A stretch of 49,752 nt of DNA from Phycisphaerae bacterium (lineage in GTDB: Bacteria; Planctomycetota; Phycisphaerae; UBA1845), in NCBI GenBank assembly GCA_029260215.1, contig JAJDDQ010000062.1:1-49752 (forward strand), read 5' to 3'. Below the pieces are notes generated by a model. That model was not told the origin of the DNA and made no database searches. It saw nothing but the letters and a program-made list of their open reading frames with translations. Positions 1 to 49,752 of the stretch are shown here, piece after piece; within the stretch, counting starts at the first letter, position 1; the number at the start of each line of letters is the position of its first letter. The translations under genes were made by a program, and so were the position numbers.

Positions 1-1
1 C

Positions 2-130
2 GAGATGGAACGTATGAAAAACTTCGCCCTGCTGATCGATTTTACCGCGCATCGTGAATCCTCCTTGAGTCAACACGATGCATTGTACGGATTGTTAAGT
101 TTGGCGATATCCCAAAAGGGAGTTATTTAG
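2..130 (+). CDS. 3' end of an unidentified gene (partial at window edge)
   Basis: A frame open from the left edge runs about 42 codons to a TAG at 128-130. Read from the edge it begins EMERMKNFALLIDF and ends LAISQKGVI. It converges on, and overlaps by a few bases, the minus-strand gene that ends at 127, an arrangement common for convergent gene ends. The visible part shows no recognisable domain, and the frame could be open by chance over so short a distance. I recognise no family. Confidence 0.3.
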   Translation, partial: EMERMKNFALLIDFTAHRESSLSQHDALYGLLSLAISQKGVI

Positions 131-540
131 CGACCTGCTAGAGCGAATCCGGAATGATAAGCGTACTTCGTGCCGGGGAGGGGGAACTCAATGATTTCTT
201 TCTTCGGAATCTTGTTTCGAGAAAGTTCCATAATTGCCAGGCGCCAAGCGTCGCACTTTTTGGACATGTTCTTGTCGAATCGTGCTCCCCACTCTGCCAT
301 GCCAACGTAGGAAGCCACTGCAACGATTGCCGAGGCAAAAAAGAGTAGGTCAACTGTTGGCTTGGCGACCTCTCCCTTCGTCGCAATCAGCACAGAACCC
401 ATGACAATGAATGGGCCAACCAAAACCGTGAAACCCATCCGAGTTCGGAATGTCATCACGTTAGCCGCGACGGTCTCGATTTCTTTCGTAAGGTGCTCTA
501 TGCGAGCCTCGACAATGTCCGCTGTGTATTGTTTCGCCAT
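127..540 (-). CDS. small two-helix membrane protein, unknown function
   Basis: 137 residues. The first 30 residues are charged and helical (VEARIEHLTKEIETVAANV) and may form a coiled coil. Two hydrophobic stretches follow, at about 36-54 (GFTVLVGPFIVMGSVLIAT) and 65-83 (LLFFASAIVAVASYVGMAEW). The tail is basic and presumably cytoplasmic. A GGAG lies about nine bases before the ATG at 540, which supports the start. The arrangement of an amphipathic helix before two membrane spans resembles many small membrane proteins of unknown role. No catalytic motif is visible and I do not recognise the family. Confidence 0.65.
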   Translation of the reverse strand: MAKQYTADIVEARIEHLTKEIETVAANVMTFRTRMGFTVLVGPFIVMGSVLIATKGEVAKPTVDLLFFASAIVAVASYVGMAEWGARFDKNMSKKCDAWRLAIMELSRNKIPKKEIIEFPLPGTKYAYHSGFALAGR

Positions 541-747
541 TTCATATGCTCCGCCGAAATAATAACTCGCATGCGGTCAAACGTCACTGACTAAGGAACC
601 CCTGCTTTCTTGTGGAGAATGAAACGGGAGACACTTCTAGTCTTCCTGGCCCCGCCTTCATCCTTCGCGTTCACGGGCCGTATCTTACGCCACTCGACAT
701 TGCACGTGGCTGATTTGCGTCTCCGAAGTGTTCCCGCCATCTCACGA

Positions 748-1518
748 CTACGGCGCGAAGTCGTCGGCCACGGTGAAGCCGGCGGGGGGATGCACGCGGA
801 AAACGCTCTCGGAATGCTTCGGATTGACTTCCAGATTCGTGATGGTCTGTTCGATCGCGCCTTTCCGGCCGCCCATGTCGAACATTTGCACATGACGCCT
901 GGGCAGGTAGTCGTCCTTCCCGATGAGCCAGCGACCGCTTCCCCGGCGTGAGGTCAGTTGAATGACATGGCAGGGCACGCCGCCCACTTCTTCTTCGCCG
1001 GTAAGCTCGATCTTGTCGGCGGACAACGCGCGTTTGAGCGGCTCCTTTTCGAGAAACTGGGTCATGATCATGGAGACCGCGCCCTGACCCGTCGTGCCGA
1101 GAACGGCTGGGTCCATGTCCGAGTAACATATCCTGGCTGCGTGATCGATGAGGAAATACTCTTCGGAGTTCCCCCCGGCTGTCAGCTTCTTCGTGTCAGA
1201 TTCGCCGCCGGAAATGTCTTCAAACTCAACATAAAATCGGGCTGGCATGCCGTACTTGATACCGCCGCCCGCCAACACCTTGCCGCGCGATTCCTTGATA
1301 AAGTTATTCGCGACCCCGGTTCCCACGGTGTGGCCATCGTAGCGAACGGTCTCGACGGCTTTGAGCGACGCCTGAACCTTCTCGATGATTTTCAGGGCGC
1401 GCGGATCGTGTTCCTTTTTCAGGGGCGTGTCTTTCCCGGTGGGGGAGTCCGATTGTGCGAGGGCTATTCCAGTCAGGAACGTAGAGAGCGTGTAGGCGAG
1501 AAATACTTTCGACAACAT
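748..1518 (-). CDS. secreted protein of about 256 residues, possible LolA/DUF2092-like fold
   Basis: The start at 1518 has a strong GGAGG seven bases upstream. The first 22 residues (MLSKVFLAYTLSTFLTGIALAQ) are a clear signal peptide with an ALA-Q cleavage site, so the product is exported. The mature part contains AVETVRYDG, a run of beta-strand-like segments, then GVPCHVIQLTSRRGSGRWLIGKDDYLPRR and a final VFRVHPPAGF. This order (strand-rich domain, 'PC' hydrolysis-like phrase, 'W-I-hydrophobic-YLP', terminal 'P-x-G-F') resembles DUF2092/outer-membrane lipoprotein-sorting-like proteins of Planctomycetes; that assignment is inference. The same frame continues open far upstream across the neighbouring phosphatase gene, but that extension is an antisense-type shadow. 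Confidence 0.7.
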   Translation of the reverse strand: MLSKVFLAYTLSTFLTGIALAQSDSPTGKDTPLKKEHDPRALKIIEKVQASLKAVETVRYDGHTVGTGVANNFIKESRGKVLAGGGIKYGMPARFYVEFEDISGGESDTKKLTAGGNSEEYFLIDHAARICYSDMDPAVLGTTGQGAVSMIMTQFLEKEPLKRALSADKIELTGEEEVGGVPCHVIQLTSRRGSGRWLIGKDDYLPRRHVQMFDMGGRKGAIEQTITNLEVNPKHSESVFRVHPPAGFTVADDFAP

Positions 1519-1548
1519 TGGGATACCTCCAGCGAGTGATCGAAGTAA

Positions 1549-1658
1549 CGAGCCGCGAACTTCAGTTCGCGCGGAGCTTAACAGTAGTATAGCGTCTTCA
1601 ACCCGAACCCGGCAGGACGGGCGGAGCGGATTCCGCGCGGGCTGAAGCTCGCGGCTCG
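1549..1658. repeat. REP/MITE-like element with 24-27 bp imperfect inverted repeats
   Basis: The arms at 1549-1572 and 1635-1658 match at 21 of 24 positions when one is reverse-complemented (24 of 27 if extended inwards). Each arm is itself nearly palindromic: in the left arm GCGAACT-TC-AGTTCGC folds perfectly. The arms flank about 60 bases of non-coding DNA between the divergent ends of the secreted protein and the GAF/SpoIIE gene. Nested palindromes of this kind are typical of REP/BIME-like elements or non-autonomous transposon remnants. In RNA it would form a long hairpin and might also act as a terminator for the phosphatase-side transcripts. Confidence 0.6.
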
Positions 1659-1694
1659 CTGCGTGTTGGAATGGACCCGTTCCGGTACAACTCG

Positions 1695-2993
1695 CTACAC
1701 GATCTTGGCAACGACGATGGTGAGGTCGTCGGTCTGCGGCGCCAGTCCAGCGAAGCGTCGCGTGTCCCATTTGATCTGCTGAGCCAACTCGGGCGGCTCG
1801 CAGCCCCGGTGCTTCAGAATCGACTCGCGCAGTCGGACGCGCCCGAACGATTCTCCGGCGAAATTGAGCGTGTCGACCACACCATCCGTATAGAAAATCA
1901 GCGTATCGCCCGGCTCCAGCTTGACGACATCCTCCTCGTAAATGGCGGTCGGAATGATGCCGACAACCAGCCCTCCGGTTTCCAACTCCGTAAACGTGTC
2001 GCCGCGCAGCAGCAGCGGGGGGTCGTGGCCAGCATTGACGTAGGCCAACTCTCGCCGGTCGGGGTGGAAGACACCGTAGAAAAGCGTGACGAATTCGCTC
2101 GCCAGCGTATCGCGACAAAGGTGCCGATTGACGCGTGAAACAATGCGGTGCAACGCCGCCTTGCCCGCACTGTGAGCGCGAAGGGCTGACCGTGCCGAGG
2201 ACATGATCAGAGCGGCTGGTATGCCTTTTCCGACAACGTCGGCAATTGCGAATCCGACGAAGCCCTTGCCAAGTTCGATGAAGTCGTAAAAGTCGCCGCC
2301 GAGTTCGATCGTGGGGTTGTACACGCACCCGAAACGGGCGAATTCATGCGGCGGGGGCCTTTCGGGGATCATGCGCCGTTGAACTTCACCGGCATCATGC
2401 ATCTGTCGTTCGTAGTATTCATTCTCGCGTTGCTCTTCAGCCAGCCGAGCCTCGATCAGACCAGCCGCCGCTTGCGAACCGGCGCTGCGCAGCAAAGATT
2501 CCTGTCGACTCGTGAACTTGTGACGTTTTCCAGTGTACACGCGAATGACGCCGACGGTGCGGCCTCGGTAGGTCATGGGCACGCACAATCCGCTAACCAG
2601 GCCTTCCTTGCGGGCCTGCTCACGGTAGCGGACGCGCGGATCGGTGGCGGCGTCCTCGATGTAGACGGTTTCGCCTGAGACAGCCGCCGTGTCGATGGGG
2701 TTTTGGCCAAGCATGACCGGCCCCTTATCGAGGTAGTCGTCGGACAGGTTGTAGACGGCTTTGATAACCAGTTCGCCGGTTTCTTCGTTCAATAAGCGGA
2801 TGCCGCAGGCCTTGGCATTGATGACCCGTGCGATGCGTTCGGCTGTCTGTTCGAGAATGAACTGCAGATCGCGCGTCCCCGCGAACCACTCGTAGAGGTC
2901 GAAAATGGTGTCGAGTGCGTCGGAGTATTCCGGCGGCACGGGTGCAGGCGACTCCTGCGAAACGTTTTCAAATTTCTTCGATTGATCCTTCAC
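1695..2993 (-). CDS. GAF-domain SpoIIE/PP2C-type serine phosphatase (RsbU-like)
   Basis: 432 residues, with a GTG start at 2993. A GAF sensory domain occupies about residues 40-178 (YEWFAGTRDLQFILEQTAERI through SQAAAGLI). A short helical linker with EVQRRMIPERPP leads into a SpoIIE/PPM phosphatase domain from about 225 to the end. The metal-binding and core motifs are visible: ELGGDFYDF, IADVVGKGIPAAL, YVNAGHDPPLL, ETGGLVVGI, GDTLIFYTDGVVD and TDDLTIVVAK. Proteins of this layout dephosphorylate anti-sigma-factor antagonists in partner-switching systems; the GAF domain would control activity by binding a small ligand or another protein. No anti-sigma or STAS partner gene is nearby. The protein has no membrane segment, so it should be cytoplasmic. 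Confidence 0.92.
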   Translation of the reverse strand: MKDQSKKFENVSQESPAPVPPEYSDALDTIFDLYEWFAGTRDLQFILEQTAERIARVINAKACGIRLLNEETGELVIKAVYNLSDDYLDKGPVMLGQNPIDTAAVSGETVYIEDAATDPRVRYREQARKEGLVSGLCVPMTYRGRTVGVIRVYTGKRHKFTSRQESLLRSAGSQAAAGLIEARLAEEQRENEYYERQMHDAGEVQRRMIPERPPPHEFARFGCVYNPTIELGGDFYDFIELGKGFVGFAIADVVGKGIPAALIMSSARSALRAHSAGKAALHRIVSRVNRHLCRDTLASEFVTLFYGVFHPDRRELAYVNAGHDPPLLLRGDTFTELETGGLVVGIIPTAIYEEDVVKLEPGDTLIFYTDGVVDTLNFAGESFGRVRLRESILKHRGCEPPELAQQIKWDTRRFAGLAPQTDDLTIVVAKIV

Positions 2994-3081
2994 GACCCAG
3001 CCATCATAAATCGGTTATCATATGAAGCAAAGAACGAATTCGGGGGGTCTTGCGATGCGACATCCACGATTCCGGAAGTGA

Positions 3082-3536
3082 TTGAAATGGGGTTCTTTCG
3101 TGGGCACACTGTCAATCCTGATCGCGTGGGTTGCTACTTTCTGGTGGCCCGTGTTTCTGGATTCCAATGGTAGAGTGTTTTGGGATTCTAATGGTAGAGT
3201 GTTTTGGGATTCTAATGATATAGGGATCGCCGTTCACTTCTATATGATGGACGGAGAATTTGACCTGTTCTGGTCCAAGCCAGAGGGTGGGTGCATTCGA
3301 CGTAGCATCTCGCTAATCGCCTTCGATTTGGGACAGTGTTCTTTCCCGTCGCGGGAGTCACAGCGTTGCTGTGGTTCTAGAAGACTGATCAAGCCCTTCC
3401 TAACGGCTGCAAGGTTTGTGGATACAACCTGGCCGGCAATGAGTCAGGCATTTGTTCGGAATGCGGTGTCAACTTGAGGTCATCTGGAGATGAGCAGGTT
3501 CCGAAAAAGAGGAGAAAAAGTACCACGAAATGGTAA
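3082..3536 (+). pseudogene. decayed zinc-ribbon membrane protein gene
   Basis: The frame starting at 3082 gives a hydrophobic N-terminus (MKWGSFVGTLSILIAWVATFWW) but drifts into unlikely sequence. Between about 3303 and 3336 the sensible reading moves to another frame: VFFPVAGVTALLWF, then an in-frame TAG at 3378-3380, then KTDQALPNGCKVCGYNLAGN and ESGICSECGVNLR to a TAA at 3534-3536. The CxxCGYNLxGNxSGxCxECG pattern is a zinc ribbon common at the C-terminus of small planctomycete membrane proteins. One frameshift plus one nonsense codon in a recognisable gene indicates a pseudogene, or two sequencing errors. A 24-bp tandem repeat lies inside it. Confidence 0.7.
3154..3225 (+). repeat. three tandem copies of a 24-bp unit
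   Basis: Copies at 3154-3177, 3178-3201 and 3202-3225. Copies 1 and 2 agree at 21 of 24 positions, as do copies 2 and 3. The length is a multiple of three and the repeat is in frame, encoding FLDSNGRV, FWDSNGRV and FWDSNDIG within the decayed zinc-ribbon gene. It is a recent local expansion, probably by slippage. Confidence 0.85.
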
Positions 3537-3599
3537 GCTCCGCGGCGTAATACCAAAGAACAGCTCAGCCAACAGGTCTTTGTACTGCCCTACCGTCTA

Positions 3600-3627
3600 A
3601 TGAAACATAACATACATTATAGGACGT
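3600..3627 (-). other. dif: candidate dif site (XerC/XerD recombination target)
   Basis: Read on the minus strand, this 28-base stretch has an 11-base left arm ACGTCCTATAA, a 6-base centre TGTATG and an 11-base right arm TTATGTTTCAT. From memory it matches the E. coli dif site at about 19 of 28 positions and the B. subtilis site at about 20 of 28. It contains the shared core ATAAT-x-TAT-x-TTATGT with the dyad ATAA/TTAT at the correct six-base spacing. It is intergenic, between the decayed zinc-ribbon gene and the stop codon of the glycosyltransferase. It could be the chromosomal dimer-resolution site or an attachment site for a Xer-using element. No xer gene is in the window, so this is a sequence-similarity call only. 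Confidence 0.4.
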
Positions 3628-4772
3628 TATAAGTGGCGGTCGGCAGGGGGTTTAGCCCCGGCCACGATGATCTCTAAACTATTGTCGTAAATATGGATAC
3701 AACTTTCCGCTGAGCACGCCGCCCCGACGTGTGTCTTGAGCTCCTGCTGGAGGAGCCAAGGTAGACGCTCTGCGATTGTGTCGCGTAATCGTTGAGCCAA
3801 ATCCGAGTCGGTTTCATACAAACAGTCGGATCGAAGTTGAGCCGGAATCAGTTCGGGGTAGGCCAACCGATTCGGCAGCAACGGTCGGCAGCCGGCCAAG
3901 ATGGCTTCGGCGGTTGCGATTCCGAAATTCTCCTGGATCGCGGTGCTGACGACGATGTCGCCGGTGCAAAGTCGCCGCCAGTACTCATCGCGGCTCTTGG
4001 CGTACCCACGGGATACGATCCGGGATTCCAGTTGTTTCAGTCCGGATTGAAACGATTGTGGAATCTCCCGAAAATGCTCGCCAAGCAGCGCAAGCCGGAA
4101 CGGCACGCCTGCGGCGTCAAGCTGGAAGAGCGCCTCGAAAAACGGTTCCGGGTTCTTGTCATACTCCCAGCGGTGGTTCCAAAGGATGACGGGCGGGCCA
4201 TCGTCACGATCTTGATACGCGTCGGCAGGCGGGGATTCAACCAGCGGGCGTAGCACGATGCTCTTTTCTCGGATTCGATCCATTATGCCTTCGGGCACGA
4301 AGTCGGGCATCTTACGCAGGAGCTGGTCGGCTGTGGTCAAGAAGGCGTGCATATGGTAGTTCGAATTGAACCAAACCGCGTCGGCGGCGAGGCAACTGGT
4401 GATGTTGGTGAAGCCGAACTGATAGTCGCGCCAATCGTGCTCCGAAAGCGGATAGGTAAGCTGATTCTCGTGAAAATAGCAGATGATCGGGCAACGCGCG
4501 ACCTCCGGTGGCAGCAACGCCCGCAAGTCGGCCACGCTAAGCATATCGTTTGTCAGGATGAGATCGAATCCGTCGGACGTCGCGGCGGCCACTTCCTTGG
4601 CGAACCACATGGCGGCCCCGCGCATGCGCCATTTCCACTTACGCGCAGGCAGCGTTAGCAGGGTGAATTCGTGCTGGCTGAGGCGCGCAAGCGGTGCCCA
4701 GAAGGCCCGATGGGAGCCGCCGTCATAGGGTTCCAGCCCCAGTATTCGTAGTTTACGCCCCGCCTCGGGCAA
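3627..4772 (-). CDS. glycosyltransferase of the tRNA-queuosine alpha-mannosyltransferase (QTMAN/GTDC1, DUF3524) family
   Basis: 381 residues with a TTG start. The N-terminal family signatures are present in order: EPYDGGSH at about 14-21, PARKWKWRMRGAAMWF at about 42-57, CYFHENQLTYPL at about 98-109 and AADAVWFNSNYH at about 129-140. A GT-B nucleotide-sugar binding half follows, with LWNHRWEYDKNPE, a TGDIVVSTAIQENFGIATAE motif and AGCRPLLPNRLAYPELIP. The animal member of this family (GTDC1/QTMAN) transfers mannose from GDP-mannose to queuosine in tRNA-Asp. The bacterial member is expected to modify queuosine or a related substrate, but that is not shown here. The product is soluble with no signal peptide. 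A queuosine gene (queG) lies at 46 kb. The gene sits 50 bp downstream of the beta-helix protein gene. Confidence 0.85.
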   Translation of the reverse strand: MPEAGRKLRILGLEPYDGGSHRAFWAPLARLSQHEFTLLTLPARKWKWRMRGAAMWFAKEVAAATSDGFDLILTNDMLSVADLRALLPPEVARCPIICYFHENQLTYPLSEHDWRDYQFGFTNITSCLAADAVWFNSNYHMHAFLTTADQLLRKMPDFVPEGIMDRIREKSIVLRPLVESPPADAYQDRDDGPPVILWNHRWEYDKNPEPFFEALFQLDAAGVPFRLALLGEHFREIPQSFQSGLKQLESRIVSRGYAKSRDEYWRRLCTGDIVVSTAIQENFGIATAEAILAGCRPLLPNRLAYPELIPAQLRSDCLYETDSDLAQRLRDTIAERLPWLLQQELKTHVGAACSAESCIHIYDNSLEIIVAGAKPPADRHL

Positions 4773-4822
4773 ATACTTGACCCCCCTGTCGTTTGGATCG
4801 GGACGTTTGATTGTAGCCTTGC

Positions 4823-5707
4823 TCAGGGATACGCCTGTTCGAACAACACCTGAAGTTTTCCGTAGTCCGGGAGGTCGACATCTCCGTCGCAGTCCATGTC
4901 GAACACGTTGCAGAGTTCGGAAAATGTCTGCTGCCCCGGCCCTGCCTGGCAGGCATCGTATGCGCCGAAGTCGAACAGGTCTATTGTTTGATCGCCGTGA
5001 AAATCCCCGAGGCTTCCCACGAACTCGTACGGCCCCATGTCCACCCGGTCGCAGAGCACTCGCGGGTTTCCGTCGAGATCGGAGGGTGCGACAGCCGAAT
5101 CGAAATTCGGATCTCCGGCATTGATAGCGGGTGACCCTGCAAGCAGCCGATAGTCGCCGTTCGCCGGATCGACGAACATCGGATCGCCGGCAAGATTTCC
5201 AACCCCGCTCGCGTCCGTCGATTCCTGTTGCAAACTGTGACGCACGGAGACGCCACCTCCAAACAGCGGGCTTACCTGCCCCTCGAACACGCAGTTTTGC
5301 ACTCTCAGGGGAGCTGTACTTCCGAAAGGCTGAACCATTTTGTATACAGCGCCACCAATGGGCATGGTCGTGTCGAGAGAATGCCCGTTGGCGATGAACG
5401 TGCAGTTTTTCAGAAGCCCTCTTTGGGCTGCGACGGCCCCTCCGCGACCTGAGAGCTCGATATACGTAGAGTCATATCCAGGGACATTGCGATCAAAAAG
5501 ACAGTTTACAGCCAACAGATCAAAGGCAATCACCGCCCCACCGAAACTGCCCTGACCGCAATCGGGTGCGATTATCCTGCCGGAGTGGTTGCCTCGAAAC
5601 ACACAATTGTACAGGGTCAGATTGCTGGAAATTATGGCACCCCCGTCGCCTGCGCAGCCTCCCGTGGAGAATTCGTCCGGGCCACCGCCGTTGCCCGCGC
5701 CATTGTT
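4823..5707 (-). CDS. C-terminal part of a frameshifted beta-helix protein with a dockerin-like tail
   Basis: This frame continues the upstream gene after a one-base shift at 5706-5708: NNGAGNGGG, then GGAIISSNLTLYNCVFRGNH and further right-handed beta-helix turns (GGAVIAFDLLAVNCLF, GGAVAAQRGLLKNCTF). The family marker FVDPANGDYRLLAGSPAINAG comes next. It ends with a two-part dockerin-like module (DQTIDLFDFGAYDAC and FDMDCDGDVDLPDYGKLQ). Taken alone the first available start codon is the GTG at 5602, which would give a protein with no signal peptide, so this piece is unlikely to function independently. The beta-helix would be a surface or adhesion/polysaccharide-binding structure and the tail a calcium-binding attachment module; both are inferred from family resemblance. 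Confidence 0.75.
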   Translation of the reverse strand, partial: NNGAGNGGGPDEFSTGGCAGDGGAIISSNLTLYNCVFRGNHSGRIIAPDCGQGSFGGAVIAFDLLAVNCLFDRNVPGYDSTYIELSGRGGAVAAQRGLLKNCTFIANGHSLDTTMPIGGAVYKMVQPFGSTAPLRVQNCVFEGQVSPLFGGGVSVRHSLQQESTDASGVGNLAGDPMFVDPANGDYRLLAGSPAINAGDPNFDSAVAPSDLDGNPRVLCDRVDMGPYEFVGSLGDFHGDQTIDLFDFGAYDACQAGPGQQTFSELCNVFDMDCDGDVDLPDYGKLQVLFEQAYP

Positions 5708-6566
5708 AGATGAACGTGGAATTGGTCACGATGAGGTTGCCTGAAATAATCGCGCCGCCACGACCGCCGTCGCCCCATCCCCAATTCGCGGTACCGCCGC
5801 TGCCTGCTCTGTTGTTTCGAAATATGCACCGGTCGAACCGGCTGGTGTGGTTGCTTACCGCGCCGGCGTTTCCACCACTATCGGCAATGCAGTGTCCGAG
5901 TTCATCGCACTCGGTAACGGAGCCGCTGGCAGCGCGGTTGTTCTCGAACAAACAGCGCACGGCTGACACTGACGCATCTGATCCTGTGCCCGCAATAGCT
6001 CCCCCGCCGTAGAAAGATACGGTTGAACAAACAAGGTTGCGAAATTCCATGTCTTCCAGAAAGACGGATGAATTCAATATCCACAAACCGGCACCGGACT
6101 CGTCGTCTCCTGTGTAGGCATCCGAGATGATGAATCCACTCATCAACACCGGCGACGCCGCATCTACGACTTTCGTCACGTGGCGTGCGGGGCCTCGGAG
6201 ATTGGTAGACAAGGGATTCAGATCGCGTTCCTCGGGTGACGCTTCGTCGCTTTGGAACGAGCCGTAGAGGGAGACTCCGCCGGGAATCTCGAACGCTGTT
6301 CCGTCGCTCGCGAGCTGTTTGCCTGTGTACGTGCCGGCTGCAACCCAGACGCTGTCGCCCGAATTGGCAATCTCCAGTGCGTCCTGAAGATCGGTGAATG
6401 CGTTGGTCCAACTGCTGCCGTCGTTGTCGCCTTCGGCGTTCGTATTGACGTAGACGACGGCTGCGCTTTCACCGGCTTGCAACGACGTCATCGCACCTCC
6501 CAGGCAAGTGATCAATGCAATCGTGGTCAACAAGTGTCTGATTTTGCTCCATGGATTTGGTGACAT
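5706..6566 (-). CDS. N-terminal part of the secreted beta-helix protein (frameshifted)
   Basis: 286 residues starting MSPNPWSKIRHLLTTIALIT, a signal peptide with likely cleavage after LQA at about residue 31. Next comes the typical opening of polymorphic-outer-membrane/CSLREA-like beta-helix proteins (VVYVNTNAEGDNDGSSWTNA, then FTDLQDALEIANSGDSVWVAAGTY). Repeated strands follow: FRNLVCSTVSFYGGGAIAG, VRCLFENNRAAS, FDRCIFRNNRAGSGG and GRGGAIISGNLIVTNSTFI. It stops at a TAA (5706-5708), exactly where the next beta-helix turn continues one base out of register. The intact protein would be about 580 residues. The split could be a real mutation, phase-variable slippage or an assembly error; there is no long homopolymer at the junction. 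Confidence 0.85.
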   Translation of the reverse strand: MSPNPWSKIRHLLTTIALITCLGGAMTSLQAGESAAVVYVNTNAEGDNDGSSWTNAFTDLQDALEIANSGDSVWVAAGTYTGKQLASDGTAFEIPGGVSLYGSFQSDEASPEERDLNPLSTNLRGPARHVTKVVDAASPVLMSGFIISDAYTGDDESGAGLWILNSSVFLEDMEFRNLVCSTVSFYGGGAIAGTGSDASVSAVRCLFENNRAASGSVTECDELGHCIADSGGNAGAVSNHTSRFDRCIFRNNRAGSGGTANWGWGDGGRGGAIISGNLIVTNSTFI

Positions 6567-6649
6567 GGCTATCTCTGAAAAAAGCGTGAATGCCCAACCG
6601 CGGTCGAAATCGATTCGACGACTACCACCAGTTTACGCTAAGGCATGTC

Positions 6650-6691
6650 AAACCTGCTTTCAAGAAAAAAGAGGTTTGTCGCCGCAGGTTT
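6650..6691. repeat. inverted repeat with alternative pairings in the 6567-6792 gap
   Basis: AAACCTGC at 6650-6657 is complementary to GCAGGTTT at 6684-6691. The shorter AAACCT can instead pair with AGGTTT at 6672-6677. Both pairings are in the gap between cheW and the beta-helix gene, so on the minus strand this is either a 3' structure of cheW or a 5' leader of the beta-helix gene. There is a T-run, but it lies inside the loop, so it is not a standard intrinsic terminator. Confidence 0.35.
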
Positions 6692-6792
6692 TGTTCAATT
6701 GAGCGTTGCGGTAGTCTCTGTCGAGAAGAGCACAACTGCCGTTGAAACGCGTTTGAAGGGCAGGTAACGGCCGCTTTTCGAGTGGCAATGCG

Positions 6793-7653
6793 CTAGGCGA
6801 TGACGGCGCACGTGTCGGCTGTCTTGGAGAGGAGCTTGTTTGCCTGAAGCAATAGGATCATGTCGTCGCTTTTCGGATGCTGGGTTGTGGCGAAGATAAA
6901 CTCGTTCTTGAGCAAATTGGCATCAAGGTGATCGATTGCGTCGGCCTCCTGATGCATGACGGAATCGACCGCGTCAACTTGCAGCCCACACACAATGTCG
7001 CCGGATACGAGTACGATGATCATCGACGTTCGAAGGTTTGTGATCAGAGTTCTCGCTTCGTCGAATAACGTGATCATGGCTGCCAGGTCGGTATTGCGTG
7101 TGTTTCTGATTAATTCAAAAGCGTCGTCACGACGGCCACTGGTCGCCCTTTCCATTACGGATGAAGCCAACGCATGAATACGTTTGTGCGGGCTATCGAA
7201 CCTATCGAGCACTGAATCCAAGGCAATATCGCCGTTGGTGAATCGTTCGACCGATTGCGGATCAGCCATTAGCGTGTCGTACCATTTTCCGAATGCGCAT
7301 TTGTGAGGGCAGGAAGCCAGCGTGAATTCCCGTTCTTCGGCTACGGCGTTTTCGAGTTCCTTCAGCCATCGCACATGATCCTGCTCACGCGTGTTGAGAA
7401 TGCCGATGATCCCGTTCGTTTCAACGGTAAGAGAGGGCATGCCCAGCAGTGTACGCAGATCGAGCACGGGAATCACCGTGCCGCGTAACGACGTCATCCC
7501 CTCCAAGTAGTCAGGAGATGACGGCAGAGGCGAAATGGATTGACATTTTCCGGATGCAATCTCTTGGACGGCTGCTACGTCGATTGCATATTGCTGATCG
7601 TCAATACGAATAACGAGCCACTGACTCACTGGTAGAAACTCCGAGGATAACAA
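6793..7653 (-). CDS. CheW-type chemotaxis coupling protein with an inserted CZB zinc-sensing domain
   Basis: 286 residues. The first half of a CheW domain is at about 8-90 (WLVIRIDDQQYAIDVAAVQE, and LRGTVIPVLDLRTLLGMP). A chemoreceptor zinc-binding (CZB) domain at about 91-200 follows, and the CheW fold resumes at about 210-280 (SMIIVLVSGDIVCGLQVDAV and ILLLQANKLL). The four CZB zinc ligands are all visible: H93, the Cys of CAFGKWY (C119), H156 and H160. CheW links chemoreceptors to the histidine kinase CheA. CZB domains bind zinc through a reactive cysteine and are known redox/hypochlorous-acid or zinc sensors. This protein could therefore let oxidants or zinc act directly on the coupling protein. 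No other chemotaxis genes lie nearby. Confidence 0.9.
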   Translation of the reverse strand: MLSSEFLPVSQWLVIRIDDQQYAIDVAAVQEIASGKCQSISPLPSSPDYLEGMTSLRGTVIPVLDLRTLLGMPSLTVETNGIIGILNTREQDHVRWLKELENAVAEEREFTLASCPHKCAFGKWYDTLMADPQSVERFTNGDIALDSVLDRFDSPHKRIHALASSVMERATSGRRDDAFELIRNTRNTDLAAMITLFDEARTLITNLRTSMIIVLVSGDIVCGLQVDAVDSVMHQEADAIDHLDANLLKNEFIFATTQHPKSDDMILLLQANKLLSKTADTCAVIA

Positions 7654-7782
7654 ACGGACCGCCGGAAGATTCTATCGGGCATACGCGGGAATACCTTGAG
7701 TGCGGTATATTTTGCTCAAGAAGATCGGCAAACATCTGCGCAAACCTGAGCTCACGGCTCGCATTATCGGGATGGATCCATC

Positions 7783-8268
7783 TTACGCTGTTTGTTGCGC
7801 GGTGTATTCGCTGAAGACGACGTCCATGAGCTTTGCGTTTTGAACGATGCAATCGTATTCCGCGTAGAAGGCCCACGCGTTGGTGAAGATTGCCAAGGCT
7901 GCGGCGGCTAAGTGCCACATGGCCCAGTCCGCCGATGCGTCAGTAATCGCGCCCATAATGGCGACGATCATGAGACTCGCGGACGCGACGGCCAGGTGTT
8001 TCGAAACGCGCCGCTTGAATTCCTTAACTTGCTGCAACGGTTGCTGATCGAGGCCGCCGATGTGTACGGCTTGTCCAATCATCTTCGCGGTCGCGGTAAA
8101 GTATGTGAATACGACGACGTGAATCAGGGTGGATAAAATGACTCCGAACATAGCCAGCGCGAAGTGCTCCGCGAACAGCGTCGTTCCTGCGACGGTGAAG
8201 CCGAGTACGGCAGCGCCCGTCAGAATGAGTAAGTCTGCGAATACCAGAGCGGAAAAAATCTTGGCCAT
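7783..8268 (-). CDS. four-helix membrane protein, unknown function
   Basis: 161 residues from the ATG at 8268 (MAKIFSALVFADLLILTGAA). A longer frame exists upstream, but its extra 49 residues are basic, lack membrane character and overlap the lipoprotein gene. Four hydrophobic segments are visible: ALVFADLLILTGAAVLGFTVAG without its last few residues, ALAMFGVILSTLIHVVVFTYF, HLAVASASLMIVAIMGAI and MWHLAAAALAIFTNAWAFYA. Between helices 2 and 3 is a cytoplasmic stretch with QPLQQVKEFKRRVSKH. It sits 46 bp downstream of the lipoprotein gene on the same strand, so the two are probably co-transcribed. I recognise no family; the shape is that of a small conserved integral membrane protein. Confidence 0.7.
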   Translation of the reverse strand: MAKIFSALVFADLLILTGAAVLGFTVAGTTLFAEHFALAMFGVILSTLIHVVVFTYFTATAKMIGQAVHIGGLDQQPLQQVKEFKRRVSKHLAVASASLMIVAIMGAITDASADWAMWHLAAAALAIFTNAWAFYAEYDCIVQNAKLMDVVFSEYTAQQTA

Positions 8269-8314
8269 TGTGGTGGGTATCGGTGTTGGGCGATCCAATG
8301 AATCGTGGATTCCG

Positions 8315-9172
8315 CTACGGCTCGCGAGCGGGTGCAAACGTTTCGGCTGACTCGATCGCATCGGACGTTGAAGACTCTTTTTCCCACGTGAGCTGATCGA
8401 TACGGTGCAGCGCAAAACTCACGTTGGAGCGGTTGAAGTTTTCGTGCTCAACAACGCCCCGGTAAAGCTCGAGCGCACGGTCCCGATCGTGAAGTCTCAG
8501 GTCGTACACGGCGGCGGCTTGAAACCGGGCGGGCCGTTGGATGTCGGGATTCCAGGTGAACGCCCTTTCGTACCATCTGACGGCGATCTCTTCGTCGCCT
8601 TTGAAATACTCTTTGTGGATTTCGCCACAGAAAAAAGCAGCGTCGTCGATCTTGTCGCTTGTGGGATAGGATTCGATGAGTTCCTTGAACAACGTGAGCG
8701 CCTCACGCATTTTCTGTTTGCGGAACAGACCAGGCACGGAATGCCCCCCTTCCAGCATGAGCGTTTCGCCGCGTGCGAAAAGATCGTCCGCAGCCGAAAT
8801 GGACTCGATGGGTCGCAGGGTGTTCCCCGGGATTTCACCCGCGACAATGTACCGGTACGGCTTGATACGCGAGACGTCGCGGAGTTCGTTCGCGGCCCAG
8901 ATGCGTTTCGTTTCGTATCCGGTTTCGCGATAGTACTCGCGTAGTGCGGCCAGCGAACGATGGTACATCGCACGGTGCATAAGCACGCGTTCGACCATGT
9001 CGACTTCGCGGGCGTCTGCGATCTGCAAATCCGGGAGGTCGATTCCTTCAGGCCTGTCGATGCGTGTCGTTGGGCCTTCGGCTCGCTGATCCGGTTCCCA
9101 CGCGGGGTCGGTGTTGCAGCCGGCTACAATCAGAATCGAAATCAAAGCCGCGTTCGCTGTTTGTATTCGCAT
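8315..9172 (-). CDS. TPR-type lipoprotein
   Basis: 285 residues from the ATG at 9172, chosen over one at 9181 because GGAG lies nine bases upstream of it. The N-terminus MRIQTANAALISILIVAGCN is a lipoprotein signal with the lipobox VAGC, so the mature protein is lipid-anchored at the Cys. About 110 residues of unassigned sequence follow, then helical repeats: AADDLFARGETLMLEGG, EALTLFKELIESYPTSDKID, EEIAVRWYERAFTWNPDIQR and DRALELYRGVVEHENF. These are tetratricopeptide-like repeats with the usual A/W/Y/P positions, as in BamD-like or YfgM-like periplasmic scaffold proteins. Its partner is unknown. It ends 46 bp before the four-helix membrane protein gene. Confidence 0.8.
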   Translation of the reverse strand: MRIQTANAALISILIVAGCNTDPAWEPDQRAEGPTTRIDRPEGIDLPDLQIADAREVDMVERVLMHRAMYHRSLAALREYYRETGYETKRIWAANELRDVSRIKPYRYIVAGEIPGNTLRPIESISAADDLFARGETLMLEGGHSVPGLFRKQKMREALTLFKELIESYPTSDKIDDAAFFCGEIHKEYFKGDEEIAVRWYERAFTWNPDIQRPARFQAAAVYDLRLHDRDRALELYRGVVEHENFNRSNVSFALHRIDQLTWEKESSTSDAIESAETFAPAREP

Positions 9173-9293
9173 GTGTCGCATCTCCGCTTGTGAATCGTTA
9201 CGGCTTTTTCCCGTGTTGCCTAAGGTTCGATAGATAACGTACGGAGCGATCGCGTCAAGATCGCATGACCACCCCCCTGCCGCCCCACCGGGG

Positions 9294-10031
9294 TCACCAT
9301 TGGGCCTCCTCGAAGGCGCCTAGTGAACGTATCTGTTTTTGGGGGCGGGACTTGAGAATCGCGGCGGCCAGCGTTAGGTCGCCTTTGGTGGTGACTTTGA
9401 GGTTGGAGGAATCGGATTTTACGATTGATACCGGGTGCCCTGAGTGTTCGACGAATTGGGCGTCGTCGGTGAATTCCTCGCCCTCGGGCGCGCTTTCCAA
9501 CGCGGATTCGAGAACGTTGCGTGCGAAAACCTGCGGCGTCTGAGCTTCGTAGAGGCCTTCGCGGGAGACGGTGGCTTCGATCACGCCCGCACCGCTAACG
9601 CGCTTGATGGTTCCGCTGAGTGGGGCTGCGAGGATGGCCGCCCCGGTCTTGGTCGCCTCCGAAAAAACCGCGTCGATCATCGCGAACGAAACGCAAGGCC
9701 TGGCTGCATCGTGGACCGCGATGTACTGGGTGTCTTCCGAAATCTTGGCCAAGCCCGCGCGAACGGATTCAGCCCGCGTAGCACCACCCTCAGCCAACCC
9801 CACGCCCATGAGCGCGAGATTGGCAGCGTATTTGGTCTTGATGGTTTCCATATCGTTGGGCGATGCCACGAAAACGGTCTGGCAGACGTCTTCGCGATTG
9901 CTGAAATGCTCGATCGAACGCAGGAAGATCGGCCTGCCGTCGAGCTTGGCGAGCACTTTGTTTTGATTCCCGCCGAATCGTTCGCCCTGCCCGGCTCCGA
10001 CGATGATGACGGCAATTTTCGCGTCTGCCAC
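9294..10031 (-). CDS. ispD: 2-C-methyl-D-erythritol 4-phosphate cytidylyltransferase
   Basis: 245 residues, GTG start. IspD joins CTP and MEP to form CDP-ME in the non-mevalonate (MEP) isoprenoid pathway in the cytoplasm. The nucleotide-binding loop VGAGQGERFGGNQNKVLAKL has the G-x-G-x-R core with an NK in place of the more usual PK. Further motifs are AVHDAARPCVS, LYEAQTPQVF, FTDDAQFVEHSGHPVSIVKS and KVTTKGDL, all in family order. Length is normal. It follows yacL by 88 bp; yacL-ispD is a conserved neighbourhood in several phyla. Its usual partner ispF is not in the window. Confidence 0.93.
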   Translation of the reverse strand: MADAKIAVIIVGAGQGERFGGNQNKVLAKLDGRPIFLRSIEHFSNREDVCQTVFVASPNDMETIKTKYAANLALMGVGLAEGGATRAESVRAGLAKISEDTQYIAVHDAARPCVSFAMIDAVFSEATKTGAAILAAPLSGTIKRVSGAGVIEATVSREGLYEAQTPQVFARNVLESALESAPEGEEFTDDAQFVEHSGHPVSIVKSDSSNLKVTTKGDLTLAAAILKSRPQKQIRSLGAFEEAQW

Positions 10032-10119
10032 TCTGAAACCCTCACAAAAAACGATGATCGCACGGGCACATTAAACCGCGCGGCGCGTTCCTGTGCAAGA
10101 AATTCGCCGGGGTATAACG

Positions 10120-11376
10120 TCAGGATGAACGTGTTCGGCTGTGCGCTGGCGACGAAGGCCGGCCGAAGATCATCCTGCCGGCGGAGGTCTGCAGCGCGCT
10201 GGTGACAGCCACGCCGAGCGACTCGCCGATGCGATCGCGTGCGCCGTCCACGACGACCATCGTGCCGTCCTCCAGATAGCCGATGCCCTGCCCCGCTTCT
10301 TCGCCGACCTTGATGATTTTGACGTTCAAGGTCTCACCCGGAAGGTAAATCGGCTTCAGCGCGTTGGCCAAGTCGTTGATATTGATGACATCCACGCCGC
10401 GCAACTGTGCCACTTGGTTGAGATTGTAGTCGGTGGTGACAATACGCCCGCCGATCTTCTGGGCGAAGTCGACCAATCTCTCATCGACCGTGTTAGGCCC
10501 GCCCGGCTCTGGTTTGACTTCGCGGATATCCACATCGACGGCTGTGCTTTCCTGGAGCTTGTTCAGAATATCCAGGCCTCGCCGACCTCGGTTGCGCTTG
10601 AGTTTGTCCTGGCTGTCCGCGACGAGTTGTAACTCGGTCAGGACGAATCGCGGAACGATGAATTCAGACTCGAAAATGCGCGTGTTGGCCAAGTCGGCGA
10701 TGCGCCCGTCGATGATCGCGGATGTATCCAACAGGAGTGGGCGCCCCCCTTTGGCTTGCTTGGAGAACTCGACATAGGGAATGACAAACCGGATATCGTC
10801 CTTCGTCTGAATGATGAAACTGACCGTGAGATAGCAACAAATCACGCCGATGGTCAGTTTGATCGTGCTGACAAATGGGTGGTCTGTGTGGCCTATCTGC
10901 TGTTTTTTGATTGTGGGTTTCTGGATGTGCCGATCGCGACCGGTTCTGGGATCCGTCTCGATGACCAACGTAGGCACGGCCACCTCGGCGAACACCGGGG
11001 TGCGCAATTGTGGAAACGTCCGCGCGAGCGACCCGACGAGCAAATCGACGATGAGGGACAGGCCGTAGGCGAAAACCATGCCAACGGCGATCCCGAAAAA
11101 GACGCCGGAAATCGATTTGAGCGACTTTTGCGGAATGAAAATGTCAACGGCGATCACGACCAGCGCAACGCCCAGGCAACTGATAAGCAGCAGGTCGGCG
11201 TTACGTGTGAACCAGGTCACATCGTTGGTGGCGGGGTCCGGGCCTGCGATGAACGTAATCGCGACGACGCCCAGCGCCAAAACAAACACCGCTCGCAAAA
11301 TTATCAGCACAAATAGGTCTCCGGGCTGTGTGCCATCGCGAAACATGCCCGCCATCGAGACGGGCATGCCATCCAT
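10120..11376 (-). CDS. yacL: membrane-anchored PIN/TRAM-domain protein (YacL family)
   Basis: 418 residues. Four to five membrane helices fill the first 200 residues (FVLIILRAVFVLALGVVAIT, LLLISCLGVALVVIAVDIF, GVFFGIAVGMVFAYGLSLIV, LTIGVICCYLTVSFII). A PIN nuclease-like domain follows from about 215, with acidic residues in LLLDTSAIIDGRIA, FVLTELQ and VTTDYNLNQVA. A TRAM RNA-binding domain follows at about 350-410 (LPGETLNVKIIKVGEEAGQG and GTMVVVDGARDRIG). The family occurs in Gram-positive bacteria and Planctomycetes, and a role in RNA cleavage is presumed, not proven here. Start choice is uncertain: ATGs at 11376, 11367 and 11355 are all in frame and an inverted repeat spans them. Cotranscription with ispD is likely. 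Confidence 0.92.
   Translation of the reverse strand: MDGMPVSMAGMFRDGTQPGDLFVLIILRAVFVLALGVVAITFIAGPDPATNDVTWFTRNADLLLISCLGVALVVIAVDIFIPQKSLKSISGVFFGIAVGMVFAYGLSLIVDLLVGSLARTFPQLRTPVFAEVAVPTLVIETDPRTGRDRHIQKPTIKKQQIGHTDHPFVSTIKLTIGVICCYLTVSFIIQTKDDIRFVIPYVEFSKQAKGGRPLLLDTSAIIDGRIADLANTRIFESEFIVPRFVLTELQLVADSQDKLKRNRGRRGLDILNKLQESTAVDVDIREVKPEPGGPNTVDERLVDFAQKIGGRIVTTDYNLNQVAQLRGVDVININDLANALKPIYLPGETLNVKIIKVGEEAGQGIGYLEDGTMVVVDGARDRIGESLGVAVTSALQTSAGRMIFGRPSSPAHSRTRSS
11344..11368. repeat. perfect 8-bp inverted repeat over the yacL start region
   Basis: CATGCCCG at 11344-11351 and CGGGCATG at 11361-11368 flank a nine-base loop. On the minus-strand mRNA the hairpin covers the candidate start codons at 11367 and 11355, so folding could limit initiation. 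It also encodes the MPVSMAGM segment, and the palindrome may therefore be partly coincidental. Confidence 0.4.
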
Positions 11377-11397
11377 CGAATGACGCGCGTCAACGCC

Positions 11398-12444
11398 CTA
11401 GTCCGCGTCATTGATCGCGTTAATCAGATGGCGCAATCGCCCGACGCTCCTGCGATTGAAGCGGAAGACAAGTCTCGGCAGACTGGCCAACTCTCCGTCT
11501 TCAGCCGGCAGAGGTTCGAACACCTGCCGAATTTCCGAACCGGATGTGATGTCGCTGAATTCCTGATTCAGCTTGAGCAGGTTTGGATCGGACAGCGACG
11601 ACTGCATACGCAGCACGATCTCATCCTGAACGTACCGCGACGAATGATACCGGCGGTAATAGTGAAGAATTTCCTTCATGGCGTCTTCCGCCGAATCGGT
11701 CAGGAAGAAAAGGTCCATGTCTTCGGGGCTGATCATCATGTTGCCCAGCAACTCCGCCTTCACATACGTACGCCAATGCTGCCAATACGTACCGCCCGGC
11801 TCATCGACCAGCACTACAGGGACCGGCTCGGCTTTACTCGTTTGGACGAGCGTGAGCGCTTCAAACCCTTCGTCCTGCGTTCCGAATCCGCCGGGGAACA
11901 GGACGATGGCTTTAGCCTCTTTCATGAACATCAGCTTGCGCGTGAAAAAGTATTTGAAATTAACGAGTTTTTCATCGCCGGCGATGGTCTCGTTTGTGTC
12001 CTGCTCAAACGGCAGCGCGATAGCCACGCCGAAACTTTTCTCGCGCGTCGCACCCTCGTGACCGGCGTGCATAATGCCGTCGCCCGCCCCGGTAATGACC
12101 ATCCAGCCGCTCTCGCGCATGATCCGCCCGAACTTGACAGCCTGCTGGTACTGCGGGTGCTCCTTGGGCGTCCGCGAGGAGCCGAAGATCGAGACCTTGG
12201 GCACCTCTTCAAACGGTGCGAATACTTTGAAAGCGTAACGCAGCTCCTTCAAGGCCCGATTGAGTATCTTGATCTCACCACGACCGCAGCCGTCGGCGGC
12301 CAGACGGGTGATGGTGACCATCATATCTTCCAGAAGATCCTGACCGTCGCACGGGGCGAACGTGTCGAGGAATTGCTTGCAGGCTTCGGCGCGTGCCTTG
12401 GATCGCTCTTCGCGATTGGCAAAAGTAATAGTTTGTTCGCTCAT
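11398..12444 (-). CDS. LOG-family nucleotide-monophosphate phosphoribohydrolase-like protein
   Basis: 348 residues with a GGAG-like site before the ATG. The LOG core lies at about 95-260: VSIFGSSRTPKEHPQYQQA, FGRIMRESGWMVITGAGDGI, then the family signature PGGFGTQDEGFEAL. An N-terminal helical extension (about 90 residues) and a C-terminal helical tail are longer than in the small plant-type LOG enzymes, as in the large bacterial group often mis-annotated as lysine decarboxylase. Small LOG enzymes release the base from nucleoside monophosphates; the substrate of this long form is unknown. It precedes yacL by 21 bp on the same strand. Confidence 0.88.
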   Translation of the reverse strand: MSEQTITFANREERSKARAEACKQFLDTFAPCDGQDLLEDMMVTITRLAADGCGRGEIKILNRALKELRYAFKVFAPFEEVPKVSIFGSSRTPKEHPQYQQAVKFGRIMRESGWMVITGAGDGIMHAGHEGATREKSFGVAIALPFEQDTNETIAGDEKLVNFKYFFTRKLMFMKEAKAIVLFPGGFGTQDEGFEALTLVQTSKAEPVPVVLVDEPGGTYWQHWRTYVKAELLGNMMISPEDMDLFFLTDSAEDAMKEILHYYRRYHSSRYVQDEIVLRMQSSLSDPNLLKLNQEFSDITSGSEIRQVFEPLPAEDGELASLPRLVFRFNRRSVGRLRHLINAINDAD

Positions 12445-12785
12445 TGGTGTCTCCGTTTCAAATCATCCAAGCCGCAAATAGTAACCCGATGCGACCGGCA
12501 ACGCCATCCCACCGCCCCACCGGAGCGACAGGTGAATCCTCCCGGAAAACCTCCCAGCCCCACCACGGTTTACGAGCCGGAAGTGGCTTGCCGTTTAGCA
12601 GACGCCGATTCCACACGGAGCGTCCTCTGACATCGTAGTCGTCCGCCAACGGTGACACCCACCGACCCTTTCGGGACTGGCCGGGCGACGCCGGCGAAAA
12701 AAACGTTCAAATGATGAAAAACCTTTGAGCGGACACCGGTGGTCAGCCTACACTGTCAGTGCGGTGTTCGGAGGGAGGGTTGCAC
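12445..12785. other. 341-bp non-coding gap between divergent genes
   Basis: This gap separates the LOG gene (minus) from the PEP-CTERM gene (plus), so promoters for both should lie here. The Shine-Dalgarno run GGAGGGAGGG at 12771-12780 serves the plus-strand gene. A short minus-strand open frame (12458-12658) may or may not be real. I see no strong terminator, tRNA or repeat. Confidence 0.6.
12458..12658 (-). CDS. short open frame of uncertain reality
   Basis: 66 codons from a GTG at 12658. The translation is rich in Trp and Arg (RSVWNRRLLNGKPLPARKPW, then WGWEVFREDSPVAPVGRWDG) and looks more protein-like than the plus-strand reading of the same DNA. It would end 14 bases before the LOG start and could be translationally coupled to it. 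No clear Shine-Dalgarno precedes the GTG, and no family is recognised. Confidence 0.2.
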   Translation of the reverse strand: MSPLADDYDVRGRSVWNRRLLNGKPLPARKPWWGWEVFREDSPVAPVGRWDGVAGRIGLLFAAWMI

Positions 12786-15182
12786 ATGTTTGCTTATAAA
12801 AACCGGGTTCTGATCGTCTGGCTGGCTATTGCTGGCGGGCTGCTTTGTGGGGAAGCGTCGGCGGAGGTGATCGGGGCGTTTGAAATCGTGCGGCACGAGT
12901 TCTGCGGCAGCGGGTCGGCCGACCTGACCGATGCGGGGTTGCCGCCGCAATCCGACGAATTCTGTAATCTCGGAGGCCCGCCGGACACGGTCGGTGGTGG
13001 GTTTTGGGCATCCGACCGAACGCAGCCTGGAAGTCTAGGTGCCGGGGTAGAGGCCCGAGGTGGGTCCACCACGACCCCGCTTACAGGCGGTGGACTCCTC
13101 GTCAATATTCAGATAATCGCAATCTACCGTCCCTCAGCGTTTCCGGGTGGCAGCAATCCCGGCGGCGTGGCTGAGGGTGAGTTCATGTCCGTGCTTGAAT
13201 TCCTGCTGCCGTCTGATGGCCTTACCGCCCCATACCAGTTTCGAATAGATCAGGATTTCCCATTTGATGGGTCGGCGAGCGTCGAGATGGAAAACATGAC
13301 GCAGTCCTTCGGAATCCTCAATCTCGATGCACACGTGGGAGTGTCCGTTACACCACCGCTTGGCGAGGCGGGTGATCTTATCCGCATCACTTCAATGATG
13401 CAGGGATCGGGGAGTATGGGTCCGGGTTCGCGAAAGGAATACGAGGCTTTCTTCGAGTTGGTTTTGCTTCCTGTCCCAGAGCCTTCAACCGCCTTGATGT
13501 TGTTCTTTGGAACACTGATGACCACCCGCCGAGTCCGCCGCGAACGTATCTTGTCCAACATATTTTCGCGCGGGCGAATGGGGTTTCGGCGACCGGAAGA
13601 TTCCAGGGAGTTCACACCGATGCGACGGCTCGCTTCATTTCGGTACGCAGCGTTGATCGCCCTGCCGTTCTTCGTTACGGGGATTTCATCCGCCGAACCG
13701 AGGAACGTTATTGTCGGCGTGGATGCGGAACTGTACCTTGAGTTCAATTCGGCCACCGGTGCCGCCCACCCCGTCACCGGCGTCGGGCAGGGTGAATTCG
13801 ATAACATCCAAGCCCTCGCGTTCGACCGCAACACGAACACGCTTTACAGTATGAGCGCTGCCAGCGACCAACTCATCGCCATCGACCCTGACACTGGAAT
13901 CGGTACGGAAATCGGATCAATGAGTTGCCAAATGGTCTCCGCTCTCGCATTCGACCCCAACGCCAACGTGCTCTACGCCGCGCCCGTGTTCGGTACCGAT
14001 TTAGTCGCGATCGATCTTCAAACGGCGGAATGCTCGGTCGTCGGACAATTCGGCCAAGGACTCGTCCTTGGGATGGCCTTCGATGACTCGACCAACACAC
14101 TCTACGGAGCCGACTCGCTCGACTACTCATTGATTGCGTTCAACACCGTGACAGGGGTCACACAAACCATTGGAAGCCTGGGAACGACCGGCGATTCAGC
14201 CGTCATGGCGATGGCCTTCGACTCGAACAACCACAAGCTCTACGGGCTGCAAATAGAAACGAACCAGCTACTGGCCATCGACCCCGACACAGCCGCCATC
14301 ACCTTCATCGGCCCGCCCGCGTTCAACGACAGGCAGTCCCTCGCGTTTGATTCGGGCAGCAACACCTTGTTCGCCATGAACGAGGACACATTCCAGTTGG
14401 TGACGCTGGACATCGAGTCGGGGCTGGAGACACCAGTCACGCCGCTTGGTTTCGACAACATTCGCGGGCTGGCTTTCGATCCGGACAGCTACACGCTTTA
14501 TGGCTCGACCGTCGATTTCTTCGGCACGGGTCAACTCATCACGATCAATCCGCGAACCGGTGCGAGCACGGTAGTCGGCGACCTCGGCTTTCGCCTCGTT
14601 GAGGGCCTCGCGTTCGATGCCAACTCTGACACCCTTTATGGGTCAGACATTTTTACGGACCAACTTATCACCATCGACACGGCTACGGGCGTCGGTACCG
14701 AAGTCGGCGCACTGGGCATCAATTCCGTACGCGGCTTAGCTTTTGACGCGGCAACGGACACGCTCTACGGCGCAGACACGTTCGGGAATCAACTCGTTGC
14801 TATCGACGTCGCGACGGGGGCGGGCACACCCGTGGGGCCTCTTGATTTCGGATTCGTCGATGGGCTTGCTTTCGACCATCAGTCCAACACGTTGTACGGG
14901 ACGGAGGCTGTGACGGATCAGTTGCTGGTCATCGATCCTGTAAGCGGGTCGGGAACAGCCGTTGGCGACGCGGAATTCGATAACATCAAGGGCCTCGCCG
15001 TTGTTACCGTCGAGTTCGCCCTCGACGACTTCGCGGGCATGGTGGAGTGTGCTGCCGGCGTCGGGGAACAATTGCCCGATGAGGCGTGTCATCGTTTTGA
15101 CTTCGACGAGGACGAGGATGTTGATCTGATCGATTTTGGGGCGTTTCAACACACATTTACGGGATCGATTTACGGATCATGA
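12786..15182 (+). CDS. PEP-CTERM protein whose frame reads through into a beta-propeller/dockerin-like protein
   Basis: Start ATG at 12786 behind GGAGGGAGGG. The first part is a PEP-CTERM protein of about 255 residues: signal peptide MFAYKNRVLIVWLAIAGGLL, a strand-rich domain with SNPGGVAEGEFMSVLEFLLP, MTQSFGILNLDAHVGVSV and SMMQGSGSMGPGSR, then the sorting signal VPEPSTALMLFFGTLMTTRR followed by VRRER. The paralogue at 15285-16079 stops six residues after its own basic end, but this frame has no stop there. It continues through about 20 residues into MRRLASFRYAALIALPFF, a second signal peptide, then the propeller. Either the stop was lost, fusing two genes, or the junction contains a sequence error. 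A sorting signal and second signal peptide in the middle of one polypeptide would be hard to process. Confidence 0.7.
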   Translation: MFAYKNRVLIVWLAIAGGLLCGEASAEVIGAFEIVRHEFCGSGSADLTDAGLPPQSDEFCNLGGPPDTVGGGFWASDRTQPGSLGAGVEARGGSTTTPLTGGGLLVNIQIIAIYRPSAFPGGSNPGGVAEGEFMSVLEFLLPSDGLTAPYQFRIDQDFPFDGSASVEMENMTQSFGILNLDAHVGVSVTPPLGEAGDLIRITSMMQGSGSMGPGSRKEYEAFFELVLLPVPEPSTALMLFFGTLMTTRRVRRERILSNIFSRGRMGFRRPEDSREFTPMRRLASFRYAALIALPFFVTGISSAEPRNVIVGVDAELYLEFNSATGAAHPVTGVGQGEFDNIQALAFDRNTNTLYSMSAASDQLIAIDPDTGIGTEIGSMSCQMVSALAFDPNANVLYAAPVFGTDLVAIDLQTAECSVVGQFGQGLVLGMAFDDSTNTLYGADSLDYSLIAFNTVTGVTQTIGSLGTTGDSAVMAMAFDSNNHKLYGLQIETNQLLAIDPDTAAITFIGPPAFNDRQSLAFDSGSNTLFAMNEDTFQLVTLDIESGLETPVTPLGFDNIRGLAFDPDSYTLYGSTVDFFGTGQLITINPRTGASTVVGDLGFRLVEGLAFDANSDTLYGSDIFTDQLITIDTATGVGTEVGALGINSVRGLAFDAATDTLYGADTFGNQLVAIDVATGAGTPVGPLDFGFVDGLAFDHQSNTLYGTEAVTDQLLVIDPVSGSGTAVGDAEFDNIKGLAVVTVEFALDDFAGMVECAAGVGEQLPDEACHRFDFDEDEDVDLIDFGAFQHTFTGSIYGS
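13620..15182 (+). CDS. secreted beta-propeller protein with dockerin-like C-terminus (internal start)
   Basis: An AGGGAG nine bases before the ATG at 13620, plus the signal peptide MRRLASFRYAALIALPFFVT with cleavage near SSA, suggest that this 520-residue protein is made on its own. The body has about nine repeats of 40-46 residues following GLAFDxxTxTLYGxDxxTxQLIxIDxxTGxGTxVG, for example GLAFDANSDTLYG and QLITIDTATGVGTEVG. This is an NHL/YVTN-like beta-propeller pattern. The tail has a degenerate dockerin-like element, FDFDEDEDVDLIDFGAFQ, in which the usual D-x-D-G is D-E-D-E-D. The protein should be exported and may bind or display something at the surface; its ligand is unknown. It is in the same frame as the upstream PEP-CTERM gene with no stop between. 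Confidence 0.7.
   Translation: MRRLASFRYAALIALPFFVTGISSAEPRNVIVGVDAELYLEFNSATGAAHPVTGVGQGEFDNIQALAFDRNTNTLYSMSAASDQLIAIDPDTGIGTEIGSMSCQMVSALAFDPNANVLYAAPVFGTDLVAIDLQTAECSVVGQFGQGLVLGMAFDDSTNTLYGADSLDYSLIAFNTVTGVTQTIGSLGTTGDSAVMAMAFDSNNHKLYGLQIETNQLLAIDPDTAAITFIGPPAFNDRQSLAFDSGSNTLFAMNEDTFQLVTLDIESGLETPVTPLGFDNIRGLAFDPDSYTLYGSTVDFFGTGQLITINPRTGASTVVGDLGFRLVEGLAFDANSDTLYGSDIFTDQLITIDTATGVGTEVGALGINSVRGLAFDAATDTLYGADTFGNQLVAIDVATGAGTPVGPLDFGFVDGLAFDHQSNTLYGTEAVTDQLLVIDPVSGSGTAVGDAEFDNIKGLAVVTVEFALDDFAGMVECAAGVGEQLPDEACHRFDFDEDEDVDLIDFGAFQHTFTGSIYGS
13812..15003 (+). repeat. tandem coding repeats of the beta-propeller (about nine units)
   Basis: Units of about 129 bases each begin with the codons for (A/G/S)(L/M)AFD and run to the next. 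Units 8 and 9 are the most alike, pointing to recent duplication at the C-terminal end, while the N-terminal units are more diverged. The repeats are coding and are not a CRISPR array. Confidence 0.8.
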
Positions 15183-15211
15183 TGGTGAAGCTTGTCGGAA
15201 ACGATCGGTCA

Positions 15212-15259
15212 ATCGAATCGAGTGGAGAGAGTTCACAGAATTGGTCCAGCCGATTCGAT
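15212..15259. repeat. 9-bp inverted repeat upstream of the second PEP-CTERM gene
   Basis: ATCGAATCG at 15212-15220 pairs with CGATTCGAT at 15251-15259 across 30 bases, between the propeller stop and the Shine-Dalgarno of the next gene. It could be a leader or weak terminator hairpin. Repeats of this size are expected a few times by chance in 50 kb. Confidence 0.3.
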
Positions 15260-15284
15260 CTTAGAGGGCAGGGAGAGATGGTTC

Positions 15285-16079
15285 ATGCATAACAAGTCCA
15301 GTAGTTTTCTCGTGGCGTCCCTTGCGGTTTCCTGTTTTCTGATCGCGACAGCCGTCGAGGTTTGCGGCGAAACGATTTTTGTTGCCGATAGCGCGGGGGG
15401 AAACGGGATATGGCAGTGGACCCACGCCGCGTCGGGCAGCGGTTCGGCCAATGTCTATGATGGGGGCCCAACTGAAGTTGGCGATGGGACTGCACGTGGC
15501 CCCAACAATACAATCATGGTATTTGGTGCATCGGATAGCACGATGCTGGGAAGTTTCGGTGCGCGCGCATCAGCGTCCGGAAGGTCAAGGATATTATCTG
15601 AAAATAACCGCAGTCTTAGGTTTCGCGTCAACTTCAACGTTGGCTACAACCCTTCGTTGCAGTCCGGAGGGGACAACCCCGGCGGCGAGGCGGAAGGAGA
15701 GTTGCTTTCCGTCATCGAGTTTCGTATGCCGGCGAACCAAATATCGTGGTCCTATCAACTTAATTTCCAAAACACTTTCCCGTTACCGTTCGCCGGGACG
15801 GCCGAAATCCTCGTTGAAAACGTTACGCAGTCTGCGGTTGTGCTGGAGTTGGATAGCGAAATCGTCCCTGGGATACTGACGGATCTTCAAGGCAATAGCG
15901 GCGACATGATCCGCGTCACCTCAATGATGTCCGGCAGCGGGTCGATGGGACCGGGCAGCCCCAGAAATTATGGTGTAATTCTCGATATGATCTTCAGCGT
16001 CCCGGAACCAGGGACGTTCTTGATACTTCTGCCGAGCCTGTTTCTTTGCGCCAGAAAACGCCGCGCAAGATCACGATAA
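15285..16079 (+). CDS. PEP-CTERM sorting-domain protein
   Basis: 264 residues from the ATG at 15285, seven bases after GGGAGAG. Signal peptide MHNKSSSFLVASLAVSCFLI, cleavage near CGE. It shares a layout with the protein starting at 12786: DNPGGEAEGELLSVIEFRMP, ENVTQSAVVLELDSEI, IRVTSMMSGSGSMGPGS. It ends with the sorting signal VPEPGTFLILLPSLFLCARK followed by RRARSR. PEP-CTERM proteins are processed at the membrane by exosortase and released or anchored at the surface, often with exopolysaccharide. No exosortase gene is in the window. The two paralogues flank the propeller gene, so one probably arose by duplication. Confidence 0.85.
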   Translation: MHNKSSSFLVASLAVSCFLIATAVEVCGETIFVADSAGGNGIWQWTHAASGSGSANVYDGGPTEVGDGTARGPNNTIMVFGASDSTMLGSFGARASASGRSRILSENNRSLRFRVNFNVGYNPSLQSGGDNPGGEAEGELLSVIEFRMPANQISWSYQLNFQNTFPLPFAGTAEILVENVTQSAVVLELDSEIVPGILTDLQGNSGDMIRVTSMMSGSGSMGPGSPRNYGVILDMIFSVPEPGTFLILLPSLFLCARKRRARSR

Positions 16080-16122
16080 ACCTGCCGCCTGTACCGTAAT
16101 CAAACTGGCCAACTCTCTTCTA

Positions 16123-18213
16123 CTATCGGCGCACAAGCTCGACGGCCAACGATTCGCCCGACCGGAATGCGATCTTGAAGAAGCGGGTGTCGCTGAATCT
16201 GTCGAGGTTCTTCCACATGCGTCGCTCCACAATGCCCACGAAAACGTGCGTGATGCCGTGGCGACGCAGCAGGCGATACGTTTCTTCCGGTGATGCGGGA
16301 CGGCGAAGCACGCCGAGCACTTCCTTGATGGCCAACCGCAACGGGGACAGGTCGGGCGGATCGAAAACGAGGATGTCGTCCTGTTGATCCATAACGCCGA
16401 TCTGCCGCCGAACAAGCTGGGCCAACCTAGCCCGATCAACAGTGCCCTCGCCCTGCACCACCGCGTCGGCTGGCAGGCTGTGACGCATGTAACGCAGTAC
16501 GAGTCCCTCGTCGCGGACGGCTGACCGTTCGTCGGCCGACATCCGTGCGGATTCCCGGTAAAAGTCTGCGTAGCGGCGGGCGGCGGTCAGCGGCGCTTCG
16601 TACAACGCGACGGGCAAGCCCAGGATCAGAACCGCGCCGACCAGAACGGCTTTGACCGTGGCCCCGCGACGCATCGCAATCCGCCAGCCAAGCGGGTTCC
16701 ACCAGCACGTCGCGACCGGTTGGTCGGTCAGGATCGCTCCCGCAGCCACGGCTCCAAAGGCCATCGCGAGAAGAATGGTTTTTTGGCCGAAGTCGTTGTG
16801 ACGCAATTCGGATCGCACCGTGCAAAATGCGAGAACAGAAACCACGGCGCACAAGAGCAGGAACCGCAGGCCGTCGTCGCGCCAGATGCGCCGCCAAATG
16901 AGCGATGGGACCAGTACCAGAAAAAGAAACTTCGCCCCCAACTCCAGCGTCATGGTCAGCGGAAGGTCGAGAAAGTTGGCTGCGATCCCAGGTCCCGTCA
17001 GCCAACCAACCACCCCGTGCGGATTCACAGGCCAATCGAGCGACAAACCTCGACCGTGGTGGCTGGCACCTTCAAGATAGCCTTGAATCGTCGGCCAACA
17101 GAACAGTGTCATTATCGCGCCGACGACGGCGGCGCGCGGAATCAGTCTCGGCTTGGTCAGGGTCCAGAGAACCAGCGCGGGGACAGCCCCCATCGCAACC
17201 CAGACGCTCGTGCCAAGCAGAGACGCACCAAGGATCGGTCCCAGCCAAAGCCAGCACCGTGATGGACCTTTTTCGGACAGCAGGTAGGCGGTCACCAGCA
17301 CGATCAGCAGGCCGGCGACGTTCTGCGGACTCCAGATCATCTGATTGAGAAAATTGTGAATGCGGAACGGGTGCTCCGCCCAGGCGTCGAGCGTCACCAC
17401 AGGCCTACCGAGATCGATGACAAATGGGATCAGGGGAAAAACGTCCAAAGCACCAACGATCGTCACCAGCACGAGCGTCAGCGTCGCAGGCATTTCGCCA
17501 GCCAATCGCTTGGTCAGCATGTAGCACACGCCGACGAGGCCGATCGCGGTCAGCGCGCTGGACAGGCCAAAGGCGAGCTCGTTGCTCAGCGCCTGATTCG
17601 TCCAAACCCGCACCGTCGCGGGGATCAGGTAGAACCAGTGGTAATAATGAACAGGCATGCTCGCGCCGTCGGCGAAAAAGACGTTTCCCAGGGGCAGAGG
17701 CCTGCGGGCGAGCGAATCGAGCACAGCCTGGTGTTTGACGAAATCGTGAATCGTCGATGCCAGCGGAAAACCGAGCATCTCCGTTGGCCAATAGGTCAAA
17801 ATCAAAGGTGGCAGCACTAATAACGCGGTAACGGCGGCCAGAATGCGCGTCCGCCGGTGTTCAAAAAGGCGGTTGGGCGGTTGATCGAGGGTGCGGCGGA
17901 CCGTTGGAATCGCCGTCAGAGCGAGGAGGACCGCGCAGGTCGCGCCCAGCAGGGGCGGGTACTCGTTGGTGATGTGCCAGGCGAGATTGAGAAAAAACGG
18001 CGCAATCGACAGAGAAAGGGCGATGCTCAGGATCGTGCGACCGGCGAAATCCCACCTGGAATCGAGAATCAGCCCCAAAACGAGCCGGCCGGGGAGGTAG
18101 GCCAGGAGCCAGAACCCCGCAATCACACCAAGCGTCGCCCAGCCGGTCGCGTGGGCGATGGTTATGGCGGCGGCGGACAAGATGATCGCCAGGAAGGTCA
18201 TCCCGTGCATCAT
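16123..18213 (-). CDS. large polytopic membrane protein, GT-C-like
   Basis: 696 residues with about 13 hydrophobic segments, beginning FLAIILSAAAITIAHATGWA. A luminal/periplasmic loop after the fourth or fifth helix carries MLGFPLASTIHDFVKHQAVL and GASMPVHYYHWFYLIPATVR, with a conserved-looking HYYHW. The last 170 residues are soluble and contain RYMRHSLPADAVVQGEGTVD and ETYRLLRRHGITHVFVGIVE. That arrangement (many helices, acidic/His loop, C-terminal soluble part with a 'Y-V-hydrophobic-G-x-x-E-R' phrase) resembles GT-C glycosyltransferase-like or DUF2298-type proteins. These use lipid-linked sugars in envelope glycan assembly. Function is inferred. It sits alone between two plus-strand genes. 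Confidence 0.6.
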   Translation of the reverse strand: MMHGMTFLAIILSAAAITIAHATGWATLGVIAGFWLLAYLPGRLVLGLILDSRWDFAGRTILSIALSLSIAPFFLNLAWHITNEYPPLLGATCAVLLALTAIPTVRRTLDQPPNRLFEHRRTRILAAVTALLVLPPLILTYWPTEMLGFPLASTIHDFVKHQAVLDSLARRPLPLGNVFFADGASMPVHYYHWFYLIPATVRVWTNQALSNELAFGLSSALTAIGLVGVCYMLTKRLAGEMPATLTLVLVTIVGALDVFPLIPFVIDLGRPVVTLDAWAEHPFRIHNFLNQMIWSPQNVAGLLIVLVTAYLLSEKGPSRCWLWLGPILGASLLGTSVWVAMGAVPALVLWTLTKPRLIPRAAVVGAIMTLFCWPTIQGYLEGASHHGRGLSLDWPVNPHGVVGWLTGPGIAANFLDLPLTMTLELGAKFLFLVLVPSLIWRRIWRDDGLRFLLLCAVVSVLAFCTVRSELRHNDFGQKTILLAMAFGAVAAGAILTDQPVATCWWNPLGWRIAMRRGATVKAVLVGAVLILGLPVALYEAPLTAARRYADFYRESARMSADERSAVRDEGLVLRYMRHSLPADAVVQGEGTVDRARLAQLVRRQIGVMDQQDDILVFDPPDLSPLRLAIKEVLGVLRRPASPEETYRLLRRHGITHVFVGIVERRMWKNLDRFSDTRFFKIAFRSGESLAVELVRR

Positions 18214-18303
18214 GTCTCGTAAAGCCTTTCAAGGCAACAACATACGGTCGAGGACGGCTGGTTCCGCTGGCGTTTGGCGGCGAAACGCGGTATTAATGGC
18301 GGA

Positions 18304-18801
18304 ATGACCCGCACCGCCATTGAAGATTCCGACCGCGAGGAAGTCGCTCGTTTTATCGAGCGTCACTGGGGCAGCACGCGAATCATTTCCCTGGGGAAGG
18401 CTTATTACCCGCACGAGCATGAAGGATTTATCGAACGCCGGGAGGGTAAGATTGCGGGGCTGTTGTCCATGCGGACGGACGAAGACTCGCTGGAAATCCT
18501 GACCGTCAACAGTGTCGTGCCCGGAGAGCGCATCGGAACGTCGCTTATTTTGGCGGCGATCGAGGAGGCTCGCCGTCGTTCGTTCGGCAGGGTGTGGTTG
18601 ACCACGACGAATGACAACATGAAGGCGATCGGGCTGCACCAGAGGCTGGGGTTCCGAATGGTCGAGGTGCATGTTGGGGCTGTGGATGCGGCGCGGAAGA
18701 TTAAGCCGCAGATTCCGGAAACGGGACGAGACGGCATACCGATTCACGACGAAATCGTGCTGGAATGCAAGATCAAGCCTTATACGGACTCACCGGCTTG
18801 A
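18304..18801 (+). CDS. GNAT-family N-acetyltransferase
   Basis: 165 residues from the ATG at 18304; a TTG 30 bases earlier would add ten residues. It has a GNAT fold: strand EILTVNSVVP, acetyl-CoA-binding segment ERIGTSLILAAIEEARRRSF with the R/Q-x-x-G-x-G/S-like ERIGTSL, then RVWLTTTNDNMKAIGLHQRL and GFRMVEVHVGAVDAARK. The Asn/His in NDNMKAIGLHQRLGF is the typical late motif. The GNAT fold moves an acetyl group to an amine; no substrate can be read from the sequence. The distance from the neighbours gives no clue. Confidence 0.87.
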   Translation: MTRTAIEDSDREEVARFIERHWGSTRIISLGKAYYPHEHEGFIERREGKIAGLLSMRTDEDSLEILTVNSVVPGERIGTSLILAAIEEARRRSFGRVWLTTTNDNMKAIGLHQRLGFRMVEVHVGAVDAARKIKPQIPETGRDGIPIHDEIVLECKIKPYTDSPA

Positions 18802-18893
18802 CCTGCTGGGGATCGGCTGGACAATCTCTCGTTGTGGCGTTGCGTTTCAGTGCGATCGTGCATGGTCGTCCTTGGTTGAGCGTAATTTTGCTA

Positions 18894-18920
18894 ACCGCTC
18901 CCTTACGTTCGCGGCTCTGA
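18894..18920 (+). repeat. dispersed repeat, copy 1
   Basis: A sequence beginning ACCGCTCCCTTACGTTCGCG and continuing GCTCTGAC. The first 26 bases match the copy at 22139-22164 at 25 of 26 positions. It lies in the 18802-18994 gap, about 75 bases upstream of the FlgT-like gene. On the reverse strand it reads GAGCCGCGA..., sharing nine bases with the arms of the element at 1549-1658. Confidence 0.65.
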
Positions 18921-18994
18921 CGGATCGGGTGAATCCGGCATTTTTTTGACCGGTGCGACACTGAGGCAATGTAAGGATACAGGGTATTTCTCCT

Positions 18995-20116
18995 ATGAAA
19001 TTGAGGACTCATTTGCTGTTGTTGGTGCTGTGTGCGGTTTTTTCGCCTGTTTTTGCGGATGTGACCGTGACGGAGACGGGTCAGGGTATTACGCGCGATT
19101 TGGCGCTGCGGGATGCGATGCGCCGGGCGTTGGAGGCTGGCGCGGGGGTCGAGCTTTTCAACGAATCGCGGACGGAGAATTTCGAGCTGGTCCGCGACAC
19201 GATTTTCACGCGGGCTGACGGTCTGGTGCGCGATCGTGAGATTCTGGAAGAAGGCGAAGGCGCGGGTGGTATTTATTACGTCAAAATCCGGGCTTTGGTC
19301 AGCAAGGATCGTATTGCGCGTGAATGGGGTGAGGTTCAGAATCTGCTGCATCAGCGCGGCAATCCGAAAATCGCGGTGTTTGTGGCTGAAACGATCGACG
19401 GGGCGTTGAGTACAAGCAGTATTTTGGAATCACGCTTTGAGAAAAAACTGATATCCGTCGGGTTCAAGGTTTACGCGAAAGATGGGCTGGACGAGATCAA
19501 GCGTCGCCAGGTCAACGACGCATCACGTAAGGGTAACAATTCGAAGGCGCAGGCGCTTGCGAAGCAGTTCGGTGCGTCGATTTACGTGGTCGGTTATTCC
19601 AATGCGAATCAGGCGGAATTCAAACTGATTCAGGGTGTGCCGATTTCCTTCTATAACTGCGACGTGCAGGCCAAGATTTATTACACCGACACCGCCAAGC
19701 TGCTGGCGAGCGCTCCGATTCCGGTGGTACGCGGCGGGGCGCGGGGTGAGAACCGGTTTTCTCCGCAAGCGGGCAAGAAGGCGATTGACAACGCGGCGGA
19801 ACCGCTTGTTACCGAACTTTACGACATGGTCATGAAAAGCTGGTCTTCGGAGATTACCTTCGGGGGACAGATCGAACTGGTCGTGAAAGGCATCTCGGCG
19901 GGTGGCAGCCTGCGGTTGAAACTCAAATTGGCCGATATTCCGGGTATCAAGACTGTGAACGTGCAGCGCGGCGAGGATATGGCGACCTTCGACATGCGGG
20001 CGACGATCACTGGTGAGGATTTGGGGATGCATCTGGTGCAGGGTGATTGGCCGACGAGTATTGCTATTGAGGATTTTTCGCTGAACAAGGTCGAGGCGAA
20101 ATGGATTGGTCCTTGA
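18995..20116 (+). CDS. secreted FlgT/LPP20-like protein
   Basis: 373 residues. Signal peptide MKLRTHLLLLVLCAVFSPVF with cleavage after FA. The first mature domain (VTVTETGQGITRDLALRDAM, RRALEAGAGVELFN) matches the N-terminal LPP20/FlgT pattern, in which a GxG-xT-xxxAxxxAxRxA helix follows a strand. A CsgG-like middle follows (KIAVFVAETIDGALSTSSIL and KQFGASIYVVGYSNANQAEF), then a C-terminal beta-rich domain (VKGISAGGSLRLKLKLADIP) with a GED segment. FlgT forms part of the flagellar H ring in vibrios, and related proteins occur in non-flagellar lipoprotein assemblies. No flagellar genes are in the window, so a generic envelope or CsgG-like role is safer. Confidence 0.7.
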   Translation: MKLRTHLLLLVLCAVFSPVFADVTVTETGQGITRDLALRDAMRRALEAGAGVELFNESRTENFELVRDTIFTRADGLVRDREILEEGEGAGGIYYVKIRALVSKDRIAREWGEVQNLLHQRGNPKIAVFVAETIDGALSTSSILESRFEKKLISVGFKVYAKDGLDEIKRRQVNDASRKGNNSKAQALAKQFGASIYVVGYSNANQAEFKLIQGVPISFYNCDVQAKIYYTDTAKLLASAPIPVVRGGARGENRFSPQAGKKAIDNAAEPLVTELYDMVMKSWSSEITFGGQIELVVKGISAGGSLRLKLKLADIPGIKTVNVQRGEDMATFDMRATITGEDLGMHLVQGDWPTSIAIEDFSLNKVEAKWIGP

Positions 20117-20159
20117 TTGAGGATTGGGGGCGAAGCGGCGTTTTGCGTTGTAAGAAAAA

Positions 20160-20204
20160 CCTCCCCCGGCCCCTCCTTTGTAACGAGGGGAGGAAGAAGG
20201 AGAG
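20160..20204 (+). promoter_or_regulatory. ribH leader with mutually exclusive hairpins over the ribosome binding site
   Basis: CCTCCCC at 20160-20166 can pair with GGGGAGG at 20187-20193, and CCCCTC at 20170-20175 with GAGGGG at 20185-20190. Alternatively CTCCTT at 20173-20178 can pair with AAGGAG at 20197-20202, which is the ribH Shine-Dalgarno itself. The first pairing frees the site and the second hides it. It may equally be a dispersed REP-like palindrome or the terminator of the upstream gene. It does not look like an FMN riboswitch. Confidence 0.4.
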
Positions 20205-20211
20205 TTGAACC

Positions 20212-20685
20212 TTGACGGTGTGCATCGAAGGCAACTTGAGTGTCGGTGACGAGCAGTTTGCGATTGTTGTTACGCGGTTCAACGATTTCGTGACGTCCAG
20301 GCTTTTGGACGGTGCGGTGGATTCGTTGAAGCGTCACGGCTGCGCGGATGAGAACATTACGATTGTGCGCGTGCCAGGTTCGTTTGAGATTCCGATGGTG
20401 GCGATGCGTCTGGCGGAATCGACGAAGTACAGTGCGATTATCTGCCTGGGTTGCCTGATTCGCGGTGAGACGCCGCACTTTGAGTATATTAGCGCCGAAG
20501 TCTCCAAGGGCATTGCGATGGTGGGTATGGAAACGAGCATTCCGACGACGTTCGGGGTCATCACGGCTGACACGCTGGAGCAGGCGGTCCATCGCGCTGG
20601 CTCGAAAGCTGGCAACAAGGGGGCGGAAGCTGCTTTGGCGGCGATTGAGCTTGTCAACGTGCTCAGCCAGATTGAAACCGAATGA
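20212..20685 (+). CDS. ribH: 6,7-dimethyl-8-ribityllumazine synthase
   Basis: 157 residues with a TTG start behind GGAGAG. RibH condenses 5-amino-6-ribitylaminouracil with dihydroxybutanone phosphate in riboflavin synthesis, usually in an icosahedral or pentameric cytoplasmic particle. Motifs: [73 protein letters not shown] and [16 protein letters not shown]. Length is normal. It is followed ten bases later by nusB, a widespread ribH-nusB pair, and preceded by a possible regulatory hairpin. Confidence 0.95.
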
Positions 20686-20695
20686 ACCCAACCTC

Positions 20696-21109
20696 GTGAG
20701 TGTTGACCGTCACCAATCCAGAATTCTCACCGTGCAGGCGCTGTGTCATGTTGATGCGCAGGGCGGCCGGCTTGACGTTCCACTTGTAGAGTTGGCGCGG
20801 GAGGCGGAGGCGAAGTCGTCCACGCTGGCTTACGCGCGGACGTTGTGTGAGCACTATGCGCTGGCTGCGGACGACGTGGACGGGCGACTGGGGCGCCATT
20901 TGGACGATCGCAAGCTTGGGCGGGTTGACGCGGTTTCGCGAAACGTTCTGCGTGTGGCGGTGATCGAATTGTTGCAGGGGAAAATTCCGCCGAAAGTGGC
21001 ACTCAACGAGGCCATCGAACTGGCGCGTGAATTCGCCGACGACGACACAGCCCGGTTTGTGAACGGTGTGCTCGATCCGCTGTATCGGGATCTAAAGGAA
21101 AGCGTGTGA
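20696..21109 (+). CDS. nusB: transcription antitermination/termination factor NusB
   Basis: 137 residues from the GTG at 20696, ten bases after the ribH stop, with no independent Shine-Dalgarno, so it is probably translationally coupled. NusB with NusE binds boxA RNA and stops premature termination in rRNA operons. Motifs: SRILTVQALCHVDAQGG (normally R-x-x-A-x-Q-x-L-Y), DAVSRNVLRVAVIELLQGKI, PPKVALNEAIELAREFADDD and ARFVNGVLDPLYRD. The length is as expected for NusB. The frame also opens far upstream inside ribH; that part is a shadow of ribH. Confidence 0.92.
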   Translation: MSVDRHQSRILTVQALCHVDAQGGRLDVPLVELAREAEAKSSTLAYARTLCEHYALAADDVDGRLGRHLDDRKLGRVDAVSRNVLRVAVIELLQGKIPPKVALNEAIELAREFADDDTARFVNGVLDPLYRDLKESV

Positions 21110-21112
21110 CGC

Positions 21113-22054
21113 ATGGGATTGTTTGACCGCCTGAAGAAGGGATTGAGCAGGACGCGCGAGAAGGTCGTAGCCGGTTTTCGGGCTGTGCTGCCTTTCGGGC
21201 GCAAGGTTGATGAAGCACTGATCGACGAGCTTGAGACGACGATGATTGCGTCGGACATGGGCCCTGCGATGGTGGCGAAGCTGACGGATTACATTCGTGG
21301 GGCGTGGAAGAAGGGCGAGGTGAAGGAGGCTCAGGATGTCGTCGAGCACCTCAAACAACGCATCGTCGACTATTGGCCGCCGGATGATTGCCGGATTCAC
21401 TTCTCAGATTCCGGTCCGACGGTGGTTTTGGTGACCGGTATCAACGGTTCGGGCAAAACTACGAGCGTCGCGAAGCTGGCTAAATACTTTTCCGATCAGG
21501 GCAAGACGGTCATTTTGGGGGCGTGCGACACGTTTCGGGCGGCTGCGGTGGCGCAGCTGACGGAATGGGCGAGTCGGATCGGCGTGCAAATTGTCAAACA
21601 TCAACAAGACGCGGACCCCGGTGCGGTTGCGTATGATGCTTGTGAGGCGGCTGTTGCGCGGAAGGCGGACGTTCTGCTGATCGATACGGCTGGTCGCTTG
21701 CACACGCAGGATCATTTGATGCGTGAGTTGGGCAAGATTAAGAAGGTGGTCGAGCGGAAGATACCCGGTGCGCCGCACGAGGTGTTGCTGGTCCTCGACG
21801 CCACGATCGGACAGAACGCGGTCAGCCAGGCTAAGGTGTTCAGCGAGCATGCGGATGTGACCGGCTTGTTCCTGGCGAAACTGGACGGGAGCGCCAAGGG
21901 CGGCGTGGTCATCGGTATTCGCGAGCAACTCGATTTCCCGGTGAAGTTCGTCGGTATTGGTGAGACGCCGGCGGATGTCGAAGAGTTCGATCCGGCTACG
22001 TTTGCTGAAGCGCTGTTTGCGGGGGTGGCGGTTCCGAGTACGCAGCAAGTCTAG
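21113..22054 (+). CDS. ftsY: signal recognition particle receptor FtsY
   Basis: 313 residues starting four bases after the nusB stop. A short N-domain is followed by the GTPase G-domain: GINGSGKTTSVAKLAKYF (G1), ACDTFRAAAVAQL (G2), LIDTAGRLHTQDHLMREL (G3), AKLDGSAKGGVVIGI (G4) and FVGIGETPADVEEFDPATFA (G5). FtsY is the receptor for the signal recognition particle that delivers nascent membrane and secreted proteins to SecYEG. The acidic A-domain found in E. coli is absent, as in many bacteria. It shares an operon with ribH and nusB. Confidence 0.96.
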   Translation: MGLFDRLKKGLSRTREKVVAGFRAVLPFGRKVDEALIDELETTMIASDMGPAMVAKLTDYIRGAWKKGEVKEAQDVVEHLKQRIVDYWPPDDCRIHFSDSGPTVVLVTGINGSGKTTSVAKLAKYFSDQGKTVILGACDTFRAAAVAQLTEWASRIGVQIVKHQQDADPGAVAYDACEAAVARKADVLLIDTAGRLHTQDHLMRELGKIKKVVERKIPGAPHEVLLVLDATIGQNAVSQAKVFSEHADVTGLFLAKLDGSAKGGVVIGIREQLDFPVKFVGIGETPADVEEFDPATFAEALFAGVAVPSTQQV

Positions 22055-22138
22055 GTGCTGCGTTGCAGGTGGCTCGATGTGTAATTCGAACCTTAATGGA
22101 AGGGACGGGATGGGCGTAATGCGCGACTATCATGGTCC

Positions 22139-22164
22139 ACCGCTCCCTTACGGTCGCGGCTCTG
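22139..22164 (+). repeat. dispersed repeat, copy 2
   Basis: Begins ACCGCTCCCTTACGGTCGCG and ends GCTCTG, with one difference from the copy at 18894. It lies in the short gap between ftsY and the zinc-ribbon gene, about 50 bases before the latter's ATG. Two such close copies in non-coding gaps 3 kb apart indicate a dispersed repeat and not chance. Confidence 0.65.
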
Positions 22165-22213
22165 TTCGTCTCATCACATCGTACGGTGGTTGACAAAACC
22201 CAGGTATCCAAGA

Positions 22214-22624
22214 ATGGCGTACGCGCAGCAGGAAATTCCTGACGGCGTCGATCCGGAAAAACAGATCACGCAGAATCTCTATTGCGGTAGCTGTGGTTTC
22301 AACCTTCGCTACGCTAGGTTCGTTGGGCGGTGTTCGGAGTGTGGGAACGTCTACAACGCCCGCCCGCTCAAGATGGAAGGCATCTTCCTTCCGCATTCCA
22401 TTCGGTTTCCGTTGGTTGACATGGTCTTGGGCGTTTTCCTTTGTTTGGCTTCGTTTTTTTGGATTCGCCGGGGTGTTGGGACGCCGGCTGATCGCGGATT
22501 CCTTGCATTTGGGGGCATTTCGGCGGCGTTGGGGGTTTTCACGCTCGTCTATGCTGTGAAACAGGCGATGCGGTTTGTGCGCTTTCACGGTATTTTGCGC
22601 CGGATTCAGTGTGAGGATGATTGA
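22214..22624 (+). CDS. zinc-ribbon membrane protein
   Basis: 136 residues from the ATG at 22214; a TTG at 22190 would add eight. A zinc ribbon lies near the N-terminus: CGSCGFNLRYARFVGRCSEC then GNVYN, with two CxxC-type knuckles 16-17 residues apart. Two membrane helices follow: PLVDMVLGVFLCLASFFWI and GISAALGVFTLVYAVKQAM. The tail is basic (RFVRFHGILRRIQ). The same zinc-ribbon/membrane theme appears in the decayed gene at 3082. Such small planctomycete proteins have no known function. It may be in the operon with ftsY, but the repeat between them argues for separate regulation. Confidence 0.75.
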   Translation: MAYAQQEIPDGVDPEKQITQNLYCGSCGFNLRYARFVGRCSECGNVYNARPLKMEGIFLPHSIRFPLVDMVLGVFLCLASFFWIRRGVGTPADRGFLAFGGISAALGVFTLVYAVKQAMRFVRFHGILRRIQCEDD

Positions 22625-22647
22625 GGGGTGCTTGGGGGAATTGAAGA

Positions 22648-22665
22648 CGTGTCGCACGCGACACG
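22648..22665 (+). terminator. stem-loop after the zinc-ribbon gene
   Basis: CGTGTCG (22648-22654), loop CACG, CGACACG (22659-22665): a perfect seven-pair stem with a four-base loop, 24 bases after the stop codon at 22622-22624. There is no T-run after it, so it could be a factor-dependent or partial terminator, or a REP fragment. Confidence 0.4.
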
Positions 22666-22771
22666 GCTAAGCGGCGCGGGGGGCGTGGATTGGGATCGAA
22701 CTGACTCGAAGCTTTTTCCAGTGACTCTTCGGGATTGACCGCTGTCTGGTCATCGAATAGTTCTGGCGCGC

Positions 22772-25700
22772 ATGGCTGTTCGCTTTGTTCAGGGTCGTGC
22801 CGGTACCGGGAAGACGCACTACTGCCTTAACTCGATTCGTGAGGAACTGGGGCGATCACCTCTTGCTGGTTCGCGTTTGATTTTTCTGGTTCCCGAGCAG
22901 GTCAGCTTGCAGATGGAGCGTTCGCTGCTGTCCGACATACGGGCTGCGGCGGCTCATCGCGCGGAAGTGCTCAGTTTCAAGCGTTTGACACATCGAATTT
23001 TTGGCACGTGCGGCGACGGCGGTCGGCGACCGGTGTCGGCTGCGGCTCGAACGATGATGCTGGGGTTGGTGCTGCGGCGACTTGCACCGCAACTGCGTTA
23101 CTACACACGGGCTGAACGCTTCGGCGGATTCGTTGAGCGGTTGACGCGGACGCTGACGGAATTCATCGAAGAGGCTGTCGCGCCGGATGATTTGCCGGGG
23201 GCGACGGTGATCGAGAATGATGATCCTGCATTGGCGCTGAAGCTGGCGGATCTGCGACTCGTTTACGAAGCCTACCTGGCTGCCTTGGGGCGAAATCAGC
23301 TCGATCCGGCACAGCAACTGTCATTGGCTCGGGACCGTTTGCGCCTATGTCCGTGGGCGAGCGGAGCGCGCGTGTGGGTGGACGGGTTCGCCGGGTTCAC
23401 CGGGCAGGAACGGTTGATGCTGTTGGAGCTGGCGTCGCTGGCGGACAACGTTGATATCACTTTGTTGATGGGCCCGGCTGATTGCGATGTTGCGTCTCGC
23501 TCGCTCTTTTCGCGCACCGCACGCACGCTCGCGGAGATGCAGAACGCTTGCCGCGAACGGGGCATCGAAATCGAGCCGCCCCTGCTGCTGACCGATCCGC
23601 CGAGACGATTTGCGGATGCGCCGACGCTGGCGCGCATCGAGTCGTCCCTGTTCTCTGCCGCCCCGCCGCCGGAAATCGCAGTCGATAACGTTTGCGTTAT
23701 TCGTGCAGCCGATCGAAGTACGGAGGTCGCGTTGGCTGTCTCGCTCATCGCGGAATGGGTGCGCCGACCTGTCGCCCCGCTTCGCTACCGTGATATCGCC
23801 GTCATCGTTCGCAGCTTGGAACCCTACGACGGTCAGCTTTCGGCGGCGTTGAGCGCGGGCAATATTCCGTATTTCATCGACCACCGCCGTCAGGTCGGCA
23901 ATCATCCGCTTGTTCTTTTTCTGCGCAGTGCGTTGCAGCTTGCGGTTGAGGATTACTCGGCCGACGCGGTACGCATGTTGCTCAAGACGGGCATGACCGG
24001 GTTGAGCGAAACCGATGCCGACGCGCTGGAGAATTACCTGCTGGCTGTGGGAATCAGCGGGCGAGAGAAATGGACCGAGGGCGACTGGACGGCTCCGACG
24101 CGCGCGGGCGAGACACGTTCTTCGCACTGGTCGCGGGAAATCGAGCGTATCAATGTCTCCCGCCGTCATTTCGATGAGCGGGTGGACCGGTGGATGTCGG
24201 ATTGCTCCGCCGATGCGGCCGTCACCGGTGAGCGGTGGTCGGTGCGGCTGCAAGCGTTGATGGATCGGTTCGGGGTGGCTGACCAAATCGAAGCCTGGGC
24301 GGAGGGTTGCGTTTCGGACGGTCGGTTGGCGGACGCGGAGGGGCATCGTCAGGTTTTGCGCGACGTGTCTACACTGCTGGATGATATCGAAGAAACGCTC
24401 CGGAACGAGACGATTTCACTTGACGAGTTGTCTGTTGTGCTCGATGCCGGGTTGGGGCAGATGACGTTGGCGCTCGCTCCGCCGACGCTTGATCAGGTTA
24501 TGGTGGGTACGATTGATCGCAGTCGCCAACCGGACCTCAAGGCTGTCATTGTGTTGGGGGTTCACGAGGGATCGTTTCCGGGTGTGGCGGCGGAAGATGC
24601 GATCCTTAACGATGACGATCGCGATGCTCTGCGCGATCGGGGGCTGTCGCTTGGCACGCCGCGTACCGAACGATTTAACGATGAGTCCATTCTTTTCTAT
24701 ATCGCCATGACACGGGCGTGTGCGTCGCTGGTGGTGACGTATCCAGCCGTGGGTGAGGGGGGGAAGGAGCTTCGGCCTTCGCCTTTTGTTGAGACTTTGC
24801 TGGCAGCTTGTCCGGGTTTGACGGTTGAAGAAATCGACGATGCGCGGGAGTCTCGATTGAGGTGGTCGATTCAGACCGATCGCGATTTGGCTGCCCGGAT
24901 TGCGTACGAGTTCCGGCATCGGGCTGACTGCGTTGTGGAGGATCACGCGGAGACACGCATCGCCTGGAACAATCTGTACGACTCGGCTCGTACGGATGAC
25001 GAGTTGCAGCCCGTGCTGTCGGCTGCGGTTCGGTCTCTGACTTATCAAAATACAGCGTGTATTCGTCGGGCTGACTCGTTGCGCAAACCTACCAAGCCAA
25101 TGTCGATCAGCGAGTTGGAAACGCACGCCGCATGCCCGTTCAAACATTTTGCGCAATACCGACTCAAGCTGGAGGCGCGGGAGGAGGCGATTTGGAATGT
25201 TATGGATGTTGGCCGGGTGCATCACGCGATTTTGGAGCATTTTATCGCCGACCTGGCAATCACGCGGCAGTCGATTGCGGAGCTGGACGACTCGACTTTG
25301 GACGAGCGGTTGGCGGAGAGTTGTCGCGAGGTGGTGGAATCGTTGTCCGTATCGACGCCGATTTCGCACGCCCGAGATCGATATCTGCTGGATCGAAGCG
25401 TGAACGAACTGCGCGGGGTGGTCTTGACGCAAAAGCGGATCGCCGAAGCGGGTGTGTACAAACCACGGGCGGCGGAGTTGAAATTCGGGTTCGACGATGA
25501 CAGCAGTCTGGACGGATTGACAATTGACACGCCGAAGGGACGCAGGATCGTGTTGCGAGGCCTCATAGATCGCGTCGATCTGGCGGAGGTGTCCGACGAA
25601 TTGCTGGGCGTCGTGATCGACTACAAGCGCTCGCGCGGCAAACGTCTTGACATGTCGCATGTGTACCACGGCCTGTCGTTTCAACTTCTTACTTACCTCC

Positions 25701-26230
25701 TTGTGTTGCAGGAGCATGGAGAGACTTTGGCGGGGCGGCGGATCATACCAGCCGGTGCGTTTTATGTGGGATTGTTGAACAATTACGAGCGTGTGGATCA
25801 CCCGTCGGACGCGGATGATGAATCGATACGCTCGTCGCCGCACAGGCCTCGAGGGTTGCTCGATTTCGATCGGATGGATTCGTTCGACCGCAGTACGGAG
25901 AGTGGGTGGCGGGAAGGCTACTCGGTGTTCATCAAGAAGGGTGGCGAACTCGGGCATTCCGACAAAAGCGACGCTTCTCCCGGTGAAGATTTTCAGAACT
26001 TTCTGGCATTTACGCGCGAGAATTTGGGCCGGCGAGCGGACTTGATGTTGGATGGGGAGGTGGCGGTTTCGCCCTATCGGCTGCGTAAGGCAACGCCTTG
26101 CTCGTGGTGTTCGTTTAGAAGTTTCTGCCGGTTTGAAGCGGATACGGGCACTCAGCGAATGATCCTGCCGATGGGCAAGTCCGAGGTATGCCGTCTGTTG
26201 AGGGGCGACGGAACGGAGGCGACACCGTGA
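22772..26230 (+). CDS. addB: ATP-dependent helicase/nuclease subunit B (AddB)
   Basis: 1152 residues. AddB partners AddA to process double-strand DNA ends for recombination. The N-terminal Walker A is FVQGRAGTGKT at about residues 6-15, followed by VLSFKRLTHRIFG. The C-terminal nuclease domain contains GLIDRVDLAE, VVIDYKRSRGKRLDMSHVYH and QLLTYLLV, typical of the PD-(D/E)xK/RecB-type fold. The Fe-S cluster cysteines of AddB appear to be present: HAACPFKHFAQYRLKLE near residue 787, and CSWCSFRSFCRFEADTG near 1111-1125. The length is normal. The stop overlaps the addA start. Confidence 0.92.
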   Translation: MAVRFVQGRAGTGKTHYCLNSIREELGRSPLAGSRLIFLVPEQVSLQMERSLLSDIRAAAAHRAEVLSFKRLTHRIFGTCGDGGRRPVSAAARTMMLGLVLRRLAPQLRYYTRAERFGGFVERLTRTLTEFIEEAVAPDDLPGATVIENDDPALALKLADLRLVYEAYLAALGRNQLDPAQQLSLARDRLRLCPWASGARVWVDGFAGFTGQERLMLLELASLADNVDITLLMGPADCDVASRSLFSRTARTLAEMQNACRERGIEIEPPLLLTDPPRRFADAPTLARIESSLFSAAPPPEIAVDNVCVIRAADRSTEVALAVSLIAEWVRRPVAPLRYRDIAVIVRSLEPYDGQLSAALSAGNIPYFIDHRRQVGNHPLVLFLRSALQLAVEDYSADAVRMLLKTGMTGLSETDADALENYLLAVGISGREKWTEGDWTAPTRAGETRSSHWSREIERINVSRRHFDERVDRWMSDCSADAAVTGERWSVRLQALMDRFGVADQIEAWAEGCVSDGRLADAEGHRQVLRDVSTLLDDIEETLRNETISLDELSVVLDAGLGQMTLALAPPTLDQVMVGTIDRSRQPDLKAVIVLGVHEGSFPGVAAEDAILNDDDRDALRDRGLSLGTPRTERFNDESILFYIAMTRACASLVVTYPAVGEGGKELRPSPFVETLLAACPGLTVEEIDDARESRLRWSIQTDRDLAARIAYEFRHRADCVVEDHAETRIAWNNLYDSARTDDELQPVLSAAVRSLTYQNTACIRRADSLRKPTKPMSISELETHAACPFKHFAQYRLKLEAREEAIWNVMDVGRVHHAILEHFIADLAITRQSIAELDDSTLDERLAESCREVVESLSVSTPISHARDRYLLDRSVNELRGVVLTQKRIAEAGVYKPRAAELKFGFDDDSSLDGLTIDTPKGRRIVLRGLIDRVDLAEVSDELLGVVIDYKRSRGKRLDMSHVYHGLSFQLLTYLLVLQEHGETLAGRRIIPAGAFYVGLLNNYERVDHPSDADDESIRSSPHRPRGLLDFDRMDSFDRSTESGWREGYSVFIKKGGELGHSDKSDASPGEDFQNFLAFTRENLGRRADLMLDGEVAVSPYRLRKATPCSWCSFRSFCRFEADTGTQRMILPMGKSEVCRLLRGDGTEATP

Positions 26231-29200
26231 GCGTCGTCAACTGGACTACGGGCCAACTTCGCGCGATCGAGACGCTGGGTAAGAGTCTTGCGGTCACCGC
26301 GGCGGCTGGCTCGGGCAAGACGGCGGTGCTTACGGAGCGGTGTGCGCGCATTGTGTGTGACGCACCGACGGACCTGCGTTGCCCGATTGATCGGATTCTC
26401 GTGGTCACTTTTACGGAGGCGGCGGCTGCGGAGATGAAGGAACGCATTCGCGCCCAACTGCGTGGGCGTTTGCGTACGCACCCGGACGATGCCTATTTGC
26501 GGGAGCAGATCGTTCGGCTGGAGACGTCGCACATTTCGACTTTGCACTCGTTCTGCCTGTGGATGGTGCGACGGTGGTTTCACATTGCCGACATCGACCC
26601 CGCGTCGGTTGTCCTGCCCGCGGATGAAGCCCGGCTGCTCAAGGCAGACACGCTCGATCGCCTTTTTGACGAACGCTATGCCGGGGCTGCGGACGATCAG
26701 CGTGCTGCGGGTTTTCGGGCGCTTATCGACGTCTATGGCCTGGGACAGGATACGACGATCAGATCGTTCGTGCTTCGGCTTGCGGACTACGTGGTGAGTC
26801 TGCCCGATCCGACCGGGTGGCTGCGCGACTGTTGCGACCGTTATCGGTTCGACAATGCATCGCTGCGGCGATTCGTGCTCGATCCGCTCGTTCGAGAATT
26901 GCAGGATCACGCGCGGGCGGCTGACGATCTGAAGCACTGGAGTTCGTCAACGATTCGCCCGATCGCCGATCATGGTTCGCGGTTCGCAGCGCATGCGGAG
27001 TGCCTTCGCGCATGGATCGAGCGTTTGCGCGACGCCAATGCTGCTGAATTTGACCGGGTTCGCACGGAAGTAAGCGAGCATACCATCGTGCCGGTTCGCA
27101 CAAGGGCCAAGGATATCTCGCCGGAAGACAATCGCGTTCTCCTGTCACTGCGCGCAATGCGCACATCGATGCAGGAAGCCTTCAAGAAGAAGGTGGTGAA
27201 GCGATTCGCGCTGTTTTCTGCGGGCGAAATTGGGGATGGATTGCGACGGGTCGAGCCGTTTCTGCGCACGATTGTCGATCTGGTTGAGGATTTTCGTCAG
27301 GCCTACGATGAGGCCAAGCGTCGGCGGCAGGCCCTCGATTTCGGCGATCTGGAACGGCTGGCGTATCGGTTGGCTGAGCACGATGAGATTTCGTCTGAAC
27401 TGCGCGACAAATTCGAGCACGTGCTGGTGGATGAATATCAGGATATCAATCCGGTTCAGGACGCGATTCTGCGACGTGTGTGCCGGGACGATTGCCCGGA
27501 TCGCTCCGCCAATCTGTTCACCGTGGGCGATATCAAGCAGAGCATCTATCGTTTTCGGGCGGCGGACCCCGAGGTTTTCGCCCAGCGAATCTGTCACTGC
27601 GGCGCCGGTGGCGCGCGGGCTGACGCGATTCCGCTTAGTGAGAATTTTCGCAGTCAGCCGCGGATACTTGAGGCGGCCAACGAATTGTTCTCGCGACTGA
27701 TGGTCCGCGACTTCGTCGGGTTTGACTATGACGAGACGCACCGTCTCAAAGCGGGTCGGCCTTTCGACCTGGCGAATCCGCCGGGCGTTACGGTGCATGT
27801 GCTCGATCGCGACATGGCGGCGGCTGAGGAGGTTGATGAAGACGCATCGGAATTCGCCGATCCCGACTCGCCCGACGAATGGCAAACGATCGAGCGTGAA
27901 GCGTACGTCATCGGAACGGAGATAAAACGCCTCCTCGACGAACGCACCGTGTTTGAAGGCAAAGAACTCGGCCTTGGCGATGTGGCGGTGCTGCTTCGCT
28001 CGCCGTCCTTCCGTGCCGATCGGATGGCTGAGATTCTCGGCAAGATGGGCATCGCAGCCCACACTCAAGCTCGCGAGACGTTGTTCGACACGACCGAAAT
28101 TCGCGACCTGCGCGCTCTGTTGGCGGTTCTGGACAACACGCAGCAGGACATTCCCCTGGCTGCTCTGTTGCGTTCGAACATGCTCGGGCAACCGTTCGAT
28201 GAAAACGAGTTGCTGGTCATCCGGGCGATGAATGAGAAAGACCGTTTCTGTGCGTGCGTGCTTCAATACGCAGCTTCCGGAAGCGACCAATCGCTGCGGC
28301 GGAAGCTCTCTGATGTTCTATCGACTTTGCATCGGTTTCGAGTTGAGATGCGCGAACGCCCATTCGCCGACGCGCTGTGGGACATGCTCGAGCGCACTGG
28401 ATATCTCGCGTTCGTTGGCGGCTTGCGCGGCGGGAAGCGTCGCCGCGGCAACCTCATGCGCTTTCACGAGCGAGCACGGCAGTTCGGCACATTCAAACAG
28501 CAAGGCCTGCGACGATTCATCGCTTACCTCGACGATCTGGAATCGCAGGAGCAGGAAATGGGCGCAGCCTCATCCGCCCCGCCGTCGGGCGACGCGGTCA
28601 GCATCATGTCGATTCATGCGTCAAAGGGTCTGGAGTTTCCGATCGTTTTTGTGGCCGACCTGGGCCGGCGATTTAACTTCCGGGATAAGTACAGCCGAAT
28701 GATTCACGAGCGAAGCGTCGGCGTCTGCCTGCGTGTGGTCGATCCCGAGCGTATGATTGAATACCCGTCGGCTCCGTTCCAACTGGCAGCGGCTGAAATC
28801 GATCTTCAGACGCGGGCGGAAGAGTTGCGGTTGCTTTACGTGGCGATGACCCGCGCACAGTTCAAGCTGTCGCTGGTCGGGACCGTGAAAATGGAGTGGG
28901 TCACCCGATGCCGCGACGAGGGCAGCGTTTCGCAAAACACCCCGTCGCCTTTGGCTATTCAGTCGGCTTCCTGTGCGCTCGATTGGATCGTGCCGTCTTT
29001 GGTCGCCCTGCCGCGCGATGTCTGCCTTTGGTCTGCAAGCGGTGGCGACCCGCTGTTTCGCGTGCAAACACACGAACAGGAGGAAATGCGAACGTGGCAG
29101 CTTGGGAACACGCGTACACGATCCACGTCGCCTGCGCTGCGTGCGGTCGCGAGCCTGGCTTCGCTGCCGCAGGATGAGCCGACCACGGTGAATCGCGACG

Positions 29201-29925
29201 AAGCCGATGCGGTGCTCGATCGCATCCGCTTCGATTATCCGCATGACGTTTCAACCAGCGTGCCGTCGGTGGCATCCGCGGGTGCGGTGCAGCGTCTGTA
29301 CGACGTGACCGTTGACCTGGAATTCGCGCACGACGCGGGTGACCAAGGCAGCCGACCGTCGAAAACGCGTTCAGCCTCTCCCACGGAAGCCGCCCGGCGG
29401 GGAACAGCTACGCATCTTTTGTTGCAGCACATCGACCTGCACGCGGCTGCGACGATCGATTCCGTGCGGGTGGAAGCATCGCGACTCGTTGCGTGCGATC
29501 TGATTACCGAAGAGGACATCAGGCTTGCGGATATTGAGGCTGTCGCGTGGTACCTTGGCACAGATGCGGCGAAACGCGCGCGTGACGCAGGCGACGCCTA
29601 CATGCGCGAGTTCATGTTCATGGCCAAGCATCCCGCACACTGGTTCCACAACGCTGTGGCCGTCGATTCCGACGAGCATGTCCTGGTACGCGGTGTGGTG
29701 GACGGCGTGCTGGCGACCGACGATGCTCTGGAAATTGTGGATTTCAAGACAGATCGCGTCGAGCCGGCTGATGTCGCGGAACGTGCGCAGACCTACATCA
29801 ACCAGATGACACTCTATGCCGCGTCGATCGCACCCATCTTTGAGCGACCGGTGGATCGCTGCCGACTCATCTTCCTGCATGCCCGGGAGTTCGTCGAATT
29901 GAACGTCCCGTCACAATTGTCGTAA
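26227..29925 (+). CDS. addA: ATP-dependent helicase/nuclease subunit A (AddA)
   Basis: 1232 residues from the GTG at 26227, which overlaps the addB stop as GTGA, with GGAGG seven bases upstream. A full set of SF1A (UvrD-like) motifs is visible: TAAAGSGKTAVLTERC, VVTFTEAAAAEMKERI, ISTLHSFCLWMVRRW, LVDEYQDINPVQDAI, GDIKQSIYRFRAADPEVF, LSENFRSQPRILEAAN, IMSIHASKGLEFPIVFVADL and LLYVAMTRAQFKL. The C-terminal nuclease has VLVRGVVDGVL, LEIVDFKTDRVEPADVA and AQTYINQMTLYA (GxxD, DxK and QxxxY). AddA supplies the 3'-5' helicase and one nuclease of the AddAB recombination complex. Translational coupling with addB should hold the subunits at equal levels. Confidence 0.95.
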   Translation: MSVVNWTTGQLRAIETLGKSLAVTAAAGSGKTAVLTERCARIVCDAPTDLRCPIDRILVVTFTEAAAAEMKERIRAQLRGRLRTHPDDAYLREQIVRLETSHISTLHSFCLWMVRRWFHIADIDPASVVLPADEARLLKADTLDRLFDERYAGAADDQRAAGFRALIDVYGLGQDTTIRSFVLRLADYVVSLPDPTGWLRDCCDRYRFDNASLRRFVLDPLVRELQDHARAADDLKHWSSSTIRPIADHGSRFAAHAECLRAWIERLRDANAAEFDRVRTEVSEHTIVPVRTRAKDISPEDNRVLLSLRAMRTSMQEAFKKKVVKRFALFSAGEIGDGLRRVEPFLRTIVDLVEDFRQAYDEAKRRRQALDFGDLERLAYRLAEHDEISSELRDKFEHVLVDEYQDINPVQDAILRRVCRDDCPDRSANLFTVGDIKQSIYRFRAADPEVFAQRICHCGAGGARADAIPLSENFRSQPRILEAANELFSRLMVRDFVGFDYDETHRLKAGRPFDLANPPGVTVHVLDRDMAAAEEVDEDASEFADPDSPDEWQTIEREAYVIGTEIKRLLDERTVFEGKELGLGDVAVLLRSPSFRADRMAEILGKMGIAAHTQARETLFDTTEIRDLRALLAVLDNTQQDIPLAALLRSNMLGQPFDENELLVIRAMNEKDRFCACVLQYAASGSDQSLRRKLSDVLSTLHRFRVEMRERPFADALWDMLERTGYLAFVGGLRGGKRRRGNLMRFHERARQFGTFKQQGLRRFIAYLDDLESQEQEMGAASSAPPSGDAVSIMSIHASKGLEFPIVFVADLGRRFNFRDKYSRMIHERSVGVCLRVVDPERMIEYPSAPFQLAAAEIDLQTRAEELRLLYVAMTRAQFKLSLVGTVKMEWVTRCRDEGSVSQNTPSPLAIQSASCALDWIVPSLVALPRDVCLWSASGGDPLFRVQTHEQEEMRTWQLGNTRTRSTSPALRAVASLASLPQDEPTTVNRDEADAVLDRIRFDYPHDVSTSVPSVASAGAVQRLYDVTVDLEFAHDAGDQGSRPSKTRSASPTEAARRGTATHLLLQHIDLHAAATIDSVRVEASRLVACDLITEEDIRLADIEAVAWYLGTDAAKRARDAGDAYMREFMFMAKHPAHWFHNAVAVDSDEHVLVRGVVDGVLATDDALEIVDFKTDRVEPADVAERAQTYINQMTLYAASIAPIFERPVDRCRLIFLHAREFVELNVPSQLS

Positions 29926-29944
29926 GGGCGTTTGAGCCGGCGAT

Positions 29945-32272
29945 TCACTCGCTGGGATAAATCAGAATCCGGTCGTGCGCGATCAGAATCAAATCATCGT
30001 AGCCGTCATTGGTGACGTCATCGATTTCGATCCAGCGCGGCTCGGCTGCCTGCTGCTGCCGGCGGCGAAACTGCTTTCGGGCGAAAACGCGGAACTTGTT
30101 GCCGCGTACGAGTGAGCCGTCGGGGGCGAAGGTGACAAGTTCGACGAAATGGTTGGCTCCGTCGACCACTGCGATATCCGTTACTCCGTCGTGATTCAGA
30201 TCACCGACAGCCACACCATAGAGTCGTGCATCTTTGATGGACGATTCGTAGACGGCACGCTCGTCCGCGATGAGTGCGGGGCGGTCCGGCTGAATGAGCG
30301 TGAGGCTGGTGTTCGATGCGAGCATTACCGACGGCGTGCCGGTGCCCCCCAGAGGTGCAGCCGTCATGAATTTGAGCGCGATGGCGCCCACGCTCACCGG
30401 GCGATCGAGCGCATACGTGCCGGACTCGTCGGGTTTGAAGAACAATACCTCGCGACCTCTGCGTTCGTAGACAGCGAAGGCCGGTCGAGCGTTGTCCGAG
30501 ACAGCACAAATACCGGCGATTTCGGAATCGCTGGTGGGTGTGTTGTATTGGTCGAGGATTTCCCATGCGCCGTCGTCGTTGATCCGCAGGGCGCGCACGA
30601 AACTCTTCTGGGCCAACAGGATTTCGCGCTCGCCGTCGCCGTGCGTGTCAGCCAATGTGAAATTCTGAATGCGGGCGTCGTTGACCAAACCGGTTTGCGT
30701 CTCGCCGCTGCCAGCCATCACCTCGAACGTTCCGTCGGCCTGGCTCAACACGGTAACGAGCGGCTCGTCGGAAGAGAAGATTAAGACATCCTGCCGACCG
30801 TCCCGATTGGCGTCCACCCATCGAAGCGCTGTGGGCGGCTCGTCCATGTCTTCCAGTTCGATCTTTGCGATGGCTTCGTCGACCGACTCGGCTGACAGGG
30901 GTTGCACAACGAACCAATATGTCGAATCTTCGTCACGCGAGACGTACGCCAGCACCGGGCCATGCTCCGAGTCCAGTCGTGTGAGATCGAGGGCGAAGGG
31001 TTTCTCGAAGGTCGGCAGCGCTTTGGGGAACGTGAGACGATGGTTGGCGTACACGCTTCGGGCGATGGTACGCTCGTCCGGGCTGCACACATAGACCTCG
31101 TCCAAACCGTCGCCGTCTTCGTCAAGACAGCGTGCGTCGGTCATGCCGACCTGGCCGCCGAATGATTTCGACGGCTGAAGTCCACGCGCGGAATCCTGGA
31201 GATAAAGAACCAGTTGGGCGGCATCGACATCGGCGGTTATCACATCGCGGAGCTTGTCGCCGTTGACGTCTCCGACGGCCAGCGGGAGACGGTCCGCGTC
31301 CGTTCTGCCGGGAATCGGAAGTTGAAGGACAGCCCAACTGTCGTCGGAATCCACGGTATCAGTGGGTCTGATGGTCCAGCGTTTCATACGACCGGAAACA
31401 CGCTCAACACCGAACAGGTCTTTTCCTGCTCGCTCGAAACAGCCTTCGAACGTCGCGCTGCGCAGCGCCGGCAACCGTACGCGCTGCACGGGACCGAACT
31501 CGCCAGCGATGGTCTGAAAACGCACGCGCAGTGGGAAATCTTCTTCGTCGGACAATAGCACGATGTCGTTCAGGCTGTTGCCGTCCAAATCGGTCGCCCG
31601 AAGCGCGAGCGGGTTTTCCAGAGCGTGGGCGAATCTCTCCGGATTATCCAATCCGCCTTTCTCGTTCTGCGCGAACACAAGCACCGAAGATTCGCCGAGC
31701 AGGACTACGTCCTCGCGCCCGTCACCGTTGACGTCTGCAACGTCCATGGCCGACGGGAGCGTCATGCCGTCTCGAACGCGGCGAGTTCGAGCGTCGTCGA
31801 AGCTGCCGTCGCCGTTACCGGGCAACACGACGAGTTCGTTCGTGTTGGAGAAGAACACGAGATCGACTTTTCCGTCGGCTGTGACGTCGGCGGTTTTGAG
31901 GCAGGTAATCCCCCAAGAAACCGACACTTTCTTGTGCTCGAATCGCCAATGGTCAGCCAGATCGTTTACTTCCTGCGGTTCATCGGGAGAATCGGGCTTG
32001 CTCGTTCGTTGGATGAGAACGTCGATCAGGCTTTTCTTGTTGTTCGTGACGACAAGGTCTTTGGCTCCGTCACCGTTGAAGTCGGCGATGCGGAGTTGCG
32101 AAATGCCTTGTTCGATCTTGTGAATCTCGACGGCGGTGAAACCGAAGTGCCGAGCAAGGTCTTGATGCTCCTGCGGGGTCAGGCCGCCTTCTTCCGCGCG
32201 TGCGACGCCCCCGCTGACGAGGACGGCGAAAACTATCAACGTTTGAATGCAGCCAACTGAGTGCTTCAGCAT
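29945..32272 (-). CDS. secreted FG-GAP/VCBS beta-propeller protein
   Basis: 775 residues. Signal peptide ends near VARAEE. The body contains many calcium-type FG-GAP motifs: LRIADFNGDGAKDLVVTNNK, TADVTADGKVDLVFFSN, DVADVNGDGREDVVLLGES, AVGDVNGDKLRDVITADVD, WVDANRDGRQDVLIFSSD and AVGDLNHDGVTDIAVVD. Between them are hydrophobic strands, giving at least two propeller-like sheets. FG-GAP proteins are usually exported and bind calcium or other proteins; the partner is unknown. It converges on addA with only 19 bases between stops. There is no dockerin-like or PEP-CTERM tail, so its anchoring is unclear. Confidence 0.9.
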   Translation of the reverse strand: MLKHSVGCIQTLIVFAVLVSGGVARAEEGGLTPQEHQDLARHFGFTAVEIHKIEQGISQLRIADFNGDGAKDLVVTNNKKSLIDVLIQRTSKPDSPDEPQEVNDLADHWRFEHKKVSVSWGITCLKTADVTADGKVDLVFFSNTNELVVLPGNGDGSFDDARTRRVRDGMTLPSAMDVADVNGDGREDVVLLGESSVLVFAQNEKGGLDNPERFAHALENPLALRATDLDGNSLNDIVLLSDEEDFPLRVRFQTIAGEFGPVQRVRLPALRSATFEGCFERAGKDLFGVERVSGRMKRWTIRPTDTVDSDDSWAVLQLPIPGRTDADRLPLAVGDVNGDKLRDVITADVDAAQLVLYLQDSARGLQPSKSFGGQVGMTDARCLDEDGDGLDEVYVCSPDERTIARSVYANHRLTFPKALPTFEKPFALDLTRLDSEHGPVLAYVSRDEDSTYWFVVQPLSAESVDEAIAKIELEDMDEPPTALRWVDANRDGRQDVLIFSSDEPLVTVLSQADGTFEVMAGSGETQTGLVNDARIQNFTLADTHGDGEREILLAQKSFVRALRINDDGAWEILDQYNTPTSDSEIAGICAVSDNARPAFAVYERRGREVLFFKPDESGTYALDRPVSVGAIALKFMTAAPLGGTGTPSVMLASNTSLTLIQPDRPALIADERAVYESSIKDARLYGVAVGDLNHDGVTDIAVVDGANHFVELVTFAPDGSLVRGNKFRVFARKQFRRRQQQAAEPRWIEIDDVTNDGYDDLILIAHDRILIYPSE

Positions 32273-32430
32273 AATGCTTGTCCGGGTTTCCTTGCGACGT
32301 TTCTCCGAATTCTACAAACGGCGGCTGACAGCTTAACGCAGACGTGCTGACGATTCCAGCTTGAATGCCGATCAGATGCGTGCTATGGTGACGCGGCAAT
32401 TTTCAGTTTCATTTGGAAGGGTTCAAGACA

Positions 32431-33450
32431 ATGCACCGCACCCGCATTCTTCGTGTCTCTACGATCTGCGCCGTGTTTCCCTTTGCCTACAGCATGGCGG
32501 ATGAAGTTGTGCTTGTGAATGGCACGACCATCGACGCCACAGTGATTAAGGAGACCGCCGACGCGGTTTTTGTGGATATTGGCCACGATGTTCTCAGGCT
32601 GCCGCGTGGTGAAGTGCGTGAGGTCGTCAAAGATGAGACCGGCGACGATGTCAGTGGTGACTCCGAATACGCAGCCAACGTGAATGTGACTGACGACCTG
32701 TATCGCACAGCTGACCTGCCGCCAGCGTCGCTGGAGGAGCTTTCGCGGCGACTGGGCGAAGGTGTCGTCATGGTGCGTTCGCCCGGCGGGCTGGGCAGCG
32801 GGTTCATTATTCACGAAGACGGCTACGTCATTACGAACTTTCATGTGATTGAGAATGAATCGCAGATTTCCATCAACATTTTCCGCAAGACCGGCGGCGC
32901 TTTTCGCAAGGAGAAAATCGAGAACGTACGCATCATCGCGGTGAATCCGTTCGTCGATCTGGCCTTGCTCAAGTTTGACCCGCCGGAGGACATGGTCGTC
33001 ACGGTGGTTCACCTTGGCGAAAATCGCCCTGTGATTGAGGGCGATACGGTTTTTGCGATCGGCAATCCGCTTGGTTTGGAGCGTACGGTTTCCAAGGGAA
33101 TCGTCAGCAAGCGCAATCGCGCCGAGGGCGGTTTGACCTATGTGCAAACCACAACGCAGATCAACCCCGGTAATTCCGGGGGGCCGCTGTTCAACGCGCG
33201 CGGCGAGGTCATTGGCGTTACCAACATGGGGTACATGTTTGCGGAGGGGTTGAATTTCGCGATTCCGGTCCGTTACGTGACCGACTTTCTCAAGAATCGC
33301 GATGCCTACGCCTACGATCAGGACAACCCCAATAGCGGATACCAATACATCGATCCGCCCCGCCGGGTCGACCTGTCGCCACCGGATTTTTTGAGAACGT
33401 CGCCTTCCCTCCCGGATGTGCCGCGCTCGTCCGAGGATTCCGCCGGCTAA
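32431..33450 (+). CDS. HtrA/DegP-like trypsin-fold serine protease lacking a PDZ domain
   Basis: 339 residues from the ATG at 32431, with GGAAGG ten bases upstream. Signal peptide MHRTRILRVSTICAVFPFAY, cleavage near SMA. A small N-terminal domain (EVVLVNGTTIDATVIKETAD and VFVDIGHDVLRLPRGEVREV) occurs in various planctomycete secreted proteins. The protease domain carries the triad: His in YVITNFHVIENES, Asp in NPFVDLALLKF and Ser in QINPGNSGGPLFNARGEVIG. PDZ domains normally follow in HtrA, but here there is only a Pro-rich tail of about 60 residues. It should be an exported, soluble protease acting on misfolded envelope proteins or a specific substrate. Confidence 0.9.
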   Translation: MHRTRILRVSTICAVFPFAYSMADEVVLVNGTTIDATVIKETADAVFVDIGHDVLRLPRGEVREVVKDETGDDVSGDSEYAANVNVTDDLYRTADLPPASLEELSRRLGEGVVMVRSPGGLGSGFIIHEDGYVITNFHVIENESQISINIFRKTGGAFRKEKIENVRIIAVNPFVDLALLKFDPPEDMVVTVVHLGENRPVIEGDTVFAIGNPLGLERTVSKGIVSKRNRAEGGLTYVQTTTQINPGNSGGPLFNARGEVIGVTNMGYMFAEGLNFAIPVRYVTDFLKNRDAYAYDQDNPNSGYQYIDPPRRVDLSPPDFLRTSPSLPDVPRSSEDSAG

Positions 33451-33509
33451 TTTGAGAATGTGATTTCTAGCGCCGAACCAATGCCTACGCCCGCAAAACG
33501 GAGAAAATC

Positions 33510-35363
33510 GTGACATTCAACGTTCGTAATACACTGCGCCTGTTAGCTACAACGCTGTTGATCGGTATCTGTGCCGGCCAAGCCTTCGCCAAAGACAATC
33601 CCGCGAAATGGGCACCGAAGAACACAGTGCTTTACGTGGGCGTGCCCAATTGTGACAAAATGGTGAAGTCGTTAAAGAAAACGGCGCTGTACAAGATGTC
33701 GCAGGACTCGGATTTGAGCGAAGCGGTGCAGCCGTTCAAAAAGTTCTTCGAAAACGCCAAGTCGGTCATGGCGGAGGAACTGGGGCTGGATTCGCCGAAG
33801 GATTTGGAAGTCTACCCCGAAGGTCCGATAGCAGCCTATCTGGCGGCTTCCTCGCAGGTCGATGATGACGGCGTGCCGCTTCATGGTATTGCACTGATTA
33901 TGGACATGGGCGAGAAACTTGAGGCGACGCGTTCGCTCTCCAAGAAAATCGTGGACGCCTGCCTGTCGCAGGGTGGAAACAAAGACAAGAAGGAAGTCGC
34001 CGGCACGAGCGTGACGATCGTACGCTTCAAAAAAGAGGGCGACGCGGAGGAAATAAATTACGCGCGAGTCGAGGAAATCGTCGAAAAGCTCTTCGACGGC
34101 GTTGAGGTTGAGCAGACCGTCAAAATGGGCGTGGCGCAAGTGCTTGGCGGCGTGAAACCGCCCGATGAATTCGCGTTCGCCTTCAGCGAGTCGCGGTTGA
34201 TATTGGCCTCGGATTTCGCGACCGTTTCCGATGCGATCAAGCGTCTCAACGGCAAGGACGACGATACCTTTGCGTCGTCGAAGGCGATGCGCTCGCTTCG
34301 AAAGCGGTGTAGCAAGAAGGCCCATCTGCAATTCGTGTTCAACACGCCCGAGTTCCTGGACATCGTCAAGTCGGTCAGACCTGACGCTTCCAAGCAGATT
34401 TCGGCCTCGGGCCTGTCCGCCATCGGGCCTTTCGTGATGACCACGCAGTTCGCTCCGTCGTCAAAACTCGACTTCGTCACCAAGGGATACCTGGAAATCG
34501 ACGGCGGCGAACGTGTGGGCATCGCCAAAATCCTTCTGATGGAAAACAGTAAGACCGCCCCGCTGGCGACCGTGCCGGCCGACGTGCTGTGGTATGCGTC
34601 GATGAATCTGAATCCAGCCGTGGTACTCGAAGAAGTGATCGCGATCACCGCCCGCATCGATCCGGCGGAAGCAGACCAAATGCGTGCGGGCATGGTCATG
34701 CCTCTCGCGGACGGCAGCACGCTCGACATTCGCAAAGAAGTTGTCGCACAAATGACCGGCCCGCTGTCGATGATGATGAACGCCCGAGCGCCTTACGCCG
34801 CTGCTGATTTCGGTGCTTACATCCACCTCGGTCATTCGTCGCGCGAGGGCATTAATAAGCTGCTTACCGGCGTTTTTGCGGGCATGCTTATGCCGTCGGA
34901 CATGATGGGACAAACTGTCTACAGCGTGCCCCCGGTCCCCGGCCTGTCGTTAGCCGTCACGGAGAAGGCCTTCCTGGTCGCGACGAAGAAAGCCGCCGAA
35001 AACTACATCCGCGAAGAGGGCAAATCGGGGCAAGGTCTTGCAGACGACAAGACATTCAAAGCGGTCGTCAAGCGCGTACCGAAAAAAACTTGCATGGTGA
35101 TGTATGGCGACTCGCGCCGCATGCTCGCCGCTCAGGAGGCCATCGCCCGCATGGGCGACGCCAGGCCAAACTCGCCGCCACCATTTGGTATGCCGGCCAG
35201 CGCGTTCGTCCGATGGGCCATCGGGCAAAACATCGACCCGGACATGATCAAACACGCTGATGCGATGCGCAAGTATCAGACGTCCGGCATCGCGACGATT
35301 TCGACCGAATCGGACGGGTTACGCTTTGACCTCGTCGCCATTCCCGTCCGTGGCAAGAAATGA
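33510..35363 (+). CDS. secreted DUF3352-like protein
   Basis: 617 residues, GTG start, 60 bases after the protease gene. Signal peptide MTFNVRNTLRLLATTLLIGI with cleavage near AFA. The mature protein alternates strand/helix segments in two related halves (WAPKNTVLYVGVPNCDKMVK and VPADVLWYASMNLNPAVVLE), the pattern of DUF3352/'planctomycete secreted' proteins with repeated DUSP-like folds. SESRLILASDFATVSDAIKR and EKAFLVATKKAAENYIREEG are matched segments, as are TPEFLDIVKS and GDSRRMLAAQEAI. No catalytic motif is evident. It may be a partner or substrate of the neighbouring protease. Base composition shifts from G-rich to C-rich through this gene. Confidence 0.7.
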   Translation: MTFNVRNTLRLLATTLLIGICAGQAFAKDNPAKWAPKNTVLYVGVPNCDKMVKSLKKTALYKMSQDSDLSEAVQPFKKFFENAKSVMAEELGLDSPKDLEVYPEGPIAAYLAASSQVDDDGVPLHGIALIMDMGEKLEATRSLSKKIVDACLSQGGNKDKKEVAGTSVTIVRFKKEGDAEEINYARVEEIVEKLFDGVEVEQTVKMGVAQVLGGVKPPDEFAFAFSESRLILASDFATVSDAIKRLNGKDDDTFASSKAMRSLRKRCSKKAHLQFVFNTPEFLDIVKSVRPDASKQISASGLSAIGPFVMTTQFAPSSKLDFVTKGYLEIDGGERVGIAKILLMENSKTAPLATVPADVLWYASMNLNPAVVLEEVIAITARIDPAEADQMRAGMVMPLADGSTLDIRKEVVAQMTGPLSMMMNARAPYAAADFGAYIHLGHSSREGINKLLTGVFAGMLMPSDMMGQTVYSVPPVPGLSLAVTEKAFLVATKKAAENYIREEGKSGQGLADDKTFKAVVKRVPKKTCMVMYGDSRRMLAAQEAIARMGDARPNSPPPFGMPASAFVRWAIGQNIDPDMIKHADAMRKYQTSGIATISTESDGLRFDLVAIPVRGKK

Positions 35364-35403
35364 CGCGCAGCCGTGTTCGATTCTGACCACCGCCCCGCTT
35401 GCA

Positions 35404-35456
35404 TGACCAAGCCGTTCGCCCGATGATCCCGAAGCGGTGTTGTCAGGGCTTGGTCA
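35404..35456 (+). promoter_or_regulatory. 10-bp inverted repeat in the putA leader
   Basis: TGACCAAGCC at 35404-35413 and GGCTTGGTCA at 35447-35456 are perfect complements with a 33-base spacer. The right arm ends 10 bases before the ATG at 35467, and the likely ribosome site AGGCGGTGG begins at its last base. As DNA it could be an operator, and as RNA a leader hairpin next to the start. It also supports ATG 35467 over the GTG at 35437 that lies within the repeat. Confidence 0.45.
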
Positions 35457-35466
35457 GGCGGTGGAC

Positions 35467-38463
35467 ATGGAAGACAGAGTTCGGGAAATCGGCGGTGAAA
35501 TCCTCGAACGCGCCCGCGTAGCCGAACCTGGGTTCTGGCGCGAGGCTTGGTGGCAGCAGCACGCCCTGAACCTTAGCATGGAGTATGAAACGCTCAAGGT
35601 GCAGGCGTTTCGGTTCGTCGATGTTTTGCCATCAATACTCGACCGCCCGGAGTCCATCGCCCGACACCTCAAGGAATACCTTGACCCCGACCGCTTCGAC
35701 CTGCCCGGCATAGTCCGGCTGATTCTCGGATACCGAACCAACGACTCCAACCATGCGCGGTTCGTGGCGGAATTCGCCCGATTCGCCGCCATGCAGATGG
35801 CCAAGCGCTTCATCGCCGGAAGCAACGCAGAGCAGGCGATCGAATCGGTCCTTCAATTCCGCCGCCGAAAGATGGCCTTCACCCTCGACGTACTTGGTGA
35901 ATTCACATCCAGCGACACGCAGGCTGAGCGTTACCGGAACACCTACATCAACCTGATCGAATCGCTCTGCCCCGCCGCCGACACCTGGTCACCCGTACCA
36001 ATCATCGATTCAGATATCGCAGGCCCATCGCCGCGCGTGAACATCAGCATCAAGCTGACCGCGCTGTCCGCCCGCTTCGACGCCATCGACCCCGAACGCT
36101 CCATCGCATCCGTATCCGCACGACTCAGGCCCATCCTTCGCAAGGCGCGCGAGCTTGGCGCATTCATTAACGTGGACATGGAATCTTACGGTTACCGCGC
36201 GCTGACGCTCGAATTGTTCAAACGCGTTTTGATGGAGGATGAATTTCGCGACTTCACCCAGGTCGGCATCGTCGTCCAAGCCTACCTCCGCGACGGCGAA
36301 CAGGACTACGAAGACCTGCTCACCTGGGTGAAAAAACGCGGTCATCCGATCGCCGTGCGTCTGGTCAAAGGTGCCTACTGGGATGTCGAAACCGCGATGG
36401 CCACCCAAAACAACACGCCCGCCCCGGTTTGGCTTCGCAAGTGGGAGTCCGACGCGTGCTTCGAACGCATTGCCCGGCGCATGCTCGAAAACCACCGTTG
36501 GATTCAGCCCGCCTTCGCCAGCCACAACGTGCGGTCCATCGCGTACATCATGGCCCGTGCGGAAGCGATCGGCCTGGATCGTCGCAGATTCGAATTTCAA
36601 ATGCTCAACGGCATGGGCGATCCGCTCAAAGACGCCGTTGTCAACATGGGCTATCGCCTGCGCGTGTATACGCCCTACGGCGGGCTGATCTCGGGCATGG
36701 GCTATCTCATCCGGCGACTGCTGGAAAACACGGCCAATGATTCGTTCCTGCGGCAGAGTTTCGACACGCGCGATGCGTCACGGTTGCTGGCCGACCCCGC
36801 CGTCGCACAGCCGCCGAGCACATCGCCCAGGCCCATTCGCTATCTGGATATCGACGAGGATGAACCGATGACCGACTTTCGCAATGAACCAACAACGGGA
36901 TTCACCGCAGCCGAAAACCGCGACAAATTCAAATCCGCCCTCGATTTCGTGCGCGGCGAGTTCGGGCGGGAATATCCGCTCGCCATCGGCGGAACACGCG
37001 AAAAAACGGCTGCCTGGATCGAATCCACCAACCCGGCGAACCCCGTGGAAATCGTCGGACGGTGCGCCTCCGCCACAACCGCCGACGCGGACCGCGCTGT
37101 CGCAGCCGCCCACGCAGCGCTGCCGCAATGGCGACACCTTTCGCTATCCGAGCGCGCGACTTACCTGCGAAAAGCCGCCGACGCAATGCGCAAACGTCGT
37201 TTCGAGATGGCTGCCTTCGTTGTCTTCGAGGTCGGCAAACCGTGGCGGGAAGCCGACGCGGATGTGGCTGAGGCGATCGACTACCTCAACTACTACGCAG
37301 CCTGTGCGGAGCGGCTTGAAAACAAGCCAAGGCGACGCGACCTGCCCGGCGAGGACAACTACCGCGTGTACGAGCCTAAAGGCGTCTGTGCGGTCATCGC
37401 AACCTGGTCGTTCCCGCTTGCCCTGCTCACCAATATGACAGCGGCTGCACTGGTCACCGGCAACGCGGTCGTCGTCAAACCGTCGTCGCACGCCCCGGTC
37501 ATCGCAGCCAAGCTCCAGGAACTGTTTGAACAAATCGGCTTACCGGCCGGCGTGCTGAACTACCTCCCCGGCTCGGGGGCAACCGTCGGCCGGCGACTGG
37601 TCAGCCACGCCGACGTCAACATCATCTCGTTCACCGGATCACGCGAAATCGGCAGCGGCATACTGAGCGAAGCCGCCGTCTCGCCCGCCGGTCAACAGCA
37701 CATCAAGAAAGTCATCGCCGAACTCGGCGGCAAGAACGCTATCATCATCGACGACGACGCCGACCTCGACGAAGCCGTCGCCGGCGTGGTAGAGTCGGCC
37801 TTCGGGTTCAGCGGCCAAAAGTGCACCGCATGCAGCCGGACCGTCGTGCTCGCGCACGTTTACGACGCGTTCTGTGCGCGGCTCGTCGAAACGACATCCC
37901 AACTGACCATAGGCCCCGCGGAAGACCCAGCCACAATCATAGGCCCGGTCATCAGCGCGGAAGCACAGCAACACCTCGCCAAGTGCATCGATCATGCACG
38001 AAACGGTGGGCGCATGCTGCTCGACACGCCGGCGAACAGCCTTCCGAGCACAGGATGTTTCATCGGACCGACAATCGTCGGCGATGTCGATCCCGATTCA
38101 AATCTCGCCCACGAAGAGCTTTTCGGACCAGTGTTGGCCGTCATGCGTGCAAACGATTTCACACACGCACTGGAAATCGCCAACGGAACACACTACGCGC
38201 TGACAGGCGGCGTTTATTCGCGGAGTCCAGCCAACGTCGAACAGGCCAAGCGCGAGTTCCTCGTCGGAAACCTCTACCTCAATCGCAAGATCACCGGCTC
38301 CCGCGTTGATATCGAGCCGTTCGGCGGGTTGAAACTGAGCGGCGACGGTGCCAAAGCAGGCGGACCGGACTACCTCGATCACTATTGCAACACGCGCACC
38401 ATCACCGAACACACGCTCCGTCACGGTCTCGCGCCCGCACAGGAAGTGCAGACCAGAGCATGA
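35467..38463 (+). CDS. putA: bifunctional proline dehydrogenase/delta-1-pyrroline-5-carboxylate dehydrogenase
   Basis: 998 residues from the ATG at 35467; a GTG at 35437 would add ten. The proline dehydrogenase barrel occupies about 100-440: NISIKLTALSARFDAIDPER, VRLVKGAYWDVETAMA, RRFEFQMLNGMGDPLKDA, RVYTPYGGLISGMGYLIRRL. It oxidises proline with FAD. The aldehyde dehydrogenase half, about 490-980, follows: CAVIATWSFPLALLTN, VVKPSSHAPVIAAK, IISFTGSREIG, IAELGGKNAIIIDDDADLDE, catalytic Cys in FSGQKCTACSRTVV and the late motif FGGLKLSGDGAKAGGPDYLD. It converts pyrroline carboxylate to glutamate with NAD. There is no DNA-binding N-terminal domain, so it is a trifunctional-lacking PutA. The ABC exporter genes overlap its stop, and an inverted repeat lies at its start. 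Confidence 0.93.
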   Translation: MEDRVREIGGEILERARVAEPGFWREAWWQQHALNLSMEYETLKVQAFRFVDVLPSILDRPESIARHLKEYLDPDRFDLPGIVRLILGYRTNDSNHARFVAEFARFAAMQMAKRFIAGSNAEQAIESVLQFRRRKMAFTLDVLGEFTSSDTQAERYRNTYINLIESLCPAADTWSPVPIIDSDIAGPSPRVNISIKLTALSARFDAIDPERSIASVSARLRPILRKARELGAFINVDMESYGYRALTLELFKRVLMEDEFRDFTQVGIVVQAYLRDGEQDYEDLLTWVKKRGHPIAVRLVKGAYWDVETAMATQNNTPAPVWLRKWESDACFERIARRMLENHRWIQPAFASHNVRSIAYIMARAEAIGLDRRRFEFQMLNGMGDPLKDAVVNMGYRLRVYTPYGGLISGMGYLIRRLLENTANDSFLRQSFDTRDASRLLADPAVAQPPSTSPRPIRYLDIDEDEPMTDFRNEPTTGFTAAENRDKFKSALDFVRGEFGREYPLAIGGTREKTAAWIESTNPANPVEIVGRCASATTADADRAVAAAHAALPQWRHLSLSERATYLRKAADAMRKRRFEMAAFVVFEVGKPWREADADVAEAIDYLNYYAACAERLENKPRRRDLPGEDNYRVYEPKGVCAVIATWSFPLALLTNMTAAALVTGNAVVVKPSSHAPVIAAKLQELFEQIGLPAGVLNYLPGSGATVGRRLVSHADVNIISFTGSREIGSGILSEAAVSPAGQQHIKKVIAELGGKNAIIIDDDADLDEAVAGVVESAFGFSGQKCTACSRTVVLAHVYDAFCARLVETTSQLTIGPAEDPATIIGPVISAEAQQHLAKCIDHARNGGRMLLDTPANSLPSTGCFIGPTIVGDVDPDSNLAHEELFGPVLAVMRANDFTHALEIANGTHYALTGGVYSRSPANVEQAKREFLVGNLYLNRKITGSRVDIEPFGGLKLSGDGAKAGGPDYLDHYCNTRTITEHTLRHGLAPAQEVQTRA

Positions 38464-39428
38464 ACATCGAACAACAGCAGTCGGAACATGCGCAGGACGT
38501 CATTGCTATCGACAACCTCGCCAAGTCCTACGGCCCAACGCGGGCGGTGGATCGCTCGTCATGGTCCGTCGCACGCGGAGAACTGCTCGGATTTCTAGGG
38601 CCGAACGGAGCGGGCAAGACGACAACGCTTCGCATTCTGCTCGGCCTTCTAAAAGCCGACAGTGGACAAGCCACTGTATTCGGGCTGGATTCTTGGCGAG
38701 ACTCAACCGAAATTCGGCGGCGCGTCGGCTATCTGCCGGGTGACGTTCGCCTCTACGATCATCTGACCGGAATGCAAACCGCGCGCTTCGCAGCCCGCGT
38801 GCGCGGAATCCCCAAACTCGGAGCAGCCGAACGATTGGCGGAACGATTTCAATTCGACCTGACCAAACGCGTGCGTGAATACTCCAAAGGCATGCGGCAA
38901 AAACTGGGCCTCATAGTAGCCATGCTGCACGAGCCGGAACTGCTCATCCTCGACGAGCCGACCGACGCACTGGATCCGCTGATGCAGCAAGCTGTACACG
39001 ATGAGTTGCGACAGGTGACCGCAGCCGGCAGAACGGTACTCTTCAGCAGTCACAGCCTGCCGGAAGTCGAAACACTTTGCGAATCCGTGGTCATTTTGCG
39101 AGCCGGCAGCGTCATCGCGTCTTGCAAAGTCGGATCGCTGCGACGGGACGCGTTGCAGAAGATATCCCTGCGTTTCATGGAATCCGCCGATACCGCCGCG
39201 CTCCGTGCGACCGCTCCGGCCGGGCTGATGATCGAATCCTGCGACGACTCCGTTTTGCGGGGCAGATGGAAGGGCGAACTTGCGACACTGCTGGCGTGGA
39301 TCACGCGACACCCGGTAGACGAATTGGTTCTCCAAAAGCCTGATTTGGAAGACCTGTTCCTCGCCTACTACGGTGCGGGAAACTCGAACACCGCCCGGAA
39401 TCGTTCACACGACACGGAAGGCATGTGA
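38460..39428 (+). CDS. ABC transporter ATP-binding protein
   Basis: 322 residues; the ATG overlaps the putA stop as ATGA. Motifs: Walker A GFLGPNGAGKTTTLRILLGL, Q-loop region DVRLYDHL, signature YSKGMRQKLGLI, Walker B LLILDEPTDALDPLMQQAV and H-loop FSSHSLPEVETL. A C-terminal extension of about 100 residues, as in the NosF/CcmA-type exporters, carries no membrane segment. It pairs with the ABC-2-type permease that starts two bases after its stop. The substrate is not evident. It is probably unrelated to proline, since coupling can simply reflect operon structure. Confidence 0.92.
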   Translation: MNIEQQQSEHAQDVIAIDNLAKSYGPTRAVDRSSWSVARGELLGFLGPNGAGKTTTLRILLGLLKADSGQATVFGLDSWRDSTEIRRRVGYLPGDVRLYDHLTGMQTARFAARVRGIPKLGAAERLAERFQFDLTKRVREYSKGMRQKLGLIVAMLHEPELLILDEPTDALDPLMQQAVHDELRQVTAAGRTVLFSSHSLPEVETLCESVVILRAGSVIASCKVGSLRRDALQKISLRFMESADTAALRATAPAGLMIESCDDSVLRGRWKGELATLLAWITRHPVDELVLQKPDLEDLFLAYYGAGNSNTARNRSHDTEGM

Positions 39429-39429
39429 C

Positions 39430-40242
39430 ATGAATCTGGCACTTGTGCGAAAAACCGTCTACGACGATCGCTGGGCTATGATGGCATTGATGGGCGGCGT
39501 GATGCTTTTCGCGGTGATCATCCTCAACGCCTTCGCCTCGATCCCCTGGGAGATGTTCGAATCCGTGCTTCAGGTCCGCTGGATCGCCGGCATCATCCGC
39601 GCCATGACCGGAGCCGAGTTGAGCCAGTCACTGTCCATGACCACGATGTCCTCGTTCGCGTTCGCCCACCCGGTCGTCCTCTCACTCACCTGGTGCTTCC
39701 TGGTGATGTCCTCCACGCGCGTCCTTTCCGGGGAAATCGATCGCGGGACCGCCGACATGCTGCTCTCGCTGCCGTTGTCACGCTGGTCGGTCTATCTCTC
39801 GGTGAGCGTTTGGATTTTCATCGCCTGCCCCATGCTCGTCGGGAGCTTGTGGCTTGGCGTGCTGATCGGCAGCCGCATCGCCGACCTGCCCCAGCCGGTC
39901 GTGGTTTGGGAATTGCGCGGCGTCGCGGTCAACGCCTGCTGCATGCTCTGGGCGGTCGCCGGCATCAGCCTTCTGTTCAGCGCCTGCGGGTCGCGTCGAA
40001 GTCGATCCGTCGCCTGGATTTTCGCCATTCTGGTCGGCTCGTTCATGCTCAACTCCCTAGCCGCGTTTTGGCCTCGGATCGAATCCGTCGCCTACGTCTC
40101 TCTCCTCCGTTACTTCCGCCCATTCGTCGTCGTCCGCGACGGGCTCAATCCATTCGATGTCGGCGTCCTCCTGCTCGTCTCATTGTTCACCTGGCTGCTC
40201 GGGGCCGTGATCTGGAGTCGCCGTGACGTTCCGGCAGCCTGA
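39430..40242 (+). CDS. ABC-2-type transporter permease (NosY-like)
   Basis: 270 residues, starting at the ATG 39430 directly after the ATPase stop. About six membrane helices: MALMGGVMLFAVIILNAF, AHPVVLSLTWCFLVMSS, WSVYLSVSVWIFIACPML, GVAVNACCMLWAVAGISLLF, WIFAILVGSFMLNSLAAF and VGVLLLVSLFTWLLGAVIW. The phrase TRVLSGEIDRGTADMLLSLP is the hallmark of ABC-2/NosY/CcmB-type permeases (the G-E-x-x-x-G-T-x-x-x-L-L motif). With the upstream ATPase it should form an exporter or a membrane-remodelling pump. Its cargo is unknown. Confidence 0.9.
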   Translation: MNLALVRKTVYDDRWAMMALMGGVMLFAVIILNAFASIPWEMFESVLQVRWIAGIIRAMTGAELSQSLSMTTMSSFAFAHPVVLSLTWCFLVMSSTRVLSGEIDRGTADMLLSLPLSRWSVYLSVSVWIFIACPMLVGSLWLGVLIGSRIADLPQPVVVWELRGVAVNACCMLWAVAGISLLFSACGSRRSRSVAWIFAILVGSFMLNSLAAFWPRIESVAYVSLLRYFRPFVVVRDGLNPFDVGVLLLVSLFTWLLGAVIWSRRDVPAA

Positions 40243-40393
40243 CTGGCTCGACGTGGTGAACGTGTTGGTCAACTTGATGCAAGGATGGCTCAATACTCGC
40301 TGGATCAATACACCAGCTCACACTGAACGTTTGAAGGCTGAGAACGCGTTGGAACGTGTTTGGGGTAGGGTCGCAGGAACAACCGCTCAATGA
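40223..40393 (+). CDS. short open frame overlapping the permease end
   Basis: 56 codons from a GTG inside the last codons of the permease to a TGA at 40391-40393. The translation runs VTFRQPDWLDVVNVLVNLMQ then GWLNTRWINTPAHTERLKAE and NALERVWGRVAG. It reads like a short amphipathic protein and would be translationally coupled to the permease. It ends exactly where the convergent P-domain gene begins its stop. No Shine-Dalgarno is clear and no family is recognised. Confidence 0.3.
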   Translation: MTFRQPDWLDVVNVLVNLMQGWLNTRWINTPAHTERLKAENALERVWGRVAGTTAQ

Positions 40394-41239
40394 TTACCGA
40401 CCCGCAAAGGCGATCTGCAATTGTCCCCAGTCATACAGATCGACATCGCCATCGTCGTCGAAGTCAAACAATTCACACTTCGGCGCGACACTGCCTATTG
40501 GACCGGTGTGGCAGGCTACGTAGCAACCATAGTCGGCCAAGTCAACGTCGCCATCAATATCGCAGTCCCCGGAAAGCTCGCACTCGTCGGGAATCAGATT
40601 GCCGTTGTCGTCATCACTGCCGCCATCAAGAATGTCGATAGAGTCGGGAATACCGTTCTGGTTGCAATCAGGCGCGTATGTAATATGCACGCAGACACCG
40701 TCAGCTGCGAGCATGCCGCAGTCATCGGCCCCAAGATCTATCACCGCCAACGTCCAGAAGCCCGCCGGGTCGTCGCCAATGAAGTCGCTGAGCGCACCGT
40801 GCGGCGCGAACTCGCCATCCATTGCAGGCGGCGTCAGTGAACACGCATCCTCCGCCGGCAACGGTGCGTTGTCCTGCAATGTGATGCTTACGTCTTGTCC
40901 GCCGCACCCGTAAATGGACGCAGGGCTTCCGGGCAGTTGCAGCAGTTCAACGTCTTTGCCCGCATGGTTTAACAGCACCCACAGATCACCGACCCAGTCA
41001 TGCTCAATAGTCAGGTCGACCGTCACCAGGGTCGTTAAGACGTTGTCCAGACCGGGTTGATCCAGAGGCAACAACAAGGACTCGTTTTCGCCGAACATCT
41101 CTCCGCTTCCACCGCAAAGTGTAACCGTCTCGGCTGAGACGCTGCCAATTGACGCCAGAATCGCTACGCCCGCCAGAATCGCAATGCGCAGCCTGAAGAA
41201 CACGAATCGACTTGTTTGTTCAGCGGTTTGCATTTGCAT
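40394..41239 (-). CDS. secreted P-domain protein with dockerin-like C-terminus
   Basis: 281 residues. Signal peptide ends near SVSA. A proprotein-convertase P-like domain at about 40-190 contains VTVDLTIEHDWVGDLWVLLN, VSITLQDNAPLPAEDAC and GFWTLAVIDLGADDCGML, the usual 'W-D-L-x-V-x-L' and 'G-x-W-x-L-x-V-x-D' elements of a jelly-roll. A linker DCNQNGIPDSIDIL follows, and the C-terminus is a double dockerin-like element: GDCDIDGDVDLADYGCY and FDFDDDGDVDLYDWGQLQIA. The protein should be secreted, with the calcium-binding tail as an attachment module. Its ATG overlaps the last codons of the upstream lipase-like gene by 20 bases. Confidence 0.85.
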   Translation of the reverse strand: MQMQTAEQTSRFVFFRLRIAILAGVAILASIGSVSAETVTLCGGSGEMFGENESLLLPLDQPGLDNVLTTLVTVDLTIEHDWVGDLWVLLNHAGKDVELLQLPGSPASIYGCGGQDVSITLQDNAPLPAEDACSLTPPAMDGEFAPHGALSDFIGDDPAGFWTLAVIDLGADDCGMLAADGVCVHITYAPDCNQNGIPDSIDILDGGSDDDNGNLIPDECELSGDCDIDGDVDLADYGCYVACHTGPIGSVAPKCELFDFDDDGDVDLYDWGQLQIAFAGR

Positions 41240-43259
41240 TCATCACTGCATTTCTGGAATGATCCTCGTACTGGGCTGGATCACGCATCCCGGTTGTATG
41301 GCACCAGCCTTCTGTGTGGCCCATATTGTTGGCGCCGGGCAGTTGGCCATAGTCCATTTCTATCACTCCGTCGTCCGGGTCGGTCAAGAACAGGTCCGTG
41401 AACAAACTGCAGAAATCAAATCCGAAACCATCCTCGAAAGAGGTCGTGTGATAGTACACTTCGCTGCGCGCCCAGGACGGAATGCCCGACAGCCAGAGTG
41501 CAGCCCCATCATAGGTCATGTCGAAGTTCGTACCGCAGCCGGACCCGAAAATCTCACCCAAGATGGCAAGGTCGCCAGCCAGAGGCGTTCCCCGATACGG
41601 CGTCCCAACCGATTGAATGCGTCGCGGGCCCGTCGAGTAATCGAGACCGCTCCAATAGTAGCTGAACAAATGTAACGACGCAGCGCCACCCTGACTATGG
41701 GCGACGATGCCGAACGACTTCAACCCTCCACCCTGCGCACGGATCAACTGTGCGAATTGATCGTGCGTCCGGTTCTGATTGTTGTCGGCGAACTCAATCG
41801 CGTCGTCGAATTCTCCAGTTGGCCACACGCCCCCCGAGCAATAGCCATGAACCAGCATGACCTTATGCAACGTATTCGTGGAACAAGGCGCTCCTGCTTC
41901 CGCCAACGGCATTGGAGGAAAAACATTTTCGGAAAAGTCCGCAGTGGGTCCGGGCACGCCCATAAGCATCTCGCGTGTGATAATCTCCCGATCGTAACCA
42001 TCCACAGCCACGACAGGAGCAAAGTCAGTCTCAACCGGCATGACATCGCGCCGCGAGAACGGAATATGCGTGTCCGGATCCTGCAATCTCACGTGATGAA
42101 GCTGAAACGGAGGCTGGGCGCCCGCGCGACGTACCCATCGCGTATCGCACCACAGCGGCAGCGTTCCGTCGACGGCTGTCGAACGCGGATCAGCCATCCT
42201 GCTTAACCAGCAAACGGAAACATTCGACTGGCCATCACCCTTCCCCCACAATTCAGCCGTGAGCAGCATCTTACCTGCACCTGCGGCATGCTGTATCGCC
42301 ACGTCGAAACGCAATCGCCCGTCGTCGATCTGTGTGCCGCGAGCCGTGCGTCCAAGCACCGCAGTCTGCTCGACGACTGTGAAGAAATGTTGACTGGTAC
42401 GAAGAAGTGGAGCGCCATCGATCGATTCACTCCGGACGACGATTCGGGCAGTATAGTCGCCCGCTTCGTCTGCACGGAACGAGCCTGACACAGTGCCGTC
42501 ATTCTTAGCGCGTAGCGGAACGGTCTTCGCAACACCGCTCGGCTTAACGACATGCATCTCAGCTTTCATGTTGCGTCCAACGAGCGGAATCGGAGGTGAA
42601 TCCGAACCCGAGGAAACCTTGCGGCGATCATACAAATAGCTGACAAACCCAACTTGACGGCCAACGACAAGCTCGTAGTCAGACAAATGCGTGTATAGAG
42701 CGTACGGGCTTTTCACCGCGAACATCAGGTATCCGTCGCGCCCACCCGACATAACGTTGGCTTCCGAAGCGCTCAGACGCACAGCCCATCTGCCGACAGG
42801 TGGCGCGTCGATCGTAAATGACTCGCCAGTCTCCGACAGCCCCAACCCCACCGCCCCCCTTCGACGGGTGATCCGCACACCGTCGTGTGGCGACTTAACA
42901 TCGATCGGTTCTGCACGCGGCGGGGTCAGTAGAATGTCCCACGCTTGCCCGCCGGGTGCAAAAAGCATGATCGAAAGCGCGTCGTCGGCATCGACTTCCA
43001 GATGACCTGACCAACGCCACGTTCCCGAATCGGTCGCATCGAGATGCACTGGAATCATGGCCGCCACAGAGCGAACACCCGCGTGCGCCGGATCCGGCAG
43101 CCTCAACGCGCCGCTGAGGAATTCCTCGGGTGGCGCTGACAGGTTCTTTGTAGCCCCCATCTCTGCCCGACTCGGTGCCACGCCAAGGAACATTCCCACC
43201 AGCAAACAGGCCCCTGGTCCGGTCAATAACCCCAAGTTGCGAAACGCCGATACGATCAT
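41220..43259 (-). CDS. secreted lipase-like alpha/beta hydrolase with N-terminal beta domains
   Basis: 679 residues from the ATG at 43259, which has GGAG nine bases upstream and gives a clean signal peptide (MIVSAFRNLGLLTGPGACLL, cleavage near SRA). ATG 43313 and GTG 43346 are also open. The first 400 residues are beta-rich domains including a bacterial Ig-like one (GSFRADEAGDYTARIVVRSE). The C-terminal hydrolase has KVMLVHGYCSGGVWPTGEFD, nucleophile Ser in FGIVAHSQGGAASLHLF, SVGTPYRGTPLAGDLA, and an Asp/His pair in DPDDGVIEMDYGQL and GHTEGWCHTTGM. This matches GxSxG lipases/esterases. Substrate unknown. The stop overlaps the start of the P-domain gene, suggesting coupling. Confidence 0.85.
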   Translation of the reverse strand: MIVSAFRNLGLLTGPGACLLVGMFLGVAPSRAEMGATKNLSAPPEEFLSGALRLPDPAHAGVRSVAAMIPVHLDATDSGTWRWSGHLEVDADDALSIMLFAPGGQAWDILLTPPRAEPIDVKSPHDGVRITRRRGAVGLGLSETGESFTIDAPPVGRWAVRLSASEANVMSGGRDGYLMFAVKSPYALYTHLSDYELVVGRQVGFVSYLYDRRKVSSGSDSPPIPLVGRNMKAEMHVVKPSGVAKTVPLRAKNDGTVSGSFRADEAGDYTARIVVRSESIDGAPLLRTSQHFFTVVEQTAVLGRTARGTQIDDGRLRFDVAIQHAAGAGKMLLTAELWGKGDGQSNVSVCWLSRMADPRSTAVDGTLPLWCDTRWVRRAGAQPPFQLHHVRLQDPDTHIPFSRRDVMPVETDFAPVVAVDGYDREIITREMLMGVPGPTADFSENVFPPMPLAEAGAPCSTNTLHKVMLVHGYCSGGVWPTGEFDDAIEFADNNQNRTHDQFAQLIRAQGGGLKSFGIVAHSQGGAASLHLFSYYWSGLDYSTGPRRIQSVGTPYRGTPLAGDLAILGEIFGSGCGTNFDMTYDGAALWLSGIPSWARSEVYYHTTSFEDGFGFDFCSLFTDLFLTDPDDGVIEMDYGQLPGANNMGHTEGWCHTTGMRDPAQYEDHSRNAVMNANANR

Positions 43260-43342
43260 CAATAATGACTCCGCGAAACTGTGGCCACCGATGTGTTCCG
43301 AGGATTGTACCATAATCGACTCCCACACCGCAATCGCGAAGA

Positions 43343-45289
43343 TCACCTCCGAAACGTCACTTCACACCCCGGCAACGCTCGCAGGAAGAATCGACCGTAC
43401 GATTTCGACGCAATACGCGGATCGAGTATGACCACCCTGCCGTGGTCCTGTTTGGAACGGATCAGCCGGCCCGCACCCTGCTTGAATCTCAGCACGGCCT
43501 CCGGCAATTGGAACTCGTTGAACGGCGACTTGCCCTCCTTGCGGATCATCTCGATGCGGGCTTCGATCTCAGGCCGATTGGGTACGGCGAACGGCAACCG
43601 CACGATAATGACCGTACTGCATGCATCGCCGGGCACGTCCACGCCCTCCCAAAAACTGTCCGTCCCGAAGATAACGCTGCCCACCTCAGCCCGAAAGCGA
43701 TCGAGCATCTCCGACCGCGAAAGTTCCGCCCCATGCAGAAAGAGAGAGATATCTTTGTCAGCAAAAAAATCCTTCATCCGAACGGCACAGTCGTTCAGCA
43801 TCGCATAACTCGTAAACAGCACGAGCGTCCCCCCGCCCGATGCCTTCACATGCCGCGCAATCGCATCACAAATCGCTGCGGTAAAACGAGTCGCATCGCC
43901 AGGATCGGGCAGAGAAGCTTCAACCTCGATACGCATTTGCTCCGCATAATCGAACGGCGAACCAAGCTTCAGTTCATCGCCCTCAGTCAAACCGAGACGC
44001 CCGCGAACGTACTCGAATCCGCCGTCGTTCGAAGTGGAAAGCGTTGCCGACGTCAGCACGACACATTTCGTTTTCTCAAACAACACTTCCTTCAAAATAG
44101 GACTGATATCCACCGGCCGAGCGTGCAGCGACACGCGCCGCCGAGGCCCCGATCCACAATCGATCCAATACACCCATCCCTCACGATGCTTGTACATCTG
44201 GTCCAGTTCGTCCGCCAGCGCTTCCGCCTTATCGACCTGGCTCGAAAGTTCCAGACGATCGTTCTCATCTGTGAGTTCCTGCTTGGCCGCCCGAAGCGTC
44301 TTGGCCAAGCGACGCAGCGCGTCGGGCAGATCATTCCGCACGTCCGGCGGCTCCATCAGTCGGCCGTTGGACCGTCCCCGAACCGCCTGCCACGTCACCA
44401 GCGAGCCAAAAAATCGATCAGCCGTCGCGCGCGTATCCATCACCGCGTTCAATGCCGATTTCGCGTCGCAACTGCGCAAGACACCGCGTTTGGTCCGCTC
44501 GTTGTTAAGACGGTTAAGCAGGAACGCGACCGCGCCCTCCGAAACGCTCAATCCGAAATGATCGCCAGCCACCTGCTCCACACTGTGAGCTTCGTCCAGC
44601 ACAACAGAGTCGTAATCGGGCAGGAACCCCTTGGCAGCCGCACGCAAGGCAAGATCGGAAAAAAACAGAGAATGGTTGACGATCAGCAATTGCGCACGCT
44701 CCGACCGGCGACGCGCACGCTGGAAAAAGCACTTGTCGTAGGTCGGGCAACGGCGCCCCATGCAGTTGTCGTGCTCGCTTCGCGCCCGATCCCAAATCAA
44801 AGGCCCAGGCTGCGGCGACAGATCAGACAACGAGCCGTCCTGCGTGCGGACAGCCCAATCTTCGATCCGCCACAATTCAGCGCGCAGGGCGCGGTCCGCG
44901 AACAATTGCTCCTGCTTGCGACTTGCGAGCGAAAGACGGCGCAAACCCACGTAGTTGTTCCGCCCCTTGACCAGTTCCACGCTGAAACTGACTGGCAGCA
45001 CTTCACGCAGGAACGGTATATCCTTGCCAATGAGTTGTTCCTGCAATGCGATGGTACGCGTGCTGATAACGACGCGCTCGTCGTGAGCCGTCGCCCGTTC
45101 GATGGCCGGCAGGAGATACGCGAACGACTTGCCCACGCCCGTACCAGCCTCAACGATCAAATGCGCCCGCTGCTCAAACGCCCGCCGAACCGCCTCCGCC
45201 ATCGCCACCTGCTGCGGACGCGGTTCGTAATGCGCCATCCCCCGCGCTACGCATCCATCCACACCGAGTTCATCAACAGCGTTCATCAT
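43343..45289 (-). CDS. dinG: DinG-family ATP-dependent DNA helicase lacking one Fe-S cysteine
   Basis: 648 residues from the ATG at 45289; an upstream extension is unlikely. Motifs: Walker A VEAGTGVGKSFAYLLPAI, DEAH box VVLDEAHSVEQVAGDH, Ia VVISTRTIALQEQL and VI EAVLRFKQGAGRLIRSKQDH. XPD/DinG helicases carry a 4Fe-4S cluster with four Cys. Three are visible with the DinG spacing (C176-x4-C181-x5-C187 in CMGRRCPTYDKCF). The first, normally in a GR-x-NY-x-C phrase, is Gly here: KGRNNYVGLRRL, with GGT in place of TGT. The enzyme may have an altered or lost cluster. It would unwind 5'-3' DNA with tails, R-loops or G4 structures. Confidence 0.85.
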   Translation of the reverse strand: MMNAVDELGVDGCVARGMAHYEPRPQQVAMAEAVRRAFEQRAHLIVEAGTGVGKSFAYLLPAIERATAHDERVVISTRTIALQEQLIGKDIPFLREVLPVSFSVELVKGRNNYVGLRRLSLASRKQEQLFADRALRAELWRIEDWAVRTQDGSLSDLSPQPGPLIWDRARSEHDNCMGRRCPTYDKCFFQRARRRSERAQLLIVNHSLFFSDLALRAAAKGFLPDYDSVVLDEAHSVEQVAGDHFGLSVSEGAVAFLLNRLNNERTKRGVLRSCDAKSALNAVMDTRATADRFFGSLVTWQAVRGRSNGRLMEPPDVRNDLPDALRRLAKTLRAAKQELTDENDRLELSSQVDKAEALADELDQMYKHREGWVYWIDCGSGPRRRVSLHARPVDISPILKEVLFEKTKCVVLTSATLSTSNDGGFEYVRGRLGLTEGDELKLGSPFDYAEQMRIEVEASLPDPGDATRFTAAICDAIARHVKASGGGTLVLFTSYAMLNDCAVRMKDFFADKDISLFLHGAELSRSEMLDRFRAEVGSVIFGTDSFWEGVDVPGDACSTVIIVRLPFAVPNRPEIEARIEMIRKEGKSPFNEFQLPEAVLRFKQGAGRLIRSKQDHGRVVILDPRIASKSYGRFFLRALPGCEVTFRR

Positions 45290-45509
45290 TCCTACCGTAA
45301 GGTGCCAATACCCAACGCATATAGTAGGCTCGCCTACGCATACCGACAGGGTGCAAAGGGCCGCCTTGCGACCCCGGCTCAAAACCGTCTCAGCAAATCA
45401 TCGCAAGAAATACGCGCACAGAAATGACAAAGCACGCGCAGCAGCACACGCAACTCGTACTACCGGAAAGCTCGGAGTTGGTTTCGGCAGACGTGATGGA
45501 TCAGTACGA

Positions 45510-45917
45510 CTACGACGGCGGCGGGGTCTCTCCCCGCGCCCGAAATCCGGTAATCGCCGGCATGTCCTCGGGCATCTCCTCTTGGGGCACGGCGAAAACC
45601 TCGATACGCACGATGTCCTCATACGGAAGCGATATGATGAACGCACCAACGCGATATTGATCGTCCACCGGCTCACACTCAAACGTGAAATGCGCCCGGC
45701 TGGCCACGTCCACGACTTCCTTCACCTCGTAGCTGAAGCCGTCGCGGAGGTACACAAGCGTCCGAATCTTGAGATCGTCCCAAAACTGGACGAATTCCCC
45801 ATCGTCCAGCGCGTTTTCACGCGTGAACTGGTCAAATCGTCTCAGGGCGCAGCGCCATTTAGCCTCATCGCGTTGCTCAACGAATCCTCTTCCGGCAAAC
45901 CATTCGTGATCGAACAA
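45510..45917 (-). CDS. small cytoplasmic protein, unknown function
   Basis: 135 residues from a TTG at 45917. No signal peptide or membrane helix. It is acidic overall and has alternating strands and helices: RFDQFTRENALDDGEFVQFW, LKIRTLVYLRDGFSYEVKEV, VVDVASRAHFTFECEPVDD and VGAFIISLPYEDIVRIEVFA. The tail is rich in Pro (ETPPPS). I recognise no family. It lies between the DinG-family helicase and queG, diverging from queG; the shared promoter region is 45918-46030. Confidence 0.6.
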   Translation of the reverse strand: MFDHEWFAGRGFVEQRDEAKWRCALRRFDQFTRENALDDGEFVQFWDDLKIRTLVYLRDGFSYEVKEVVDVASRAHFTFECEPVDDQYRVGAFIISLPYEDIVRIEVFAVPQEEMPEDMPAITGFRARGETPPPS

Positions 45918-46030
45918 GGGCGTATTCCTTTATGCCTGGCGTTAATGGTCACGTGAAAGTAGATTCCGCCCACAACCCTGTCAACCGAACGTGGTATTCA
46001 TCGACGTTCCTGGCGGCTAGGATCGACCGA

Positions 46031-46966
<936 letters not shown>

Positions 46967-47023
46967 CAGGTTCGCACACGCCCGCGTCGACAGGACTTTT
47001 GCCCGAGGCTACAATCCGAATCG

Positions 47024-48232
47024 ATGTTCTTTTTCCGTATCGTCATGATGTCCCTGCGCGCATTGCAGACCAATCTGCTGCGCACATTCCTCGCCACCCT
47101 CGGCGTCATCATCGGCGTCTCAGCCGTCGTGTCCGCCATGTCCATCCTCGCCGGCGCGAGAAAAAACATCATGGAACGGTTCGAAGCAATGGGTGCCGAC
47201 ACCGCCATCATCTTCCCCGGCGGCTCGCGACGGGGAAACCGGCAGCCCAAGTTCGACTCGCTCACCCGCGACGACGCCGACGCCATCCTCCAGGACTGCC
47301 CGCTCGTACGCGACCTCGCCTCCGAAATACAGCAAAACATGCAAATCAAGTATTTCCAGAAGAACAAGCAGGTCACAGTAGTCGCCACCAGCGCAAACTA
47401 CGGCGAACTAATGAACTACAAGGCCGTCGAAGGACGCTTCATGACACCCGAGGACGATCGAGCCGAGCGCAAAGTCTGCATGCTCGGACACGGCGTAGCC
47501 CGGGAACTGTTCGGAGCCGTCCCCGCCGTAGGCCATCGCGTCAAAATCAAAGGCCTCGGCTTCACCGTCATCGGCGTTATGGAGAAAAAAGAACTCGTCG
47601 GCCTAAGACGCGTCGACGACCAGGTCATCATCCCGCTCAACACCGGGCTTAAAAGACTCTTCGGTGTCCGTTTCGTCACCAACATCACCGTCAAAGTCGT
47701 CGCTCAGGAGCAACTGCGCGCCGCCATTCAGCAGATCAGCCGAACCCTGCGCGCTCAGCACAAAATCCGCGCCGGCGACGACGACGATTTCACGATCCTG
47801 AACCAGGAGGAAATCAAGAAGCAGCTTTCCGACGTCGGCAAGATTTTCCAGGTCGTCCTCTACAGCATCGCCGGGATTTCACTCGTCGTCGGCGGCATTG
47901 GCATTATGAACGTCATGCTCGTCTCCGTCACCGAACGCACCCGAGAAATCGGCGTACGCATCGCCGTCGGAGCCAGACGCGTCGACATCCTCGCACAATT
48001 CATGATCGAAGCCGCCATCATCAGCCTGCTCGGCGGCGCACTCGGCGTGCTTCTGGGCCTGCTCTTTTCCGACCTCCTCGAAAAAATCACGCGTGTGCTC
48101 GACACATTCACCCCCCCCGCCGCCATCATCTTCGCCCTCGCAATGGCCGGCAGCATCGGAATGGTCAGCGGAATCTACCCCGCCATCCGCGCCGCAAGAC
48201 TCGACCCCGTCGAAGCCCTGCGCTTCGAATAG
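47024..48232 (+). CDS. MacB/FtsX-type ABC transporter permease
   Basis: 402 residues. One N-terminal helix (LRTFLATLGVIIGVSAVVSA), a large extracytoplasmic MacB-type domain of about 220 residues (GADTAIIFPGGSRRGNRQPK), then three helices: VVLYSIAGISLVVGGIGIMN, AIISLLGGALGVLLGLLF and IIFALAMAGSIGMVSGIYPA. The end RAARLDPVEALRFE and TERTREIGVRIAVGARRVDI are hallmarks of MacB permeases, which work as a tripartite or lipoprotein-type mechanotransmission pump with an ATPase and sometimes a membrane fusion protein. No ATPase lies next to it here. It is downstream of queG by 58 bases and may be in its operon. Confidence 0.93.
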   Translation: MFFFRIVMMSLRALQTNLLRTFLATLGVIIGVSAVVSAMSILAGARKNIMERFEAMGADTAIIFPGGSRRGNRQPKFDSLTRDDADAILQDCPLVRDLASEIQQNMQIKYFQKNKQVTVVATSANYGELMNYKAVEGRFMTPEDDRAERKVCMLGHGVARELFGAVPAVGHRVKIKGLGFTVIGVMEKKELVGLRRVDDQVIIPLNTGLKRLFGVRFVTNITVKVVAQEQLRAAIQQISRTLRAQHKIRAGDDDDFTILNQEEIKKQLSDVGKIFQVVLYSIAGISLVVGGIGIMNVMLVSVTERTREIGVRIAVGARRVDILAQFMIEAAIISLLGGALGVLLGLLFSDLLEKITRVLDTFTPPAAIIFALAMAGSIGMVSGIYPAIRAARLDPVEALRFE

Positions 48233-48365
48233 CATCCGATCACCACGAGTCACGACGAAAGCCGATACACACCAACCTCGCCGCGCGGTTTTGACGATCT
48301 TCGCGGCATGTCGGATACTGACCCACTCGAAAGTAAATCCTGCATTCCATCCTCCGGAGCAATAC

Positions 48366-49502
48366 GTGAAAATCACGTCATCCCAGGTTCATTGGTTTCG
48401 ACTTCGCCGGTCCGGTTTGATCGAGCCGTTCGCGTCGCCGGAAGAAACAGCCCGACGATTGATCGGCGTGCAAGCTCAACTCATGACAGCCGCAGACCTG
48501 GCGTTCTGGAACCGAACAGCCAACTGTACCGCACAAGTGCTCCGCGAAGCCCGGCTCGAACAAAAAACCATCGTCCGATTTTGGGGACAACGCGACACGT
48601 TGCACATATTCGATACGTCGGATTGGCCTCTTCTGCACACCATATTCGCACCGCGCGTACCGCGTACATTCGATCGCCTTGAGAAATCGAACGTGTTTGC
48701 TGATTTTCAAAAACTCGTGAAACAGACCGCTGCACGTTTGGCCAAGGGAAAGCCATTGGCCTACAAGGACATACGATCCAAGACCGTTGAGAACGGCATT
48801 CGGATGCCTCAAATGAACGACACCCAGGCACGATGGGCTGTCGCATACATAACATTTCGGCAACTTGTCAGGGAGGGAATCGCATGCCACGGCCCGGACG
48901 AGGGCAGCGAGTCCCGATTCGTGCATCGTGAATCTTGGCTGCCCAAAATGAAATGGTCGCCGCCGGCGCCGAAGAAGTCGTTCGCGGAAATAGCCGTGCG
49001 CTATCTGTCCGCCTACGGCCCCGCGGAACCTCGCGACTTGGCCCACTGGTACGGCACGACGGTAACGAAAGCAACCAAGTGGATCGAATCAACGGGCGAA
49101 CGGTGCCAGGCAATTGACATCGACAGCCGAACCTTCTTCTACAATCGGGATGATGCCGAAGAGCTGAACGTAAAGCCCCCCCCGCCCAGCGATTGGCCGG
49201 TGCGACTGCTGTACCACTTCGACCCGATGGTTCTGGGAACCAAGGACAAATGGTGGCTAATCGATGAAGCCCACTACAAGAAAGTGTGGCGAGGCTCGGC
49301 CCACGTCAACGCGGTCGTCTTGGTACGCGGACGCATCAGCGGCACATGGCGATACGAACGAAAGTCCAAAGGCCTCCGCGTGCAGGTGCAACCGTTCGAC
49401 AAGTTCAGCAAGACCGTTCAGCGAGCCATCGAAAAACAAGCGAACTGCCTAGCCGACTTCCTCGACAGCCCACTAGCGGATTTCCAGATCGCCAAGACGT
49501 AA
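48366..49502 (+). CDS. winged-helix DNA glycosylase-like protein, AlkZ/HTH_42 family
   Basis: 378 residues from the GTG at 48366, six bases after GGAG. The N-terminal QxQ pair (RLIGVQAQLM, Q36 and Q38) occupies the position of the catalytic Q-hydrophobic-Q of AlkZ, which removes interstrand-crosslinked or alkylated purines; the related YcaQ/AlkX group has QxD. Further HTH_42-family phrases: IVRFWGQRDTLHIFDTSDW, LLYHFDPMVLGTKDKWWLID and VVLVRGRISGTWRYE. Winged-helix repeats make up the body, and no membrane segment is present. The in vivo lesion is unknown; a role against crosslinking agents or antibiotics is inferred. The much longer open frame upstream is a shadow of the permease gene. Confidence 0.85.
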   Translation: MKITSSQVHWFRLRRSGLIEPFASPEETARRLIGVQAQLMTAADLAFWNRTANCTAQVLREARLEQKTIVRFWGQRDTLHIFDTSDWPLLHTIFAPRVPRTFDRLEKSNVFADFQKLVKQTAARLAKGKPLAYKDIRSKTVENGIRMPQMNDTQARWAVAYITFRQLVREGIACHGPDEGSESRFVHRESWLPKMKWSPPAPKKSFAEIAVRYLSAYGPAEPRDLAHWYGTTVTKATKWIESTGERCQAIDIDSRTFFYNRDDAEELNVKPPPPSDWPVRLLYHFDPMVLGTKDKWWLIDEAHYKKVWRGSAHVNAVVLVRGRISGTWRYERKSKGLRVQVQPFDKFSKTVQRAIEKQANCLADFLDSPLADFQIAKT

Positions 49503-49642
49503 TTCAGATTGGCGCGGTGGCGGCTGGCCCGTGACAACGATGCGACCAACACGAGGCATGCCGAAACCCCACCCGATTCATCACCAATCATCAATAAATA
49601 GGTGACGGTCCCGAATGGCACTGCCGCTTATTTGGCAAGGAC

Positions 49643-49752
49643 TTACATCGCTTTTCCCTTCTGCAGTTCAGCCTTGGCTTCGGCGCGTGGCTTGGTGAGT
49701 AACGCATGCTCTTTGGGCCGGCGTTTGATCGCGCGCGGTTCCACGCGGTTTG
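49643..49752 (-). mobile_element. C-terminal end of an IS4-type transposase (cut by window edge)
   Basis: Minus-strand frame to the TAA at 49643-49645 ends NRVEPRAIKRRPKEHALLTK then PRAEAKAELQKGKAM. NRVEPRAIKRRPK-x-x-x-L-x-x-PR is typical of the end of IS4-family DDE transposases. The rest of the gene and the left end of the element are beyond the window. The element's downstream end is probably in 49595-49642, where an AT-rich GGTGACGG phrase precedes GCACTGCCGC, but the inverted repeat cannot be confirmed because the other end is not visible. Confidence 0.7.

Follow-up and report, generated by a model that had tools for sequence, protein, structure and literature searches.

Introduction

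The PEP-CTERM sorting signal has been defined as a C-terminal element. In those sections of Haft et al. (2006, PMC1569441) that deal with its position, 87% of the motifs lie near the extreme C-terminus with fewer than ten further residues and a median of three, and the very few long-tailed cases, i.e. internal motifs, are set aside as possibly non-functional. A search of the literature returned no account of fused exosortase substrates or of PEP-CTERM polyproteins. The nearest known bacterial analogue is the Bradyrhizobium cytochrome b/c1 precursor FbcH, a conserved respiratory protein in which two exported units share one open reading frame (ORF) and an internal signal peptide ahead of the second unit is cut by signal peptidase, processing that has been established experimentally. 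In virus polyproteins that the signal peptidase of the host cleaves, an internal signal peptide likewise comes after a stop-transfer helix.

The locus described here lies in a window of 49,752 nucleotides (the whole stretch of DNA that was analysed) from a Phycisphaerae bacterium, and consists of a single ORF in which a PEP-CTERM protein (gene 1) runs on into a second putatively exported protein (gene 2). As far as the PEP-CTERM/exosortase substrates are characterized in the relevant sections of PMC1569441, gene 1 resembles them in its PEP motif, hydrophobic helix, basic cluster and accompanying exosortase genes and has an N-terminus that reads like a signal peptide, but approximately 546 residues follow its motif, which is consequently not C-terminal. 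Gene 2 corresponds in repeats and fold to DUF4394/DUF6923 beta-propeller proteins, but is here joined behind another secreted protein. Compared with FbcH, the joint of which has no sorting signal, the cleavage proposed here is predicted from the protein's layout, and compared with the virus polyproteins, the window ORF is bacterial, combines two unrelated surface proteins, has an exosortase-type first helix and retains a separate start for gene 2. This assembly does contain an uninterrupted frame, a sorting motif, a second start accompanied by a ribosome site, and exosortase genes, and the locus belongs to a small class that recurs. The explanation that we favour, albeit with reservation, is that stop loss fused two adjacent secreted-protein genes, and that the fusion was topologically neutral and left the two units separable after export.

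Layout of the fused reading frame

The frame is stop-free on the forward strand from ATG 12786, or from an alternative start at GTG 12759, to the stop codon at 15180-15182. Gene 1 (12786..13547) is preceded by a Shine-Dalgarno sequence, GGAGGGAGG (12770..12778; duplex energy -11.9 kcal/mol), and its N-terminus, MFAYKNRVLIVWLAIAGGLLCGEASA, was judged by eye to be signal-peptide-like, with the putative signal peptide spanning approximately 12786-12863. An all-beta domain, recognized from family matches and AlphaFold, leads into the PEP-CTERM tail, the sorting signal of which (13470..13541; PF07589 and TIGR02595) is internal to the frame, with VPEP beginning at 13473 and RRVRRER finishing at 13547. 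A stop-free linker of 72 nt (13548..13619), read here as a probable former spacer plus the 5' leader of gene 2, contains an AGGGAG Shine-Dalgarno site with anti-SD pairing (13605..13610), which is situated 9 nt 5' of ATG 13620. From this ATG a second putative signal peptide, MRRLASFRYAALIALPFFVTGISSA (13620..13694), was likewise assigned by eye. The remainder of gene 2 (13695..15182) encodes a DUF4394/DUF6923-type beta-propeller, identified from Pfam, repeats, AlphaFold and a PDB fold search, and an acidic tail without a Pfam match that we take to be EF-hand/dockerin-like, ending at the stop. One ORF thereby holds two putatively exported units, the signal peptides of both being judged from sequence and hydropathy. 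Downstream lies a PEP-CTERM-tailed paralogue of gene 1 with a normal stop (15285..16079, forward strand), recognized from its sequence and a family match.

An earlier note on this DNA had claimed that no stop codon separates the PEP-CTERM tail from the second signal peptide, that the latter has its own AGGGAG site, and that the paralogue at 15285 stops directly behind its tail. All three statements were borne out, with coordinates and motifs at the border correct and the stop of the paralogue at 16079. A promoter scan of 12600-16200 found no promoter.

The domain and sorting signal of gene 1

The PEP motif, hydrophobic helix and basic cluster that characterize PEP-CTERM proteins were all found in gene 1. 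The PF07589 score was 21.8 bits in the genome search, over the cut-off, and 17.5 bits by hmmscan, under the cut-off of 20.7, while TIGR02595 gave 18.7 bits for the whole ORF and 20.4 bits for gene 1 (cut-off 16). Within the genome the score ranks 28th of 36 PEP-CTERM matches, among the weaker ones. The genome contains four matches to exosortase (PF09721), the best two with E-values of 4e-59 and 7e-48. In the fused ORF the motif does not occupy the extreme C-terminal position that it would have had in the ancestral gene 1.

An AlphaFold model of gene 1 from position 12864 onwards was all-beta with a C-terminal helix (pLDDT 87.7). The fold search returned only weak matches, among them carbohydrate-binding modules and further proteins of beta type (best E 6e-4, TM 0.27), and no function is therefore claimed for gene 1. 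Over the match, the paralogue at 15285 and gene 1 share 41% identity; for this reason, and because the two genes sit apart in the tree, a recent origin of gene 1 by copying of its neighbour was rejected.

Gene 2 and its own start

Gene 2 scored 65.5 and 52.3 bits against the DUF4394/DUF6923 models, relative to cut-offs of 29.6 and 27. The AlphaFold model, of low overall confidence (mean pLDDT 68.6), contained repeated strands, and the PDB fold search returned propellers. The calculated anti-SD energy was -7.7 kcal/mol at ATG 13620, compared with -11.9 kcal/mol for gene 1 and -8.2 kcal/mol for the gene at 15285. This places ATG 13620 fourth among the 46 in-frame ATG/GTG/TTG codons and second among the 19 in-frame ATGs; across all 1407 ATGs of the window, -7.7 kcal/mol or stronger occurs at 4.1% and the -11.9 kcal/mol of gene 1 at 0.3%. 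It had been suggested earlier that both starts are usable, giving a long and a short product, and the good Shine-Dalgarno matches at both ATGs are consistent with this. Judging from these start sites, initiation at 12786 would yield a two-domain precursor and initiation at 13620 the propeller alone.

The linker and the possibility of sequencing error

Two of the three forward frames are stop-free across 13440-13720 and the third is stop-free across 13521-13654. The linker thus holds no stop in any frame, so that a one-base indel elsewhere in it would not hide one; indel error of that kind is ruled out as the reason for the open frame, and a mistake in the three bases of the missing stop could still conceal it. 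Linkers of 72 nt were open in frame in 56-75% of Markov-simulated sequences (before requiring the right frame), and an open linker of this length is therefore not rare, the rare step being loss of the stop itself. The codon score of the linker lay below 89% of coding stretches and above 91% of off-frame ones, with one of the ORFs used for training (11379-12627, forward strand) probably being a shadow ORF. Among the 30 PEP-CTERM loci of this genome that were examined out of the 36 matches, 29 stop within 0-20 residues of the motif, and the sole run-on is the window ORF.

These observations bear on whether the fusion might be an artefact of sequencing or assembly, the organism in fact carrying two ordinary genes, the first with a stop behind its PEP-CTERM tail. 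There is a single assembly, in 88 contigs, the relatives of gene 1 with visible ends have stops, and several linker codons are one substitution away from a stop, all of which are in keeping with such an error. However, only a hit on the stop codon itself would suffice, frame 0 continues unbroken through both the tail and gene 2, and open joints of the same design occur in five other genomes; an artefact is accordingly regarded as improbable.

Ancestral arrangement in related genomes

Gene 1 was searched in 100 genomes (own included) and gene 2, separately, in 150, none of them from the genus of the source. The gene 1 family had 12 matching stretches in its own genome and matches in seven others, over which gene 1 aligned at full length with the signal peptide and PEP-CTERM layout kept. 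A search of genome contigs with the family alignment recovered 22 loci, all in Phycisphaerae or Planctomycetota metagenome assemblies, and the whole fused protein found no relative among genome contigs. Fifty-two family members, including that of the window, were viewed in context, and the fused state was seen in none of the other 51, three of which run off contig ends and some of which have interruptions in the frame. The longest tail observed among them, at approximately 70 residues in G014:C19, contains no second signal peptide.

The closest relatives of gene 1 are a tandem pair in G015:C577 (tree support 99/99), which have normal stops and a four-base mutual overlap; a protein with beta-helix matches lies 62 nt downstream of the pair. 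The orthologue of gene 2, in G014:C21 (50-52% identity), begins at a start codon of its own with a signal peptide, inside which similarity to gene 2 sets in; the frame of the orthologue is interrupted by a short duplication. Inspection by eye of the 1.5 kb 5' of this orthologue found no same-strand PEP-CTERM gene. A gene 1 family member lies 3' of it, as in the window, and the tree does not join this member with the gene at 15285. An opposite-strand PEP-CTERM gene is also located nearby, at L065:2037-2933, and the G014 homologue of the neighbouring PEP-family gene has lost the motif.

That the relatives are separate and have normal stops suggests that gene 1 and gene 2 were most likely once separate genes, with the linker as the former spacer between them. 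Stop-loss fusion of neighbours had been among the readings offered in the earlier note, along with a comparison of the junction in relatives. The separate genes in G015:C577 and G014:C21 and the lack of any other family member seen fused are in agreement with this reading, and the stops present in relatives represent the ancestral state and so do not refute it.

The spacing of neighbouring genes in the family is similar to the linker. For nine beta-helix neighbours with a chosen start, the start lies 62-109 nt past the preceding stop, compared with the 72 nt of the window linker. The spacer was open and in frame at three of 16 other borders (one by script, two by eye), such that a single lost stop would yield the same fusion. 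The order of a small PEP-CTERM protein and then a large secreted protein recurs: a beta-helix-type neighbour follows 13 of the 52 family members, these neighbours being recognized by their N-terminus with profile matches in the two that were tested. When the beta-helix label was placed on the gene 1 tree, clustering was no better than in shuffles.

Internal PEP-CTERM motifs across the taxonomic family

A PF07589 search at E <= 0.002 across the taxonomic family gave 127 motifs in seven genomes, 139 in a further 14 and 28 in the genome of the window, i.e. 294 in 22 genomes. Of these, 119 were examined (the 28 own motifs, 16 in frames above 400 aa, 67 in frames of 275-400 aa and eight gene 1 family members of that size), the other 175 sitting in frames under 275 aa outside the examined set. 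A motif was termed internal where more than 100 residues lie behind it. At least nine of the 294 motifs are internal, in six of the 22 genomes: one in the window, two each in G032:C449 and G013:C28, and one each in G016:C68, G016:C76, G010:C257 and G011:C37. Additional to these nine are a third joint in G032:C449, an IPTL-CTERM-like joint in G032:C73 (TIGR04174 E 0.0068, below the cut-off) and a second fused ORF in G016:C76 (L311:920-2296). The 67 motifs in frames of 275-400 aa have tails with a median of two residues, 55 of them under ten, close to the 87% and median of three given in the sections on motif position in PMC1569441. The earlier description of a mid-protein sorting signal as unusual consequently holds for the genome of the window (1 of 30) and for the motifs covered in those sections; across the 22 genomes of the family, internal motifs form a minor recurrent pattern.

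The scores also bear on whether the fusion is real but unprocessed, either as a single long chain that the two hydrophobic segments anchor, or as a decaying gene 1, the run-on product being degraded and gene 2, made from its own start, alone being functional. This is unlikely, although consistent with the weak window motif, with the loss of the motif in the G014 homologue noted above, and with the view, in the passages of Haft et al. (2006, PMC1569441) on motif position, that long-tailed motifs are possibly non-functional. Against it, gene 1 retains full-length alignment and layout, and an internal motif of G032:C449 is the best-scoring of the 127 in its set, indicating that internal motifs in relatives need not be decayed.

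Design of the joints and a possible export route

Ten joints were measured. In each, a loop with a net charge of +3 to +9 separates a first hydrophobic segment from a second one, which has a mean hydropathy of 1.8-3.2 and resembles a signal-peptide core. The script selects, from the residues behind the motif, the 12-residue stretch of highest hydropathy and hence finds a second segment by construction, so that only the strength and setting of this segment count as evidence. The window hairpin is the least ideal, with a sorting helix of hydropathy 1.67, the lowest of the ten, and a loop of 41 residues vs 10-22 at the other measured joints. Behind all nine internal motifs come a basic loop and then another hydrophobic signal (eight measured, one by eye), and the joints of G011:C37 and the second ORF of G016:C76 have the same order of parts by eye. 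In a crude control, the ordinary ORF next to a PEP-CTERM gene in the genome of the window also looked secreted in 11 of 18 cases, making nine of nine only mildly unexpected. The linkers aligned poorly in a junction-profile alignment. In G032:C449 a single ORF strings together four units that look alike, of which the last lacks a PEP-CTERM end. G016:C68 has 1383 residues with PMP-type repeats behind its motif and no in-frame ATG/GTG/TTG between motif and second hydrophobic core, so that fusion is almost the only way in which this part could be produced with that signal.

The sequence of events that we favour, if the assembly is correct, is that gene 1, a small exosortase substrate, lost its stop in this lineage, as the relatives suggest, and came into one frame with gene 2. 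Signal peptide 1 would export the first domain and the PEP-CTERM helix would cross the membrane out-to-in, the arginine-rich linker would stay cytoplasmic, and signal peptide 2 would cross in-to-out and export the second domain. The basic loop fits the positive-inside rule. Signal peptidase may then cut before EPRNVIVG and exosortase at the PEP motif, forming both mature proteins as before the fusion, and a stop codon at such a border would be dispensable. Because stop loss preserves topology under this scheme, both domains would still be exported and separable, and such neutrality would explain the repeated fusions in the family. The recurrent joints in related genomes suggest that fusions of this kind do no harm or that their products are separated by cleavage once exported.

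Internal cases are set aside as possibly non-functional in the relevant sections of PMC1569441. At least nine internal signals among 294 in 22 genomes, all with an apparent second export signal behind them, suggest instead that borders between an exosortase substrate and a secreted gene can lose the stop at little cost, topology being preserved, and stop loss at such borders would be a simple route to bacterial secretory polyproteins. ORFs of this kind should not be filed in annotation as a single long protein without comment.

Conservation of the fused state

Four fused ORFs of relatives were compared with 51 genomes of the family, and outside the genome of origin none of the matches extends across an open joint. 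Nineteen matches in other genomes, chosen mostly for long frames such as those that contain several homologues of the first unit of G010:C257, have no PEP-CTERM joint and either continue into other domains or finish with a normal tail. The fused state was thus not found to be conserved between species, and within these searches the fusion as an old conserved architecture was rejected, no joint having turned up in two genomes. This pattern indicates repeated, lineage-specific events, which favours tolerated stop loss over an old selected polyprotein, and nothing in it points to selection in favour of being fused.

Maintenance of the fusion by selection, for a fixed proportion of both surface proteins, is correspondingly given a low probability. 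The four look-alike units of G032:C449, the missing in-frame start in G016:C68 and the recurrence of the cassette in the 13 members with a beta-helix-type neighbour are compatible with selection of this kind, but no fused joint was found to be shared among genomes, and in the window gene 2 still has a start codon and ribosome site separate from those of gene 1. A 20th match that was opened, in G016 itself, proved to be the second fused ORF of G016:C76 noted above. A broader, tentative proposal is that the family contains true secretory polyproteins, recurrently joined by a sorting signal plus an internal signal peptide, with two to four surface proteins made per ribosome pass and then separated at each membrane hairpin by exosortase and signal peptidase, in which case the window locus may represent a young example that keeps its second start.

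Internal sorting signals in related genomes

Among the cases seen, the most evidently polyprotein-like was a single open reading frame in related genome G032 (contig C449, stretch L143:1980-4337), which consists of four look-alike secreted units linked three times by a PEP-CTERM tail and a signal-peptide-like segment. On contig C68 of G016 (L176, around position 4950), a signal-peptide core and 1383 residues with PMP-type repeats come after an internal PEP-CTERM motif, and the interval from this motif to the core contains no in-frame start codon. An internal sorting signal followed by a signal-peptide-like segment was also present on G016:C76, as two adjoining fused reading frames (L181 and L311:920-2296), and on G011:C37 (L272), G010:C257 (L177), G013:C28 (L170) and G032:C73 (L144), the joint in L144 being IPTL-CTERM-like.

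Genomic context of gene 1 and gene 2

Around the fused reading frame (12600-16200 of the window), there were no sigma-70-like promoter matches versus 1.6 expected by chance, and there is therefore no pointer to a separate promoter for gene 2, which encodes the beta-propeller protein. In 13 of the 52 gene-1 family members, a large secreted protein with a YVDxDATG-type N-terminal start lies close behind, forming a recurrent cassette (stretches L066, L068, L067, L071, L109, L114, L116, L112, L028, L137 and L133); both of the two large neighbours tested matched beta-helix or Chlam_PMP profiles. Near 4770-4797, a short tandem duplication disrupts the reading frame of the gene-2 orthologue on G014:C21 (L065:4235-5855); the next gene, a PEP-family member at 5888-6679, no longer has its PEP-CTERM motif.
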